Assembly (NCBI RefSeq): GCF_014192215.1
Contig: NZ_JACHXP010000001.1
Span: 1-64,000 of the forward strand
Direction of reading: 5' to 3'
Length of the DNA stretch: 64,000 nucleotides
Source: Halomonas cerina
GTDB lineage: Bacteria > Pseudomonadota > Gammaproteobacteria > Pseudomonadales > Halomonadaceae
Positions 1 to 64,000 of this stretch are shown piece by piece. Numbering within the stretch: the first letter of the stretch is position 1; the number at the start of each line of letters is the position of its first letter. The notes below the pieces were generated by a model. The model did not search any database and was not told where the DNA came from. It saw only the letters and a list, made by a program, of their open reading frames with translations. The position numbers and the translations under genes are program-made.

Positions 1-44
1 TGCACCACTTGCAGCTTAAACTGGTCGCTGTACTGGTTCCGCAT
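1..44 (-). CDS. IS3-family transposase OrfA, N-terminal fragment
   Basis: Only the first 14 codons are in the window, starting at the ATG at 44-42 and reading MRNQYSDQFKLQVV. This matches the usual start of IS3-group OrfA proteins, the helix-turn-helix subunit that is fused to the OrfB integrase by programmed frameshifting. The fragment is truncated by the window edge, not visibly by mutation. Identification rests on this short peptide plus the adjacent terminal repeat. Confidence 0.7.
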   Translation of the reverse strand, partial: MRNQYSDQFKLQVV

Positions 45-95
45 AGAAACACCCCGAAGGTTGGATTGGGTGTCCAACTTTCGGGGTGCAGTTCA
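1..95 (-). mobile_element. End of an IS3-family insertion sequence (partial)
   Basis: The first bases of the window are one end of an insertion sequence that continues outside it. On the minus strand the end begins TGAACTGCACCCCGAAAG (95 downward), the TG-start, C-rich terminal inverted repeat typical of IS3-family elements, followed by a short leader and the start of an OrfA-like gene. Bases 50-65 and 73-88 form a near-perfect inverted repeat (16-bp arms, one mismatch, 7-nt loop) just upstream of the OrfA start; such a hairpin could limit transposase expression driven from outside. The other end and the target duplication are not visible. Confidence 0.75.
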
Positions 96-1020
96 CCTTG
101 GACCGGGCGCCGTGCGTTTGGGGCGGGGAAATAGTAGAGCGCGGCGACGGTGGCGCCATCGCCGATACGTCGGACCGGCTCTATGCCTGCGTTTTGCGGG
201 GACGCCCCCTTTAGTGCCATTGGCCCGGGATGTTTTGAGTCTAAATATTAAATATTTAACTATAAAGTATGAGTTATTTCGCACTTTTTGAAGTGACAAG
301 AAAAGGCTTTTTCTCGTCAAGTCTATTCTAAATTAATGATGAATCTGGCGGTTAAGCTTGCCACTTTATTTGTATGCAAGAAGTTAAGTAATATTCTTTA
401 TGCCAGTATAAAGAATCAAAAATTTGTTTCTGATGTGGATATTATTTAATGCTTGAGAAAACCGAGGTATATTTTCCAGAATGTCTTATTATTAAGGCCA
501 TGTTTCAGACAACGATGACGGGCCATGGGACGGCGGCGATGTCCTAGCGGTAGCGTGGCCGAAAGTTTCAGATAGCCGGCGTGTCGCTAACAGATTATGC
601 ATCAAATTTTATCTAAAGGGAGCTCTGGCATGATTTATTTTTTTAATTATTTTCAATGAGCTACATGAAAAATTCGGGCCTTGGTGGTGGTGAGGTATGG
701 ATTTGTGTTGCCAGGGGGCGACAGGGAAGATGAGGCGTGAAGGACGCACGGCAGCACCCATTAAAGCCAGCGAATGATGCATTGGTGAGTCAAGAAAAAG
801 CAGCGCATTGAAGCGTGTAGAACCGTCTTCACGCGTTGCTGTAGCGGCTGATCGTGACGACTAATTTCGAGGTTTCCGAAAGCTAGGATCATGAGATCTA
901 GTGAGTATGTGGCTTATTCAGATGAGTTATTTAAGCGCCTGGCGAGGCTCCGGAAGGCAGCTGAGGTAATGGGAAGTTGCTGTGTTGGATGCCTGCCGGG
1001 CGAATCGCGAAGGTTACCCA
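96..1020 (+). other. Long AT-rich leader upstream of the EPS locus
   Basis: About 925 bp lie between the IS end and the first convincing EPS gene. Roughly 96-220 is GC-rich like the chromosome, whereas 230-720 is clearly AT-rich with many A/T runs. It contains an imperfect palindrome at 295-318 and an ops-type element at 547-557. A 58-codon reading frame at 891-1067 overlaps the wzc start and may be fortuitous. I see no convincing full-length gene. A long untranslated leader with an ops element fits an RfaH-type controlled polysaccharide operon; the promoter itself could not be placed with confidence. Confidence 0.6.
547..557 (+). promoter_or_regulatory. ops element (RfaH recruitment site)
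   Basis: GCGGTAGCGTG at 547-557 matches the ops core (GGCGGTAGCGTG) at 11 of 12 positions; base 546 is A instead of G. In enterobacteria this element pauses RNA polymerase and loads the NusG paralogue RfaH, which suppresses termination in long surface-polysaccharide operons. Its position in the leader, on the coding strand about 460 bp before the wzc start and ahead of a locus near 29 kb long, fits that role. That the host encodes RfaH is inferred. Confidence 0.6.
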
Positions 1021-3201
1021 GTGACAGAGCAGTCCCCTTCGACGCACACAGGCCCACAGGATATTGATCTCAATCACTTCGTCGGCTGGCTGCTCGATCA
1101 CAAGTGGTTGATTGCCTTGAGCGTGATGCTGTTCGGCATCGGCGGTTACCTGTATGCCGGCGCACAGCCGCGCATTTACAGCGCCGATTCGCTGATTCAG
1201 GTTGAAAGCGAGAACAGTTCGCTGATCAATCTGTCGGGAGGGCCCGGGCAGGGTGGGGTCGGGCAGAACCGCACGCTCACCGAGATCGGCATACTGCGCT
1301 CACGAATGGTGCTGGGAGAGGCCGTCGACCGTGAGACCCTGACCCTCGGTGTCACGCCCAGGCGCTTTCCCCTGCTCGGCAACTTCCTGGTCAACAAGGG
1401 CGTGACCTTACCCCCTTTCCTGGCGGGCCAACCCTATGTCTGGGCGGGGGAGTTCGCCGAGGTGTCGCGCTTCGAGGTACCGGAAGAGGCGGCGGGTGGG
1501 CCCTATATCCTCCGCGCCCAGGGCCAGGGACGTTACACCCTGCACCAGGGGGGGCGCCGCGTGCTGACCGGCCAGGTAGGTGAGACGGTCCACGGCGACG
1601 CCGGCCATCGCCTCTTCGTGCAGCGCCTCGAGGCCCATGCGGGGGCCGAGTTCCAGCTGCATCTCAGTAGCCGGCTGGGGGCCATCAACGGACTGAAGTC
1701 GCGGTTCAGCAGCATGCAGGCGGAAGGGGTCTGGCTGGTGAGCCTCAACTTGACGGGGGAGGACCCGGCGAGCATCGAGCGCACGCTCAATACCATCATG
1801 CAGGTCTTTCTGGCCCAGAATATCGAACGTCAGTCGGCGGAGGCCGATCGACAGCTTGAATTTCTGGAAGAGCAGATCCCCCAGGTCGGTGACCAGCTGG
1901 CCGCTTCGGAAACTGACCTTAACAGCTATCGCGTCCAGCACGACTCCGTGGACCTAGACTTCCAGACCGAGGCCTTGCTGAATTCGCTAGTGGCGATCGA
2001 GAATCAGCTGGCGGATCTCGAGTTCAGGCGGCTCGAGCTGCAGCTACGTATTACTCGCGTCCACCCCACCTACCAGGCGCTGCTTGAGAAGCGTCAGCAG
2101 TTGCAAGCCAACAAGGCCGAGCTGGAGGCCCGCATCGAAGAGCTGCCTGATGCCCAGCAGCAGGTCCTCCGCCTGGAGCGCGCCACACGGGTCAATCAGG
2201 AGATCTATGTTCAGCTGCTCAACAAGCAGCAGGAGATGCGCCTGGTCAAGGCGGGGGCCATCGGCAACGTCAGGATACTCGACGCGGCGGTGGTCCAGCC
2301 GGGTCCCATTGCGCCGCGATCGGACGTGATTCTGCTGATGAGCCTGCTGCTGGGACTGGGAGTGGCCGTGGCCATCGTCATGGTCCGCTACGTGCTGAAC
2401 CGCGGGATCGAAACGCCTAAACAGCTCGGGGCGCAGGGCCTGCCGGTCTATACCACCATCCCGCTCTCCAGAGAGCAGAGGCGACTTGCCCATGGGGTGC
2501 GGTCGGGAGAGCGTCGGCCTCATGGCGCGGAGGGGGCCGACGTGTTGGCCCTGCGCAGCCCTACCGACCTGGCGGTCGAGGCGCTACGGAGTCTGCGCAC
2601 CAGCCTGCACTTCACCATGCTGGAGGCCCCTGACAATCGGCTCATGATCACCGGGCCCGCCACGGCCGTGGGCAAGAGCTTCCTGTGCATTAACCTGGCG
2701 GCGGTATTTGCGCAGGTGGGCAAGCGGGTGCTGGTGATCGACGGGGACATGCGCAAGGGGCATATCCATGAGGTCTTTCATGGTGAAAGTGACGGCGGGC
2801 TTTCCGACCTGCTGGTCGGCCAGCTGACTCTGCAGGAGACCATCCGGGGGACCGAGGTGCCGGGGCTGGACTATATCGCCCGCGGCTTCTTGCCGGATAA
2901 CCCTTCCGAGTTGCTGATGCGAGAAAGCTTCACCCGGCTGCTGGCGGAGGCGTCATCAGGTTACGACTTGGTGATCATCGATACGCCGCCGGTGCTAGCG
3001 GTGACGGATGCCGCCATCGTCGGTAAGCAGGTGGGGACCAGCCTGCTGGTCGCGCGGTTCGGCATGACGCCTCCGGGCGAGATAGAGGCCACGATAGAGA
3101 AACTGGAAAACAGCGGTGTGGTGCTCAAGGGCGCCATCCTCAATGGCATGCAGCGCAAGGCGTCGACCAAGTACAGCTATTATAACTACGCCTACAAGTA
3201 A
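1021..3201 (+). CDS. wzc: Wzc-type polysaccharide co-polymerase / tyrosine autokinase
   Basis: Inner-membrane protein that controls EPS chain length and export through cycles of tyrosine phosphorylation. The N-terminus has a Wzz-type domain (DIDLNHFVGWLLDHKW followed by a first membrane helix), a large periplasmic region with coiled coil, a second membrane helix near residue 440 and a C-terminal BY-kinase domain. Walker A is GPATAVGKS (about residues 545-553), Walker A' is VLVIDGDMRKG, Walker B is LVIIDTPP. The C-terminus is a tyrosine cluster, YSYYNYAYK, the autophosphorylated tail. I chose GTG 1021 (AAGG seven bases upstream, normal family N-terminus); GTG 982 in the same frame is possible. 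First gene of the EPS locus; its usual partners wza and wzb are not in the window. Confidence 0.92.
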   Translation: MTEQSPSTHTGPQDIDLNHFVGWLLDHKWLIALSVMLFGIGGYLYAGAQPRIYSADSLIQVESENSSLINLSGGPGQGGVGQNRTLTEIGILRSRMVLGEAVDRETLTLGVTPRRFPLLGNFLVNKGVTLPPFLAGQPYVWAGEFAEVSRFEVPEEAAGGPYILRAQGQGRYTLHQGGRRVLTGQVGETVHGDAGHRLFVQRLEAHAGAEFQLHLSSRLGAINGLKSRFSSMQAEGVWLVSLNLTGEDPASIERTLNTIMQVFLAQNIERQSAEADRQLEFLEEQIPQVGDQLAASETDLNSYRVQHDSVDLDFQTEALLNSLVAIENQLADLEFRRLELQLRITRVHPTYQALLEKRQQLQANKAELEARIEELPDAQQQVLRLERATRVNQEIYVQLLNKQQEMRLVKAGAIGNVRILDAAVVQPGPIAPRSDVILLMSLLLGLGVAVAIVMVRYVLNRGIETPKQLGAQGLPVYTTIPLSREQRRLAHGVRSGERRPHGAEGADVLALRSPTDLAVEALRSLRTSLHFTMLEAPDNRLMITGPATAVGKSFLCINLAAVFAQVGKRVLVIDGDMRKGHIHEVFHGESDGGLSDLLVGQLTLQETIRGTEVPGLDYIARGFLPDNPSELLMRESFTRLLAEASSGYDLVIIDTPPVLAVTDAAIVGKQVGTSLLVARFGMTPPGEIEATIEKLENSGVVLKGAILNGMQRKASTKYSYYNYAYK

Positions 3202-3529
3202 GCCGATTACCCCATTAAGAACTTCTTTCCCAACCATTCAGACAGTGTGGGCTTTTCCGTCGGCAAGGCTTGGCGAGCGCGCTGTGAATCCCTCCCTGGG
3301 CGCTACCTTTGCCCTGCGGCGCTCTCGCGTCCTGCTCCGCTTGCAGGGCCTGGGTTGGCCATCCATGGCCAACCCGTTCGGCGGGAAGAACATCCACTGG
3401 ATGTTCTTCTACTTCCGCCTCACCCATGGCAAAGGACACTCGCTTCGCCTTGCCCCCGGTGCCCACTATGGCTGGGGTTAAAAGGAGCTCTCAACAGGAC
3501 TTCCTGTACAACACGAGTCTCTTTTCATT
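3202..3529. repeat. Intergenic element with consecutive perfect palindromes
   Basis: The 328 bp between wzc and the sugar transferase hold no convincing gene but are highly structured. Arms GCCCTGC (3311-3317) and GCAGGGC (3343-3349) pair; 3352-3362 pairs perfectly with 3365-3375 (11-bp arms, 2-nt loop); 3386-3396 pairs perfectly with 3398-3408 (11-bp arms, 1-nt centre). Stacked hairpins of this kind resemble dispersed intergenic repeats (REP/ERIC-like). In a co-directional operon the element could act in RNA processing or partial termination after wzc. No second copy was noticed in the window. Confidence 0.55.
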
Positions 3530-4816
3530 ATGGTCACGATGGCTTCCGCCTTTCCGGGGCAGGGGCAGCATTCGCGTTATTTCAAGCGATTATTCCATAA
3601 CGGCAAGCTGCAGTTATGGCTGGGGGGCATGCTCACCGTGCTGCTGCCGTCGCTGGCGGCCTGGGGAGGCGCCTTCTGGCAGACGGCCGATGCCACGCAG
3701 TGGCTGACCTTGCTGCTTATAGCGCTGGCTTACTGGAGCGCGATGACGACCGTGCAGCGCATGGGGCGCTTACCGGGCACTTGCGCCTACCTGCTGAGCC
3801 TACCGGCCGCCACGGTCTGTTATCTGGTGCCCTACCTCGTGGTGCAGGGGACGGAAAATGCCCTGCATCTTCGGCTCTATGTCGCCAGCTACTTGCTCAC
3901 GGCGCTGTACTGTACCGCCGGCTACTGGTTCGGACGCCGTTACCGGGTGCTCAAGCTGGCCGTGGTGCCTTTCGGCAAGGCCCCCGGGCTATGCCACAAC
4001 CATGGCGTGGAGTGGCTCAGCCTGCGTGCCCCGACCCTGGGCCAGGCCTACGTGGATGCGGTGGTCGCCGACCTGTGCACCGAGCTACCGCCGGAGTGGG
4101 AGCGTTTCCTGGCGGACTGCACCCTGGAGCGGATACCCGTCTACCACGTCAGCAGCACCTATGAGTGGCTGACCGGCCGGGTCCAGATCGGCTATCTTCA
4201 CGAGAATCGCTACGGTAGCCTGCAGCCGGATGAAGGCTATCAGGTGATCAAACGTGGCCTGGACCTGCTCATCGTGCTGGCCCTACTGCCCGTGGCGCTG
4301 CCGTTGATGGCTATCATCGCCACTGCTATCCGCCTGGACAGCCGGGGGGCGGCGTTGTTCGCCCAGCAGCGCATGGGGTTTCAGTGCCGCCCCTTCACGG
4401 TTTACAAGTTTCGCAGCATGTTCTGTGATCGCCAGGGGGCCGGTTTTACTCGGCATGGCCACGACCCGCGCATCACGCGTGTTGGCCGGGTGATCCGCAA
4501 GTATCGGCTGGATGAGCTGCCGCAGCTGTTCAATGTGCTAAAGGGGGAGATGAGCCTGATTGGCCCGCGACCGGAGTGCATGGACCTGGCCGACTGGTAT
4601 CAGAAGGATGTGGCGTTCTTTCACTATCGTCATGTGGTGCGTCCTGGCATCTCCGGCTGGGCCCAAGTGGAGCAGGGCTACGCCGCCGAGGTGGAGGGCA
4701 TGGTCCGCAAGTTGGAGTACGACTTCTATTACATCAAGAACATCTCGTTCTGGCTCGACCTGCTGATCGTGCTGCGCACCATCCGCACCGTATTGACCGG
4801 TTTCGGCTCGCGCTGA
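3530..4816 (+). CDS. Undecaprenyl-phosphate sugar-1-phosphate transferase (polyprenyl PGT)
   Basis: Starts lipid-linked repeat-unit synthesis by moving a sugar-1-phosphate from a nucleotide sugar to undecaprenyl phosphate at the inner membrane. The N-terminal half has several hydrophobic segments and a degenerate nucleotide-binding-like region, as in WcaJ/WbaP-type enzymes. The C-terminal bacterial sugar transferase domain starts at YQVIKRGLDLLIVLALLPVA and carries VYKFRSM, LDELPQLFNVLKGEMSLIGPRPE and RPGISGWAQV, the family signature. At 428 aa it is slightly shorter than WcaJ. The start (ATG 3530, or 3539) has no strong Shine-Dalgarno sequence. The transferred sugar cannot be read from sequence. 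Confidence 0.9.
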   Translation: MVTMASAFPGQGQHSRYFKRLFHNGKLQLWLGGMLTVLLPSLAAWGGAFWQTADATQWLTLLLIALAYWSAMTTVQRMGRLPGTCAYLLSLPAATVCYLVPYLVVQGTENALHLRLYVASYLLTALYCTAGYWFGRRYRVLKLAVVPFGKAPGLCHNHGVEWLSLRAPTLGQAYVDAVVADLCTELPPEWERFLADCTLERIPVYHVSSTYEWLTGRVQIGYLHENRYGSLQPDEGYQVIKRGLDLLIVLALLPVALPLMAIIATAIRLDSRGAALFAQQRMGFQCRPFTVYKFRSMFCDRQGAGFTRHGHDPRITRVGRVIRKYRLDELPQLFNVLKGEMSLIGPRPECMDLADWYQKDVAFFHYRHVVRPGISGWAQVEQGYAAEVEGMVRKLEYDFYYIKNISFWLDLLIVLRTIRTVLTGFGSR

Positions 4817-4892
4817 GCGACACCGCCGGCCTGGCCTTTCGTCACGATACGCGCCCTCTACCCAGGCGCGTTCTACCCAGGCACCCCTTTCC

Positions 4893-6704
4893 ATGCTGAG
4901 TCAGCTCAAGGAACTCTACACTCTTCTCACCGCCGAGCAGCGCAGGAAGCTGCTGCGCCTGCAGGGGCTGGTGGTACTGATGTCCATTGCCGAGATCGCT
5001 GGGGTGGTGTCCATTGGTCCCTTCATGGCCCTGGTGGGTGACATGAGCCAGCTGCAGGGCGAGGGAATGATCGCCGGGCTTTACCATGCCAGCGGTGTCG
5101 AGACGCCACGCGCCTTTCTGTTCTGGCTGGGCATTGGAGTGCTGGTGGTGCTCACCGGGGCGGCGCTGGTCTCGATGTTCACCATCTGGCGGCTCTCCAT
5201 GTACGGGGCGCGGGTCGGGGCCGAGCTGTCCAGTCGGCTCTATCGCCACTACATGCATCAGCCTTGGCTGTTCCACGCCACGGGCAGCAGCAGCCAGCTG
5301 ACCAACCAGATCGCCCAGGAGTGCGGACGAATCACCAATGGGATCATCAATCCGCTGATGCAGATGAATGCCAAGCTGGTGATGGCCTTGCTGATGTCAT
5401 TGGCGATCTTTCTCTACAACCCGCTGGTCGCGCTGGCCGGGTTGGGGATCTTCTCCGCCGCCTACATTCTGCTTTACCGCACAGTGCGAAAACGCCTGAT
5501 TCGCAATGGTAAGACGATTTCCGGTGTTCAGCGTCAGCGCTTCCAGCTGATGGGAGAAGGGTTCGGCGGCATCAAGGATGCGTTGCTGCTAGGGCGCCAG
5601 CAGTGGTTCACCGAGCGTTTCGACAGGGCCTGCGAGCGCTTCGCCAGGGCGCAGGGCACCAATCAGGCCATGAGCCAGGCGCCCCGCTACGCCATGGAGT
5701 TGGTGGCGTTCGGCAGCGTGATCTTTCTGGTGCTCTATCTGTTGGCCGTTCACCAAGGCAACCTGGGCACCATTCTGCCGGTGCTCTCCGTCTACGCCCT
5801 GGCAGGCTTCAAGCTGCTGCCGGCCTTTCAGCAAGTCTATACCAGTGTCTCGCGCATCCGCGGCAACCTGGCGGCCTTCGAGGGGTTGCGGGATGACCTG
5901 CGCGCCAGTGCCCTGATGCCACCGGCCATACCTAGCCACCAGCCTCGTAAGCCGCGAGCAGACAGCTGGGCGCCGCACCATGCTATTCGGTTGGAAAACG
6001 TCAGCTTCACCTATCCCGGCAAGCAGCAGCCGGCGTTGAAGGGGGTGGACCTGGAGATACCGGTCAATCGGGTGATTGGTCTGGTGGGGGCCTCCGGTTC
6101 CGGCAAGTCGACCGCCATCGATCTGCTGCTGGGACTGATCGAGCCGTGCCGGGGCCAGCTCTTGGTGGATGGGCGGCCGGTGACAGCCGGTAACCGCCGT
6201 GCCTGGCAGAACGCCCTGGGGTTCGTGCCCCAGGCGATCTTCCTGGCGGACAGCAGCATCCGCGAGAACATCGGCTTCGGGTTGCCGCCCGATATCATCG
6301 AGGACGATAAGGTTCGGCATGCGGCCCACCTGGCGCATCTGGATGAGCTGCTAAACGAGCTGCCCGAGGGGCTGGAAACCCGGGTCGGTGAGCGCGGCGT
6401 GCAGTTGTCCGGTGGTCAGCGTCAGCGTATCGGGATTGCCCGGGCGCTCTACCACGACGCGGAGGTGCTGATCCTGGACGAAGCCACCAGTGCCCTGGAT
6501 GGCATCACCGAGAACGCCATCATGAAGGCTATCCATGACTTCTCTGGCAAGAAGACGGTCATCATGGTGGCCCATCGCCTGGCGACAGTTAGGCAGTGCG
6601 ACCACATCTATCTGCTTTCCGGAGGGCAGGTCGTGGATCAGGGCAATTATCCATCCTTGTTGAAGCACAGCAGGACGTTCCAGCGCATGGCGCAACATGC
6701 ATAA
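4893..6704 (+). CDS. PglK-like ABC transporter (probable lipid-linked oligosaccharide flippase)
   Basis: A half-transporter of 603 aa with an N-terminal six-helix exporter domain and a C-terminal ATPase. Walker A is GASGSGKST, the signature is LSGGQRQRIGIARAL and Walker B is VLILDEATSALD, followed by the VAHRLATV switch. The N-terminus (SIAEIAGVVSIGPFMALVGD) resembles PglK/WlaB, which flip undecaprenyl-linked oligosaccharides, more than the lipid A flippase MsbA. No Wzx-type flippase was found in the locus, so this protein is the best candidate for translocating the repeat unit. The assignment to PglK rather than a generic exporter is inference. Confidence 0.8.
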   Translation: MLSQLKELYTLLTAEQRRKLLRLQGLVVLMSIAEIAGVVSIGPFMALVGDMSQLQGEGMIAGLYHASGVETPRAFLFWLGIGVLVVLTGAALVSMFTIWRLSMYGARVGAELSSRLYRHYMHQPWLFHATGSSSQLTNQIAQECGRITNGIINPLMQMNAKLVMALLMSLAIFLYNPLVALAGLGIFSAAYILLYRTVRKRLIRNGKTISGVQRQRFQLMGEGFGGIKDALLLGRQQWFTERFDRACERFARAQGTNQAMSQAPRYAMELVAFGSVIFLVLYLLAVHQGNLGTILPVLSVYALAGFKLLPAFQQVYTSVSRIRGNLAAFEGLRDDLRASALMPPAIPSHQPRKPRADSWAPHHAIRLENVSFTYPGKQQPALKGVDLEIPVNRVIGLVGASGSGKSTAIDLLLGLIEPCRGQLLVDGRPVTAGNRRAWQNALGFVPQAIFLADSSIRENIGFGLPPDIIEDDKVRHAAHLAHLDELLNELPEGLETRVGERGVQLSGGQRQRIGIARALYHDAEVLILDEATSALDGITENAIMKAIHDFSGKKTVIMVAHRLATVRQCDHIYLLSGGQVVDQGNYPSLLKHSRTFQRMAQHA

Positions 6705-6857
6705 AAGAACGTAAATTTGCCTTTTCTGGGCAAGCTCTTTTTGGGAAAAGCAGCTACATAAACAAAACCCGATCGGCAACGTTCATGTCAGGGCCAACTG
6801 GGCTGACGTGGCGCGCTGCTTGCGTGGCGATTCTTCAAAAGGGCAAGGGAGAATACC

Positions 6858-7859
6858 ATGATCAATACCATACTCGTGACCGGCGGCGCCGGGTTTCTGG
6901 GCTCGCACCTCTGCGAGCGGTTGCTGAATGAAGGCAACAACGTCATCTGTGTCGACAACTTCTCGACGGGAAGCAAGGACAATATCCTGCATCTGCACGG
7001 CAATCCGAGGTTCGAGATCATACGCCACGATATCAATTTCCCCCTCTATGTAGAAATCGATCAGATCTATAATCTCGCCTGTCCGGCAAGCCCCGTGCAC
7101 TATCAGCTCGACCCGGTGCAGACCATCAAGACGAATGTCCACGGCTCGATCAATCTTCTGGGACTGGCCAAGCGCACCAAAGCTAAAATTCTTCAGGCTT
7201 CGACGAGCGAAGTCTATGGCGACCCGGAGGTGCACCCTCAGCCTGAATCCTATTGCGGCATGGTCAATCCCATCGGCAGAAGGAGCTGTTATGACGAAGG
7301 TAAGCGCTGCGCCGAAGCGCTGTTCTTCGATTACTATCGACAGTACAATCTTGATATAAAAGTGGCGCGTATTTTCAATACCTACGGACCACGGATGCAT
7401 CCTGACGATGGACGCGTGGTCAGCAACTTCATCATGCAGGCCCTACAGGGCAAGGAGATCACCATCTATGGAGATGGCCATCAGTCGCGTAGTTTCTGCT
7501 ATGTCGATGACCTGGTGGATGGGCTGATTCGACTCATGAATACCGACAAGGTGGTCGGACCTGTCAATCTCGGAAACGATGGCGAGTTCTCGATGCGCGA
7601 GCTGGCGGAAAAGGTGATCCGGCTCACGGGCAGCCATAGCCAGCTCAGCTACCACCCCTTGCCCATGGATGATCCCAGGCAGCGCCGGCCGGAGCTCGGC
7701 CAGGCCAGGGAAAAGTTGGGCTGGCAGCCCACCGTGGCACTGGAAGAGGGGTTGAAGGCGACGATCGACTATTTTGCCGGCCTGTTGCAACGCCATGGTG
7801 ACGCCGTGAATGTCAACGCGGATGTCAACATACCGGAGCTTGCCGTCAAGGCATCTTGA
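6858..7859 (+). CDS. UDP-glucuronate decarboxylase (UDP-xylose synthase)
   Basis: Extended short-chain dehydrogenase that converts UDP-glucuronate to UDP-xylose with bound NAD. The N-terminal Rossmann motif is [16 protein letters not shown]; the catalytic Tyr-Lys is in SCYDEGKR after the substrate loop [21 protein letters not shown] and [10 protein letters not shown] are typical of bacterial UXS enzymes. The length (333 aa) is normal. The start is set by AAGGGAG upstream of ATG 6858. It uses UDP-glucuronate made by Ugd at the far end of the locus (29106), so the polymer probably contains xylose or a derivative. Confidence 0.9.
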
Positions 7860-7978
7860 AACGAGTCCGGCACGCCTACGCTGACCTTTCCTGAGATAGT
7901 GTTGCCTTGAGAAATTGTATGGCCAAGCCTGTGATAATGTTCGTGAAGAAAGTGGTGAACAACGTCATCAGGGGGGCG

Positions 7979-9154
7979 ATGAAGAAAACTCCTGTTCTTC
8001 TGGAGCATGTTTGGTTTGTGAGCCCTAGGCGCTCCAGGTTTTCTTCGTGGTATCAGGATACGGTGACGGCACAAGACTGGTTTGTGGAGGCGGCCAGTGC
8101 TCAAGAAATGTTGGCCGTGCAGCCGAAGTGGAAAGGCAACAAAAAAGTCACGTATTCTGGCGTCAGTGTTTTGTCCAAGGCCAAGCTGTTGATGTGTCGA
8201 CCGCCGGAGATTCATCAAAGGCACCCTGCCTCACGAAAGGCCATTGTCTGTACCCGGCATTACCGACCATTGAAGTATCCAGGTGCGCAGTCGGTATTGT
8301 TTTCATTGAACTTCATGTTGACTCATTTCGGCATCTGGCGCAATGGGAAAAAAATGGAGCACCTGTCTGCCACGGTAGCCTTGTTAGGCAATCGCGTTTT
8401 TGACAATATCAATTATTACCATTTCTGGGCCGACGTAATTGCCGATGTCTGGTATATAAAAAATAATCTACCTCGGTCAGAGTGGCCAGATTATTATCTT
8501 GTGCCTTTCGCAGAGCTGGCCTGGCAGTGGGAAGTGTTATGGCAGTGTGGTGTAAGGGAGGAGCAAGTAATACCTTATGCCAAGTACGACGTCCTGTTTG
8601 TTGAAAAGGTCGTTATTCCGATTCGCGACAAGGGGGCTGCAAATCTTCCTCCGTGGCTATCTCGTGCAATTCATGACATGTCGGGGTGGTCACCTAGGTC
8701 AGGGGGAAATGGACGGTTGGTCTTCGTGTCGCGAGCCGATGCCAGTCGGCGAAGACTTGTCAATGAAGATCGACTGCGGGAGCGCCTTCGCCAAGAAGGG
8801 TTTGAAGTGCATGCCTTAACAGGATTGAGTATTAAGGAGCAGCAACATCTTTTTTCCTCTGCCTCGATAATTTGTGCGCCTCATGGTGCATCTCTGACAA
8901 ATCTGGTGTGGTGTTGCCCTGGTACTGTGGTCATCGATTTTCTTTCAGAGCGGCACCTGGTGCCTTGTTTTAAAGAGTTGGCGGAACAAAACCAGGTGAT
9001 CTATTATCCTTATGTTTGCCGGGCGGCAGCAGAAGACGAGGGTGGTATTAATGATGACATGGTGTTGCTAGATGGCCAAATTGAGTCGGTGGTAGAGGTT
9101 GTCAGCCGGCATGTTGGGACATCCGGCCACGCTTTGGATATCAGAAAAGGATAG
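7979..9154 (+). CDS. Glycosyltransferase family 61 (DUF563) protein
   Basis: Predicted glycosyltransferase of about 391 aa. The GT61-type signatures are NYYHFWADVIADVW (around residue 150), a RLVFVSRADASRR strand-loop and the C-terminal APHGASLTNLVWCCPGTVVIDF block. I chose ATG 7979 because AGGGGGGCG lies directly upstream and the protein then starts MKKTPVLLEHVWFV; the frame extends to TTG 7907. The DNA is visibly more AT-rich than wzc or pgm, as for several neighbouring glycosyltransferases, suggesting acquired specificity genes. Donor and acceptor sugars are unknown. Confidence 0.8.
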   Translation: MKKTPVLLEHVWFVSPRRSRFSSWYQDTVTAQDWFVEAASAQEMLAVQPKWKGNKKVTYSGVSVLSKAKLLMCRPPEIHQRHPASRKAIVCTRHYRPLKYPGAQSVLFSLNFMLTHFGIWRNGKKMEHLSATVALLGNRVFDNINYYHFWADVIADVWYIKNNLPRSEWPDYYLVPFAELAWQWEVLWQCGVREEQVIPYAKYDVLFVEKVVIPIRDKGAANLPPWLSRAIHDMSGWSPRSGGNGRLVFVSRADASRRRLVNEDRLRERLRQEGFEVHALTGLSIKEQQHLFSSASIICAPHGASLTNLVWCCPGTVVIDFLSERHLVPCFKELAEQNQVIYYPYVCRAAAEDEGGINDDMVLLDGQIESVVEVVSRHVGTSGHALDIRKG

Positions 9155-9217
9155 CGCCTCAGGTTAATCGGGTCTTTTTGAGGTTCTGGTGCGAGAACCG
9201 GATGGGAGAGTGCACAA

Positions 9218-10219
9218 GTGGAAGCAAATTCCGACAGCCTTGTATCCATGATTGTGCCAGCTTACAATGTAGAGGATTATATAAATGGATGTGTGGAGTC
9301 ACTTGTTCATCAGTCACATCCTGATCTCGAGATTATCGTCGTCAACGACGCGTCGACCGACAAGACCTCCGGTGCGGTGCTGGAAGGTTTCACGCGTGAT
9401 AGCCGCGTGAGGCTTATTGACCTAGAGCATAATGTGGGAGTCCATGCCGCTCGAGCGAGAGGGATTCGCGAGGCACGAGGACGCTTTATCGGGTTTGTCG
9501 ATAGTGATGACAAAGTCGCACCACACATGGTGGAGCGCCTGTTTGAGGTGGCGCAGGCCCATCATGCTGACATTGTCGTATGTGGTGCAGAGAAGGTGTC
9601 TGAATCAGGCGAATCTCTCGGCAGGAAAGTAAGATTTACGCATTCCTTTGCTCGTCATCATCATCTTCTGGAAGCTTTTTGCAGTAGGCAATATGGCTCC
9701 GGGGTGCTTTGGAATAAATTATACAAAGCAGAGCTGATAAAAAAGCATGGCACGATACCTCTGGATAGAAAAGTCGATGCCTCTGAAGATTATGTAGTAA
9801 ATGTCGGTTGTTTTTCTGAAGCGACATGTGTTGCCACGGTCGCCGATACGCTGTATTTTTATTTGATACGAGCTGACAGCGCTTCTCGTAACGAAGATAA
9901 GGCCAGGCACTTTGTTCGAATCATGGCGGCATATGCAAGCTGCCTTGAGATTTATGCAGATTTCTCACCGCAGCAGAAGGAAGAGGTGACCAAGCTGTTT
10001 GCGAGCCAGCTTTGTTTTAGTGATTACCAAATTCACGCGGTGGAGCAGCTGTATCGCCATGACGAGAATTTGAGGGAAAGCCTTTCGAGCCTGTCAGCGC
10101 TGTATCCGGCGGGGGTGTATACGCTTATTCACGCGTTTCACCGGCCAGAAAATGCCAGTAACCACGGTTTCATAAAATATGCCGGCCAAGTGCATAAAGC
10201 TATAAGAAAATGGTTTTAA
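9218..10219 (+). CDS. Family 2 glycosyltransferase
   Basis: GT-A fold enzyme of 333 aa. The N-terminus VSMIVPAYNVEDYINGCVES, the nucleotide-binding VVNDASTD and the metal-binding GFVDSDDKV are classical GT2 motifs, and the C-terminal half is helical. The start is GTG 9218 with GGGAGAG upstream; ATG 9248 would cut into the first beta strand. AT-rich codon use resembles its neighbours. It is cytoplasmic or membrane-associated and probably adds one sugar to the lipid-linked repeat unit. Confidence 0.88.
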   Translation: MEANSDSLVSMIVPAYNVEDYINGCVESLVHQSHPDLEIIVVNDASTDKTSGAVLEGFTRDSRVRLIDLEHNVGVHAARARGIREARGRFIGFVDSDDKVAPHMVERLFEVAQAHHADIVVCGAEKVSESGESLGRKVRFTHSFARHHHLLEAFCSRQYGSGVLWNKLYKAELIKKHGTIPLDRKVDASEDYVVNVGCFSEATCVATVADTLYFYLIRADSASRNEDKARHFVRIMAAYASCLEIYADFSPQQKEEVTKLFASQLCFSDYQIHAVEQLYRHDENLRESLSSLSALYPAGVYTLIHAFHRPENASNHGFIKYAGQVHKAIRKWF

Positions 10220-10300
10220 GAGCAGTCCGGTTCTTGGGTCCGTTGTTGGATCACGTGCGACTATAAATGACAATCTCTTGACGGGCCACTAGGTAGGACG

Positions 10301-11242
10301 ATGCTTAAGGCACTGGCAAAAAAAATACCGGGGGCCCACCGTGGCTACGATGCTGTGGTCGTGGTGCGTCGCAATCTAGCGAATGAGCTTAAGGTTTGGA
10401 AGCTGTTGCAACATCAGCGCCAGCCGTTTATCGGCAACCCCGATTCCAATGTTGTTGTCAGCTTGACCTCGTTTCCGGCCCGGATCCATCATGCCTGGAT
10501 TACGGTTGAAACTCTGTTTCAGCAAGAGTTCAAGCCTTGGAAAGTAGTGTTGGTGCTTGCGGAAGAAGAGTTTCCCGAAAAGAAACTGCCCAAGAGGTTG
10601 CGAGCACAGACCGAGCGTGGACTCGAGGTATTATGGACAAAAAGAAACACTCGCAGCTATAAGAAACTGTTACCGACCCGCAACCACTACCCCGATGCCA
10701 CGATCGTCACGTTTGATGACGACGTGTACTATGAGCCATGGCGCCTTGGGCAGTTAGTCGAGGCATCACGGCGATATCCAGAAAGTGTGATTGGTCATAG
10801 AGGGCGGGAAGTCACGTTGGGTCGGACTGGCTTGCTTCCCTATATTGAATGGAAATACGCGACGCTCTCGACGCCTTCCCACCGCACCCTATTAACAGGC
10901 GTCGGGGGGATTCTCTATCCCCCCCATATTTTAGACCATGACTTGCTGTTGGATCGGAAGCGTGCCATGAGATATTGCCCCACTGCGGATGATATCTGGT
11001 TCTGGGCGGTTTGCCTCAAGTCCGGCACGTCAGTCCGGTGCTTGGGGCACTCTGCTCGTTGCCAGGTCAAAAAGGAGCTTGCTCGGCACTCTCTGGATGC
11101 GGTTAATCGCGTAGGGGGACAGAACGATGTTCAGTTGAAAAACGTGATCGATGGTTTGCAGCTGTGGCCTACCGTGATGCGTGGTGAATGTCAGGCCAGG
11201 CCGATGGAGTCGGCCCGGCTGCCAACAAGTCTTTACCAATAA
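10301..11242 (+). CDS. Putative glycosyltransferase (GT-A-like, SLTSFPARI family)
   Basis: Protein of 313 aa with the block VVVSLTSFPARIHHAWITVE (residues 51-70), a RSYKKLLP motif and TIVTFDDDVYY with DDD at 139-141, then HRG. This pattern is seen in a family of predicted glycosyltransferases in capsule and LPS clusters; the aspartates probably bind a metal and nucleotide sugar. GGTAGGACG precedes the ATG. It lies between two GT2 genes and nearly abuts the next one. Activity is inferred from motif and context only. Confidence 0.65.
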   Translation: MLKALAKKIPGAHRGYDAVVVVRRNLANELKVWKLLQHQRQPFIGNPDSNVVVSLTSFPARIHHAWITVETLFQQEFKPWKVVLVLAEEEFPEKKLPKRLRAQTERGLEVLWTKRNTRSYKKLLPTRNHYPDATIVTFDDDVYYEPWRLGQLVEASRRYPESVIGHRGREVTLGRTGLLPYIEWKYATLSTPSHRTLLTGVGGILYPPHILDHDLLLDRKRAMRYCPTADDIWFWAVCLKSGTSVRCLGHSARCQVKKELARHSLDAVNRVGGQNDVQLKNVIDGLQLWPTVMRGECQARPMESARLPTSLYQ

Positions 11243-11271
11243 ACTCCGAGTCGGTCGTTTTGGTGGTCATC

Positions 11272-12141
11272 GTGGATGAGCCCGTATTGGTTTCTGTCAT
11301 TATCCCTACATATCGTGACTGGCAGCGCCTGCAGCAATGTCTTGGTGCGCTGGCCCATCAGTCGATGCTTGACAAAGAATACGAAGTGGTCGTTGTGAAT
11401 AACGATCCTGACGACGCGCCTCCGGCCGGCTGGTGCTTACCCAAAAACGTTAGAATGCTTCAGGAGCGCAAGCCGGGTGCGTACGCGGCAAGAAATGCAG
11501 GATTGAAAGCTGCTAGAGGACAGTTTTTGGCCTTTACGGACTCTGATTGCCTGCCTCAGCCGGACTGGCTAACACATGGTATCGCAGCTCTCGTAGCCGA
11601 TAATGCAGATCGAGTAGCCGGGTGCATTGAGGTATTGAGTGATAACAAGAAAATGACGCCGACGGAGTGCTATGAAAGCCTTTTTGCCTTTGATCAGCCG
11701 CAGAATGTCACCCGCGGCGTGGGCGTGACGGCGAACCTGCTGGCACGTGCTAATTTGTTTGACACGGTGGGGATGTTCAATGAGGACTTACTGTCAGGTG
11801 GCGACATCGAGTGGAATCGCCGTGCCACGGCAATGGGATATACGATCAGGTATTGCCAGCAGGCGGTTGTCGGGCATCCGGCGCGTCGTACCTGGTCGGA
11901 AATGGCTCGCAAGGTGCGAAGAACCACGGGAGGTAAGTTGGCGATCAATCCCCAGTATCGCCTCACTATTTTCAGGTCGCTATGCCCCCCTCTCGAGGCT
12001 AGTGCCCATATTGCAAGACAGGACGGCGCCTTCCTGCGCACAAGAATGTTGGCCTTCTGGGTGGCCTATCGTATCAAGGTGTTTCGCTACTTCTACTTTC
12101 GGAAGTTGAAATCGGGCCGCTGTGCGGCCGAGAGGGGTTGA
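11272..12141 (+). CDS. Family 2 glycosyltransferase
   Basis: GT2 enzyme of about 289 aa from GTG 11272 (GGTGG five bases upstream); a longer form from GTG 11188 would overlap the preceding gene by 55 bp. Motifs are VSVIIPTYRDWQRLQQCLGA, VVVNNDP, GAYAARNAGLKAARGQFLAF and the metal-binding TDSDCLPQPDW. The later SGGDIEWNRRATAMGY segment is the acceptor-side ED-type motif of this group. It overlaps the start region of the following GT4 gene, so the two are probably co-translated. Confidence 0.85.
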   Translation: MDEPVLVSVIIPTYRDWQRLQQCLGALAHQSMLDKEYEVVVVNNDPDDAPPAGWCLPKNVRMLQERKPGAYAARNAGLKAARGQFLAFTDSDCLPQPDWLTHGIAALVADNADRVAGCIEVLSDNKKMTPTECYESLFAFDQPQNVTRGVGVTANLLARANLFDTVGMFNEDLLSGGDIEWNRRATAMGYTIRYCQQAVVGHPARRTWSEMARKVRRTTGGKLAINPQYRLTIFRSLCPPLEASAHIARQDGAFLRTRMLAFWVAYRIKVFRYFYFRKLKSGRCAAERG

Positions 12142-12148
12142 CCCAGGG

Positions 12149-13237
12149 GTGAAGATCGCGATCGTGCTACCAGACCTTCGCGGGGGAGGGGTCGAGCGTA
12201 TCCGGCTGTCGCTGGCGGGCGAGTTCCGCCGGCTGGGACATGGCGTCGAGTTCGTGCTGATGCAGGCGCAGGGTGAGTTGCTTAGCGAAGCGATGGCCTC
12301 CTTTGCGGTGCACGATCTTGCCTGTCGCCGTATCCGTCAGCTGCCTTGGGCGCTCGCTCGGTACCTTAGGCGTTACCAGCCCGACGCGCTGCTTGTGGCC
12401 ATGTGGCCGCTGACAGTCGTCGCGCCCTTGGCGTCTAGGCTTTCCGGTCATCCTTGTGACGTGCTGATATCGGAGCACAACACGCTATCGGCACAGTACG
12501 CGGCCCAGGGGTCGCTGCATTTGCGGCTGCTTCGCTTCAGTATGGCCTTGGGGTACCGGCTTGCCCGGTCGCGCGTGGCGGTGTCGGAGGGCGTGTCACG
12601 CGATCTGGCGGCGCTTTCCGGGCTCGAGCGAGACCGCTTCACGGTGATCCATAACCCGGTGCCATGTCGTCCCCCTCCCAGCCGGGAGGCCATGGCCAGG
12701 GCAACTGCGTGTTGGGGAATAGCCGGCGGACAGCGCATCGTATCGGTGGGAAGTTTCAAGCCACAAAAGAATCATGCCATGCTGCTGCGTGCCTTTGCGA
12801 GACTGGAAAGACGTAATGCACGACTCATGTTGGTAGGCGCTGGCGCCGAAGAAGATGAGCTGCGCCGGCTTGCGGTTGAGCTGGATATTGGCCACAAGGT
12901 GATTTTTGCCGGTTTCCATGCAGACCCCACTCCTTTTTACTTGACAGCGGATCTCTTCGTACTAGCTTCGGATTTTGAAGGGTTTGGCAATGTCATCATT
13001 GAAGCCTTGGCGTGCGGAACTCCCGTCGTATCGACCAATTGTCCTTCCGGACCCGCTGAAATATTGAAGCATGGCGAGTATGGTCGTCTGGTGCCGGTAG
13101 GCGATGATACGGCCATGGCGGATGCCTTGGCGGATGCCTTGGCGTCCGAGCATGATACCCAACGACTGAAAGCCAGGGCCACAGAGTTTTCGCCGGCGAT
13201 AGCGGCAAGCAAGCACCTCGACTTGTTAGCTAAGTGA
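12149..13237 (+). CDS. Family 4 glycosyltransferase (GT-B)
   Basis: Retaining GT-B glycosyltransferase of about 362 aa. The N-terminal domain starts VKIAIVLPDLRGGGVERIRLS with the glycine-rich acceptor loop; the C-terminal nucleotide-binding domain carries SVGSFKPQKNHAMLLRAFARL and FEGFGNVIIEALACGTPVV with the conserved EX7E pattern. GTG 12149 was chosen because GAGAGGGG lies upstream; the frame opens at 12122, inside the previous gene. GC content is higher than in the flanking AT-rich genes. Confidence 0.88.
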   Translation: MKIAIVLPDLRGGGVERIRLSLAGEFRRLGHGVEFVLMQAQGELLSEAMASFAVHDLACRRIRQLPWALARYLRRYQPDALLVAMWPLTVVAPLASRLSGHPCDVLISEHNTLSAQYAAQGSLHLRLLRFSMALGYRLARSRVAVSEGVSRDLAALSGLERDRFTVIHNPVPCRPPPSREAMARATACWGIAGGQRIVSVGSFKPQKNHAMLLRAFARLERRNARLMLVGAGAEEDELRRLAVELDIGHKVIFAGFHADPTPFYLTADLFVLASDFEGFGNVIIEALACGTPVVSTNCPSGPAEILKHGEYGRLVPVGDDTAMADALADALASEHDTQRLKARATEFSPAIAASKHLDLLAK

Positions 13238-13257
13238 ATCACGGTATCTGATCGTGT

Positions 13258-13977
13258 ATGCGTGACTTTCGTTTATCAAAGAATGTGTTGACGTCGCCTG
13301 CCTTTTTTGTAGAGTTTGTGGGGCCGGCAGGCAGCGGAAAGTCAACATTGATTGATTATATACGGCGTCGTCATGGACATGAGTTTTCCCATGTCGGCGT
13401 GCCGCACCGCTCAATTTTTCATAGAGCCAAGTCTCGGATTATTGAAGAAATCTTCACGAGGCGAACTTTTGACGGTCATGATTTGGATGGTTTTTCAAAA
13501 GATAGGCTGGTAAAAAGGTTTTCGAAAATCAATGCAGGCCTTGACTGGTATGCTGACCGTCGAAGTGGCATCTTTTTGCTTGACGAAGGGCCGTTGCGCA
13601 TCATGATGGATTATTCTTGTCATAACCAGAATCAGTACAGGATATGGCGTAATTTTTGCCTGAGGGCTTTGCAACGTTTTTCGCATTATCGTGTCCTAGT
13701 GATTTTCGTCAAGGTGCGTCCAGAAACTCGGCACGAGTGGAGAAAGAAAAGAATGGGGCCTCTGGAAATGGCTAACCCGAATTTCAATCCACACTTCAGA
13801 GGAGAGTGTCCGACCCCGGGAGAGCTTTTGTTCTTTCGAGAAGAGGCCAAGCGGACCCTGGCTAGCCGCATGTTTGAGCATGTTGCAATGGATGAGTTGG
13901 AGAATCAAGGCGATGTGGACGAGGTAGCAGCCCGTGCGCGCCAGTTGATACACGCCTATTGCAGTAGAGAGCCTTGA
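13258..13977 (+). CDS. P-loop NTPase/kinase-like protein of unknown function (paralogue A)
   Basis: Protein of 239 aa with a clear Walker A, GPAGSGKST (22-30), a Walker B-like LLDEG (107-111) and a downstream VIFVKVRPETRHEW segment, the arrangement of small nucleoside- or adenylylsulfate-kinase-like proteins. The same three elements occur at nearly the same residue numbers in the protein at 14596-15363, so the two look homologous. The gene is AT-rich and lies directly before a sulfotransferase pseudogene. A role in activating a sulfate or phosphate donor for EPS is speculative; no exact family was recognised. Confidence 0.6.
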   Translation: MRDFRLSKNVLTSPAFFVEFVGPAGSGKSTLIDYIRRRHGHEFSHVGVPHRSIFHRAKSRIIEEIFTRRTFDGHDLDGFSKDRLVKRFSKINAGLDWYADRRSGIFLLDEGPLRIMMDYSCHNQNQYRIWRNFCLRALQRFSHYRVLVIFVKVRPETRHEWRKKRMGPLEMANPNFNPHFRGECPTPGELLFFREEAKRTLASRMFEHVAMDELENQGDVDEVAARARQLIHAYCSREP

Positions 13978-13982
13978 AGGAA

Positions 13983-14585
13983 TGCTGACACTCAAGGACA
14001 GAGCAGAGGTCTGGTTGAAGCACCTCCAGTTTCACTGGGAAATGGTAGCCGTGTTTCCAGTGCCTTGTTTGGTGAGCCCGTAGGACATCGACCTATCCGT
14101 CACCACCTGGCCTATGCGCCTGATCTTGTAGATAATTACTTCACCTTTACTTTCGTTCGAAATCCCCGGGAACGTTTGTATTCAGGATATCATTACTTTG
14201 CGAGTCGCGCCGGATCCGATGGGCATCGGGATCATCGCTGGGCCAGCGTCATGTTATCGGAGGTTTCCTCATTTCGAGAGTTCGTAATTCTTCTTGAAAA
14301 CTCGGCTTATGCCAGTCAGTGAATCCGGTCAGCGGTGAGCTGATGATGGATTTTATCGAGCGTTTCGAACAGCTGGAGCGAGATTTTTCACATGTGAGCC
14401 ATTGTCTGAGTGCTCAGGTGATACTGCCGCATCTTCGCAAGGGGCCCTAGGGCGCATACCTTGACGCTTATGATGCGCATATGGTGGAGGTGGTGCGGTG
14501 CTTTTATGCCACCGATGTTGAGCGGCTAGGTTATGAATTCAAAGAGCGCGCAGGGGTATCATCCCGCAATAGCAAGCACCTGTAA
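13983..14585 (+). pseudogene. Degenerate sulfotransferase (Sulfotransfer_2-like)
   Basis: Remains of a carbohydrate sulfotransferase split by several lesions. Frame 1 carries SRVSSALFGEPVGHRPIRHH and FTFTFVRNPRERLYSGYHYF (to the TGA at 14320-14322), the 3'-phosphate-binding block of PAPS-dependent enzymes. The homologous reading then moves to another frame near 14310-14318 and continues VNPVSGELMMDFIERFEQLE, ERDFSHV and LPHLRKGP, where a TAG (14448-14450) interrupts it before DVERLGYEF. The 5'-phosphosulfate loop region at the N-terminus is also eroded and out of frame. One frameshift and one nonsense codon are directly visible. The organism may once have sulfated this polysaccharide. Confidence 0.75.
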
Positions 14586-14595
14586 ATGAAAAATC

Positions 14596-15363
14596 ATGAT
14601 GTCACACACGCAGGGTATCGTAGAAATCATCGGCCCCACCGGCGCAGGTAAGACCGCGCACCTCAAGGCGCTGAGCAACGAGGCGCCTTTCTTTATTGAA
14701 GCTCGACACCGTGTTCGTCAGCATCTGTTCATGCTGGTTAGATCAACCATGGCCTGGGTTTTTCTGCAGCTGAGGTTTTGCTTTCTGGATGCCAGACTGT
14801 CTCTGTTCAAACGCATATGTGTCTATTATGCTGCGTTGAAGACGGTGGAGGAGGGCGATAAGAAGGCCTGCGAGAAGGGAAAGTCGCATGAAAAAGTTCA
14901 GCATGAGGTGCATCTAGTGGATGAAGGGGTTTTCCATGTTCTGTTGATGCATCGGTTTGCTTCACTGAAAGAGCAGGCGGCCTGGGCCTTTTTCTCCCGG
15001 CAGCAGATCTGCAGGCTGGCAAAAAACGAGAGCATTGTGATTTTTGTTCTGTCAGTATCTCGAGAGCGCCGCCACGAAAGGCTAAGAGTTCGTAATGAAA
15101 TAGAGTCGGAAAGATTGCGTGTGGCCAATCATCATAAAGGCGGAGCCTTTGGCCCACTGGGGGTGGAGTTTATTCGTTCGCTGGAATGTGAAGCGGCGGG
15201 TCGTGTAAAGGTGGTGGTGCTGGATAACAATGGTGAGGATAGTGTCGCCGCCAATGTGGCCATGATCCAGGCGATGCTGATGACCCAAGAGGAAGTTCTG
15301 GGGCCAGTGGGCGCGCCGGCCGCAGTAGAAGGGGCATGGAAGCGAAAGCATGGAGCTCTGTAG
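14596..15363 (+). CDS. P-loop NTPase/kinase-like protein of unknown function (paralogue B)
   Basis: Protein of 255 aa starting MMSHTQGIVEIIGPTGAGKT (Walker A at 13-20), with HLVDEG (106-111) and VIFVLSVSRERRHERLRVRN (RHE at 159-161). Its layout mirrors the protein at 13258-13977 and the two flank a sulfotransferase pseudogene. It ends at the TAG directly before the next GTG start, so expression is coupled. Function is unknown; a small-molecule kinase or NTPase acting on an EPS precursor or modification is possible. Confident as a gene, weak in function. Confidence 0.6.
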   Translation: MMSHTQGIVEIIGPTGAGKTAHLKALSNEAPFFIEARHRVRQHLFMLVRSTMAWVFLQLRFCFLDARLSLFKRICVYYAALKTVEEGDKKACEKGKSHEKVQHEVHLVDEGVFHVLLMHRFASLKEQAAWAFFSRQQICRLAKNESIVIFVLSVSRERRHERLRVRNEIESERLRVANHHKGGAFGPLGVEFIRSLECEAAGRVKVVVLDNNGEDSVAANVAMIQAMLMTQEEVLGPVGAPAAVEGAWKRKHGAL

Positions 15364-16635
15364 GTGAAAGGTGACATGCTACTTCCCAACGGTGGGACAA
15401 GCCGCAACGCTGCTACGTTGTTCATTACATATGATGGGTTGCTTGACCCGCTGGGAGGCAGCCAGATCCTGCCCTATCTGTACAGCATTGCAGAGCATCC
15501 ACGGGCCGTGCATGTCGTGAGTTTCGAAAAGCCTGTGCGGTTCGCCAACGGGGCCGCAACGCTTCGGTGCGAGTTGGAGAGGCGACAGATCGGCTGGACC
15601 CCGCTTACGTTCACGTCACGCCTGGGAAAGCTGGGGAAAGGCTGGGATCTGCTGCGCATGCACACGACAGCGCTCAGGCTGCAATGGCGTCATCGGTTCG
15701 GCGTGGTCCACTGTCGCAGCTATCCGGCCATGCAGGTGGGCTATTTCCTTCGCCGTCTCACCGGCGTGAAGACCATATTCGATATGCGGGGGCTGTGGGT
15801 CGATGACCGAGTGGAGGGTCAGCTATGGCCGCAGGAGCTCTGGCTCTACCGTCGGCTCTATCGCCATTACAAGCGCTTGGAGCAGCGGCTGCTGGAGGGG
15901 ACAGACGCGGTCGTCGTACTGACCGAGCGCGTGGTGCCAGAACTGCGTCGCCTGGCGCCTCGCATGCAGGCGCCCGTGACGGTGATTCCCTGCTGTGCGG
16001 ATTTCGATCATTTTTCAGCGGTAACGACGGCTCACAAGCGAACGACGCGTGCCGAGATCGGCATCCATAAGGACGCCTTGGTCATCGCCTATCTGGGATC
16101 GCTGGGTACCGTCTACCTGCTCGACGAGATGTTTCGCCTGTTCGAGACCATAGCGCGTCGGCGTGAGGATGCCCACCTGCTGCTGATCACCCAGGATTGG
16201 TCGGATCGGCATGAGGCACGCCTGGCCGCATCGTCGCTCACCGACCTTCGCCATCGCATTCATGTCAGGTCGGCGCATCGTGACGAGGTCCCCAGGGTGC
16301 TCGGCACTGCGGACATCATGTTGAGTTTTCGACGCGCCACCTATTCCCAGATGGCATGCTCACCGACGAAGCTCGCCGAGGCGTTTGCCCTAGGGATCCC
16401 GGCGATCAGCAATGCCGGCGTGGGCGATATCGATGCGCTCACCCGGATCCTGGATGCCGGCATGGTGATCGATCTGCATGACCCGGCCGCCTTCGAGCGC
16501 GTGGCCGCCAATCTCGACAGCCTACTGGCCAAGGGAGGGGGGCGGTTGCGTCATAGGGCGCAAAAGCATCTGGGGCTGGAAAGGGCCCGGCACGCCTATC
16601 GCCGGCTCTATGCGCAACTCGAGGCGATGCCATGA
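15364..16635 (+). CDS. Family 4-like glycosyltransferase (GT-B)
   Basis: Predicted GT-B glycosyltransferase of 423 aa. The N-terminal domain begins FITYDGLLDPLGGSQILPYL and contains VVHCRSYPAMQVGYFLRR and IFDMRGLWVDDRVEG; the C-terminal domain has AYLGSLGTVYLLDEM and MACSPTKLAEAFALGIPAIS. The start is GTG 15364, immediately after the upstream stop, with GGAG eight bases before it; ATG 15376 is an alternative. The stop overlaps the next start (ATGA), indicating translational coupling to the HAD gene. Confidence 0.8.
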   Translation: MKGDMLLPNGGTSRNAATLFITYDGLLDPLGGSQILPYLYSIAEHPRAVHVVSFEKPVRFANGAATLRCELERRQIGWTPLTFTSRLGKLGKGWDLLRMHTTALRLQWRHRFGVVHCRSYPAMQVGYFLRRLTGVKTIFDMRGLWVDDRVEGQLWPQELWLYRRLYRHYKRLEQRLLEGTDAVVVLTERVVPELRRLAPRMQAPVTVIPCCADFDHFSAVTTAHKRTTRAEIGIHKDALVIAYLGSLGTVYLLDEMFRLFETIARRREDAHLLLITQDWSDRHEARLAASSLTDLRHRIHVRSAHRDEVPRVLGTADIMLSFRRATYSQMACSPTKLAEAFALGIPAISNAGVGDIDALTRILDAGMVIDLHDPAAFERVAANLDSLLAKGGGRLRHRAQKHLGLERARHAYRRLYAQLEAMP

Positions 16636-17309
16636 GAGGCGAGCCTGAGCTCTATGTGGTGGATGTGTGCGGCACCCTGGTATTCGATGACACCACGCTG
16701 GGGCTCGTGCGCCACCACTTTGCCCGGGATGGCACGCGGCCGCTACGTGCCTGGTTGGTGAATGCGGTGGCTACCCCTCGCCGCCTCCCGTGGTGGGGGG
16801 TTGCCGTTGCCGAGAAGCTGACGGGACAGCAGCTGCTGAAGCACTTTGCCGTGCGTCTGCTGGCCGGAGAACGTAGCGAGGCCCTGGAGCAAAGCGCCCA
16901 GGAGTATGCCAAAAGGCTTTTGGCCGAGCGGCGCATCATCCCCGTCTGGGAGATGCTGGAGGCGCCGTTCGCGACAGGGCGCGTCGTGCTGGCCTCGGCC
17001 AGCCTGGAGCCGGTGGTGGCGGCCCTGGCCTCGCTGACCGGGGCACGGTATGTGGCCAGCCGTCTCGAGCAGCGCGACGGACGCCTGACCGGGAGCTATG
17101 CGACGGACCTGACCGGTCGCAAACCTCAGGCACTGGTCGAAAAGTATGGGGAGACGCTCCTGGAAAACCCGGTCAGTGTGATGACCGACAATGCCTCGGA
17201 TCGGGCCCTGGTCGAGAGGGCCTCGGTGGCGTATATCGTGCTCCACCGCGCGGCTCACCGTAAGCGCTGGCATGGGGTCGGGGCAAACGTTATCGAGATA
17301 CAGCCATGA
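16632..17309 (+). CDS. HAD-superfamily phosphatase-like protein with altered motif I
   Basis: Protein of 225 aa of the HAD IB (phosphoserine phosphatase-like) type. Motif I is DVCGT (residues 11-15), motif II the serine of VLASAS, motif III the lysine of GRKPQAL, and motif IV MTDNASD. The second aspartate of the usual DXD, the general acid/base, is replaced by Cys13, so it may be a slow phosphatase, a different phosphotransferase or inactive. It overlaps the genes on both sides by 4 bp (ATGA). Pairing with the UbiA-like membrane protein downstream suggests that they act on a common polyprenyl or phosphosugar substrate; this is inference. Confidence 0.7.
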   Translation: MRGEPELYVVDVCGTLVFDDTTLGLVRHHFARDGTRPLRAWLVNAVATPRRLPWWGVAVAEKLTGQQLLKHFAVRLLAGERSEALEQSAQEYAKRLLAERRIIPVWEMLEAPFATGRVVLASASLEPVVAALASLTGARYVASRLEQRDGRLTGSYATDLTGRKPQALVEKYGETLLENPVSVMTDNASDRALVERASVAYIVLHRAAHRKRWHGVGANVIEIQP

Positions 17310-18082
17310 GGCTTTGCTATCTCCTGCCGTTCAGCTACTTCCTGGACACTCGCCTTCGGGAAGGCAGCGTGGCTTTTCACTTGGTCTTCGAATGGCTGGC
17401 CGCGGTGGTGCTCGTCGTGGCGGTCGGCGCCGCGCCGCCGCCGCAGGCCCTGGCCATGGCAGGCCTTACCTACCTGGCGTTCATCAGCCTGTACGAGATC
17501 GGCTATCTCGCCAACGACCTGTATGCGGCCAGAAGGGAGCCGAGAGGGCGCCAGCGCGGGCCCCAGGCGATGGCACACGGCTGGGTACTGGCGTGGTGTA
17601 GCAGTCGTTTGGCGGTATTCGCGCTGGTCACGGTGTGGCTGGACCTGCTCGCGGTATCTGGTTGGTGGTCGTTCCATATGGCCCTGTGCCTCACCTTTGC
17701 CCTGCACAATGTCCTCCAGGATAGCGAGCTCAAGACTGCCACCTTCCTGTGGCTGGCGTGGCTGCGGTTCATGGCCCCGGTGATGTTCGTGGTGGAGGAT
17801 GGCCAGCGGCTCGGTATCGGGCTGGCGGCGGCACTCTCCTATGTGGTGTTTCGCCTGCTGGGCTATCTGGACAGCAAGGGCCTGCTGCGTATGCCCGGCA
17901 GACAGCGTGCGGCGTTCCGGTTGTTCTGCTTCGTTATGCCGCTCATCGGCCTACTGGCCCTCTGGCCTTATACAGGCGCCGAAGGCTTCATGGTGTTGAC
18001 GGGCTACTTTGCTGTGGCGGCGGCGGTGGGCACCCTGGCGGGGCCGGCGCTGGCGCGTGTCTCCGCGTTAATGGGCAGGTAG
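17306..18082 (+). CDS. UbiA-like polytopic membrane protein
   Basis: Integral membrane protein of 258 aa with about seven hydrophobic segments. The loop YEIGYLANDLYAARRE after the second or third helix resembles the NDXXD-type loop of UbiA prenyltransferases, in a reduced form. It starts within the stop of the HAD gene (ATGA overlap). HAD phosphatase plus UbiA-like protein is a recurrent pair in prenyl-phosphate sugar chemistry, so a role in making or modifying a polyprenyl-linked sugar is reasonable. The UbiA relationship is weak by eye; otherwise it is an unknown membrane protein of the EPS locus. Confidence 0.55.
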   Translation: MRLCYLLPFSYFLDTRLREGSVAFHLVFEWLAAVVLVVAVGAAPPPQALAMAGLTYLAFISLYEIGYLANDLYAARREPRGRQRGPQAMAHGWVLAWCSSRLAVFALVTVWLDLLAVSGWWSFHMALCLTFALHNVLQDSELKTATFLWLAWLRFMAPVMFVVEDGQRLGIGLAAALSYVVFRLLGYLDSKGLLRMPGRQRAAFRLFCFVMPLIGLLALWPYTGAEGFMVLTGYFAVAAAVGTLAGPALARVSALMGR

Positions 18083-18087
18083 GCACC

Positions 18088-20139
18088 ATGTGTGGCTGCA
18101 CAGGTTTTTTGACAGGCAAGGCACTGACGCCAGCTGAACGGCAAGGCCAGGTCATGAGCATGGCCGATGCCCTTCAACACCGAGGGCCCGATGACGTGGG
18201 GGTCTGGGTCGAGGACGGGGAGGGTGTGGCATTGGGGCATCGGCGGCTCGCCATCCTGGATCTCTCTTCGGCCGGCCATCAGCCCATGCCTTCACCTTGC
18301 CAGCGCTATGTGATCGCCTTCAACGGCGAGATCTATAACTACGAAAATCTCAGGAACAAGGTGCAAGGATCAAGGGGTGGTCATCTCCAATGGTGGGGGC
18401 ACTCCGATACGGAAGTGTTATTGGCTGCGTTTAGTGCTTGGGGAGTAGAGGAGACGCTAAAGACGGCGGTGGGGATGTTCGCCATTGCGCTGTGGGATCG
18501 CAAGACCCGGACCCTGATCCTGGCGCGGGATCGCTTCGGCGAAAAGCCGCTCTACTATGGCTTTGCACAAGGCAGGGGCTTTGCACAAGGCAGGGGCTTT
18601 GCACAAGATGCGAGCGAGAACAGTGCAGGGGGGGTGACAGGCAGCGGGCCGCTGCTGTTCGGCTCAGAGCTCAAGGCCCTGATGGCGCACCCCGAGTGGC
18701 GAGGCACCCTGGCTACGGCGTCGCTCGAGGACTACCTGCGCTTCGGCAACGTGGGCGGGCAGGCGAGCATCTTTCAGGGCGTGGCCAAGTTGCCGCCGGG
18801 GAGTTGGCTGCAGGTGACGCCGGGTGATGTCCTGACCGGGGCGTTGCCGGCACCGCGGAGCTTTTGGTCGGCGGAGGCGGCGGCGCGCGAGGCGCGGCAG
18901 GCCGAGCCCCTTTCGGACCCCGAGGCCGCCGTGTCGGCCGTCGCCCGGTCGCTGGGCCAATCGGTCGGGCGTCGCATGATCGCCGACGTGCCCTTGGGAG
19001 CCTTCCTCTCCGGTGGTATCGACAGCTCGCTGATCGCGGCGCTGATGCAGCAGCAGGCCGATCGGCCGGTGCGCACCTTCGCGGTGGGCTTCGAGGATGC
19101 TCGCTATGATGAATCCGTGCATGCCGCGGCGGTGGCCAGACACCTCGAGACCGAGCACCTGACCCTGACGGCGACCTCGGGCATGGCCCTCGACTTGGTT
19201 CCCCGTTTGCCCGACCTCTATGACGAGCCATTCGCCGACTCCTCTCAGCTGCCCACCGTGCTGATCTCGAGGCTGATCCGCGAGCATGTCACCGTGGCCC
19301 TGTCGGGCGATGCCGGTGATGAGCTGTTCGGTGGCTACAACCGCCACCTGTGGGTGCCACGGATCTGGCACCGGATCAGGCGGCTTCGGCTGCCGGCCCG
19401 GCGTGCCCTGGCGGCGTCGTTGAGGGCCGTTCCTTCCCGGACCTATGACCGGCTGATGCAGTGGGGTGGGCGAGTGCTGCCCGCTCGCCTGCAGGTTCGC
19501 ACCTTTGGCGAGAAGCTGCACAAGCTGGCGGCGGTGCTGGAAAGCTCCAGTGAGCAGGCGCTGTTCGCCGGGGTAGCCGCCATGAACCGCCGGCCGGCGA
19601 CGCTGCTGGTGGGGCAGGGGCCGGGCAGGCCGCCGGGCGCCCTGTTCCCGGCCCTTGAGCAGTTCACGGGCGTGGAGTGGATGTTGCTGATGGACACGCT
19701 TCACTACCTGGTCGATGACGTGCTGGTGAAGGTCGACCGTGCCAGCATGGCCGCCAGTTTGGAGGTGCGTCTGCCATTCCTCGACCCCGAGGTCTTTCAT
19801 GCCGCCTGGCGACTCCCTACCGATCTGCGTTTGCACCAGGGGCAGGGCAAGTGGGTGCTGCGTCAGCTGCTCTACCGTCATTTTCCCCGCGAACTGATTG
19901 AGCGGCCCAAGATGGGCTTCGCCGTGCCGCTGGATGCCTGGCTGCGAGGCCCGCTCCGGCCATGGGCCGAGGACCTTTTGTCCTCCGCCAGCCTCAAGGC
20001 CTTACCCGTGATCGATGCCTGCCAGGTTCGGGCGCTGTGGCAGGCCCACCTGAGGGGCCAGGGCCATTATGCTCAGCAGCTCTGGGCGGTGCTGCAGCTG
20101 CTCGCCTGGCAGCGCCGCTGGCGCCCCGGTTTACCCTGA
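18088..20139 (+). CDS. asnB: Glutamine-hydrolysing asparagine synthase (AsnB-like amidotransferase)
   Basis: 683-aa two-domain enzyme. The N-terminal class II glutaminase domain starts MCGCTGFLTG with catalytic Cys2, followed by ALQHRGPDD and FNGEIYNYENLR; the C-terminal synthetase domain has the ATP-pyrophosphatase motif LSGGIDSS (about 307-314) and SGDAGDELFGGYNR. ATG 18088 is fixed by the nucleophile at position 2. AsnB-like proteins in EPS loci may amidate uronic acids or amino-acid substituents instead of making free asparagine. Residues 158-173 contain a tandem GFAQGR repeat encoded by an 18-bp DNA repeat, an unusual insertion in the glutaminase domain. Confidence 0.9.
   Translation: MCGCTGFLTGKALTPAERQGQVMSMADALQHRGPDDVGVWVEDGEGVALGHRRLAILDLSSAGHQPMPSPCQRYVIAFNGEIYNYENLRNKVQGSRGGHLQWWGHSDTEVLLAAFSAWGVEETLKTAVGMFAIALWDRKTRTLILARDRFGEKPLYYGFAQGRGFAQGRGFAQDASENSAGGVTGSGPLLFGSELKALMAHPEWRGTLATASLEDYLRFGNVGGQASIFQGVAKLPPGSWLQVTPGDVLTGALPAPRSFWSAEAAAREARQAEPLSDPEAAVSAVARSLGQSVGRRMIADVPLGAFLSGGIDSSLIAALMQQQADRPVRTFAVGFEDARYDESVHAAAVARHLETEHLTLTATSGMALDLVPRLPDLYDEPFADSSQLPTVLISRLIREHVTVALSGDAGDELFGGYNRHLWVPRIWHRIRRLRLPARRALAASLRAVPSRTYDRLMQWGGRVLPARLQVRTFGEKLHKLAAVLESSSEQALFAGVAAMNRRPATLLVGQGPGRPPGALFPALEQFTGVEWMLLMDTLHYLVDDVLVKVDRASMAASLEVRLPFLDPEVFHAAWRLPTDLRLHQGQGKWVLRQLLYRHFPRELIERPKMGFAVPLDAWLRGPLRPWAEDLLSSASLKALPVIDACQVRALWQAHLRGQGHYAQQLWAVLQLLAWQRRWRPGLP
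18559..18607 (+). repeat. 18-bp in-frame tandem repeat inside asnB
   Basis: GGCTTTGCACAAGGCAGG occurs twice perfectly (18559-18576 and 18577-18594), followed by 13 bp of a third copy. It encodes GFAQGR-GFAQGR-GFAQ after the conserved KPLYYG strand of the glutaminase domain. Because the unit is a multiple of three, copy number can change without loss of frame. Replication slippage is the simplest origin. Confidence 0.9.
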
Positions 20140-20219
20140 GAGTTCACGTCCAGCATTCGGACAAGCCTACTCTTACCTGCCACTCCCCGAGCTGTCTCTA
20201 CACCCTCTTGTCGATTGCC

Positions 20220-21266
20220 ATGCTGCCCTACTGGCTTCTCTTCCTGATTCCCTCACTGGGGGTGCTGGCGCCCTATCGGCTGGCGCCTGCGTCCCGCCCC
20301 TTGATGTGGTGGCTGGTGGGCAGCCTGTTTGCCCTGACCATTGGCCTGCGCTTCGAGGTGGGAGGCGACTGGGGCTCCTACCTGACCTACTTGGAGCGGG
20401 CCTCGGCCATGACGCCGTTCGAGGTGATCACGGCGGAAGACCCGGGCTATTACCTGCTCAACTGGTTGGTGGCGCAGCTGGGCGGCAGCATCTACTGGGT
20501 GAATCTGGCCTGTGGTGCCATCGTGATGGCCGGGGTGATCGCCTTCGCGCGCCAGCAGCCGCTGCCCTGGCTGGCCCTGCTGGTGGCGGTGCCCTACCTG
20601 ATCACCGTGGTGGCCATGGGATACACCCGCCAGTCGGTGGCCCTGGGGTTCATTCTGCTGGGCCTGGTGGCACTCGGCGAGGGACGGGTTCGCGTCTTCG
20701 TGGCCTGGGTGCTGATCGGCGCCGCCTTTCACAAGTCGGCGGTGCTGTTGCTGCCGATAGCGGGCTTGGCCGCCAGCCAGAGCCGACTCACCTCCATGGC
20801 CTGGGCGGGGACGGCCACGCTGATCGGGGGCTACCTGTTCTTGTTCGACGCCGCCGATGAACTCTGGGCCAATTACGTCGAGGCGGACTATCAGTCCCAG
20901 GGTGGGTTGGTTCGGGTGCTGATGAATGCCGTGCCGGCCATCTTGTTTCTCGTGTTTCAGGGTTATCTGAAACTCGAGGCGAGTGAGCGGCGGCTATGGT
21001 GGTGGCTGTCGGTACTGGCCATCGTCTGCCTCCCGCTGGTGGTGATGTCTTCCACCGCCACCGACCGCGTCGCCCTGTACTTGATCCCCCTGCAGATCTT
21101 CGTGTTCGCGCGGCTGCACCTGCTGTCCGGCGACCTTCGATGGCAGACGGTGATCGTCTGCAGCGTGCTGGTCTACTACGCGACCGTGCTGTTCGTGTGG
21201 CTGATGTTCGCGGCCAATGCCGAGAGCTGGCTGCCTTATCGGCTGGTGTGGTTCGTCGCTGGGTAG
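20220..21266 (+). CDS. EpsG-family polysaccharide polymerase
   Basis: Polytopic inner-membrane protein of about 348 aa. After the first helices comes GLRFEVGGDWGSYLTYLERA, then EDPGYYLLNWLV, and a later YTRQSVALGFILLGL and AAFHKSAVLLLPIA, the signature blocks of EpsG/Wzy-type EPS polymerases. It probably joins flipped repeat units on the periplasmic face. ATG 20220 (MLPYWLLFLIPSLGVLAPYR) was chosen as a natural membrane start, although its ribosome site is weak. It lies between asnB and the transglutaminase-like gene with short gaps. Confidence 0.8.
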   Translation: MLPYWLLFLIPSLGVLAPYRLAPASRPLMWWLVGSLFALTIGLRFEVGGDWGSYLTYLERASAMTPFEVITAEDPGYYLLNWLVAQLGGSIYWVNLACGAIVMAGVIAFARQQPLPWLALLVAVPYLITVVAMGYTRQSVALGFILLGLVALGEGRVRVFVAWVLIGAAFHKSAVLLLPIAGLAASQSRLTSMAWAGTATLIGGYLFLFDAADELWANYVEADYQSQGGLVRVLMNAVPAILFLVFQGYLKLEASERRLWWWLSVLAIVCLPLVVMSSTATDRVALYLIPLQIFVFARLHLLSGDLRWQTVIVCSVLVYYATVLFVWLMFAANAESWLPYRLVWFVAG

Positions 21267-21293
21267 GCGCGCACCGATCTTTTAGAGAGCGGC

Positions 21294-22043
21294 ATGAAAA
21301 AACGGCTTTCCTTGAGCGGCGTGGCAGTGTTGATGGCCGTATGCGCCGGTCTTCTCAGCACCTACCTCTGGGTGACGCAGGTGGATAACACGGTCACGGC
21401 GGACGACCGGAGAGCCATCGAGCAGGCGCTGGGACCGGCTCTTGAGCGTCGGTTTCCCGAGGCGATATCCGTTGACGCGCTGCGCTTTACAGAGGAAATC
21501 GCGTTTATCCGGACCGTCCAGCGCGGGGTGCTGGAGGTGGTGCCGGTCGATGCGGGCATTCCCCACGGCATGTCGCGCGAGCCCGCTGACCTTCTCGAGC
21601 GGGGAAAGGGCCTTTGCTTCGATCGCAGTCGCTTCATGGAAAAGGCGCTGCGCCGATACGGCTTCGAGACACGTCATGTCGCCATCTACTCGACGGCAAA
21701 GACCGGGTCGGCCCTGAAATCCTTATTGACGCCACAGGTCAGGTCTCACGCCGTGACGGAGGTCATGACCTCAAGAGGGTGGGTGGTGGTGGATTCCAAT
21801 GAACCCTGGGTCTCTCTCGGCAAGCACGATCAGCCGCTTTCGATCGCGGACATCGCGGCGCTGGATCGAGCAGAAATGGGCAAGGCTCTGCTCACCCCGC
21901 CCCGGTCGTCGATCTATGCCGAGGGGTTCACCTTCGTCTACGGGCTCTATTCACGGCACGGCAAGTTCTATCCGCCCTATGACGTGGTACCGGATGTTCA
22001 GCTTGCCGAACTGCTCCATAACACGCAGCGACTGTTTCGCTAG
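21294..22043 (+). CDS. Membrane-anchored transglutaminase-like cysteine protein
   Basis: 249-aa protein with an N-terminal hydrophobic anchor (LSGVAVLMAVCAGLLSTYLW) and a transglutaminase-like core: Cys108 in KGLCFDRSRFMEKALRRYG, His152 in RSHAVTEV and Asp167 in VVVDSNE, the expected Cys-His-Asp order. It is predicted to face the periplasm. AGAGAG precedes ATG 21294. The 28-bp gap from the EpsG gene and the position before a GT4 gene imply a role in EPS assembly, for example trimming, cross-linking or acyl transfer, but no activity can be assigned. Confidence 0.7.
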   Translation: MKKRLSLSGVAVLMAVCAGLLSTYLWVTQVDNTVTADDRRAIEQALGPALERRFPEAISVDALRFTEEIAFIRTVQRGVLEVVPVDAGIPHGMSREPADLLERGKGLCFDRSRFMEKALRRYGFETRHVAIYSTAKTGSALKSLLTPQVRSHAVTEVMTSRGWVVVDSNEPWVSLGKHDQPLSIADIAALDRAEMGKALLTPPRSSIYAEGFTFVYGLYSRHGKFYPPYDVVPDVQLAELLHNTQRLFR

Positions 22044-22136
22044 GCGCGCCTTTCCCCAGCCTCCTTCGGTGGGGGCGCCCACCTCGATGCTGAGTCGCCG
22101 CTTCCATCGGTCTTGTTGTGAAGTGAGGGTGCGGCC

Positions 22137-23282
22137 ATGAGCTGCCTGGAAAGTCCCCTGGTGCTGGTCTCCAATACCTCCTGGTACCTCTACAACTTCC
22201 GTCGCGGCACCTTGGTGGCACTGCGCGATGCGGGCTTTCGGGTGGTGGCGCTGGCGCCCGAGGATGCCTACTCCCGCCGCTTGGTCGAGGAGCTTGGCAT
22301 CGCGCACGTGACGCTGCCCATGGAGGGCAGGGGCACCCGACTGCTGGGTGAGGGAAGAAGCCTGCTGGCACTGGCCTACACGCTGCGCCGTCTCAAGCCG
22401 GCCTTCGTGTTCAACTTCACGGTGAAGGCTAACGTCTATTCCGGTCTGGCCTGCCGGGTACTGGGCATTCCCTACGCTAATAACGTCTCCGGGCTGGGCA
22501 CCGCTTTCCTGCACGACAGCTGGCTGTTTCGCCGGGTTCAATCGCTTTATGGCATCGCCAATCGCGGGGCGCGCTGCGTGTTCTTTCAGAATCAGGAAGA
22601 CCATGACCTCTTCCTGAGCCACGGACTGCTGTGCGATACCCCCACCGCGGTGCTGCCGGGCTCGGGCATGGATGTCAAGCGCTTTGCCTTCTCGCCGCTG
22701 CCGGCCACTGGTCCCTTCACCTTCGTAATGATCGCCCGCCTGCTCGGCGACAAGGGCGTGCGTGAGTACGTACAGGCGGCGAGACAGGTGCGTGCCGCCC
22801 ACCCAAAGAGCCGCTTCCTGCTGATCGGCCCCCACGGGGCCAGCAATTGCACGGCCATCCCTGAAGAGGAAATCCGCCAGTGGCGGGACGAGGGCGTGGT
22901 CGAGGTACTGGGTGAGCAGGATGACGTGCGGCCCTTTATCCAGCAGGCGCATGTGCTGGTGCTGCCCTCCTATCGGGAAGGCATGCCTCGCACGGTGCTG
23001 GAAGCTGCGGCCATGGGGCGGCCGGCCATCGTCTCCGATGTGCCGGGCTGTCACCAGGCGGTCGTGAACCACCAGACCGGCTGGCTGTGCCAGGTGAGAA
23101 GCGCTGGCTCGCTGGTGCAGAGCATGGAGCGATGCCTCGCCATGCCCCAGGCGAAGCTGCAGGCCATGGGGAGGGCCGCACGGGCTCGCATCGAGAGGGA
23201 GTTTGATGAACGCATCGTCGTGGAGGCGGCGCTCGATTGTCTGTACGACCTGAAGGCCGGGCGCGGCGAGGTGCTTTCCTGA
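22137..23282 (+). CDS. Family 4 glycosyltransferase
   Basis: GT-B glycosyltransferase of 381 aa similar to PglA/TuaC-type enzymes. The N-terminal domain has VSNTSWYLYNFRRGTLVALR, NFTVKANVYSGLACRVLGIP and NNVSGLGTAF; the nucleotide-binding domain has VMIARLLGDKGVREYVQAAR and SYREGMPRTVLEAAAMGRPA. GAGGG precedes ATG 22137. PglA-type enzymes often add an N-acetylated sugar near the reducing end of the lipid-linked unit; that specificity is inferred from family only. Confidence 0.88.
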   Translation: MSCLESPLVLVSNTSWYLYNFRRGTLVALRDAGFRVVALAPEDAYSRRLVEELGIAHVTLPMEGRGTRLLGEGRSLLALAYTLRRLKPAFVFNFTVKANVYSGLACRVLGIPYANNVSGLGTAFLHDSWLFRRVQSLYGIANRGARCVFFQNQEDHDLFLSHGLLCDTPTAVLPGSGMDVKRFAFSPLPATGPFTFVMIARLLGDKGVREYVQAARQVRAAHPKSRFLLIGPHGASNCTAIPEEEIRQWRDEGVVEVLGEQDDVRPFIQQAHVLVLPSYREGMPRTVLEAAAMGRPAIVSDVPGCHQAVVNHQTGWLCQVRSAGSLVQSMERCLAMPQAKLQAMGRAARARIEREFDERIVVEAALDCLYDLKAGRGEVLS

Positions 23283-23335
23283 AGCGCCGGGCAACACCAG
23301 CCAGCAACACCAGCCAGTGATGCAAGGGGGAAACG

Positions 23336-24613
23336 ATGCTGACGATCGATAAGGTGCGTCTAGGGGTGATCGGCCTGGGCTATGTCGGGCTGCCGTTGGC
23401 GGTGGAGTTCGGCAAGGTGTTGCCTACCCTGGGCTTCGACATCGACACCCGGCGGGTGGATGAGCTGAGCCGTCATGTCGATCATACCCAGGAAGTGGAG
23501 ACGGCACGGCTGGCCGAGGCTTCGCAGCTGAGCTTCTCGAGCGACATCGAGGCGCTGCGCCACTGTAACGTCTATATCATCACCGTACCGACGCCTATCG
23601 ATGCGAGTCACTGCCCGGATCTCACTCCCTTGGTCACCGCCAGTGACACCGTGGGCCGCGTCGTGCGGCCGGGCGATGTGGTGATCTATGAGTCGACGGT
23701 GTTTCCCGGGGCGACCGAGATGTACTGCATTCCGGTGATCGAGCGGGTCTCGGGTCTGGCCTACAACCAGGAATTCTTCGCGGGTTACAGCCCCGAGCGT
23801 ATCAACCCGGGCGACAAGGAGCATCGGGTCACTTGTATCCGCAAGGTGACCTCGGGCTCCACCCCGGAGGTGGCGGCGTTCGTGGACGCGCTTTATCGAC
23901 GGATCATCACCGCCGGTACGCATCAGGCCAGTTCCATCCAGGTCGCCGAAGCGGCCAAGGTGATCGAGAACGCCCAGCGTGACCTCAATATTGCCCTGAT
24001 GAACGAGCTGGCGGTGATCTTCAACCGGCTGGGCCTCGATACCGAGGAAGTGTTGGAGGCGGCCGGCAGCAAGTGGAACTTCCTGCCGTTTCGTCCCGGC
24101 TTGGTGGGGGGCCACTGTATCAGTGTGGACCCTTACTACCTGACCCACCGTGCTCAGCAGGTGGGCTATCACCCCGAGGTGATTCTCTCCGGGCGGCGTA
24201 TCAACGACGGCATGGGGGCCTATGTGGCCAACCAGCTGGTCAAGCAGATGGTCAAGCGGCGCCTGCAGGTGCAGAGCGCCCGGGTACTGGTGATGGGCCT
24301 GGCCTTCAAGGAGAATTGTACGGATCTGCGTAATACCCGGGTCGTGGATATTCTCAGTGAGCTTTCCGACTACAACGTGGTGGTGGATGTCTATGACCCG
24401 CAGGTCAACAAGGTTGAGGCCGAACGGGTCTATGGCATTCGCCCGGTCGAATTCCCCGAGCCCGGCGCCTACGATGCCATCATCCTGGCCGTGGCCCACC
24501 GGGAATTTCGCGACCTGAGGGTCGAGGACATTCGTGGCTGGGGCAAGCCCGAGCATGTGCTCTATGACCTCAAGTACGTGCTGCCGAAGCAACATGTCGA
24601 TCTGCGGCTGTAA
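23336..24613 (+). CDS. tviB: UDP-N-acetylhexosamine 6-dehydrogenase (TviB/WbpA family)
   Basis: Nucleotide-sugar dehydrogenase of 425 aa. The N-terminal NAD motif is [18 protein letters not shown]; the [10 protein letters not shown] block, central helix and catalytic [15 protein letters not shown] with cysteine are those of the TviB/WbpA/WbpO group, which oxidises UDP-GlcNAc or UDP-GalNAc to the uronic acid. It differs clearly from the Ugd at 29106 ([12 protein letters not shown]). AAGGGGGAAACG precedes ATG 23336. The polymer therefore probably contains an N-acetylhexosaminuronic acid. Downstream lies a 7-bp repeat array. Confidence 0.88.
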
Positions 24614-24660
24614 TATAGACGCTAAGGTTGGTTGGCACGCCTGGGTGTCCCGTTATCCTT

Positions 24661-24758
24661 GGGCGCTGGGCGCTGGGCGCTGGGCGCTGGGCGCTGGGCG
24701 CTGGGCGCTGGGCGCTGGGCGCTGGGCGCTGGGCGCTGGGCGCTCGGCCCTCGGCCCT
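24661..24758 (+). repeat. Heptanucleotide array A (GGGCGCT x12)
   Basis: Twelve perfect tandem copies of GGGCGCT run from 24661 to 24744 and are followed by two variant heptamers CGGCCCT (24745-24758) in the same phase. The array occupies most of the gap between tviB and pgm, both on the plus strand. The same unit recurs in the same orientation downstream of pgm (26475-26544) and reversed near holA and leuC. Confidence 0.97.
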
Positions 24759-24820
24759 GAATAGGCTAGAATCCTCCCATTCCCACGATCCTGAACATCA
24801 ACGCCAGGGAGGCACTATCC

Positions 24821-26422
24821 ATGCAGGCTATGCAGGCGGTCATCCAGGCATTTCACGACATGTCGCCCGACCCGGCCGAGCCGGGCCAGGCGGTGAGCTT
24901 CGGCACCTCCGGCCATCGCGGCCGCGCGCAGGAGGGGTCGTTCAATCGGGCGCATATCCTGGCCATCACCCAGGCGGTGGTGGATTGGCGCCGCGAGACG
25001 GGGATCCGCGGGCCGCTGTTTCTCGGCCGCGACAGCCATGCGCTGTCCCGGCCGGCCTGGGAGTGTGCCCTGCAGGTGCTGGTCGCCAACGGGGTCGCGG
25101 TCCATATCGAGCGCGACGGGGAACTGACCGCCACGCCGCTGGTGAGTCGGGCCATCCTTGACCACAACGCCGGGGAGAGAGAGGGAGCGGCGCAGGCGGA
25201 CGGGCTGATCATCACGCCGTCACACAATCCGCCGGAGGATGGCGGCATCAAGTACAACCCGCCCCATGGTGGCCCGGCCGAAGGGACGGTGACCGGCGAG
25301 ATCGAGCTGCATGCCAACCGTTACCTGGCCGCGGGTGTCGAGACCATCGCCAGCGTGCCCTTGGAGAAGGCTCTGGCCAAGGCACGGCGCCACGATTTCG
25401 TCGGCGACTACGTGGCGGCGCTGGGCGAGGTGCTGGACATGGAGGCCATCGCGGCGTCTGGCCTGAAGCTGGCCGCCGACCCCATGGGCGGTACGGCCCT
25501 GCCGATATGGCAGGCCATCATCGCGCGCTATGGTCTGGACCTCGAGGTGGTGAATCCGGCGATCGACGAGCGCTTCGCCTTCATGCCGCCGGACCATGAC
25601 GGCAAGATCCGCATGGACTGTTCCAGTGCGGCGGCCATGGCCAACCTGCTGGCCATGCGGGACGGCTTCGACCTGGCCTTCGGCAACGACCCGGATGCCG
25701 ACCGCCATGGCATCGTCGATGCCGAAGGCCTGATGAACCCTAACCACTACCTGGCGGTGGCCATCGACTACCTGATCACCCATCGCCCCGAGTGGTCACA
25801 GGCGATGAAGATCGGCAAGACGCTGGTCTCCTCCTCGCTCATCGACCGGGTGGTGGCGGCCCGGGAGCGTAGGCTCTATGAGGTACCGGTGGGCTTCAAG
25901 TGGTTCGTGGAAGGCCTGCACCAGGGGTGGCTGGCCTTCGGTGGCGAGGAGAGTGCCGGGGCGAGCTTTGTGACCTTTAATGGCCGGCCCTGGTCCACCG
26001 ACAAGGACGGCATCCTGCTCTGCCTGCTGGCCGCCGAGCTCATGGCGGTGACCGGTCGGTCCCCGAGCGACTATTATCGCGAGCTCACCGTGCGCCATGG
26101 CGAACCCCATTACCGACGCGTGGATACCCCCTGCCGCCGCGAGCAGCAGCAGGCCTTCAAGACGCTGACGCCCGAGCGCCTGGCGATCGCTACCCTGGCC
26201 GGTGACCCGGTGACGCAGGTAAGGGTCAAGGCCCCAGGCAACCAGGCGCTCATCGGCGGGGTAAAGGTGGAAACCGACAATGGCTGGTTCGCCGCTCGGC
26301 CCAGCGGTACCGAACCGCTCTACAAGGTCTACGCCGAGAGCTTCCGCGGCCCCGAGCATTTGCAGACGCTGATCGAGGAGGCCCAGGCGCTGCTCGCCGA
26401 GCGGCTACAGACCGACGCCTGA
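24821..26422 (+). CDS. pgm: Phosphoglucomutase, alpha-D-glucose-phosphate specific
   Basis: Interconverts glucose-6-phosphate and glucose-1-phosphate, supplying UDP-glucose for the locus. At 533 aa it matches bacterial Pgm. It has VSFGTSGHRG near the N-terminus, the phosphoserine loop TPSHNPPEDGGIKYN, the metal loop FGNDPDADRHG, the sugar-binding GGEESAGASF and the phosphate-binding RPSGTEPLYK. GGGAGG lies upstream of ATG 24821. The gene is bracketed by two same-orientation GGGCGCT arrays. The AT-poor codon use is like the core genome, unlike the central glycosyltransferases. Confidence 0.95.
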   Translation: MQAMQAVIQAFHDMSPDPAEPGQAVSFGTSGHRGRAQEGSFNRAHILAITQAVVDWRRETGIRGPLFLGRDSHALSRPAWECALQVLVANGVAVHIERDGELTATPLVSRAILDHNAGEREGAAQADGLIITPSHNPPEDGGIKYNPPHGGPAEGTVTGEIELHANRYLAAGVETIASVPLEKALAKARRHDFVGDYVAALGEVLDMEAIAASGLKLAADPMGGTALPIWQAIIARYGLDLEVVNPAIDERFAFMPPDHDGKIRMDCSSAAAMANLLAMRDGFDLAFGNDPDADRHGIVDAEGLMNPNHYLAVAIDYLITHRPEWSQAMKIGKTLVSSSLIDRVVAARERRLYEVPVGFKWFVEGLHQGWLAFGGEESAGASFVTFNGRPWSTDKDGILLCLLAAELMAVTGRSPSDYYRELTVRHGEPHYRRVDTPCRREQQQAFKTLTPERLAIATLAGDPVTQVRVKAPGNQALIGGVKVETDNGWFAARPSGTEPLYKVYAESFRGPEHLQTLIEEAQALLAERLQTDA

Positions 26423-26459
26423 AAGCGGGAAGAGACGCTTGCTTCTGGTCCCTGGCACC

Positions 26460-26569
26460 CTTGCCATACTGGCTGGGCGCTGGGCGCTGGGCGCTGGGCG
26501 CTGGGCGCTGGGCGCTGGGCGCTGGGCGCTGGGCGCTGGGCGCTGGCTCTACGCCGTAAGTATGGCAAG
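26460..26569 (+). repeat. Heptanucleotide array B (GGGCGCT x10) within an 11-bp inverted repeat
   Basis: Ten perfect copies of GGGCGCT occupy 26475-26544 between pgm and the Wzy/WaaL-like gene. The array is enclosed by a perfect 11-bp inverted repeat: CTTGCCATACT (26460-26470) and AGTATGGCAAG (26559-26569). In RNA the flanks could pair and loop out the whole array. The unit and orientation are those of array A. Confidence 0.95.
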
Positions 26570-26600
26570 ATAGCCCCATTCGAATCTCGGGGCGGTGACG

Positions 26601-27950
26601 ATGCAGCAGTCGGTAGTGCGGCAGGGAGCGCGGGAACGACGAGTTCCCTGGAACGCCAGCAACACGGTGCTGCTGTTCGCCTTTGTCGCGTCGCTGCTGC
26701 TGGCGCCCTGGGGGTATGCCCTCGTGCCCCTGGCCGCGGCGGGGGTCGCGCTGGCCGGCACGCTATCGGTCGGTCGAGAGGCGCTGGCTGCCCTCGATCG
26801 CGAGGATGGCCTGTGGCTGCTGGTGCTGCTGGGGTATGCGGGCTTGTGGTTGTGGGATGTGTCGCGTACCGGCGTCTGGCCGGTGGGCGAGGGCTACCGC
26901 GGCGTGCTTTTGCCGCTGTGGCCGCTGCTGGCGGCCGGACTGCTGGTGTGGTTGCGTCTGAAGCCGCCCTCGCGGATGGGCTGGTGGCTGGGCCTGGTGG
27001 TCGCAGGGATCGGCGTCGGGCTCATCGCCCTCTATGAGCGTTTCGTGCTGGGCGCCTACCGCGCCGATAACGGCATGAATGCCATCCCCTTCGGCAATCT
27101 CTCGCTGCTGGTCGGTTTCCTGGCGCTGGCGGCCATGCTGGGTCGGCTGTCGCGCCCGCCGCCGCGGTCCTCGCCATGGTTGACGTTGGCGCTCGGGCTG
27201 GCGGCCGTGGCAGGGTTGGCCGCCTCATTGCTCTCCGGCACTCGCGGTGGCTGGGTGGCCGTGCCGCTGCTGGCCTGGCTGGGCTATCGGGCCTTTCGGG
27301 TGGTGTTTCCCCGGCGTCAGATCAGGATCGTCGCGGGCCTCTCGGTGCTGCTGCTGGCCGGGCTGGTGGCGATGACGGCGATCACCGGCTATGGCGTGAG
27401 CGATCGGGTGGCCAAGGCGGTGGACGATGTCGAGGACTATTTCCTCGAGGGGGATACCGGCAGTTCGGTGGGCCTGCGCCTGGAGATGTGGCAGGCCGGG
27501 GCTTGGCTGTTCATCGAAAAACCGCTGCTCGGCTGGGGCGAGGGCCGCCTGGAGGCGGCGCGAGATGACCTGGTGGCCCAGGGTCGGCTGAACCCCGGCG
27601 TCAGCGAGTATGATCAGTTGCATAGCGATATCATCGATACCGCGGCGCGGCGTGGCCTGGTGGGGGTCGCGACCCTGCTGGCCCTCTATGGCGTGCCGGC
27701 CTGGCTGTTCGCCGGTTACCTGCGGCGCTGCCGGGATGCCCAAGGGCGAACCCTGGCACTTTCCGGACTGATGATATCGGTGGCGTTCGTCGACTTCGGG
27801 GTGACGCAATCCATGCTGCGCGATGTGAGAGGCCTCAGCGGTTACTTGGGATTGAGTGTGGCATGCTGGGTATTGTTGAGGGCTCGACTCGATGTGCTGA
27901 GACGACGCTCACGGTCAAGGACCAGGGGCAAGGAACCTCAAGGAACATAA
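26601..27950 (+). CDS. O-antigen ligase/polymerase (Wzy_C/WaaL family) membrane protein
   Basis: Polytopic membrane protein of about 449 aa with around 12 hydrophobic segments. The large periplasmic loop and following helix contain IEKPLLGWGEGR and the EYDQLHSDIIDTAARRGLVG block with the conserved histidine of Wzy_C proteins. ATG 26601 is preceded by GGGGCGG; GTG 26595 is in frame. It could be a second polymerase or a ligase that attaches glycan to a lipid or protein; with the EpsG protein already present, a ligase role is plausible. The two cannot be told apart from sequence. Confidence 0.75.
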   Translation: MQQSVVRQGARERRVPWNASNTVLLFAFVASLLLAPWGYALVPLAAAGVALAGTLSVGREALAALDREDGLWLLVLLGYAGLWLWDVSRTGVWPVGEGYRGVLLPLWPLLAAGLLVWLRLKPPSRMGWWLGLVVAGIGVGLIALYERFVLGAYRADNGMNAIPFGNLSLLVGFLALAAMLGRLSRPPPRSSPWLTLALGLAAVAGLAASLLSGTRGGWVAVPLLAWLGYRAFRVVFPRRQIRIVAGLSVLLLAGLVAMTAITGYGVSDRVAKAVDDVEDYFLEGDTGSSVGLRLEMWQAGAWLFIEKPLLGWGEGRLEAARDDLVAQGRLNPGVSEYDQLHSDIIDTAARRGLVGVATLLALYGVPAWLFAGYLRRCRDAQGRTLALSGLMISVAFVDFGVTQSMLRDVRGLSGYLGLSVACWVLLRARLDVLRRRSRSRTRGKEPQGT

Positions 27951-27960
27951 GGATTTCCCC

Positions 27961-28968
27961 ATGAAACTCTTGATCACCGGCCTGGCCGGCTTCATCGGCC
28001 ATGCCGTGGCCCGACGACTGTCGGGACAGGGTCACCAGATCCTGGGCCTTGACAACCTCAATGACTACTACGATGTCGCGCTGAAGCAGGCGCGTCTGGA
28101 GGATCTGGCGGACTGCGAGGATATCCGCTTTGTCAGGCTCGATCTGGCCGACCGCGACGGCATGGCAGCATTATTCGCCGAGCACCGCTTCGATCGCGTG
28201 ATCCACCTGGCCGCCCAGGCCGGGGTGCGCTACTCGCTGGAGAATCCGCATGTGTATGTGGACAGCAACCTGGTGGGCCACCTGAACGTGCTGGAGGGCT
28301 GCCGACGCCACGGCGTGGAGCATCTCGTCTACGCCTCGTCCAGCTCGGTCTACGGCATGAACGACAAGGTGCCTTTCGCCACCGCCGACAATGTCGACCA
28401 CCCCGTCAGCCTGTATGCCGCTACCAAGAAGGCCAATGAGCTGATGGCGCATACTTACTCGCACCTCTACGGTATTCCCACCACGGGGCTGCGCTTCTTC
28501 ACCGTCTATGGGCCCTGGGGCCGGCCGGACATGGCGATGTTCAAGTTCACCCGGGCGATCCTCGCGGGCCAGCCCCTGCAGGTGTTCAACCATGGCGACA
28601 TGTCGCGTGACTTTACCTACATCGATGACATCGTCGAGGGAGTCGTGCGTATCCTCGAGGTGATCCCCGGCAGTGATCCGGCCTGGCGGGCGTCGCATGG
28701 CGGGCCGGACACCAGCAGCGCGCCCTATGCGCTCTACAACATCGGCCATGGTAGCCCGGTGGGCCTGATGGACTTCATTCGTGCGGTGGAGGCGGCCACC
28801 GGCCGAGAGGCGATCTGTGACTACCAGGCCATGCAGCCCGGGGATGTGCCGCGCACCTGGGCAGACACCGAAGCGCTGTTCGCCGCCACCGGCTATCGCC
28901 CGCAGGTGAAGGTCGAGGAGGGCGCGCGGCGCTTCGTCGACTGGTATCGCGGCTACTATGGCGTCTAG
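27961..28968 (+). CDS. UDP-glucuronate 4-epimerase (CapI/LpsL-like)
   Basis: Extended SDR of 335 aa that interconverts UDP-glucuronate and UDP-galacturonate. It has LITGLAGFIGHAVARRL with NAD-binding glycines, LDNLNDYYDVALKQARL, the AAQAGVRYSLENP substrate block typical of this group, catalytic SLYAATKKANEL and GLRFFTVYGPWGRPDMA. AAGGA lies upstream of ATG 27961, 11 bp after the preceding gene. With Ugd and the decarboxylase it forms a UDP-uronic-acid branch point, pointing to an acidic EPS. Confidence 0.9.
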   Translation: MKLLITGLAGFIGHAVARRLSGQGHQILGLDNLNDYYDVALKQARLEDLADCEDIRFVRLDLADRDGMAALFAEHRFDRVIHLAAQAGVRYSLENPHVYVDSNLVGHLNVLEGCRRHGVEHLVYASSSSVYGMNDKVPFATADNVDHPVSLYAATKKANELMAHTYSHLYGIPTTGLRFFTVYGPWGRPDMAMFKFTRAILAGQPLQVFNHGDMSRDFTYIDDIVEGVVRILEVIPGSDPAWRASHGGPDTSSAPYALYNIGHGSPVGLMDFIRAVEAATGREAICDYQAMQPGDVPRTWADTEALFAATGYRPQVKVEEGARRFVDWYRGYYGV

Positions 28969-29007
28969 GCGCGTTTATGGAGAGACACGCCTTTCTCGTT
29001 AATAAAT

Positions 29008-29036
29008 GTGACAAAATGTGTTTTTTGTACGATAGT
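29008..29036 (+). promoter_or_regulatory. Possible sigma-70 promoter for ugd
   Basis: In the AT-rich 137-bp gap before ugd, GTGACA (29008-29013) and GATAGT (29031-29036) are separated by 17 bp, a reasonable -35/-10 pair. It would let ugd be transcribed apart from the long EPS transcript. Prediction by eye only. Confidence 0.35.
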
Positions 29037-29105
29037 AAAACGAACCGTGAAAATCAGCCCGACGCCCACCCCGGCGCCGGTTTCAGATGATGGCAGGAGT
29101 AAGGG

Positions 29106-30461
29106 ATGAAGATCACGATTTTCGGCACAGGGTATGTGGGGCTGGTCACTGGGACCTGTCTGGCCGATGTCGGTCACGACGTGATGTGCATGGATGTGGA
29201 TGCCGACAAGATCGCGCGTCTGCATGACGGCGAGGTGCCCATCTACGAGCCGGGCCTCGAGGGCATGGTCAAGGACAACGTGGCGAATGGGCGGCTGCGC
29301 TTCACCACCGACCCGGCCGAGGCGGTGGCCTTCGGGACCCTGCAGTTTATCGCCGTGGGCACCCCGCCGGACGAGGACGGCAGCGCCGACCTCAAGTATG
29401 TGCTGGCAGTGGCCGAGACCATCGGTGAGCACATGACCGATTACAAGGTGATCGTCGACAAGTCCACCGTGCCGGTGGGCACCGCCGACCGGGTCCGCGA
29501 GCGTGTCGCCGAGACGCTGGCCAACCGCGACGCGACGCTGGCCTTCGATGTCTGCTCCAACCCCGAGTTCCTCAAGGAGGGGGCGGCCATCGAGGACTTC
29601 ACCTATGGCTCGCGGATCGTGGTGGGGACCGACTCGGAGCGCGTCAAGGAACTGATGCGCGAGTGCTATGCGCCTTACAACCGTCAGCACGAAAAGATGA
29701 TGTTCATGGATGTGCGCGCCGCCGAGCTGACCAAGTACGCCGCCAACGCCATGCTGGCCACCAAGATCAGCTTCATGAACGAGATCGCCAACCTGGCCGA
29801 GCGCCTCGGCGCCGACGTGGAGCAGGTGCGCCACGGGATCGGCAGCGACCCGCGCATCGGCTACCAGTTCATCTATCCCGGCTGCGGTTACGGCGGCTCC
29901 TGCTTCCCCAAGGACGTGCAGGCGCTGGCGCGCTCGGCGGCACAGGTCGACTACCAGGCCGAGCTGCTCAATGCCGTGGAGGCGGTCAACCGCCGGCAGA
30001 AGCAAAACCTGTTCACCAAGCTTTCCCAGGCCTTCGATGGTGACCTGGCCGGCAAGACCATCGCCCTGTGGGGACTGTCGTTCAAGCCCAATACCGATGA
30101 CATGCGCGATGCGCCCAGCCGCACGCTGATGGAGGCGGTGTGGAATGCCGGCGGCCGGGTCCAGGCCTTCGATCCCCAGGCCATGAAGGAGTGCCGTCGC
30201 CTGTATGGCGAGCGCGACGACCTGATGCTGGTGGCCGACCGCATCCAGGCGGTGAAGGGCGCCGATGCGCTGGTGATCTGTACCGAGTGGAAGGAGTTTC
30301 GCACCGTGGACTTCGAGTGGCTGAAGGCCAATCTCGCCATGCCGGTGATCGTCGATGGCCGCAACCTCTTCGACCCCCAGGCGGTGAAGCGGGCAGGGCT
30401 GCTCTACTACGCCGTGGGGCGTGGCAACTCGCTGAAGATCGCCCAGGAAGAGACGGCCTGA
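29106..30461 (+). CDS. ugd: UDP-glucose 6-dehydrogenase
   Basis: Oxidises UDP-glucose to UDP-glucuronate with two NAD, feeding the decarboxylase and 4-epimerase of this locus. 451 aa; N-terminal [36 protein letters not shown], and the catalytic [12 protein letters not shown] with Cys266. The C-terminal UDP-binding domain contains [26 protein letters not shown] precedes ATG 29106. It is the last plus-strand gene of the EPS locus and is followed by a strong hairpin convergent with yjbH. Confidence 0.95.
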
Positions 30462-30500
30462 GCGGCGGCTGAGTCACACCGCACCAGGTCACGGTTGACC

Positions 30501-30540
30501 ACACGCAACGGGCCCGCCGAATGGCGGGCCCGTTGCGTGT
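30501..30540. terminator. Strong bidirectional hairpin between ugd and yjbH
   Basis: Perfect 18-bp arms 30501-30518 and 30523-30540 surround a GAAT loop. No clear U-tract follows on either strand, so it may work as a transcript-end stabiliser or a weak terminator between the convergent EPS locus and the yjb operon. Confidence 0.7.
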
Positions 30541-30565
30541 GGAGGGACACTCGTCCAGGGGCCGG

Positions 30566-32731
30566 CTATTCCCAGGCCTGATCGCTCTGGTCCCACAGGC
30601 GGTGCAGGTCGCGGTCCTGGGTGATGTCGTACAGCCGGTAGCGACGGTCGAGGCGTGCGCCGCCGTCGCGGGTCAGGGGGGCCCAGGCGAGCCCCATGTG
30701 GCTGCGGGTGGAGGTGGTAAAGAAGGCATCCAGCGGCAGCGACACGTAGATGCCCTTGTCGAAGCTGCCTTCGCCAAAGTCGTCGCCGGCATCGGTGAAG
30801 GTGGCCCAGGCGCCCATGATGGCGCCGGAGTCGAATTCCCGTGACAGATCGAAGGTGACGCCGACATCCTTGGCCAGATAGCGACCGACGCTGACCTTGG
30901 CCAGCACATCCTCGATGCCGGTCTCGACATAGGTGCTCAGGTGGCCCGTCCAGGTGGTGTAGTCGCGCAGGCCGAACCGCTGGTCGAAGTCACGCTGCTT
31001 TACATAGTTGAGGTCGGCCCCCACGGCCCAGTCGCTATTGAAGGGACGGTAGAGCAGCTCGCCCCCCACGCCGGCATACATCATCTCGAGCAGGCCACCG
31101 TAGCCCATGGCGAACCAGTTGTCGTCGAGGCGGGCGGTGCGGGTGTACTGGAGGTTGGTCAACCCGAGCTCGCCCTCGGCCAGGTAGTTGCCGAGGAAGG
31201 TGCGCACCCGCGGCAGATCGGAGTCAGCAATGAAGTCAAACTGATCAAGGTTGTCGAACAGGGTCCAGCCCAGCGTGCCCGAGAACCAGCCGTTGGCGTC
31301 GGTGTAGAGTTCTCCATGGGCTCGCAGCTGCAGCTGGTAGAGATAGCCATCTGGCCCGCCCAGGTTCTGGTTCAGGGCTGGCGAGATGCCGTACGCCCAG
31401 CGCTTCGCCGGATTGTCCACCCGCACCTCGCCATCCCGGGCGGGGCCGCTGGCCGCCTGGGAATAGAGGCTGTAGCGGTAGTCTGCCTCGGCCTCGCGGG
31501 AGGTAGCGGCGGCCACGAAGCTCTTCCGGGGGTGCACGTCGTCGCGCAGGAACAGTCCCTGGGAATACCAGCGATAGCGGAAGCGTTCGACGTCCTCACC
31601 GGCGTGGTGGTGCAGGATGCGATTGGCGCGCCCGGCGGTCTTGGCCAGGGAACGAAAGCGGGTGGCTTCCGCTTCCACGACCAGCTCATCCCCTTGGTCG
31701 ACGATGCGCAGGGCGCGAAGGCCGGCGTTTTCCTGCAATGCCTGGCTGGCGGCCTGCCAGTCGCCGCGTGGCGGGGTGCCCTCGGGGGCCAGCGCTACCG
31801 GCGGGGCGTCGCGCTTGACCTGGCTCAGGCCGGCGAGGTTGGCGCGCAAGGCGATGCCGGCCATGGCGGTGTTGCCACGCTGCCAGCCCAGGCGCAGCGC
31901 CAGGTTGTCGGAGACTTGATAGCGGGCGCCGAGGTTAAAGGGCGAGTCGCTGTCGACGGGGGAACCGGCCGGCTCGTCCTCGTAGTCGTTACCCTCGTAT
32001 TCCAGCTGCAGGGTCAGGGGCCGCCACGGGGTCTGGTACTCCACCCCGCCGAAGAAGGCCGCCGGGCCGCGGAACAGCTGGTCCAGGGCGAACTCGCCGC
32101 CCTGCTCGCCACCGGCCTGCTCGGGGCGGTCGTCGAAGCGCTCGTCGAGCCAGCCCAGCGGCGAGGCGAGATCGCCGCGCTCGCCCAGGTAGCCCCAGCC
32201 GAGGCCCAGGCTGACGTCGATATCGTGCCAGCGCTTGCTGGCCACCAGATATTCGGCGCCGAACAGCGAGGTGCCACCGGCATCGCGCAGGCCGAGGGCC
32301 AGCTCGGGCCAGTAGCGGTTCTCCTGCTTCAGGCGAAACTTGGCGTCAAAGCCCTTGTCGAGGTAGTCCCGGTCGCCGGCGATGCGTTCTCCGAAGAGAC
32401 GATCCTCGACCTCCACGTAGCGGAAGGTGAACTCGAACCAGTCGGTGGGCTGCAGGCTGAGGTTGTAACGTCGATAAGGCTCGGTGCGACTAACGGAGAA
32501 GGTCAGCTCGCCCGTCGGCGCCATGCGGGCGGTAGGGGTCTGCATCAGCCCCACGCCGCCGAAGTCGCTCTGGGCGGTGCCCAGGTGAATGTCGCCTGCC
32601 TGCCCCCAGGCCGCGCCGGTCAGGGCGGGAGCGACGGGGCCGGCGGCCAGCAGGGCGCCCAGCAGTGTCCGCCTGCCGAGCCGGGGCGGCAAGAGGGGGA
32701 GGCTATCGATCGTGGTGCGGCGCTTGGGCAT
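30566..32731 (-). CDS. yjbH: YjbH-family exopolysaccharide protein (outer-membrane beta-barrel-like)
   Basis: 721-aa secreted protein with an N-terminal signal region (GRRTLLGALLAAGPVAPALT, with an RR pair that could be Tat-like). After it comes GGVGLMQTPTARMAPTGELT, the hallmark start of YjbH/GfcD proteins, then many amphipathic beta strands (NLSLQPTDWFEFTFRYVEVE, LRLGWQRGN, GAWATFTDAGDDF). In E. coli yjbEFGH is linked to EPS production, and GfcD-like proteins are outer-membrane components. Last gene of the minus-strand yjbEFGH operon, directly after yjbG. Convergent with ugd across a strong hairpin. Confidence 0.85.
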   Translation of the reverse strand: MPKRRTTIDSLPLLPPRLGRRTLLGALLAAGPVAPALTGAAWGQAGDIHLGTAQSDFGGVGLMQTPTARMAPTGELTFSVSRTEPYRRYNLSLQPTDWFEFTFRYVEVEDRLFGERIAGDRDYLDKGFDAKFRLKQENRYWPELALGLRDAGGTSLFGAEYLVASKRWHDIDVSLGLGWGYLGERGDLASPLGWLDERFDDRPEQAGGEQGGEFALDQLFRGPAAFFGGVEYQTPWRPLTLQLEYEGNDYEDEPAGSPVDSDSPFNLGARYQVSDNLALRLGWQRGNTAMAGIALRANLAGLSQVKRDAPPVALAPEGTPPRGDWQAASQALQENAGLRALRIVDQGDELVVEAEATRFRSLAKTAGRANRILHHHAGEDVERFRYRWYSQGLFLRDDVHPRKSFVAAATSREAEADYRYSLYSQAASGPARDGEVRVDNPAKRWAYGISPALNQNLGGPDGYLYQLQLRAHGELYTDANGWFSGTLGWTLFDNLDQFDFIADSDLPRVRTFLGNYLAEGELGLTNLQYTRTARLDDNWFAMGYGGLLEMMYAGVGGELLYRPFNSDWAVGADLNYVKQRDFDQRFGLRDYTTWTGHLSTYVETGIEDVLAKVSVGRYLAKDVGVTFDLSREFDSGAIMGAWATFTDAGDDFGEGSFDKGIYVSLPLDAFFTTSTRSHMGLAWAPLTRDGGARLDRRYRLYDITQDRDLHRLWDQSDQAWE

Positions 32732-32736
32732 CGGTA

Positions 32737-33552
32737 TTACCGGTCGCTGGTCGGCAGGGTGGCGGAATACAGGGTGCAGCGATCGCCGGGCAGGCGTGTC
32801 GCCAGGTAGTGAGGCAAAGTGGTGTCGATCCAGGCGGCGCCGAGGGCCGAGGCATCCTGCGCGAATCCGTCGAGCGGAAGCGGCAGCCGCTGGACGAGGC
32901 GGCTGCCCGGCGTGATCTCCACTTCCTGGTGGTTCCAGGCGGCGATGCCGACCTCGTCGACCTGGCCTAGCGGGGTGATTCGCCAGGCGGTGTCGCTATG
33001 GCGGCTGGCCTCGCCGTCGGAGGCCTCGCGCAAGGCCTGTGACACGGTCAGTTCCGGCCGATAGGCAACCCGGGAGACGCCCCCGGCATGCCAGACCTCG
33101 ACCCAGCTCGGTGGCTGGCAGGCGCCATAGCTGGCCAGCGAGGTCAGGGGCGGATCGTGACGGGGGTTGGCCACCAGGGCGGTGATATCGGCGCGTCCCG
33201 GGGTGCGGGCCTGGTCGGGCTGCTGGTGGTAAGCCGCGACACCTTGTCGCCAGGCCCCCAAGGCATGCGCCCAGGCCAGGTTGCCTTGCATGGCCGCCTG
33301 CTGGGCGACGATGGCCAGCTCGGCTTCCAACTCGCGTCCCTGGCGTGTCTGCGCCACGACATCGTCACGATGGCGCATGAAGGCGTAGCCGGCCGGCGGC
33401 TGAGTCTCCTGCTGCAGCCAGGCATCTCGCAGGGTGGGGGCTTCGGCCTGGCCGAATGCGGGAAGGGCCAGCGGCAGGCTCAGCGCCAGGATGAGCAGGG
33501 TGGCCGGCCAAAAGCGCGGTGTGCGCGCTTGGCCTGAGAGAGTGTCGTGCAT
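32737..33552 (-). CDS. yjbG: YjbG/GfcC-family periplasmic polysaccharide protein
   Basis: About 271 aa from the ATG at 33552, chosen because AAGGAGG lies directly upstream; the frame opens further upstream but without a ribosome site and would lack a proper signal. A signal peptide (FWPATLLILALSLPLALPAFGQA) is followed by the GfcC-like body, ending with DEVGIAAWNHQEVEITPGSR and RLPLPLDGF. GfcC proteins are periplasmic factors of capsule secretion. It follows yjbF by 17 bp and precedes yjbH by 5 bp, in the standard order. Confidence 0.82.
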   Translation of the reverse strand: MHDTLSGQARTPRFWPATLLILALSLPLALPAFGQAEAPTLRDAWLQQETQPPAGYAFMRHRDDVVAQTRQGRELEAELAIVAQQAAMQGNLAWAHALGAWRQGVAAYHQQPDQARTPGRADITALVANPRHDPPLTSLASYGACQPPSWVEVWHAGGVSRVAYRPELTVSQALREASDGEASRHSDTAWRITPLGQVDEVGIAAWNHQEVEITPGSRLVQRLPLPLDGFAQDASALGAAWIDTTLPHYLATRLPGDRCTLYSATLPTSDR

Positions 33553-33569
33553 GCTGCCTCCTTGCTCAC

Positions 33570-34205
33570 TTACCACCAGGGGCGGGCGACCTGCCATTCG
33601 ACCGGCGCGGCCCCCGGCCAGGGCGTCTCCGTACCGGCCCAGAGACGCTGGGTCTCGGGGTCGCGCCACAGGATGTTGTGACTAGTGCCGGCCCCCTGCC
33701 AGTCGACGGTCTCCTCGCAGCGCTCGAGTGCCAGCGTGGTCAGCGGCAGTGACACCGACTCGGGCGTGTGGCATTGCCAGGTGGCCAGGCCCTGGGCCCG
33801 ATGGTCGGCGCCGTCGGCCTCCTGCCAGTGACTGCTGACGCGATAGCGCCCGCCCGCGGCGGGAGCGGTGCGGCTCAGGGACAGCAAGTCGCGGCCGAAG
33901 CCCGCCGTACTGAACAGCCGCCCGTCCGTCAGGGTCAGCGTGCCCTGATCCCGGGCTTGCCACAGGGTGGTGGCATCGCCCGGCTCCCCCGCTTGGTAGG
34001 CGAGCACCAGCAGCGACCGGTTGCCATAGGCGTTCACCAGCAGCGAAGCATAGGGCAGTTTGCGGGCCTGTTCGCGATGCACCTCGAGGGATCCGCCCCA
34101 GGCGTCCTCGAGGGTCTGACCTGCCAGCGATGAGCAGGCCGATAGCGGAAGCAATAACAAGGCCACGCAGAGGTGGCCTCGATGGACACCAAGGCCGCCG
34201 GGCAT
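33570..34205 (-). CDS. yjbF: YjbF/GfcB-family lipoprotein
   Basis: 211-aa lipoprotein: a hydrophobic N-terminus followed by the lipobox LSAC (Cys24). The body has VNAYGNRSLLVLAYQAG, TLTLTDGRLFSTAGFGRDL, SHWQEADG and a C-terminal RDPETQRLWAGTETPWPG, matching YjbF/GfcB. Its ATG overlaps the yjbE stop by one base (TGATG), so translation is coupled. Predicted to sit at the outer membrane and support EPS secretion. Confidence 0.85.
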   Translation of the reverse strand: MPGGLGVHRGHLCVALLLLPLSACSSLAGQTLEDAWGGSLEVHREQARKLPYASLLVNAYGNRSLLVLAYQAGEPGDATTLWQARDQGTLTLTDGRLFSTAGFGRDLLSLSRTAPAAGGRYRVSSHWQEADGADHRAQGLATWQCHTPESVSLPLTTLALERCEETVDWQGAGTSHNILWRDPETQRLWAGTETPWPGAAPVEWQVARPWW

Positions 34206-34561
34206 CAGCGCGTGCCTGTGGTGCCGGTCGTACCCGTCGGGCCGGTTGGACCGCCGCCACCAGGCCCGACCGGAACGGTCGTGCCCGAGGTGCCCGAGGC
34301 GCCCGACGAGTCGCTGTCGCCGGACATGACCCCGACTGCCACGCCGAGCGTGAGGGCGGTCGCGATCACCGTACCGGTGATCGCGGCAGTGGACATGCCG
34401 GCCGCCGCGGCACCTGCCGCCGTACCGCTGCCGACCCCGGTCGAGGCGGCACCGGTGGTGGTGGCGCTTCCCGTACCGGTGGCGGCGGGGTCCTGGGCCA
34501 TGGCCAGGGGTGATGCCAGCATGCCGAGTGTGGCGATCAATGCTAACGGTTTCTTGCGCAT
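34205..34561 (-). CDS. yjbE: YjbE/GfcA-like small secreted threonine/glycine-rich protein
   Basis: 118-aa protein from the ATG at 34561 with AAGGAGGG upstream. Signal peptide MRKKPLALIATLGMLASPLA, then a low-complexity T/G/A/S-rich region, a hydrophobic segment (ITGTVIATALTLGVAVGVM) and a GPTGPTGTTGTTGT-type tail. Size, composition and first position in the operon match YjbE/GfcA, whose exact function is unknown. The glycine/threonine tail is collagen-like in rhythm but too short to assign structure. Confidence 0.75.
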   Translation of the reverse strand: MRKKPLALIATLGMLASPLAMAQDPAATGTGSATTTGAASTGVGSGTAAGAAAAGMSTAAITGTVIATALTLGVAVGVMSGDSDSSGASGTSGTTVPVGPGGGGPTGPTGTTGTTGTR

Positions 34562-35013
34562 GGTACGTTCCCTCCTTGTCGTCACCATTGCCTGTCGGGA
34601 TGGGCTATCTGCTACTGAGGCAATGGCATTTCTCAGTGTAACAGTTTGTGCGCTGCCGCATGTTCGGGTGATTGTAAAGGATATTACGCAGGAGAGTGAA
34701 AATTCTGCTGACGAATATATCGCCATTTGGCTGAGATTTCTTTCATCCTTTCTGATATTCCTCCTGTTTCCGGTATTATTTGATTGCTCCTTGGGGTGCG
34801 GAAGGAGGTAGGCTTTTTGTTATTCGTTTTTATAATAAGGAAATTATTTATTATTCTTAGGCATTGCCGTGGTTGGCTGCTTATTCCGAATGACGAAAGG
34901 GCGAGCCGCATAGGGAGGCCAATATCCTGGCTGGATTTGCGACCTCCTGCTTCTGTAGAATCCTGACATTGCAATTGCCACCCTCATTCCTACAACAGAA
35001 ATGTGATGCCTCG
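34562..35013. other. AT-rich divergent intergenic region upstream of yjbE
   Basis: This 452-bp region lies between divergent yjbE and a small membrane-protein gene and is far more AT-rich than the surroundings, so it probably holds promoters for both. A perfect TATAAT is at 34831-34836 on the plus strand without a good -35. A half-site resembling the RcsAB box lies at 34751-34764. No gene was recognised. Confidence 0.5.
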
Positions 35014-35367
35014 ATGAACGACATGGCCCCCTCTGGTCCTCCTGTCGCCAAGTCACCTCGGGTGCTGCGTCGTGAAATGTTGCGAGCCAACCGGTTCATG
35101 GGCCTCCATCAGGCCTGGTGGGGGCTGATTCTCGCGCCTGTGCTGATCCTTCTGGCCTACCTGGTCGTGGGGGCCTGGCAGTGGTGGTGGGGATTGCCTG
35201 CCTTCCTGGTGGGCTGGGGAGGCGCCGAGCTGTGTTTTCTGCCGCGCCGTGTGGTGATCCATCGCCTCGCCGTCGAGGAAAGCCGCGCTGCGGTTGTCCG
35301 TGAGGCCTGGAAGCATGGTGTCGCCCTGCGTGACGTGAAGGTCGAGGGGCGCCGCTCGACCCGGTAA
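35014..35367 (+). CDS. Small hypothetical membrane protein
   Basis: About 117 aa from ATG 35014 (a TTG at 34969 would extend it). After a charged N-terminus (RVLRREMLRANRFMGLHQAW) come two hydrophobic segments, WWGLILAPVLILLAYLVVGA and WWWGLPAFLVGWGGAELCFL, then a charged C-terminal tail. No family was recognised. It stands alone, divergent from yjbE, and has a weak ribosome site. Confidence 0.5.
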   Translation: MNDMAPSGPPVAKSPRVLRREMLRANRFMGLHQAWWGLILAPVLILLAYLVVGAWQWWWGLPAFLVGWGGAELCFLPRRVVIHRLAVEESRAAVVREAWKHGVALRDVKVEGRRSTR

Positions 35368-35697
35368 TGGCCCTTCCCGCCGACTGCTCGAAGATTCCTC
35401 GATACCGGGTTTCCTTGTCGCCTTCTTTATCCACGGCACGGGCCTGGTTTGGCCTGCCGTGAAACCAGGCTCTTCTCCATCGCGACAGCGGTCATTTTTT
35501 CCTCATCAAGGATGAGAAAAATCACGTGGCAGAGACTACCCCTGAATGTAACAATTTGTATGTCAATTGGTCGTTTCGGTTAATTCCATTCGGGCATGCG
35601 ACGAAGGTGACGGGAGCAGGCGGTACTGCCTCGTTCAGGCTTCCAGTTTACGGTGGGCAGATAGCGCATTCAGCGCCTCTGCCAGGAGGGGTGAACG
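35368..35697. other. Intergenic region with competing hairpins
   Basis: 330 bp without a recognised gene. CACGGCA (35432-35438) pairs with TGCCGTG (35455-35461), while GCCTGGTTT (35442-35450) pairs with AAACCAGGC (35462-35470); the two stems overlap and cannot both form. A further A/T-extended hairpin (CTCATC 35502-35507 with GATGAG 35511-35516, flanked by T and A runs) looks like a bidirectional terminator. Confidence 0.45.
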
Positions 35698-36216
35698 ATG
35701 TCACAGCCACAGGTAGGTGTCTGGCATGCGAGTCGCGCCGAGTTGGCCAGGCGCGGCCGGCTGGTGCGCGACCTGGTCCGTGAGGAACAGGCCCGACAGC
35801 AGGGGACGCTGATACAGGGGATCAATCTCGAGGCCTATCTTGACCGCATCTTGGCGAGAGATGAGTTCGTCCTGCTGGAGGTGGAGGGGCGCCTGTGCGG
35901 ATTCTGCGCCTTCTACATCCATGACCTGACACTCGACAGCGCCTTCATTACGCTGTTGCTCCTAGCGCCGGAGGTACGCGGCTGCGGCCTATGTCGCCAG
36001 GTCCTGGCGGGGGTCGCCGAGGTGGCACGCCACCGTGGATTCGAATACCTGACGCTGTGGGGCCGTCATGATCGTGTGGACACCCTGCGCCTCTACCAGC
36101 GTATGGGGTTTCGTGCACTGGCAAGCAGTGACTGCGGCGAGGTGTTCATGCGGATGGCGATCATCGAGAGGTCACCCTTGGCCATGACGCCGGTCCCGGC
36201 ACCGGCGGTGAGCTGA
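35698..36216 (+). CDS. GNAT-family N-acetyltransferase
   Basis: 172-aa protein with AGGAGGGG before ATG 35698. The GNAT core is visible: VLLEVEGRLCGFCAFYIHDL (beta strands), the acetyl-CoA pyrophosphate loop LLLAPEVRGCGLCRQVLAGV and the C-terminal LYQRMGFRALASSD. The substrate is unknown; GNAT proteins acetylate small molecules or proteins. It ends before a hairpin that terminates the opposing DUF488 gene. Confidence 0.8.
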   Translation: MSQPQVGVWHASRAELARRGRLVRDLVREEQARQQGTLIQGINLEAYLDRILARDEFVLLEVEGRLCGFCAFYIHDLTLDSAFITLLLLAPEVRGCGLCRQVLAGVAEVARHRGFEYLTLWGRHDRVDTLRLYQRMGFRALASSDCGEVFMRMAIIERSPLAMTPVPAPAVS

Positions 36217-36238
36217 AGGCAAAGGGCCAAGACGCAAA

Positions 36239-36262
36239 AGCGGGCTCGGGGGCTTGCCCGCT
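36239..36262 (-). terminator. Rho-independent terminator of the DUF488 gene
   Basis: On the minus strand, arms AGCGGGC (36262-36256) and GCCCGCT (36245-36239) form a stem followed by TTTTGCG, a short U-tract. It lies just past the stop of the minus-strand gene at 36268 and faces the GNAT gene. Confidence 0.65.
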
Positions 36263-36267
36263 CCTGG

Positions 36268-36702
36268 CTATCGACGGGGTCTGGCGAGTGGCAGGTGGCC
36301 GTAGCAGGGTGGCGAGGCCGGCTCCCGGTCCGCGGCATCCTCGTCGCGCAGAGCCTTGAGCAGGGCGTCGCGCAGCAGCGGCAGGTGGGAGTCCTCGATA
36401 TGACGGGCGGCCGTCAGCAGGGTGAGGCGTCCCCGTCGGGCATGGCGCATCAGCGGGATCAGGCGCTGGGGGGCATCGCGCAGCTCGCCGCGATAGCGCA
36501 CGGCGTACACGCCGCTCGAGATCTCACCCTGGTGGTACTGTCGGCGTAAGGTCGGCGAGGGTGACGCCTCCCGGTACCAGTCGGTGAGCGCCAGGCTCTC
36601 TTGCGGTTTTCCCCTCGGCCAGAGGCGGTCCACCAGGACCCGGGCGCCATCCTCGGGTAGCGGCTCGGCATAGACCCGTTTGAGCACGATATCGTAGGCC
36701 AT
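36268..36702 (-). CDS. DUF488-family protein
   Basis: 144-aa protein starting MAYDIVLKRVYAEPLPEDGA, with RVLVDRLWPRGKPQESL, YRGELRD and GRLTLLTAARHIEDSHLPLL, the DUF488 signature (YeaO-like). The biochemical function of the family is not established. The last 20 residues are less conserved. It stands alone on the minus strand with its own terminator. Confidence 0.85.
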   Translation of the reverse strand: MAYDIVLKRVYAEPLPEDGARVLVDRLWPRGKPQESLALTDWYREASPSPTLRRQYHQGEISSGVYAVRYRGELRDAPQRLIPLMRHARRGRLTLLTAARHIEDSHLPLLRDALLKALRDEDAADREPASPPCYGHLPLARPRR

Positions 36703-36788
36703 GACAGTCTGATCCTCGCTAGCGATACGAGCGCGATGCTTCCCTGCGCCGTTGCGACCCAGCTTCTCCTTGGGGCCCTATCCTATTG

Positions 36789-36858
36789 CTCCTTTCTTCT
36801 TTCTCCTTTCTCCTTTCTCCTTTCTCCTTGCTCCTTGCTCCTTGCTCCTTGCTCCTCG
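36789..36858 (+). repeat. Heptanucleotide array E (CTCCTTT/CTCCTTG)
   Basis: Ten consecutive heptamers: CTCCTTT, CTTCTTT, three CTCCTTT, four CTCCTTG and CTCCTCG. The 7-bp period equals that of the GGGCGCT arrays although the unit differs. It lies between the DUF488 gene start and the 3' end of the PA2778-like gene. Confidence 0.95.
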
Positions 36859-36874
36859 ACCCTTGCCTCTGTCC

Positions 36875-37825
36875 TTACGGTACTTCCGCCAGGGCTTCGC
36901 GGGCGCGTGCCTGCCATCGACCGGGACGCGAGGCGGCCTGGGCAAGGGCCTCTCGTGAGGCGTCGAACGCCCCCTGATCCTTCAGCAACAGGCCCAGGTT
37001 GAGCCAGGCAACGGCCAGGTCGGGGTCGACCGTTACGGCCTCGCGGAAGGCATCGCGGGCCTCGGCGGTATCGCTCGTAGCATGACGCGCATTGCCCAGG
37101 GCGAACCAGGCCATGGCCGCCCGGGGGTGGCGCTCGACCAGGGCCTGCCAGGCAGGCAGCGCGGTGTCGGCTCCCTGAACGCGCTCGAAGGCGGCGATGG
37201 CGCGTATGGCCGGTTCGGGGCGGCTTCCTGCCGGCAGTTCACCCGGTGCCAGGGCCACGAAGGCCCAGCGGTCGCTGCGGGCCCAGGTGGCGTCGAAGCG
37301 GGCAAAGCCGGTGCGCTGCTCGGGTGTCAGGCCGCTGTGCAGCACCAGGGTCTCGCTCGGCAGGTCATAGCCGATGGCCACGGCGTAGTGCCAGACCGGC
37401 CAGGCCGGCAGCGAAAGGTTCTGCATGACCACCACGGGATGTCCTGCGGCGATCTCGGTGAGCAGGGCATCCAGGCGGCCCTCGAGTCGGTAGGGAACGC
37501 GCCCCTGGCGCCTGACGGTGGCAAGCATCTCCGGTTGCACGCTGCCGTCCCGGCCGGGCAGGAAGACCTGGGGGATCAGGGCATCGACGGTCACGGGCAC
37601 CTCACTGGCGTTCAGCACCATGGCCAACGAGGCCGGTCCACACTGATAGTCGCGCTGCCCGTGGAAGGGCACCGTGTCGAGTAGCGCCGTTGCAGGCAGG
37701 GCCTGTTCGGTGACGGGGTCCAGCCGAGGCGTCGTGACACAGCCGCTCAGGGCCAGCAGATAAAGGCACAACGCGAGAACGCCCGCGAGGCGGGCGTTCG
37801 CACGATGCCGGTAGCGACCTAACAT
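36875..37825 (-). CDS. PA2778-family C39-like cysteine peptidase lipoprotein with TPR repeats
   Basis: 316-aa lipoprotein with lipobox LSGC (Cys29). The C39-like domain has Cys62 in QRDYQCGPASLAMVL and His146 in VWHYAVAIGYD. From about residue 215 there are two or three TPR units (AMAWFALGNARHATSDTAEA, AVAWLNLGLLLKDQGAF). This architecture matches P. aeruginosa PA2778. The PA2779-like gene lies directly upstream, the standard pair. It probably acts at the membrane surface on an exported peptide or protein; the substrate is unknown. Confidence 0.85.
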   Translation of the reverse strand: MLGRYRHRANARLAGVLALCLYLLALSGCVTTPRLDPVTEQALPATALLDTVPFHGQRDYQCGPASLAMVLNASEVPVTVDALIPQVFLPGRDGSVQPEMLATVRRQGRVPYRLEGRLDALLTEIAAGHPVVVMQNLSLPAWPVWHYAVAIGYDLPSETLVLHSGLTPEQRTGFARFDATWARSDRWAFVALAPGELPAGSRPEPAIRAIAAFERVQGADTALPAWQALVERHPRAAMAWFALGNARHATSDTAEARDAFREAVTVDPDLAVAWLNLGLLLKDQGAFDASREALAQAASRPGRWQARAREALAEVP

Positions 37826-37840
37826 CCGGTAGCTCCCCGA

Positions 37841-38230
37841 TCAGCGCGTGAAGGGATAGACGTCGGTCAGGCCGAGGATATCGGTCACCAGCAGGATGAC
37901 GAAGACCGCGAAGAGGGCGCCGACCACGCTGGCCCCAGCCGGCAAGTCCTCGAGCTGCGCGGCCATCTGACGGGCCTCGTCGTCGGAGAGCGCGGCGACC
38001 CGGGCCTTTACGTCTCTCGGGTCGACGCCCTGGGCGAGCAGCTGCTGCTGGACATCGTCCCGGGCCAGGATCTCGCGGATCTGCTGGCGGTCGGTGCTGG
38101 TCTGGTTGGCGGCCAGCGCGTCTTCCGTTCCCACCAGGCCGGTGCCCGGCGCGGCGGCCACCGGGAGGCTGCCGAGCAGCAGAGTCGCGATCAGCAGCAG
38201 GCTGACGGTACGGCGGAGGATGTTGATCAT
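37841..38230 (-). CDS. PA2779-family small membrane protein
   Basis: 129-aa protein: signal sequence MINILRRTVSLLLIATLLLG, a charged middle (DRQQIREILARDDVQQQLLA, ALSDDEARQMAAQLEDLPAG) and a C-terminal membrane helix (VVGALFAVFVILLVTDILGL). The pairing with the C39-like lipoprotein 15 bp downstream is typical. It may be a substrate, an immunity-like partner or an anchor of that peptidase; the function is unknown. Confidence 0.82.
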   Translation of the reverse strand: MINILRRTVSLLLIATLLLGSLPVAAAPGTGLVGTEDALAANQTSTDRQQIREILARDDVQQQLLAQGVDPRDVKARVAALSDDEARQMAAQLEDLPAGASVVGALFAVFVILLVTDILGLTDVYPFTR

Positions 38231-38372
38231 CGTGGTGTTCCTTCTTCGTTGGATGGGCTTCCGGCTCCAGGCACCGTCGGTGACGTGAGCATGCCGGCCG
38301 AGGCCGACGGCATTGCGATGCCCGACCAGTATAGGATGAAATGACGATGGATTTCATGCTGTTGAATCGCCC

Positions 38373-38427
38373 AGCGCCCAGCGCCCAGCGCCCAGCGCCC
38401 AGCGCCAAGGGGCAAGGGGCAAGGGCT
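38373..38427 (-). repeat. Heptanucleotide array C (GGGCGCT x4 plus AAGGGGC units)
   Basis: On the plus strand four perfect AGCGCCC units (38373-38400) and a partial fifth are followed in phase by AAGGGGC, AAGGGGC and AAGGGCT (38407-38427). It is thus a junction of two heptamer families. On the minus strand the unit reads GGGCGCT. The array lies between the PA2779-like gene and the 3' end of holA. Confidence 0.9.
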
Positions 38428-39478
38428 ATCGATACGAGGAGGGCAGTTCCGCGAGCAGGCCGCGACCGCCGGCCAGGGTCAGGGCCAGGTCGTGCAGGCC
38501 ATCCCACAGCGGGAGGGGGCTGGCACCCTTGATGGCGAGGTCCAGGCGCTGGGCGAACAGCAACAGCTTGTGCAGCCGTTTCAGGGGCAGCCGCTGCAGG
38601 GCCTGCTGGTAGGCCGGACGGCGCTTGTCGAAGATCGGCGGCTTCTGGGCCTTGCAGGCATGCTCGAGGCTCTGTCCCTGGTCGAGGTGCTGGTGGAGCG
38701 AGAGCAGGGTGCGTAGCTCCCGGGTCAGGGCCCAGAGCACGATGGGGCCTTCCACGCCCTCGCCGCGAAGCCCGGCCATGATCCGTGAGACGCGCCCGCG
38801 CTCGCCCTTCAGGCAAGCATCCATCAGGGTGAAGACGTCGTACCGGGCGCTGTCCTCGACATCCCCGGCGACCTGCTGGGGCGAGATGCGTGCCCCGGGG
38901 GAGCAGAGCAGGGCAAGCTTCTGCAATTCCTGGTCGGCGGCCAGCAGGTTGCCTTCGGTGCGCTCGCCAAGCAGCCGGGCGGCATCCAGATCCAGGGTCA
39001 GGCCGTGGTGGCCGGCCCGGTCGCGCAGCCAGAAGTGCAGCCGCGAGACGTCCACCGGCCAGACCGGGACGAACAGGCCGACCTTGTCCAGGGCCTTGAA
39101 CCAGGCACTCTTCTGTTCGCGGAAGTCGAGCTTGCCCATGGAGAGCAGCAGCATGTTGTCGCTGCCGGCCATCTGTTCGGCATATTCCCGCAGGGCCTTG
39201 GCCCCTTCCTGACCGGGCTTGCCGCTGCCCAGGCGCAGCTCGATGAGCTTGCGGGAGGCGAACAGCGACAGGCTGGCGGCGGCCTCGGTGAGCCGTCCCC
39301 AGGCAAAGTTGGCCTCCACATGCAGCACCTCGCGCTCCTCGATCCCGGCTTCCTTGGCGGCGGTGCGCACGGCATCGCAGGCTTCCGTGTGCTGCAGGGG
39401 CTCGTCGCCGGCTACGATCACCACCGGCGGCAGTTTCTTGGCCAGGGACTCGGAAAGCTTGTCGGCAAAGACCTTCAC
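38426..39478 (-). CDS. holA: DNA polymerase III subunit delta
   Basis: 350-aa clamp-loader subunit that opens the beta clamp. N-terminus MKVFADKLSESLAKKLPPVV with IVAGDEPLQHTEACDAVR, then LFASRKLIELRLGSGKPG, YDVFTLMDACLKGERGR and the C-terminal RRPAYQQALQRLPLKRLHKLL. Length and position (leuS-lptE-holA) agree with other gammaproteobacteria. Its 3' end reaches into the edge of heptamer array C. Confidence 0.93.
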   Translation of the reverse strand: MKVFADKLSESLAKKLPPVVIVAGDEPLQHTEACDAVRTAAKEAGIEEREVLHVEANFAWGRLTEAAASLSLFASRKLIELRLGSGKPGQEGAKALREYAEQMAGSDNMLLLSMGKLDFREQKSAWFKALDKVGLFVPVWPVDVSRLHFWLRDRAGHHGLTLDLDAARLLGERTEGNLLAADQELQKLALLCSPGARISPQQVAGDVEDSARYDVFTLMDACLKGERGRVSRIMAGLRGEGVEGPIVLWALTRELRTLLSLHQHLDQGQSLEHACKAQKPPIFDKRRPAYQQALQRLPLKRLHKLLLFAQRLDLAIKGASPLPLWDGLHDLALTLAGGRGLLAELPSSYR

Positions 39479-39505
39479 GTGAGCGTCCTCTTCAATCCAG
39501 CGCCA

Positions 39506-39996
39506 TCACGTCGCATCCAGTGCCCGCAGGCGGTCCATGAGCTGGCGGACCGCCTCGCGCCGCAGCCGTTCGGTCACCGCCTCGCGCAGGTCGTCCTGAG
39601 CCAGCAGGTCGTCATCGCTGACGCTGATCCGTTCGCTGACCTCGAGGCGTTGCTGGTCGAGCAGGTAGGCACCATCCTCGCGCCGCTGAACCGAGAAGGG
39701 CGCATCCAGGGTCAGCTCTAGTTCTTGGTTGCCGGCATCCATGACGCCCAGGTTGCGCTCGTACAGGCGAGGTGGGCCCAGGTTGAGCACACGCGGGGCA
39801 TCGGCATGGACCCGAGTGCCGCTACGCTCGAGGTGTTCGGCCACCAGCCGGGCGAGCTCGCTGTCGGGACCCGCCAGGGCCATCTCCTCGAGGGCTATCT
39901 CAGCGCCGTCCAGGCCGCGCAGGCGAAAGCCGCAGCCGGTCAGCGCCAGGGTGGCGCCGGCGGCCAGGCCGAGCCGAAGCAGGGTGCGGCGCTGCA

Positions 39997-39997
<1 letters not shown>
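39506..39997 (-). CDS. lptE: LPS-assembly lipoprotein LptE
   Basis: 163-aa outer-membrane lipoprotein that plugs LptD and inserts lipopolysaccharide. Signal region MQRRTLLRLGLAAGATLALT, lipobox LTGC followed by GFRLRG, the typical LptE start. The ATG at 39997 overlaps the leuS stop by one base (TGATG); a GTG at 40000 is also possible. Twin arginines in the signal are unusual for this protein and could be a Tat-like feature or coincidence. Confidence 0.9.
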
Positions 39998-42660
<2,663 letters not shown>

Positions 42661-42842
42661 TCAGCGGGCCTGGTGCGGCATCAAGGTAGGGCGCCGTGCC
42701 GGCGCGAGACCATTGATTTGCCGACGGCATGTCGTCTAAATGGAAGACTCTTCGGGAGCGCCAAGGATACCCCAGCACGGCAGGCCCCGGCTATGGTGGC
42801 ATGCCGGGGCGCCTGTCCCCACCAGGCCATAAGGAGTGGAAC

Positions 42843-43373
42843 ATGAGCGATCACAAGACCTCCGGGCACAAGGACCACCGTCTGCGCGAAGGGTATGAAC
42901 GCATGCTGGCCCGTCTCAAGGATGGGGCCGACGAGCTGACATGGGAGAACCTCCAGCAGGAACTCGACGAGGCCGTCGAGTTCGAGGCCGATGTGGAGGA
43001 GTTCACCCGGGACGAGCTGGCTCTGCTGCGGGCCTGGGTCGAACGGGACCTGAAGGAGATGCGCCGCTACCTGGGCGCCGGCGGTGAGGGCGTGGCCAGC
43101 TGGCTGGGTATCGATCTCTCGGTGCTGTCACGCCGGGTGGTGGAGTCCCTGCTCTCCATCGCCGATCGCAGCGTGATTGAACGGGAACAGCTGGAGGATG
43201 ACCTGGAAGCGGCCCGCGCCGACTACGTGGCCGGGGAAGTGGCGGCTCCCGGACGCATGGCCTGTGCGCACTGCAATGCCACGGTCGACCTGGAGGGGGT
43301 GGCCCGCATCGAGCCCTGTCACCGCTGCGGTCATCGCTACTTCGTGCGTGCCCCCAAGGAAACCACCGAATAG
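42843..43373 (+). CDS. ybeL: Zinc-ribbon protein YbeL (DUF1451)
   Basis: 176-aa protein with AAGGAGTGGAAC before ATG 42843. The N-terminal half is helical and acidic (LTWENLQQELDEAVEFEADV), the C-terminus has two CXXC pairs (Cys141/144, Cys159/162) forming a zinc ribbon. Its position beside leuS matches E. coli ybeL. The function is unknown. A long hairpin follows the stop. Confidence 0.9.
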   Translation: MSDHKTSGHKDHRLREGYERMLARLKDGADELTWENLQQELDEAVEFEADVEEFTRDELALLRAWVERDLKEMRRYLGAGGEGVASWLGIDLSVLSRRVVESLLSIADRSVIEREQLEDDLEAARADYVAGEVAAPGRMACAHCNATVDLEGVARIEPCHRCGHRYFVRAPKETTE

Positions 43374-43379
43374 TCGACG

Positions 43380-43408
43380 GGGCGGCGCTGGCAGGGCCAG
43401 TGCCGCCC
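43380..43408 (+). terminator. Hairpin after ybeL
   Basis: GGGCGGCGCTGGC (43380-43392) pairs with GCCAGTGCCGCCC (43396-43408) with one mismatch and a 3-nt loop. The stem is strong; no good U-tract follows, so it may be a partial terminator. Confidence 0.55.
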
Positions 43409-43880
43409 GAATCGATTTGCCCGCAGACGATCGTCAGCGTCTCTAGACCCTTTTTTGCTTTCCGGCGGCCTGGCCTAGGCTGCCTACCCCATGTCCAGGG
43501 CACCCTGCTCCCTCAAGTCGAGGCCGGCAGCGGCTGCCTCGCCTCCCTCTTCTATCCCTTTCTCCTTATATTTTCCTGATGCTCGCCCGGCTGGCTGCTG
43601 CATGCAACCTTCTGAGATGGGCGAGGTTCATCAGCGTTTTCTTAACGCTAAAGCATGGATTTCACTGATTAACATGATGAAAAAAATGGGTGTGCAAGCC
43701 CTCCACCTCCAAAGTATCTTTTTGTAAAACTGTTATGTGTTTTTGTGGTTGAGTGGCCGATATAAGGCAACTGATGGGTGGTTTCATGTAGATGGTTTTA
43801 TGTAGATGGTTTTCTGGATGCTCGCGCTCCAATCATGGAGGCACGGGGGTGAAGCAAGGGGCAGAAACAGGAGGGAGAAC
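43409..43880. other. Intergenic region upstream of the PglC-like gene
   Basis: About 470 bp with no recognised gene, AT-rich from 43640 onward. A 14-bp direct repeat lies at 43780-43807 (GGTTTCATGTAGAT then GGTTTTATGTAGAT) with a partial third copy to 43821. Promoters for the downstream pair are expected here, but none with good spacing was found. Confidence 0.45.
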
Positions 43881-44471
43881 ATGGCCAAGAGAATATTTGA
43901 TGTTTCCATGGCAGCTCTTGCCCTTGCGCTGCTTTTTCCCTTATTGGCCATCGTGGCGATGATTGTCTACTTCAAGATCGGCTCGCCGGTCTTGTTTCGT
44001 CAGTTGCGTCCGGGCCTTCATGGAAGGCCCTTTGAAATCATAAAGTTCAGAAGCATGCGTGATGCCTTCGATGAGGCGGGTAATCCCTTGCCTGACGATC
44101 AGCGGTTGAGTCGCTTCGGTGCTTGGCTGCGATCCACTAGTCTGGATGAGTTGCCCGAACTCTGGAATGTGATCAAAGGGGAGATGAGTCTGGTCGGGCC
44201 TCGGCCCTTGTGTATGGAATATCTTCCTCTGTATAGCGCCGAGCAGGCTCGGCGTCATGGTGTACGGCCCGGGGTGACAGGATGGGCGCAAGTCAATGGG
44301 CGAAACAGCATCACCTGGGAAAGAAAGTTTGAGCTTGATGTCTGGTACGTGGACAACCGGTCGTTTCTGCTGGATGTGAAGATCCTGTTTCTGACATTGG
44401 TAAAAGTTCTGAGGCGCAGTGGAGTTTCAAGCGAGCATCACGTGACCATGGAAGATTTTACGGGCAGTTGA
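43881..44471 (+). CDS. Monotopic phosphoglycosyltransferase (PglC/EpsL-like)
   Basis: 196-aa initiating enzyme with AGGAGGGAGAAC before ATG 43881. A single re-entrant hydrophobic helix ([20 protein letters not shown]) is followed by [40 protein letters not shown] and [18 protein letters not shown]. It lacks the extra N-terminal helices of the enzyme at 3530 and is therefore the small PglC type. It could start a second, distinct glycan. The FemAB-like gene 94 bp downstream is probably co-transcribed. Confidence 0.9.
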
Positions 44472-44565
44472 GTGTTCAGGCGATGCTGAGGCATACGAGG
44501 CGGAAGCAGATGAGAATGACTGCCTGCTGACAAACGATAGCTGCATGTTGGAAGGAGAGGATGGC

Positions 44566-45693
44566 ATGTTCAGAGGTGATGCTAGCGTGGCCGTGGTACA
44601 GGAGGCGCCCACGCTTCAGGATGATGTATATGTCTTCAAGGTGGTATCGAGCGAAAGCGAGTGGCGAAATGTACTTGAGACAGTGGGAGGTTATGATTTT
44701 TATCATACCTGGGATTACCATGAGATCAGCAGGCGAAATGGAGAGGGGCAGCCGCTGCTTTTCCTGTACAAGAATGCGGCCTGCATAATCGCCTGGCCGC
44801 TGATACTGCGCACCTTCCAGGCTGAAGGCCAGGAATGGAAGGACGTCACGTCTGCGTATGGCTATCCGGGACCCCTGGTAAAGGGCGAGATCACCGCCTC
44901 CGACAAGCGCCAGTGGGCCCGTTGTGTAGTTCGCTGGTGCCAGGAGCATCAGGTAGTTTCGATCTTTTCGCGCCTGAATCCCTTGATTGATCACAATGCC
45001 GTTCTGGAGGGCTTGGGGGAGGTCAAGACGATGGGGACAACGATACCGATCGATCTTCGTATGCCCCTCGATATCCAGAGGGAAAAGTTCAGGTCCAGCT
45101 TGAAAAGAGGCATCAACAAGCTGGAAAAAATGGGCGGTGTTTGCGAAGAAGTCGACCCGCTATCCAACCTCGATGAGTTCCTGACAATTTACGAAGAGAC
45201 CATGCGGCTTCGTCATGCCAATGAGTACTTCTTCTTCAGCCGTGATTATTATGAGTCCTTGTTCTCGGCAAGCGATTTTGATGCCAGGATGTACGGTGTG
45301 TATCTGGAAGGCCGTATGGTATGCGCGGGAATTTTCGTCTATACGGGAAATATTGTGCAATATCACCTGGGGGGTACGCTGCCCGATTTTTATCACTGTG
45401 CGCCCAGCAAGCTCCTTCACGACAAGGTGAGGATTTATGCAACCGAGAGGGGGGCCGAGTGGTTCATGCTGGGGGGAGGTGTAGGGGGAGATGATGATCC
45501 CCTGCTGTATTTCAAGTCCGGATTTTCCCGATTGAAGATGCCGTACCGGGTGGCCAATATCATTGTGAACCCGGTGGCCTATGAATGGCTAGAAGACAGA
45601 GCCGTTGCATCGGCAAGGAAACTCGGGATGCCCCTGGATCCTGATTACTTCCCAAGTTATCGAAGTATTCCGAATGTCGTCTTTGACCATTGA
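44566..45693 (+). CDS. FemAB-like GNAT-family protein of polysaccharide clusters
   Basis: About 375 aa; ATG 44566 is preferred (GGAAGGAG upstream) over ATG 44545. Tandem GNAT folds are suggested by GGYDFYHTWDYHEISRR, SAYGYPGPL, RSSLKRGINKLEKMGGV, MRLRHANEYFFFSRDYYESL, the LEGRMVCAGIFVYTGNIVQY block and FMLGGGVGGDDDPLLYFKSG. Such proteins accompany sugar transferases in EPS clusters and may add an aminoacyl or acyl group to a sugar. No exact substrate can be named. It ends one base before the convergent transporter gene. Confidence 0.75.
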   Translation: MFRGDASVAVVQEAPTLQDDVYVFKVVSSESEWRNVLETVGGYDFYHTWDYHEISRRNGEGQPLLFLYKNAACIIAWPLILRTFQAEGQEWKDVTSAYGYPGPLVKGEITASDKRQWARCVVRWCQEHQVVSIFSRLNPLIDHNAVLEGLGEVKTMGTTIPIDLRMPLDIQREKFRSSLKRGINKLEKMGGVCEEVDPLSNLDEFLTIYEETMRLRHANEYFFFSRDYYESLFSASDFDARMYGVYLEGRMVCAGIFVYTGNIVQYHLGGTLPDFYHCAPSKLLHDKVRIYATERGAEWFMLGGGVGGDDDPLLYFKSGFSRLKMPYRVANIIVNPVAYEWLEDRAVASARKLGMPLDPDYFPSYRSIPNVVFDH

Positions 45694-45694
45694 G

Positions 45695-47026
45695 TCATGT
45701 TGACCGCACCTCCATCGTTAAAAGGGCCGCCACGGCGAGGGCGGCCATGATCAGGGCGTAGCGCAGGTTCTCGCGCATCATCAGGGTGCCGCTGACGCCG
45801 TAGCGTCCTTGAAGCGAGAGGTTGATGCCCGACAGCGGCCCCACACTGGTGCCCACCGCCCAGGCCGCCAGGGCCACGCAGGCGAATAGGGTATGGCGAC
45901 TGGCTTCCAGGTCGAGCACCGAGGCCAGCACCGAGACCCCGATGATGGGGTGAAGCCCTGCCACGGCGCTGGCCACGATGGCCAGGAAGCTGACGACCGC
46001 CTCCCAGGCACCGAATTCTGCAAAGAGCGTCCATTCGCTGCCGGTGGCGGCCGCGATGCAGGTCGAGAGCCCCCGAGTCAGCAGCCCGGCGCAGAGGAAC
46101 AGCGAGATCTCGCCGCGCATCGCCGGCAGTCGAGTGAGGGTATGTCGATGGACGCGCTGCAGCGTCCAGCGGGGGCCGGCTGGCAGGTTACTGGCCAGGG
46201 CTACGCCCGGCAGCAGGAAGGTGATGATGGCGACGATGGAAAGCGATGGCGTCAGGCCATAGTGGAAGAGCATCACCAGGCCAGCCAGCCCGGCTGGCAT
46301 CAGCAGGCTGGCCGGCGACAGGGAGAAACCGGCCGTGTCCGTTAGGTCGAAGCGCTGTGATAGCTCGAGGGTGGTCAGCAGCCCCGAGGCCAGGGCCAGG
46401 GGCAGGCCGAACGCCAGCACGCCGGTATAGCGCATGTCCGGCGCCAGGGTCATGACCACCCCCATCGAGGCGAAGAAGGGCGACCACAGGGCCGCGCTCG
46501 ACAGTCCCCGGTTGAGGCCCAGCAACTGGGGCGTGGTGAGCGGGGCCCGCCGTGCCAGACGGTCGCCGACCATGAACACCGTGGAGAGGTTGAGGATCGC
46601 GCCCAGCAGGTGGACCCCGAGCCAGGTGCCTGCCAGGCCGCGGGATCCCATCACCGCCTGGCCTGGCGGTCGCTTGTGCCCTTGGTCACGGCCGATCAGG
46701 CCGATGAAGCTGACACCCACCAACATGGCCACGACATGGGTGTTGCCGTCGAGGATCGCCGGCCAATCGATGGCCGCACCGTAGCGGAGCGCCGCTATCA
46801 CCAGCAGTCCCAGCCCGATGACCACCAGGGCGCCGGCCTGCCGGCGCGTCCGGGCGGGGATATCGACCCACAGCAGGGCGGTGGCCAGCCAGAGGCCATA
46901 TCCCACCAGGTGAGGGGCCGGCGAAAGGGAGGCGAAGCCGAGGATCTGCAGCATCAGGGCCGCGAGGATCAGGCCGCCGGCGATAGCGTGGCGGGGAATC
47001 ACGGGCGCAGTGGGGGTGTCGGACAC
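45695..47026 (-). CDS. Polytopic membrane protein (ion-transporter-like, unknown substrate)
   Basis: 443-aa protein with about 12 hydrophobic segments. Segments such as FMVGDRLARRAPLTTPQLLG, SSAALWSPFFASMGVVMTLA and VGTSVGPLSGINLSLQGRYG recall the discontinuous-helix motifs of the ion transporter superfamily, but I recognise no named family. The LysR gene lies upstream in the same direction after a 199-bp gap with a REP-like element. Substrate unknown. Confidence 0.65.
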   Translation of the reverse strand: MSDTPTAPVIPRHAIAGGLILAALMLQILGFASLSPAPHLVGYGLWLATALLWVDIPARTRRQAGALVVIGLGLLVIAALRYGAAIDWPAILDGNTHVVAMLVGVSFIGLIGRDQGHKRPPGQAVMGSRGLAGTWLGVHLLGAILNLSTVFMVGDRLARRAPLTTPQLLGLNRGLSSAALWSPFFASMGVVMTLAPDMRYTGVLAFGLPLALASGLLTTLELSQRFDLTDTAGFSLSPASLLMPAGLAGLVMLFHYGLTPSLSIVAIITFLLPGVALASNLPAGPRWTLQRVHRHTLTRLPAMRGEISLFLCAGLLTRGLSTCIAAATGSEWTLFAEFGAWEAVVSFLAIVASAVAGLHPIIGVSVLASVLDLEASRHTLFACVALAAWAVGTSVGPLSGINLSLQGRYGVSGTLMMRENLRYALIMAALAVAALLTMEVRST

Positions 47027-47122
47027 GGATTAGGAGTTCCTGTGGCAAATGCTAAGCAGTCTAAACAATTTGCAGTGAGGTTGTCCTGGGCGCCTGTCGG
47101 CGCCATCGCGATCTGAAGATCA

Positions 47123-47192
47123 CTCCCACAGCAGAATCACAGTCCAGTGGTTTTGTGGGAGCGAAGCTCTGCTTCGCGATCCGTTGCGAAGC
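47123..47192. repeat. REP-like palindromic element
   Basis: CTCCCACA (47123-47130) pairs with TGTGGGAG (47154-47161), followed by GCGAAGC-TCT-GCTTCGC (47161-47177) and another GCGAAGC (47186-47192). The motif GTGGGAGCGAAGC resembles pseudomonad REP sequences. It sits between lysR and the transporter gene, both minus strand, where REP elements often lie. Confidence 0.6.
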
Positions 47193-47225
47193 GGCGGTGA
47201 GTTTGCGTCGCGATGGCCTGAGGCG

Positions 47226-48119
47226 TCAGCGCCACTCCCTGGCGGCCGGTTCCCGGGCCGTGTCCAACTGGTCAAGCATCGCCCGGGCGGCATTGGAGAG
47301 GGTGCGGCTGCGATGCACCAGATAGCCCAGGGGGCGATGGATGGGCGGGTGGTCCACCTCAAGGACATGCAGGTCGCCGGCCACCAGACGCTCCGGCAGC
47401 AGGCTCCAGCCTAGCCCGATGGCGGTCATCATCTTGAGGGTTTCCAGGTAGTTGGTGGAGACCGCCACCGGCAAGTCGAGACCCGCGGTGGCGAAGCGGC
47501 CCTCGATCAGGCCACGAGTGAAGGTCATGGGGCCGGGCAGCACGGCGTCGAAATCGCACAGCTCGGGCAGGACCAGTCGGCCTCGCCGGGCCAGGGAGTG
47601 GTCGTGGGCGCAGACGAAGCACAGCCGGTCAACCCATACCGGCACCACCTCCAGTTGCTCGTCGGGGTGGGGTGCGAGGGTGACCACGGCGATCTCCAGG
47701 GCACCGTCGAGCACCCCTTGGTAGGCCTGCTCGCTGTCCAGGAAGTGCAGGTCGAGTCGTACCTCGGGATGTGCCCGGGTATAGGCCTTGAGCAGCGGCG
47801 GCAGGCGATGCAGGCCGATATGGTGACTGGTGGCGAGCGTCAGGCTACCGGCCACGTCGTGGCTGAGGTTGCCCAGCGCCCGGCGGCTGTCGTCGACCAT
47901 CACCAGGATCTGCCGGGCCCGGGGCAGCAGCACACGACCGGCCTCGGTCAGGGTGACGCGACGCCCGATACGATCGAACAGCCGGGCCGCGATCTGGTCC
48001 TCGAGCACGGCGATGCGCTTGCTGACCGCCGGTTGAGTGAGATGGAGTTGCTCGGCGGCGCGGGAGAAGCTGCCGTGATCGGCGACGGCGAGAAAGGCCT
48101 GCAGACTCTGGGTATCCAT
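47226..48119 (-). CDS. LysR-family transcriptional regulator (divergent from leuC)
   Basis: 297-aa regulator. The N-terminal winged helix-turn-helix is MDTQSLQAFLAVADHGSFSR, AAEQLHLTQPAVSKRIAVLE; the rest is a periplasmic-binding-like effector domain (SLTLATSHHIGLHRLPPLLK). It is divergent from leuCDB, as in pseudomonads, and an inverted repeat in the 250-bp gap is a likely operator, so control of leucine synthesis is plausible. The effector is unknown. Confidence 0.88.
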   Translation of the reverse strand: MDTQSLQAFLAVADHGSFSRAAEQLHLTQPAVSKRIAVLEDQIAARLFDRIGRRVTLTEAGRVLLPRARQILVMVDDSRRALGNLSHDVAGSLTLATSHHIGLHRLPPLLKAYTRAHPEVRLDLHFLDSEQAYQGVLDGALEIAVVTLAPHPDEQLEVVPVWVDRLCFVCAHDHSLARRGRLVLPELCDFDAVLPGPMTFTRGLIEGRFATAGLDLPVAVSTNYLETLKMMTAIGLGWSLLPERLVAGDLHVLEVDHPPIHRPLGYLVHRSRTLSNAARAMLDQLDTAREPAAREWR

Positions 48120-48148
48120 GGCGTGCTCCTTTTTCTATTCCAGAAAGG

Positions 48149-48174
48149 AATTCATTGAATAAATAACATGAATT
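48149..48174. promoter_or_regulatory. Candidate LysR operator
   Basis: AATTCAT (48149-48155) and ATGAATT (48168-48174) form a perfect 7-bp inverted repeat with a 12-bp AT-rich centre, 30 bp before the lysR start and on the leuC side. Spaced dyads of this kind are typical LysR-type binding sites. Confidence 0.5.
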
Positions 48175-48209
48175 GATTTTATGGGCGAGGCGGGGGAGAC
48201 TGCTGGAAA

Positions 48210-48265
48210 AGCGCCCAGCGCCCAGCGCCCAGCGCCCAGCGCCCAGCGCCCAGCGCCCAGCGCCC
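48210..48265 (-). repeat. Heptanucleotide array D (GGGCGCT x8, minus strand)
   Basis: Eight perfect AGCGCCC units on the plus strand (GGGCGCT on the minus) fill the centre of the lysR-leuC intergenic region, between the putative operator and the leuC ribosome site. It lies within the likely 5' leader of leuC, so copy-number change could affect expression. Confidence 0.97.
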
Positions 48266-48369
48266 AGGGGCCTGTCGCCAGGAAAGCCACGATACCGGGG
48301 AACACAGAGTCTCAGCGGAATTCGAATACCGACCGGACAAGTACAGGGCCGCAGGCCCGGGAGAATGCA

Positions 48370-49815
48370 ATGGCAGGCCAGACACTCTACGACAAGTTGT
48401 GGTCGCAGCACTTGGTGAAGGAGCGCGACGACGGCACCGCCTTGATCTACATCGATCGCCAGTTGCTTCACGAGGTGACCTCGCCCCAGGCCTTCGAGGG
48501 CCTGCGCCTGGCGGGTCGCAAGCCCTGGCGGATCGACGCCAACCTGGCGACCCCGGATCACAACGTGCCGACCACGCTCAAGGAGCGGGCCGAGGGCAAT
48601 GCCGGCATCAAGGACCCGGTGTCGCTGATCCAGGTGCAGACCCTCGATGACAACTGTAACGAGTTCGGTATCGAGGAGTTCCGTATCAATGATCCGCGCC
48701 AGGGCATCGTCCACGTGGTGGGCCCGGAGCAGGGCGCGACCCTGCCCGGCATGACCGTGGTCTGCGGCGATTCCCACACCGCCACCCACGGCGCCTTCGC
48801 GGCCCTGGCCCATGGCATCGGCACCTCCGAGGTGGAGCATGTGCTGGCCACCCAGTGCCTGCTGGCCCAGAAGATGAAGAACATGCAGGTGCGGGTGGAG
48901 GGCACGCTCGGTGCCGGGGTGACCGCCAAGGATATCGTGCTCGCCATCATCGGCCGTATCGGTACCGCCGGCGGGACCGGCTATGCCATCGAGTTCGCCG
49001 GCAGCGCCATCCGTGACCTCTCCATGGAGGGGCGCATGACGGTGTGCAACATGGCCATCGAGGCCGGCGCCCGAGTCGGCCTGATCGCCGTGGACGACAT
49101 CACCATCGACTATCTGGCGGGCCGCCACTACGCGCCGACCGGCGAGCAGTGGGAGGCCGCGGTGGCCGACTGGCGTGGCCTGGTCTCCGATGGCGACGCC
49201 GCGTTCGACAAGGTGGTCACCCTGGACGCCGCCGAGATCGAGCCTCAGGTCTCCTGGGGCACCAGTCCGGAGATGGTTACCGGCATCGGCGGCGAGGTGC
49301 CTGACCCTGCCGAGGTCGACGATGAGACGGCGCGCACTGGCATCACCCGGGCGCTCGAGTACATGGGCCTGGCCCCCAGGCAGAAGATCACCGATATCCG
49401 CCTCGACAAGGTGTTCATCGGCTCCTGCACCAACTCGCGCATCGAGGACCTGCGCGAGGCGGCGAAGGTGGCGCGTGGCAAGAAGGTGGCCGACTCTATC
49501 AAGCTGGCCATGGTGGTGCCGGGCTCCGGCCTGGTGAAGCGTCAGGCCGAGGCCGAGGGGCTCGACCAGGTCTTCCTCGAAGCCGGCTTCGAGTGGCGTG
49601 AGCCGGGCTGCTCCATGTGCCTGGCCATGAATGCCGACAAGCTCGGGGCCGGTGAGCACTGTGCCTCGACCTCGAATCGCAACTTCGAGGGGCGCCAGGG
49701 CTTCGGTGGCCGGACCCATCTGGTCAGTCCGGCGATGGCCGCGGCCGCCGCCATCGCCGGTCACTTCGTCGACGTTCGCCAGCCCGATACCCAAACTGCC
49801 GTCCAGGAGGCCTGA
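48370..49815 (+). CDS. leuC: 3-isopropylmalate dehydratase large subunit
   Basis: 481-aa iron-sulfur hydratase of leucine biosynthesis, working with LeuD to isomerise 2- to 3-isopropylmalate. The start [20 protein letters not shown] follows GGGAGA; the open frame upstream runs through the repeat array and is not coding. The [4Fe-4S] ligands are Cys353 (IGSCTNSR), Cys414 and Cys417 (GCSMC). [20 protein letters not shown] is the conserved active-site block. leuD follows after 3 bp. Confidence 0.96.
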
Positions 49816-49818
49816 GCC

Positions 49819-50463
49819 ATGCAGAAGTTCCAACGTGAGGAAGGTCTCGTTGCGCCCCTCGATCGGGCCAACGTCGACACCGACCTGATCATCCCCAAGC
49901 AGTTCCTCAAGTCGATCCAGCGCACCGGCTTCGGCGTCAACCTGTTCGATGAGCTGCGCTACCTCGATGAGGGCCAGCCGGGTCAAGATGTCAGCAAGCG
50001 CCCGCTGAACCCGGACTTTGTGCTCAATCAGCCGCGCTACCAGGGGGCCAGCGTGTTGCTGGCCCGGCGCAACTTCGGCTGTGGCAGCTCCCGGGAGCAC
50101 GCCCCCTGGGCGCTGGCCGACTTCGGCTTCCGGGTGGTGATCGCCCCGAGCTTCGCCGACATCTTCTACAACAATGCCTTCAAGAACGGCATCCTGCTGG
50201 TACGCCTCCCCGAGGAGACCGTCGATCGGCTGTTTGCCGAGGTGCACGCCAACGAAGGCTATCGCCTCGACGTGGACCTGGAACACCAGCGGGTCATTAC
50301 GCCTAGCGGCGAAATCCTCGAATTCGAGGTGGACGAGTTCCGCAAGCAGTGCCTGCTCGAGGGACTCGATGACATCGGCATCACGTTGAAGGATGAGGAG
50401 GCCATCCGCGCCTTCGAGGCCAAGCATCGCGCCGCGCGGCCCTGGCTGTTCCGCGAAGCGTAG
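49819..50463 (+). CDS. leuD: 3-isopropylmalate dehydratase small subunit
   Basis: 214-aa partner of Leu[21 protein letters not shown] and [19 protein letters not shown] at the start, and [20 protein letters not shown], the swivel-domain signature, near residue 85. Normal length. GGAGG lies upstream of the start. The gap to leuB holds a degenerate heptamer array. Confidence 0.96.
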
Positions 50464-50469
50464 CGGCTG

Positions 50470-50560
50470 CGGGCCACGGGCTTCGAGCTGCGGGCTTCGA
50501 GTCGCGGGGCATGGGCTTCGGGGTTCGTAGCTCGCTGCCCGTGACTCGTAGCCCGCAGCT
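50470..50560 (+). repeat. Degenerate heptanucleotide array F between leuD and leuB
   Basis: The gap divides into 7-mers in one phase: CGGGCCA, CGGGCTT, CGAGCTG, CGGGCTT, CGAGTCG, CGGGGCA, TGGGCTT, CGGGGTT, CGTAGCT, CGCTGCC, CGTGACT, CGTAGCC, CGCAGCT. Nearly every unit begins CG. The sequence has drifted but the 7-bp period is preserved, unlike an ordinary decayed spacer. Confidence 0.75.
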
Positions 50561-50582
50561 TTACTTAAGCAAGGACGACGCA

Positions 50583-51662
50583 ATGACTCAGAAGATTCTG
50601 GTACTGCCGGGGGACGGTATCGGCCCCGAGATCACCGCCCAGGCCAGCCGCATCCTGGCCGCCTGCCAGGCGCGCGGCCTGGATGTCGAGGTCGAGGAGG
50701 CCCTGGTGGGCGGGGCGGCCTATGATGCCCATGGCGAGCCGCTGCCCGCCGCGACCCTGGATAAGGCCAAGGCCGCCCGAGCCATCCTGCTCGGCGCCGT
50801 GGGTGGCCCGCAGTGGGATACCCTCGAGGAGTTGAGCAAGCGTCCTGAAAAGGGGCTGCTCGGGCTGCGCAAGGAGCTCGGCCTGTTCGGTAATCTGCGC
50901 CCGGCCATCCTCTACCCGCAGCTGGCCGAGGCCTCGAGCCTCAAGCCGGAGGTGGTGTCCGGCCTCGACATCATGATCGTGCGTGAGCTGACCGGCGGCA
51001 TCTACTTCGGCCAGCCGCGCGGCATCGAGGAGCGCGACGGGCAGCGTGTGGGCTTCAATACCTATGTCTACTCCGAGAGCGAGATCGAGCGTATCGGTCG
51101 TGTGGCCTTCGAGATGGCCCGTAAACGCCACAAGAAGCTCTGCTCGGTGGACAAGGCCAACGTGCTCGAGGTGACCATCCTGTGGCGCGAGGTGATGGAA
51201 CGGCTGGCACCGGAATACCCGGATGTCGAGCTCTCGCACCTGTACGTCGACAACGCCGCCATGCAACTGGTGCGCGCACCCAAGCAGTTCGATGTCGTGG
51301 TCACCGGCAACATGTTCGGCGACATCCTGTCCGATGCCGCCGCCATGCTCACCGGCTCCATCGGCATGCTGCCCTCGGCCTCGCTTAACGAGAGCGGACA
51401 GGGCATGTATGAGCCTTGCCACGGCAGTGCCCCGGATATCGCCGGCCAGGGCATCGCCAATCCGCTGGCGACCATCCTCTCGGTGGCCATGATGCTGCGC
51501 TACTCCCTGGATGCACCGGCGATGGCCGAGCGCATCGAGGCCGCCGTGGGCAAGGTGCTCGACGACGGCCTGCGTACCGCGGACATCGCCTTCGAGGGAC
51601 GACGCACCGTCTCTACCGCCGAGATGGGGGACGCCGTGCTGGCGGCCTTCGAGGCCCTGTAG
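50583..51662 (+). CDS. leuB: 3-isopropylmalate dehydrogenase
   Basis: 359-aa NAD-dependent oxidative decarboxylase of leucine biosynthesis. [20 protein letters not shown] follows AAGGACG; contains [14 protein letters not shown], the catalytic [28 protein letters not shown] and the NAD-binding [20 protein letters not shown]. Full length. A terminator follows. Confidence 0.97.
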
Positions 51663-51698
51663 TCCGTCCTGGACAGGTCTGGTGAGGCCACCGGAGTA

Positions 51699-51733
51699 AA
51701 GCCCCCACCGGCATTGGACGCCGGTGGGGGCTT
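51699..51733. terminator. Terminator after leuB
   Basis: AAGCCCCCACCGGC (51699-51712) pairs perfectly with GCCGGTGGGGGCTT (51720-51733); TTGTTGTG follows on the plus strand. It separates leuCDB from the convergent Fap-like operon. Confidence 0.85.
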
Positions 51734-51797
51734 GTTGTGATAGCGTCCGGGCTGGCCCAGCCTTGGGGCACTGGGCCATGGAGCGTTCGTGCTGGCG

Positions 51798-52595
51798 TCA
51801 GTGCCCGAGCCGCCGGGCAGCCTCTATGGCGGCCCGCACCCCGGGTGTACCGGCCTGCATGCCGCGGTCGTCCAGGTAGAGCTGTAGTTGCGTGAGGTTG
51901 CGCACCTGCTGCAGGTCGCTGGTCAACTGGATCGACTGGCGCAGCCCGCGATCCGGCACGATGGTCTGCGTCACGCGTCCCATGCCGGGCATCTCCATCC
52001 CCACGCCCACGCCCTCAGGCCCCTGATGAACCGAGAGCCGCGTGCCGGAGGCCAGCCGACGGGTCGTATTGCTCCCCGGTGCCGGCTCGACCCGGCCGGG
52101 GTGGTCCGTGGCCGGGCGCACCTCGATCTGCAGGTCATTGGCGGCGGCATTGAAGTCCCCGCCTGCCTGGATGGTCTGCACCACCCCTCGAGCATTGCCG
52201 GTTCCCACATCCCGTACGGTGGCGCCATTGCCGGCCGGGCCGCCCCCGCTTGGCGCGCCTGCCGTGACCTGAGTGAGGCGGGGCTCGAAGCTCACCGTGG
52301 GCACCCGGCCGCGCAGGTCCCCCTGCAGATGGCCCTGCACCTGTAGGTGCTCGCCCTGGGCGGTGCGCCACTCGCTGGTCATCTGCACCCCGAAGAACAT
52401 CAGCCGCCCCTGATCGACGAAGCGTCCACGTAGCGACCCGAGCTCCGCATCACTGAGCTGGCGCCCCGCGCGGAACTCGGCGAAGTCCGGGGCGGCGGCC
52501 ATCGCCGGGGCCACCGGCAGGCCGGCCAGCGCCGCGGCCAGCAGGGCCGTGGCCCCTCGCCGCATCCAAGCTGGCTTTCCTTCTTGCTGGATCAT
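51798..52595 (-). CDS. Secreted protein of unknown function, last gene of the Fap-like cluster
   Basis: 265-aa protein from the ATG at 52595 (CAGGAGG upstream). Signal peptide region RRGATALLAAALAGLPVAPA ending AMAAA, then RQLSDAELGSLRGRFVDQGR and LMFFGVQMTSEWRTAQGEHL; the central part is G/A/N-rich, and the C-terminal part has VTQTIVPDRGLRQSIQLTSD. It follows the C39 peptidase gene by 33 bp and occupies the place FapE has in Pseudomonas operons, but similarity to FapE cannot be shown by eye. The ELGSLRGR motif resembles a C39-type leader context and could be a processing or recognition element; this is inference. Confidence 0.6.
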   Translation of the reverse strand: MIQQEGKPAWMRRGATALLAAALAGLPVAPAMAAAPDFAEFRAGRQLSDAELGSLRGRFVDQGRLMFFGVQMTSEWRTAQGEHLQVQGHLQGDLRGRVPTVSFEPRLTQVTAGAPSGGGPAGNGATVRDVGTGNARGVVQTIQAGGDFNAAANDLQIEVRPATDHPGRVEPAPGSNTTRRLASGTRLSVHQGPEGVGVGMEMPGMGRVTQTIVPDRGLRQSIQLTSDLQQVRNLTQLQLYLDDRGMQAGTPGVRAAIEAARRLGH

Positions 52596-52628
52596 GATCG
52601 TTACCTCCTGAGGCGGCACGGCCCCGGA

Positions 52629-53333
52629 TCAGAACAGGTCGGCGTGCCGGAAACCGAAATCGAGCAGCGCCTGCCGGGGCACCGGCGCGACGACATCGTG
52701 CAGGCGATGGGCGGTCAGCGGCGGGCGGGGATCGAGCAATGCCGTCTGGCGGTCGAAGCCCGGGCCCACGACCGCGAAGATGATGCGGTTCCAGGCGTCG
52801 AGGAAGGCCTCGCGGTCCATGATCCGGTTACCTAGCGCCGGGTCGCCCACGTAGACCCGATCCCCCTGGGCCTTCTTCAGCACCACGAAGTGCTTGTAGC
52901 CATCGAGGTCGAGCAGCACGATGACCGGGATCGAGATCGCCTCCAGGCTATCGGGCGCCACCTCATAGCCCCGGCCGCGATAGCCTAGGGTCTCCACATA
53001 CTGCTTGAGGTCGAGCAGCGAGAAGCCGCGTTCCTGCACCACGGCGGGGTCAGCCACCTCCAGCAGGCCAGCCAGCACGCTCTCCTCGGTCATCCCGGGA
53101 TGGGGGTAGGCATACTTGAGCAGGGTGGCCAGCGAGGCCGCCCCGCAGGAAAAGTCCGTATGCTGCTCGACCAGGTGCTCGAAGCGTCGCTCACGGATCG
53201 ACTGGATGTCCTTCTGCAGCAGGGTCCCGGTGACGATATTGCCCAGGCGCACGGTGGCGGCTTGGGCCTCAATCCCGGCGATGGACAGCGCCAGGCACAG
53301 GGGTAGCCACCAGCGCCGTGGATGAAGGGTCAT
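52629..53333 (-). CDS. Periplasmic C39-family peptidase (FapD-like)
   Basis: 234-aa protein with signal peptide (WWLPLCLALSIAGIEAQA) and a C39 papain-like domain: Cys63 in DFSCGAASLATLLKYAY, His148 in GYKHFVVL and Asp164 in YVGDPALGNR, in the expected order and spacing. There is no ABC transporter domain, unlike bacteriocin exporters, which fits FapD, the peptidase of functional-amyloid operons. It lies between the large repeat protein and the gene at 51798. It probably processes or licenses export of the repeat proteins. Confidence 0.8.
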   Translation of the reverse strand: MTLHPRRWWLPLCLALSIAGIEAQAATVRLGNIVTGTLLQKDIQSIRERRFEHLVEQHTDFSCGAASLATLLKYAYPHPGMTEESVLAGLLEVADPAVVQERGFSLLDLKQYVETLGYRGRGYEVAPDSLEAISIPVIVLLDLDGYKHFVVLKKAQGDRVYVGDPALGNRIMDREAFLDAWNRIIFAVVGPGFDRQTALLDPRPPLTAHRLHDVVAPVPRQALLDFGFRHADLF

Positions 53334-53416
53334 GACGGCCTCCTTGGCGAGTACTGGGCATAAAGGGGAAGCCGGGCCCCTGGCCTGCTCGGCAGGCCAG
53401 GGGCTCGACCGAGGGC

Positions 53417-54574
53417 TTACTGCGCCCCACCCGTGGCCGAGGCGATGGCCAGGGAGTTGCGCTGCAGGTTGTTATTGCCCGCGGCCACGTTCACGCCGAT
53501 GTTGCCGCTGGCGTCCAGCAGGGCAAGGCCTCCCAGGGTGGCGTTGTTCTCGGCGGCGATATAGACGGTGTTGGTGGTGGTCACGCCGCCGGACAGGGTG
53601 CCGCCCATGGCCATCAGGCCCGCCTCGCGGAAGCCGAGGCGGCCTCGCTCCGTGCCGGCGAACTGGTCGGTGTTGGCACTGTTGCCATCGAAGTCCAGGT
53701 GACCCACGTAGGTGGAGCCCCCCGGGTGGCCGCTTGCCTCGGAGCCGCCCAGCCAGATCTCCGGGTAGACCTGGTTGGTCTGCTCCCAGGTGCCTGCGTA
53801 GCCGCCGCTGCCGCCGCCGAGGTAGCCGCCCACCATCACCCCGGACACCCTGACGCCGACCCGGTTGGTGAAGGTCTCGGTGTGGCCCTGGCTACGACTG
53901 AAGTTGTTGTAGGCGGTCTGCACGCCACCGGTGGTGGCATCGGCGGAGCCGGACCGGGTATTGGAGGAGGCGGCCAGCGAGTTCTGCTGGGCGTTGCCGA
54001 CCCCGGCGGCCACGTTGACGCCGATATTGCCGGTGGCACCCCGCAGCGCATGCCGGTCCAAGGTGGCGTTGTTGGGGCTGCCGGTGCTCTCCACATAGGT
54101 GTTGGAGGAGGACTGGGCCGAGAAGGCCGCGGCCTGGCCGAATACCCGTTCGGCATCCGAAGCCGACAGGGCAGCGTCATTGGCCTGACTGTTGCTGTCA
54201 CCGGCCGCCACGTTGACGCCCACGTTGCCCGAGGCGCCTTGCAGGGCGTGATCGCTCAGGGTGGCGTTGTTCTCGGCCATGCGGTTGGAAACGCCGGTAT
54301 AGTTGATCAGCTGCTTGCTATCCACGGTGGCCCCGGAGTAGTGGCGCGCCGGGTCGAAGGTCCAGACATTGACGTAGAAGTCCTTGTAGGTATCCGAGTC
54401 GTGGCGCAGTTCCACATCGATCCGATTGTCGAAATCGGAGTCGATGGTGCTGTCGGTGTCGAACTTGTTGTAGCTGCCAATGAGGCCGTTGTTGACGCCA
54501 TCGGCCAGGGCATAGGGCGTGGCCATCAGCGCGGTGATGGCCAGAGCCAGCGGAGCTTTCTTGAAGGTGATCAT
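53417..54574 (-). CDS. Fap-like amyloid/repeat protein (major-subunit-like, three repeats)
   Basis: 385-aa secreted protein from the ATG at 54574 (AGGAGA upstream). The signal peptide ends LMATPYALA. It has three imperfect ~37-residue repeats at 101-137, 168-204 and 342-379, each with the core ASGNVGVNVAAGDSNSQAN, ATGNIGVNVAAGVGNAQQN or ASGNIGVNVAAGNNNLQRN. N/Q-containing repeats of this form are typical of FapB/FapC fibre proteins. The 137-residue linker before the last repeat is glycine-rich (GVMVGGYLGGGSGGYAGTWE). Expected to be exported and to form or nucleate fibres. Fap-like is inferred from repeats and neighbours. Confidence 0.7.
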   Translation of the reverse strand: MITFKKAPLALAITALMATPYALADGVNNGLIGSYNKFDTDSTIDSDFDNRIDVELRHDSDTYKDFYVNVWTFDPARHYSGATVDSKQLINYTGVSNRMAENNATLSDHALQGASGNVGVNVAAGDSNSQANDAALSASDAERVFGQAAAFSAQSSSNTYVESTGSPNNATLDRHALRGATGNIGVNVAAGVGNAQQNSLAASSNTRSGSADATTGGVQTAYNNFSRSQGHTETFTNRVGVRVSGVMVGGYLGGGSGGYAGTWEQTNQVYPEIWLGGSEASGHPGGSTYVGHLDFDGNSANTDQFAGTERGRLGFREAGLMAMGGTLSGGVTTTNTVYIAAENNATLGGLALLDASGNIGVNVAAGNNNLQRNSLAIASATGGAQ

Positions 54575-54623
54575 GATCGGTCTCCTGAAGGACGCGAGTC
54601 GTTTCTGTGGCATTGCGATCCCA

Positions 54624-55262
54624 CTACCGCGCGAGCTGCATGGACATGCTAAAGCTGTTGCGGGTAGCGTTCCCCGTGCCGGCTGACTGGTTGACCTGGA
54701 TGACGCCGCGGGCTCCCTCGAAGCTCGACTCGTCGATCTCGAGCCGACGCGGGAGGCTGTCCGAGCCGTCATGGCCCCCGTTCAGCCGCTGCTTATCGGC
54801 CAGCACCTGCTGCAGGGTGGTGTCGTTGAGGTGGCTGGCCGATATGCCCAGAGCCACCCCGAAGGTGTTGCTCTGCACATTCCCGAGGCCCGCAGCCTGG
54901 TTGATCGACAGCCAGCCCTGTGACTGTCGAAAGGCGCGGTCCTGAATACTGGTGCTGTCTTGACGAGGCGTGAGGTCCTCGGTGAGGTGTGCCTGCTGGA
55001 GCAGCGTGTTGGAGGTGGTCGCCCCATCGCCGATGGCCAGGGTGCCGTGGTTGCTCTGCAGGTTGCCGTCGCCGGCGGCCAGGTTGGTGGTGACAACCCC
55101 CTGGATGCCGCTCAAGGCGCCACCGTTGAGGAGGCTGGTGTTGCGGGAAGCCGGTTCGCCCTGGGCGGCCACCTGCAGACTGGCCACAAGCAGGCAGACG
55201 CTCGCCGTGACCCGAAGCGCCTTGTGGCCCCTTCTGTGCTTGATGGATAGGAGGAATGGCAT
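54624..55262 (-). CDS. Fap-like repeat protein (minor-subunit-like), first gene of the cluster
   Basis: 212-aa protein from the ATG at 55262 (GGAG upstream). Signal peptide ALRVTASVCLLVASLQVAAQ. It has three diverged repeats: IQGVVTTNLAAGDGNLQSN (about 53-71), SQGWLSINQAAGLGNVQSN (114-132) and ARGVIQVNQSAGTGNATRN (184-202), the same NXAAGXXNXXXN core as the larger protein. Smaller size and first position suggest the FapB-like nucleator or minor subunit. It starts about 35 bp after a predicted sigma-54 transcription start. Confidence 0.68.
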   Translation of the reverse strand: MPFLLSIKHRRGHKALRVTASVCLLVASLQVAAQGEPASRNTSLLNGGALSGIQGVVTTNLAAGDGNLQSNHGTLAIGDGATTSNTLLQQAHLTEDLTPRQDSTSIQDRAFRQSQGWLSINQAAGLGNVQSNTFGVALGISASHLNDTTLQQVLADKQRLNGGHDGSDSLPRRLEIDESSFEGARGVIQVNQSAGTGNATRNSFSMSMQLAR

Positions 55263-55307
55263 GGCAGCGTCTCCGTAACGTTGTGTCACTCTTCTTTACG
55301 TTTACAG

Positions 55308-55323
55308 AGCAATTGCCGTGCCA
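55308..55323 (-). promoter_or_regulatory. Sigma-54 (RpoN) promoter of the Fap-like operon
   Basis: The minus strand reads TGGCACGGCAATTGCT from 55323 to 55308, a full match to the sigma-54 consensus TGGCACG-N4-TTGCW with correct GG/GC spacing. Transcription would start near 55297, giving a leader of about 35 nt before the ATG at 55262. Such promoters need an enhancer-binding activator; candidate sites lie 70-170 bp upstream. Confidence 0.85.
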
Positions 55324-55385
55324 TTTTTTTAAGTTATTGATATTTATGAAATCGTCTTGATGGTTTGGTAAAAAAATGTAAATGT

Positions 55386-55406
55386 AGTGTTACTAAAGTG
55401 TTGCTA
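55386..55406. promoter_or_regulatory. Direct repeats upstream of the sigma-54 promoter (candidate activator sites)
   Basis: AGTGTTACTA and AGTGTTGCTA differ at one base and start 11 bp apart, about one helical turn, 70-95 bp upstream of the -12 element. The placement suits an activator, but the binding protein is unknown and the repeats could be chance in AT-rich DNA. Confidence 0.35.
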
Positions 55407-55639
55407 TTGAAGGGGTAGTGGGCCCCTTGGCACTGATAGGTACCAAAGAATCAAGTAGTTAGCATGTGGCTAGCCAAGTGTCACAGAAGTGAATCGTCGG
55501 GTATGGTCAATGCCTGTCGGGGCAGCACAGATGCCTCTCGGAGCCTCACCAAGTGAGATGAAGAGGCCGGCAGGAAGGGATGATCATCGGGAGACCGCGT
55601 GACTTCATGGGTCGGCCTGCGTGGCGGAGTCGGCTCATG

Positions 55640-55645
55640 TATACT
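55640..55645 (+). promoter_or_regulatory. -10 box for asd
   Basis: TATACT at 55640-55645 lies 33 bp before the asd ATG. A -35 with correct spacing (CTGCGT, 55618-55623) is poor, so the promoter may depend on other contacts. Confidence 0.35.
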
Positions 55646-55677
55646 ATGGGCCACATTCGATTTCTGGAGGACTTCCC

Positions 55678-56790
55678 ATGTTGAAAGTCGGTTTCGTTGG
55701 TTGGCGCGGCATGGTCGGCTCTGTGCTGATACAACGGATGGTGGAAGACGGGGATTTCCATGGCATCGAGCCGATCTTCTTTACCACCTCGCAGGTCGGT
55801 CAGCCCGGTCCCGATGTGGGCGTGGATGTGCCTGCGCTGAAAGATGCCTTCGATCAGGAGGCACTCAAGGCGCTGGATGTCGTCATCACCTGTCAGGGCG
55901 GCGACTACACCAAGGAGGTCTACGAGGACCTGCGCGGCAGCGGCTGGAAGGGCTACTGGATCGATGCAGCCAGCACCCTGCGCATGGCCGATGACGCCAC
56001 CATCATCCTCGACCCCGTCAACCGCCACATCATCGATGCCCAGTTGGCGCGCGGTACCCGGACCTTCGTCGGTGGTAACTGCACCGTCAGCCTGATGCTG
56101 ATGGGGCTCGGCGGGCTCTTCGAGGCCGACCTGATCGAGTGGATGACCTCCATGACCTATCAGGCGGCCTCGGGCTCCGGTGCCAAGCACATGCGCGAGT
56201 TGCTCAACCAGATGGGGGCGCTGCGCGATAGTGTGACCAGCGAACTTGCGGATCCCGCCAGCGCCATCCTGGATATTGACCACAAGGTCACGTCGGCGAT
56301 GCGGGGTGGCGACTTCCCCACCGAGAACTTCGGGGCACCGCTGGCCGGCAGCCTGCTGCCGTGGATCGACTCCAAACTGGAAAGTGGCCAGAGCCGCGAG
56401 GAGTGGAAGGCATCCGTCGAGACCAACAAGATCCTCGGGCTGCAGGACAATCCGGTCCCCATCGATGGCATTTGCGTGCGCATCGGCTCGATGCGCTCCC
56501 ACAGCCAGGCCTTCACCATCAAGTTGAAGAAGGACGTGCCCCTCGACGAGATCGAGGAGCGCATCGCGACCCACAATGACTGGGTCAAGCTGATCCCCAA
56601 CGACAAGGACGCGACCATCGACGGCCTGACGCCGGCTGCCGTGACCGGCACCATGACCGTGCCGGTGGGCCGCCTGCGCAAGCTGGCCATGGGCGGCGAA
56701 TACCTCTCCGCGTTCAGCGTCGGTGACCAGCTGCTGTGGGGGGCCGCCGAGCCGCTCAAGCGGATGCTCAAGATCCTGCGCGAGCAGTAA
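55678..56790 (+). CDS. asd: Aspartate-semialdehyde dehydrogenase
   Basis: 370-aa NADP enzyme that makes aspartate semialdehyde for lysine, threonine, methionine and peptidoglycan diaminopimelate. [20 protein letters not shown] follows TGGAGG; the catalytic Cys135 is in [16 protein letters not shown], at the same number as in E. coli. Full length. A terminator hairpin follows. leuB and asd are commonly adjacent in pseudomonads; here the Fap-like cluster lies between them. Confidence 0.96.
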
Positions 56791-56826
56791 ATCGTTCGGG
56801 CTTTCTTGCTTCAGCCCTTCTCCAGC

Positions 56827-56859
56827 CACGGGACGTCTTCTTACGGGAGACGTCCCGTG
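56827..56859 (+). terminator. Terminator after asd
   Basis: CACGGGACGTCT (56827-56838) pairs perfectly with AGACGTCCCGTG (56848-56859), followed by TTGCGTTGG. The U-tract is weak, the stem strong. Confidence 0.7.
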
Positions 56860-56993
56860 TTGCGTTGGTAGGGGCAAGACAGGCGAGGGCGCACCAGTGG
56901 GCATAATATGGTACATAGGCATCATCATGCTTCATGAGATATGACCATGTGATGACATACGCTCGTCGGCGCCATCAAGGGATCAAGGGACCC

Positions 56994-59387
56994 ATGAAAC
57001 GCAAGCTGACATTCGCCATGCTGCTCTCACTCACCGTCACCAGTCCGCTGGCCCAGGCGCTGGGGCTTGCCGATGCCGAGGTTCGCTCGACGCTCGATGC
57101 GCCGCTGCGTGCCACGATTCCGCTGACGGGCAGTGGTCACTTGCGGCCGGGGCTGCTCAAGGTCTCGGTCGCCGATGCACGGGCCTTCCAGGCGGCAGGC
57201 CTCGAGCGCACCCCGTTGGCCGCCAGCGTGAGCCTGGATGTCAGGCGGCGCCAGGGACGCCTGGTGCTGGATCTTAGCACCCAAGGGGCCGTACGCTCGC
57301 CCTGGCTGGACCTGCTGCTGCGCTTCGACTGGCCTGAAGGCCAGCAGCTTCGTGAGGTGACCCTGCTGCTGGATCCGCCGGACTATGATCAGATGCCGGC
57401 CCTGGTAGAGCGAGCGCGTCCCGACGAGGCATGGGCATCTTCCCCCTCCTTCGATCAACAAGCGGAGCTTGAGCCGTCCGACCTGGCGTCTTCTTCTGCG
57501 GCCTCCTCCGTGGAGGAGGCCGCCGTCGGGCCATCCTCGACCGGCCCTGCCTGGGTACGACCCGGCGACACCCTCTGGGCGGTGGCCGGACGGTTGCAAC
57601 CCAGCACCGGTATTAGCCGGGCGCAGATGATGATCGCCCTGGTGGAGGCTAACCCCGAGGCCTTTGTCAGCGGCAATATTCATGGCCTGCGCGCCGGCTA
57701 TCGCCTGACCGTACCGCCCCGTGAGGCGATCCTGAGGCGTTCGGACGCCGAGGCAGCCCGCGCCGTAGAGACCATGACCCAGGCCTGGGCTCGCCGTGAG
57801 GAGGGGACGCCGGCCCCGGCAGGGCCCGAGGATGCCGGCCCACGCTTGACCCTCCTGACCGAGGCCCAGGCCAGCGGCGATGCCTCGGCCGGAGAAAGGC
57901 AGGCGGTCGGTGATTCGGACCGGGCAGACAGCACTCCGCCGGCCGATGGCGATGCAGACGTGAGTGAAACGGCACGCCTCGATCGCGGGGTGCTGGGGGC
58001 GCTGTATGGCTGGAGTGAGCCGGGCCCTGATACACGGCTGCAACGTCTCGAGCAACGCTGGCAGGAAAGTCGCGACGCGTTGGCGGCGGCACGCGCCGAA
58101 CGGGATGCGCTGCAGGAGGCATTGGGAACGATGCGCGAGGAACTGGAGGCGCTGCGCGGTCAGCTGACCGCCCTGGAGACGGTCGCTGCCGATGCGCCGG
58201 CCGTCCAGGCGGCGCCGAGCCAGGAAGCGGGGTGGCGCCGCGTCTTGCCGTCAGGGGGAGGACGCGCTCTGATACTGGGCGGCGCCGGTGTGGTGGCGTT
58301 GCTGGGCCTGCTGGCGTGGGTGCGTCATCGCCGCCGTCGTGAGGAGGCACCGCAGGTGGTGTTCGACCCGTCACCATCGGTAGGACAGCCGCCGAGCACC
58401 GCCATCCCGTCCGGCGGACGCCATGCCTCGCCGGCGCCGACCCACGCCTCGATGCCCCGGGCCGAGGCCATCAACGAGGCCGATATCTTCATCGCCTATG
58501 GCCGCTACGAGCAGGCGCGGGGGTTGCTGGAAGACAGCCTGGCACGCGAACCCGAGCGTGACGACCTGCGCCTCAAGCTGCTCGGGGTGCAACTCGAGCA
58601 GGGCGATCGCCAGGCGGCCCGCCAGCAGGCCGAACGGCTGCGTGCCCGGGGGGAGCCGGCGATCCTCGCCGAGGTGGAGCGCCTGCTGGCACGGCGACCG
58701 AAAGCGTCGACACCGCAGGAGGGAGCGGAAGAGCCAGCCGCTGCCGCGCAGGACGCCGAGTCGCCATCCGGCCAGGCCGCGAAGACGCAGGCGCAAGACC
58801 CGGTGGCCGGGTCACCGGCCACGGACCCCGAGGCCACCACGCCGGCGCCTGCCGTCCATGACGAGGCCGGGGCGCCGGAAGCCGAAGGCGAGCCGCGCAT
58901 GACGTCGGCATCGACGTCCCCAAGTCCCCTTGGGCCGGACCGACAGGCATCGGTTCACGAGACGGTGCAGGCGAGGCCGCCTCGCCGGAGCAATGCAGGA
59001 CCGGAGATCATCGACTATCGGCCGCCGGCGCTGGACCCGAACCCGCTCACTCGTCAGGAGACCCCCATGCAGCCGAGCGTGGAGTTTCCCGCCAGCGGTG
59101 CCGTGGGCGGCGACGACTCGTCACGAGGGCCAGGAGAGATTCCTTCCTCAGCATCACGGATCTCGGATCTGGAGGTGGAGGAGGTGGCCTTCCCGCCCCT
59201 GGAGCGGGATAATGCACAGTTTCACGTTGCGGCTTCCTCCCCCTCGACCCTGGCCGAGGCGCGCCGCCTGATCGATGTCGAGGCGTCCGGCCAGGCTCGG
59301 GCGTTGCTCGAGAACCTCATCGACGAGTCCGATGATCCGGACGCGCGCAAGGAGGCCCGCGAATTGCTCGACAATCTCCCGCAATGA
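56994..59387 (+). CDS. fimV: FimV-family polar/pilus assembly protein
   Basis: 797-aa inner-membrane protein linked to type IV pilus and polar organisation. Signal region MKRKLTFAMLLSLTVTSPLA, N-terminal LGLADAEVRSTLDAPLRATI block, a LysM domain (WVRPGDTLWAVAGRLQPSTG) around 180-240, a coiled coil, a membrane helix (ALILGGAGVVALLGLLAWV) and a long acidic, proline-rich cytoplasmic part ending in the FimV C-terminal TPR-like motif (ARALLENLIDESDDPDARKE). AAGGGACCC precedes ATG 56994. Its position after asd matches Pseudomonas. Confidence 0.9.
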   Translation: MKRKLTFAMLLSLTVTSPLAQALGLADAEVRSTLDAPLRATIPLTGSGHLRPGLLKVSVADARAFQAAGLERTPLAASVSLDVRRRQGRLVLDLSTQGAVRSPWLDLLLRFDWPEGQQLREVTLLLDPPDYDQMPALVERARPDEAWASSPSFDQQAELEPSDLASSSAASSVEEAAVGPSSTGPAWVRPGDTLWAVAGRLQPSTGISRAQMMIALVEANPEAFVSGNIHGLRAGYRLTVPPREAILRRSDAEAARAVETMTQAWARREEGTPAPAGPEDAGPRLTLLTEAQASGDASAGERQAVGDSDRADSTPPADGDADVSETARLDRGVLGALYGWSEPGPDTRLQRLEQRWQESRDALAAARAERDALQEALGTMREELEALRGQLTALETVAADAPAVQAAPSQEAGWRRVLPSGGGRALILGGAGVVALLGLLAWVRHRRRREEAPQVVFDPSPSVGQPPSTAIPSGGRHASPAPTHASMPRAEAINEADIFIAYGRYEQARGLLEDSLAREPERDDLRLKLLGVQLEQGDRQAARQQAERLRARGEPAILAEVERLLARRPKASTPQEGAEEPAAAAQDAESPSGQAAKTQAQDPVAGSPATDPEATTPAPAVHDEAGAPEAEGEPRMTSASTSPSPLGPDRQASVHETVQARPPRRSNAGPEIIDYRPPALDPNPLTRQETPMQPSVEFPASGAVGGDDSSRGPGEIPSSASRISDLEVEEVAFPPLERDNAQFHVAASSPSTLAEARRLIDVEASGQARALLENLIDESDDPDARKEARELLDNLPQ

Positions 59388-59394
59388 AGGCCGA

Positions 59395-60339
59395 ATGACC
59401 CTCTTCCAATCCCTCGACGACCGCCACCCCCTGACTGGCCGCCTGGCCATGGGCGTGGAATACGACGGCAGCGCCTACTGCGGCTGGCAGCGCCTCAAGC
59501 ATGCGGCCTCGGTGCAGGCGGCGCTCGAGACGGCCCTGTCGAAGGTGGCCAGCCAGCCGGTGAAGGTACACGCCAGCGGACGCACCGACTCCGGCGTCCA
59601 CGCCACCCGGCAGATCATTCACTTTGATCCCCCCGCGCCGCGCTCCCAGAAGGCCTGGGTGTTCGGCGCCAATGCGAACCTGCCCCGCGATGTCGCGGTG
59701 CGCTGGGTGAGGCCGGTACCCGATGACTTCCATGCCCGCTTCAAGGCGCTGGCCCGCCGTTATCGCTATGTGATCCTCAACCAGCCCAGCCGCCCGGTGC
59801 TGGAGCGGGCCAACGCCACCTGGTGTCGTGACCCGCTGGATGCCGAGGCCATGCACGTCGCGGCCCAGGTGCTGGTCGGCGAGCACGACTTCTCCAGCTT
59901 CCGGGCGGCCGGTTGTCAGTCGAAGACCCCCTGGCGCCACCTCCACTTCCTCGAGGTGCATCGGCACGGGCCCTTGGTGGTGGTCGATGTCCAGGGCAAC
60001 GCCTTTCTGCACCATATGATCCGCAATATCGTCGGGGCGTTGGTGACGGTAGGGCGGGGCGAGCAGGACAGCGATCATCTGGCGAGGCTGCTGGCGCTCA
60101 AGGATCGTACCCTGGGCGATGTCACCGCGCCGGCCTGCGGCCTGCACTTCGTCGACTCGCTCTACGACGCGGGCTGGGGGCTGCCCCGGGAACCGCTGGG
60201 GCCGAACCTGCTGGCCTTCCTCGGCGAGTGGACGGGCGAGCGCCCCCTGCCGGACTGCCCGATGGTCGAGTTTCGGCGGGGGCGGCCCGTGACCGCCGTG
60301 GTGGCGGAAAGGGTTCCGGAAGGAGATAGCCATGATTGA
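59395..60339 (+). CDS. truA: tRNA pseudouridine(38-40) synthase
   Basis: 314-aa enzyme modifying the tRNA anticodon stem. MGVEYDGSAYCGWQRLKHAA near the start, the catalytic aspartate in HASGRTDSGVHATRQ and the C-terminal NAFLHHMIRNIVGALVTVGR. ATG 59395 follows GAAGG; the frame upstream lies within fimV. It overlaps trpF by 8 bp. Confidence 0.95.
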   Translation: MTLFQSLDDRHPLTGRLAMGVEYDGSAYCGWQRLKHAASVQAALETALSKVASQPVKVHASGRTDSGVHATRQIIHFDPPAPRSQKAWVFGANANLPRDVAVRWVRPVPDDFHARFKALARRYRYVILNQPSRPVLERANATWCRDPLDAEAMHVAAQVLVGEHDFSSFRAAGCQSKTPWRHLHFLEVHRHGPLVVVDVQGNAFLHHMIRNIVGALVTVGRGEQDSDHLARLLALKDRTLGDVTAPACGLHFVDSLYDAGWGLPREPLGPNLLAFLGEWTGERPLPDCPMVEFRRGRPVTAVVAERVPEGDSHD

Positions 60340-60988
60340 GCATGCCACCCCCCTGGCGCGGACCCGCGTCAAGATCTGCGGTATTACTCGACCCGAGGAT
60401 GTGGACGCCGCGGTGGCGGCCGGGGCGGATGCGCTGGGCTTCGTGTTGTGGCCGGGCAGCAAGCGGGCGATCGACGAAGCGCGCCTGGCCCAACTCGCCG
60501 CCCGGGTACCGGCCTTCGTTACCCGGGTGGGGCTGTTCGTGGACTCGGACCCGGCTCTGGTGGCACGATGCGCCGAACATCTGGACCTGGTGCAGTTCCA
60601 TGGCGAGGAGACAGCGGCCTTCTGCGCCGCCTCGCCACGCCCCTGGATCAAGGCGCTGCGCATGCGCGACGGACTTGACCTGGTCGCCGCCGCCGAGGCC
60701 TACCACGGGGCCCAGGCGCTGCTGCTGGATGCCTATCGCCCGGGCGTGCCGGGGGGCACCGGCGAGACCTTCGACTGGTCGCGGATCCCCGCAAGCCTGG
60801 CAAAACCTGTTATCCTCGCCGGAGGCTTGACGCCGGCCAATGTCGCCGAGGCCATTGGCACCGTGCGGCCCCTGGCGGTGGATGTGTCCGGTGGTGTCGA
60901 GGCCCGTTTCGGCGTCAAGGATAGTGCTCGCCTCCGGGCTTTCCTGCGGGCCGTGCGCGCCGCCGATGCCGCACGGGCTGGCGATTGA
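60332..60988 (+). CDS. trpF: Phosphoribosylanthranilate isomerase
   Basis: 218-aa TIM-barrel enzyme of tryptophan synthesis. RVKICGITRPEDVDAAVAAG carries the catalytic cysteine; GLFVDSDP, LDLVQFHGEE, LLLDAYRPGVPGGTGETFDW and LAVDVSGGVEARFGVKD are the usual blocks. AAGGAG precedes ATG 60332 within truA. trpB follows after 60 bp. Confidence 0.95.
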   Translation: MIEHATPLARTRVKICGITRPEDVDAAVAAGADALGFVLWPGSKRAIDEARLAQLAARVPAFVTRVGLFVDSDPALVARCAEHLDLVQFHGEETAAFCAASPRPWIKALRMRDGLDLVAAAEAYHGAQALLLDAYRPGVPGGTGETFDWSRIPASLAKPVILAGGLTPANVAEAIGTVRPLAVDVSGGVEARFGVKDSARLRAFLRAVRAADAARAGD

Positions 60989-61048
60989 CGGCTGTCCCGT
61001 GACCCCCGACCCCTACATCCCTTCTGACGACCCTGTGAGGTGTCTTTC

Positions 61049-62263
<1,215 letters not shown>

Positions 62264-62272
62264 GGGGCCAAG

Positions 62273-63076
62273 ATGAATCGTATCGACCAACGTTTCGCCG
62301 CGCTCAGGGCCGAGGGGCGCAAGGCACTGATTCCCTATATCACCGCCGGGGATCCATCCCCCGAGCATACCGTAGGCTTCATGCATGCCCTGGTGCGGGC
62401 CGGGGCCGACGTCATCGAGTTGGGCGTGCCGTTCTCCGACCCCATGGCCGATGGTCCGGTGATCCAGAAGGCCTGTGAGCGGGCGCTCCGCCACCAGGTG
62501 CGCCTGTCGCACCTGTTCGAGATGGTCCGCGAGTTCCGCCAGCAGGACACCGAGACGCCGGTGGTGCTGATGGGCTACCTGAACCCCATCGAGCGCATCG
62601 GCCTCGAGCCGTTCGCCGATCAGGCGGCGGCCGCGGGCATCGACGGCGTGCTGACCGTGGACATGCCACCGGAAGAGGCCGAGGAGTTTGGCCCGGTGCT
62701 CAAGGCCCGTGGCTTGGCCTCGATCTTCCTGGTGGCCCCTACCACTTCGCGTGCCCGGGCCGCTACAATATGCGCCCATGGCGAGGGATATCTCTACTAC
62801 GTATCGCTCAAGGGCGTGACCGGCTCCGCCACCCTCAATGCCGGCGACGTGGCCGAGCACCTGGCGCCGCTGCGCGAGATGACCGACCTGCCGCTGTGCG
62901 TGGGCTTCGGGATCCGTGACGGGGCTTCCGCCGCCGAGGTGGGGCAGGTGGCCGACGGCGTCATCGTGGGCTCGGCCCTGGTCAACCGGATCGCCGAGTA
63001 TGCCGAGCGTCCGGAGGCGATCCCCGCTGCCCTGGAGACCGTGCTGGGCGAGATGCGCCAGGCACTGGATGCTTGA
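62273..63076 (+). CDS. trpA: Tryptophan synthase alpha chain
   Basis: 267-aa TIM-barrel enzyme that cleaves indole-3-glycerol phosphate. [20 protein letters not shown], the catalytic glutamate in [20 protein letters not shown], then [12 protein letters not shown] and [26 protein letters not shown] precedes ATG 62273. Full length. Confidence 0.96.
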
Positions 63077-63106
63077 TCCGGGGCCTGTCCCCGACCGATT
63101 CGACCT

Positions 63107-63127
63107 GGCCCCCGCAGATCGGGGGCC
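63107..63127 (+). other. Small hairpin between trpA and accD
   Basis: GGCCCCCG (63107-63114) pairs with CGGGGGCC (63120-63127) around CAGAT. It lacks a U-tract and lies about 27 bp before the accD start; it may slow transcription or have no role. Confidence 0.35.
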
Positions 63128-63153
63128 GCAGCCTATACGGATGTGTTTCTGAC

Positions 63154-64000
63154 ATGAGCTGGCTAGACAAGATCGTGCCCTCGGTGGGCCGCATTCAGCG
63201 CAAGGATCGTCGGGTGAGCGTTCCCGACGGCCTGTGGCGCAAGTGTCCCAAGTGCGAGGCGGTGCTCTATCTCCCGGAGCTCGAGAAGCATCACAACGTC
63301 TGCCCCAAGTGTGATCACCACCTTCGCCTGACGGCACGCAAGCGCCTGGACTGGTTTTTGGACAAGGAGGGCCGTGAGGAGATCGCCGCCGACCTCGAGC
63401 CGGTGGATCGCCTTAAGTTCCGTGACTCCAAGAAGTACAAGGACCGCCTGGTCGCTGCCCAGAAGGAGACCGGCGAGAAGGATGCCTTGATCACCATTCG
63501 GGGCACCCTGGATGGTCTGCCGGTGGTGGTGGTGGCCTTCGAGTTCACCTACATGGGCGGCTCCATGGGGGCCGTGGTGGGCGAGAAGTTCGTGCGTGCC
63601 GCGACCCTGGCGCTGGAGGAGGGCATCCCGCTGATCTGCTTCTCCGCGTCCGGCGGGGCGCGCATGCAGGAAGCCTTGTTCTCGCTGATGCAGATGGCCA
63701 AGACCTCCGCGGCACTGGAGAAGCTCAGGCAGGCCGGCGTGCCCTATATCTCCGTGCTCACCGACCCGGTGTTCGGCGGGGTATCGGCCTCCCTGGCGAT
63801 GCTCGGGGATCTCAACGTGGCCGAGCCCAATGCCCTGATCGGCTTTGCCGGTCCCCGGGTCATCGAGCAGACGGTACGCGAGCAGTTGCCCGAGGGCTTC
63901 CAGCGCAGCGAGTTTCTGCTCGAGCACGGGACGGTGGACATGATCGTCCATCGTCGTGACATGCGTGACCGCCTGGGCAGCGTGCTGCGTAAGCTTACCC
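63154..64000 (+). CDS. accD: Acetyl-CoA carboxylase carboxyltransferase subunit beta (3' truncated)
   Basis: The first 282 codons are in the window. [20 protein letters not shown] is followed by a zinc finger with Cys31, Cys34, Cys50 and Cys53, then the carboxyltransferase core with [39 protein letters not shown] and [20 protein letters not shown]. It makes malonyl-CoA with AccA. Truncated only by the window edge. Confidence 0.95.

Follow-up and report, generated by a model that had tools for sequence, protein, structure and literature searches.

A decayed sulfotransferase gene between two P-loop proteins of predicted kinase fold in a Halomonas EPS cluster

The window considered here is a stretch of 64,000 nucleotides from contig 1 of a 4.17 Mb Halomonas genome. 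It contains an EPS cluster whose middle carries two intact P-loop proteins, termed A and B, with the remains of a sulfotransferase gene between them (Table 1). The cluster encodes a Wzc-like tyrosine autokinase, a priming sugar transferase, an ABC exporter, an NAD epimerase and a GT61 protein, together with GT2 and GT4 glycosyltransferases, a HAD-IB protein, a membrane protein, an asparagine synthase, an EpsG-like polymerase and a transglutaminase-like protein; the names of the exporter, epimerase, asparagine synthase and EpsG come from sequence reading, without a family scan. The middle of the cluster, at about 8000-16000, is lower in G+C than most of the window. Further downstream, at 16632-18082, a HAD-IB protein is followed by a multi-pass membrane protein without a family match, and this pair is kept in all four EPS clusters compared, one of them from another family. 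The region 17306-18082 was also considered as a UbiA prenyltransferase, an assignment which found no support in Pfam, NCBIfam or the PDB.

Table 1. Features of the A/sulfotransferase/B locus, with positions in the window and the evidence for each.
Feature	Position	Strand	Evidence
EPS cluster around A, the sulfotransferase pseudogene and B	982..~22043	+	family scans and sequence reading
Glycosyltransferase (GT4), upstream of A	12122..13237	+	synteny with A in 3 of 3 genomes
P-loop protein A, 239 aa, intact	13258..13977	+	Walker A GPAGSGKS, FLLDEGP box, ETRHEWRKKR LID-like stretch
Sulfotransfer_2 pseudogene	13982..14585	+	three-frame tblastn, nucleotide alignment, Pfam
Junction of the ~100 nt deletion; frame shifted, 5'-PSB loop gone	14024..14044	+	tblastn, nucleotide alignment; exact breakpoint ambiguous
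Junction of the 43-nt out-of-frame deletion; frame-1 TGA next at 14320	14311..14319	+	tblastn, nucleotide alignment
In-frame TAG, third pseudogene segment	14448..14450	+	reading frame, tblastn
P-loop protein B, 255 aa, intact; distant homologue of A	14596..15363	+	Walker A GPTGAGKT, HLVDEGV box, ERRHERLRVR LID-like stretch
Glycosyltransferase (GT4), downstream of B	15364..16635	+	H. stenophila homologue with a broken duplicate adjoining the intact sulfotransferase

A sulfotransferase gene was once present between A and B and has since decayed, as its lesions against an intact relative show. Comparison with related strains, which the earlier note had proposed, revealed this relative in H. stenophila. 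With its 240 aa protein as the tblastn query, three frames of the remnant were aligned at a joint E of 2e-57, covering residues 1-17 (frame 2, from 13982), residues 55-146 (frame 1, 14044-14319) and residues 161-239 (frame 3, 14319-14555); the longest piece is 68% identical to the intact protein. The frame-1 fragment still passes the Pfam model Sulfotransfer_2 (PF03567) with 22.6 bits, at a cut-off of 22, and the intact relative passes it with 41.2 bits. The remnant thus belongs to the same family as the Sulfotransfer_2 carbohydrate sulfotransferases found in marine and halophilic EPS and CPS clusters, and differs from them in that the copy here has been inactivated by loss of the PAPS loop, two frameshifting deletions and one nonsense codon.

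The nucleotide alignment against two intact genes places two gaps in the pseudogene, one of 100 nt and one of 43 nt, and neither length is a multiple of three. The first covers IFIHIPKAAGSS of the intact H. stenophila protein, which we take, from general knowledge of the family, to be the 5'-PSB (PAPS-binding) loop. With this region deleted, two out-of-frame gaps and a TAG, the pseudogene has no complete open frame with a 5'-PSB loop, and even a translated product would be unable to bind PAPS. The decay, the frameshift near 14310-14318 and the stop codon at 14448 had already been read from the letters, and all three are confirmed by the alignments. The N-terminus, which had been described as eroded, is kept: the ATG at 13982 and the first 17 codons survive, so the gene was cut internally rather than worn away from its end. 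A sequencing error behind the broken frame, which the earlier note had named as one finding that would undo its reading, is ruled out, since two separate deletions and a nonsense codon would all be needed. A literature search on sulfotransferase pseudogenes gave nothing on this question.

The two flanking proteins, which the earlier note had called homologous, are paralogues, with homology that extends beyond their Walker A motifs. Pairwise BLASTP of A against B gives an E of 1e-4, and a profile-profile comparison gives a probability of 96.6% with an E of 5e-10. In Smith–Waterman alignments scored over shuffles, z lies between 4.6 and 12.8, and between 4.4 and 9.3 when the Walker A motif is removed. 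The earlier note had also placed three shared motifs at nearly the same residue numbers. The Walker A motif lies at residues 22-29 in A and 13-20 in B, and DEG at residues 109-111 in both. Of the 'ERRHE' motif, only E-x4-R is shared by all five family members. In these five known sequences, 21 columns are invariant, including the G, G and K of Walker A, DEG and E-x4-R. Both proteins evolve faster than most neighbouring genes. For A, dN is 0.50 with dS not estimable because of saturation, and for B, dN is 0.33 with a dS of 1.86; across the A and B comparisons dN ranges from 0.33 to 0.51, with synonymous sites saturated or nearly so. Values of dN well below a saturated dS fit purifying selection on both proteins.

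In Pfam and NCBIfam scans, the only matches of A and B were to generic AAA/P-loop models, all below cut-off, apart from a Cytidylate_kin match over the P-loop region of A that was likewise below cut-off (E 0.29, Pfam). At E up to 1, neither protein matched the Pfam families of thymidylate kinase, adenylate kinase or PPK2, the NCBIfam models of thymidylate kinase or PPK2, or any HprK-related model in NCBIfam. Nothing relevant came from a literature search on HprK-related kinases in EPS clusters, and a PDB sequence search returned mostly Walker A noise.

Structure prediction, suggested in the earlier note as a check, points to a kinase-type fold for A and, from a weaker model, to the same kind of fold for B. 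The AlphaFold2 models of both proteins rest on five sequences. The model of A has a mean pLDDT of 70.6 and aligns with thymidylate kinase and PPK2 structures at Z 12.3-12.4 (rmsd 3.6-4.8 over 174-185 residues), including 2ccg at Z 12.3 (rmsd 4.8 over 185 residues); its best Foldseek E is 1.4e-6. The model of B is poor, with a mean pLDDT of 55.4, a Z of about 13 for PPK2 and overall Z values of about 11-13. A core like that of thymidylate and adenylate kinases, with Walker A after the first strand, is found in the model of A, and in B it is read from a low-confidence model. A and B are therefore both predicted to have a P-loop nucleotide-kinase fold of the thymidylate kinase/PPK2 type. In these models they would share with thymidylate kinase, adenylate kinase and PPK2 the Walker A motif after the first strand, an acidic pair ending the central strand and an arginine-rich lid. 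They differ from these enzymes in having no family-level sequence match, in carrying the DEG motif and in their known occurrence, which is limited to the EPS loci of three genomes of Halomonas.

It is highly improbable that A, B or both are partners of the sulfotransferase, acting in donor supply, removal of PAP or priming of the acceptor, so that the locus would be a dying sulfation module. The possibility draws on the P-loop fold class, which by general knowledge is common to sulfotransferases and kinases, and on the distribution of B, which was seen in only two genomes, both of which have a sulfotransferase gene at the locus, intact in one and dead in the other. This coincidence in two of two genomes makes a link of B alone a weak possibility. 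On the other side, H. korlensis carries A at the same place, with neither B nor a sulfotransferase at the locus, and its whole genome gave no match to Sulfotransfer_2 or Sulfotransfer_3. Moreover, the transferase here is dead, yet A and B show no decay.

The position of the sulfotransferase relative to A and B is not fixed either. The order here is A, the sulfotransferase pseudogene, B and a glycosyltransferase (GT), and in H. stenophila it is A-B-GT'-ST-GT, where ST is the intact sulfotransferase. GT' (10805-11257) lies directly before it and is a broken, incomplete second copy; over 492 nt it shares 84% identity with the complete GT (12194-13522) that follows the sulfotransferase. This order, with its broken GT', suggests that the sulfotransferase entered the H. 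stenophila locus separately. In another compared locus (2897-8827), several near-identical partial glycosyltransferase copies lie on the minus strand beside a sulfotransferase, as if the region were recombining often.

The sulfotransferase family itself is common, occurring in 55 of 369 genomes of the class. The neighbourhoods of 18 further sulfotransferases were covered by a profile search, which found no relatives of A or B in any of them. Six of these sulfotransferases come from the genus and order and twelve from the class, and some of the neighbourhoods were shorter than 20 kb where the contig ended. The earlier note had raised a role of the P-loop proteins in supplying or handling the sulfo donor, and this idea loses ground to these 18 neighbourhoods and to the lone A of H. 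korlensis. Dependence of A and B on the sulfotransferase is not supported.

The supply of PAPS leads to the same conclusion. Sulfotransferases of this family move sulfate from PAPS to a sugar. In the present genome, PAPS synthesis is of the ordinary kind, with CysD and a CysN/CysC fusion encoded on contig 23, away from the A/B locus, which speaks further against a donor-related role of A and B. The APS kinase CysC (PF01583) is, like A and B, a P-loop kinase and is present in some sulfation loci, but neither A nor B matched this Pfam model at E up to 1; three real APS kinases in these genomes, serving as positive controls, scored about 230 bits (about 1e-68). The reading of A and B as APS kinases was rejected for this lack of a family match.

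Other sulfation genes occur in the same genome. The region 36000-55900 of contig 23 is a second polysaccharide locus with CysD, the CysN/CysC fusion and WecB/WecC-like genes. It also encodes an intact 1016-aa protein in which an N-terminal Sulfotransfer_2 domain is followed by a glycosyltransferase-like part, and the strain may retain a capacity for sulfation through this locus. A second APS kinase on contig 37 (6830-7276) lies at the end of an open frame starting inside CysN and looks like a truncated CysN/CysC copy.

In Cobetia marina, a sulfated CPS has been described together with sulfotransferase and PAPS genes (PMC11766843). A sulphated EPS has been reported from H. stenophila (PMC6268429, citing Llamas et al. 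2011). The H. stenophila genome holds a second Sulfotransfer_2 gene at 678831 on the same contig and two Sulfotransfer_3 genes elsewhere on that contig, so the intact gene at the locus is one candidate among several for producing the sulphated EPS; a literature search on the sulfotransferase in H. stenophila gave nothing on this question.

A was found in three genomes and B in two. The orthologues of A are 48% (H. korlensis CGMCC 1.6981) and 42% (H. stenophila CECT 7744) identical to the protein here, and that of B in H. stenophila is 57% identical. Searches beyond these carriers found no relatives of A or B in plasmids or viral contigs and none of B in the 369 class genomes. A search with A against 398 genomes of the phylum yielded 14 foreign matches with E <= 0.01 (best 9.5e-4), and none of the eight examined resembles A, several being ABC transporters. 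A contig scan with narrow patterns returned only H. korlensis and H. stenophila. Little weight is given to the profile search of 293 genomes of the order, where nine candidates per genome were scored in a sample presumably without these two species. The search for distant relatives was a shallow one, based on single-sequence tblastn, narrow peptide patterns and profile scans with a capped number of candidates, and a broader family could extend beyond Halomonas, against the confinement seen here. The earlier note had counted wide occurrence of the P-loop proteins without a sulfotransferase as evidence against its idea; this applies only in part, since A does occur without one in one of its three carriers but neither A nor B is widespread.

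The reading somewhat favoured over the others is that of a decayed EPS sulfotransferase beside two independent kinase-fold proteins which phosphorylate an EPS precursor or sugar. When alive, the sulfotransferase would have transferred sulfate from PAPS to an EPS sugar, with PAPS, where needed, coming from the CysD/CysNC proteins encoded elsewhere in the genome. Independently of it, A and B would each most likely use ATP to phosphorylate either a small glycan precursor or a sugar in the EPS unit as it grows. The earlier note had named a phosphorylation system as its alternative, and this half of its idea may hold. In this phosphotransfer mechanism, most likely given the fold and motifs, the Walker A lysine and Ser/Thr would act together with the DEG acidic pair ending the third strand, and the E-x4-R arginines would serve as a lid. 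Phosphorylation of an EPS precursor or sugar is probably the role of A and B, judging from predicted fold, motifs and genomic context, and it is a reasonable one because phosphate has been reported in some halophile EPSs (PMC6268429).

Two other roles can be weighed against the same evidence. The best structural matches, which are to thymidylate kinase, adenylate kinase, PPK2 and deoxynucleoside kinases, would suit NMP or nucleoside kinases that raise the nucleotide pool for nucleotide-sugar synthesis instead of acting on glycans. This is nevertheless unlikely, given that the thymidylate kinase, adenylate kinase and PPK2 families are missing from the Pfam matches at E up to 1 and that A and B, in contrast to housekeeping kinases, evolve fast and are restricted to one lineage. 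In addition, A and B have DEG in what we take to be the place of the DR box of thymidylate kinases. A role of A and B without transferase activity, as regulators or assembly factors of EPS synthesis that bind ATP or GTP, is quite unlikely: although a P-loop alone is no sign of phosphotransfer, the conservation of DEG and E-x4-R suits the catalytic core of a kinase, and the predicted fold is that of a phosphotransferase.

A bolder form of the glycan-kinase reading, fairly unlikely and offered tentatively, is that A and B form a new P-loop kinase family dedicated to Halomonas EPS, perhaps working as a pair, which phosphorylates a sugar of the EPS repeat, with sulfation and phosphorylation as interchangeable anionic decorations encoded at one locus.

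The locus itself is best read as the variable middle of a modular Halomonas EPS operon, in which a decorating sulfotransferase came and went. The dead sulfotransferase here and the intact one in H. stenophila offer a natural comparison for what the enzyme adds to the polysaccharide. The find is a largely ordinary one, as the two genes beside the lost enzyme are intact and do not seem to need it. If A and B are indeed glycan kinases, they would account for the phosphate that has been reported in some halophile EPSs and provide a genetic handle on it; otherwise, this is a routine case of decoration genes being gained and lost at a polysaccharide locus.
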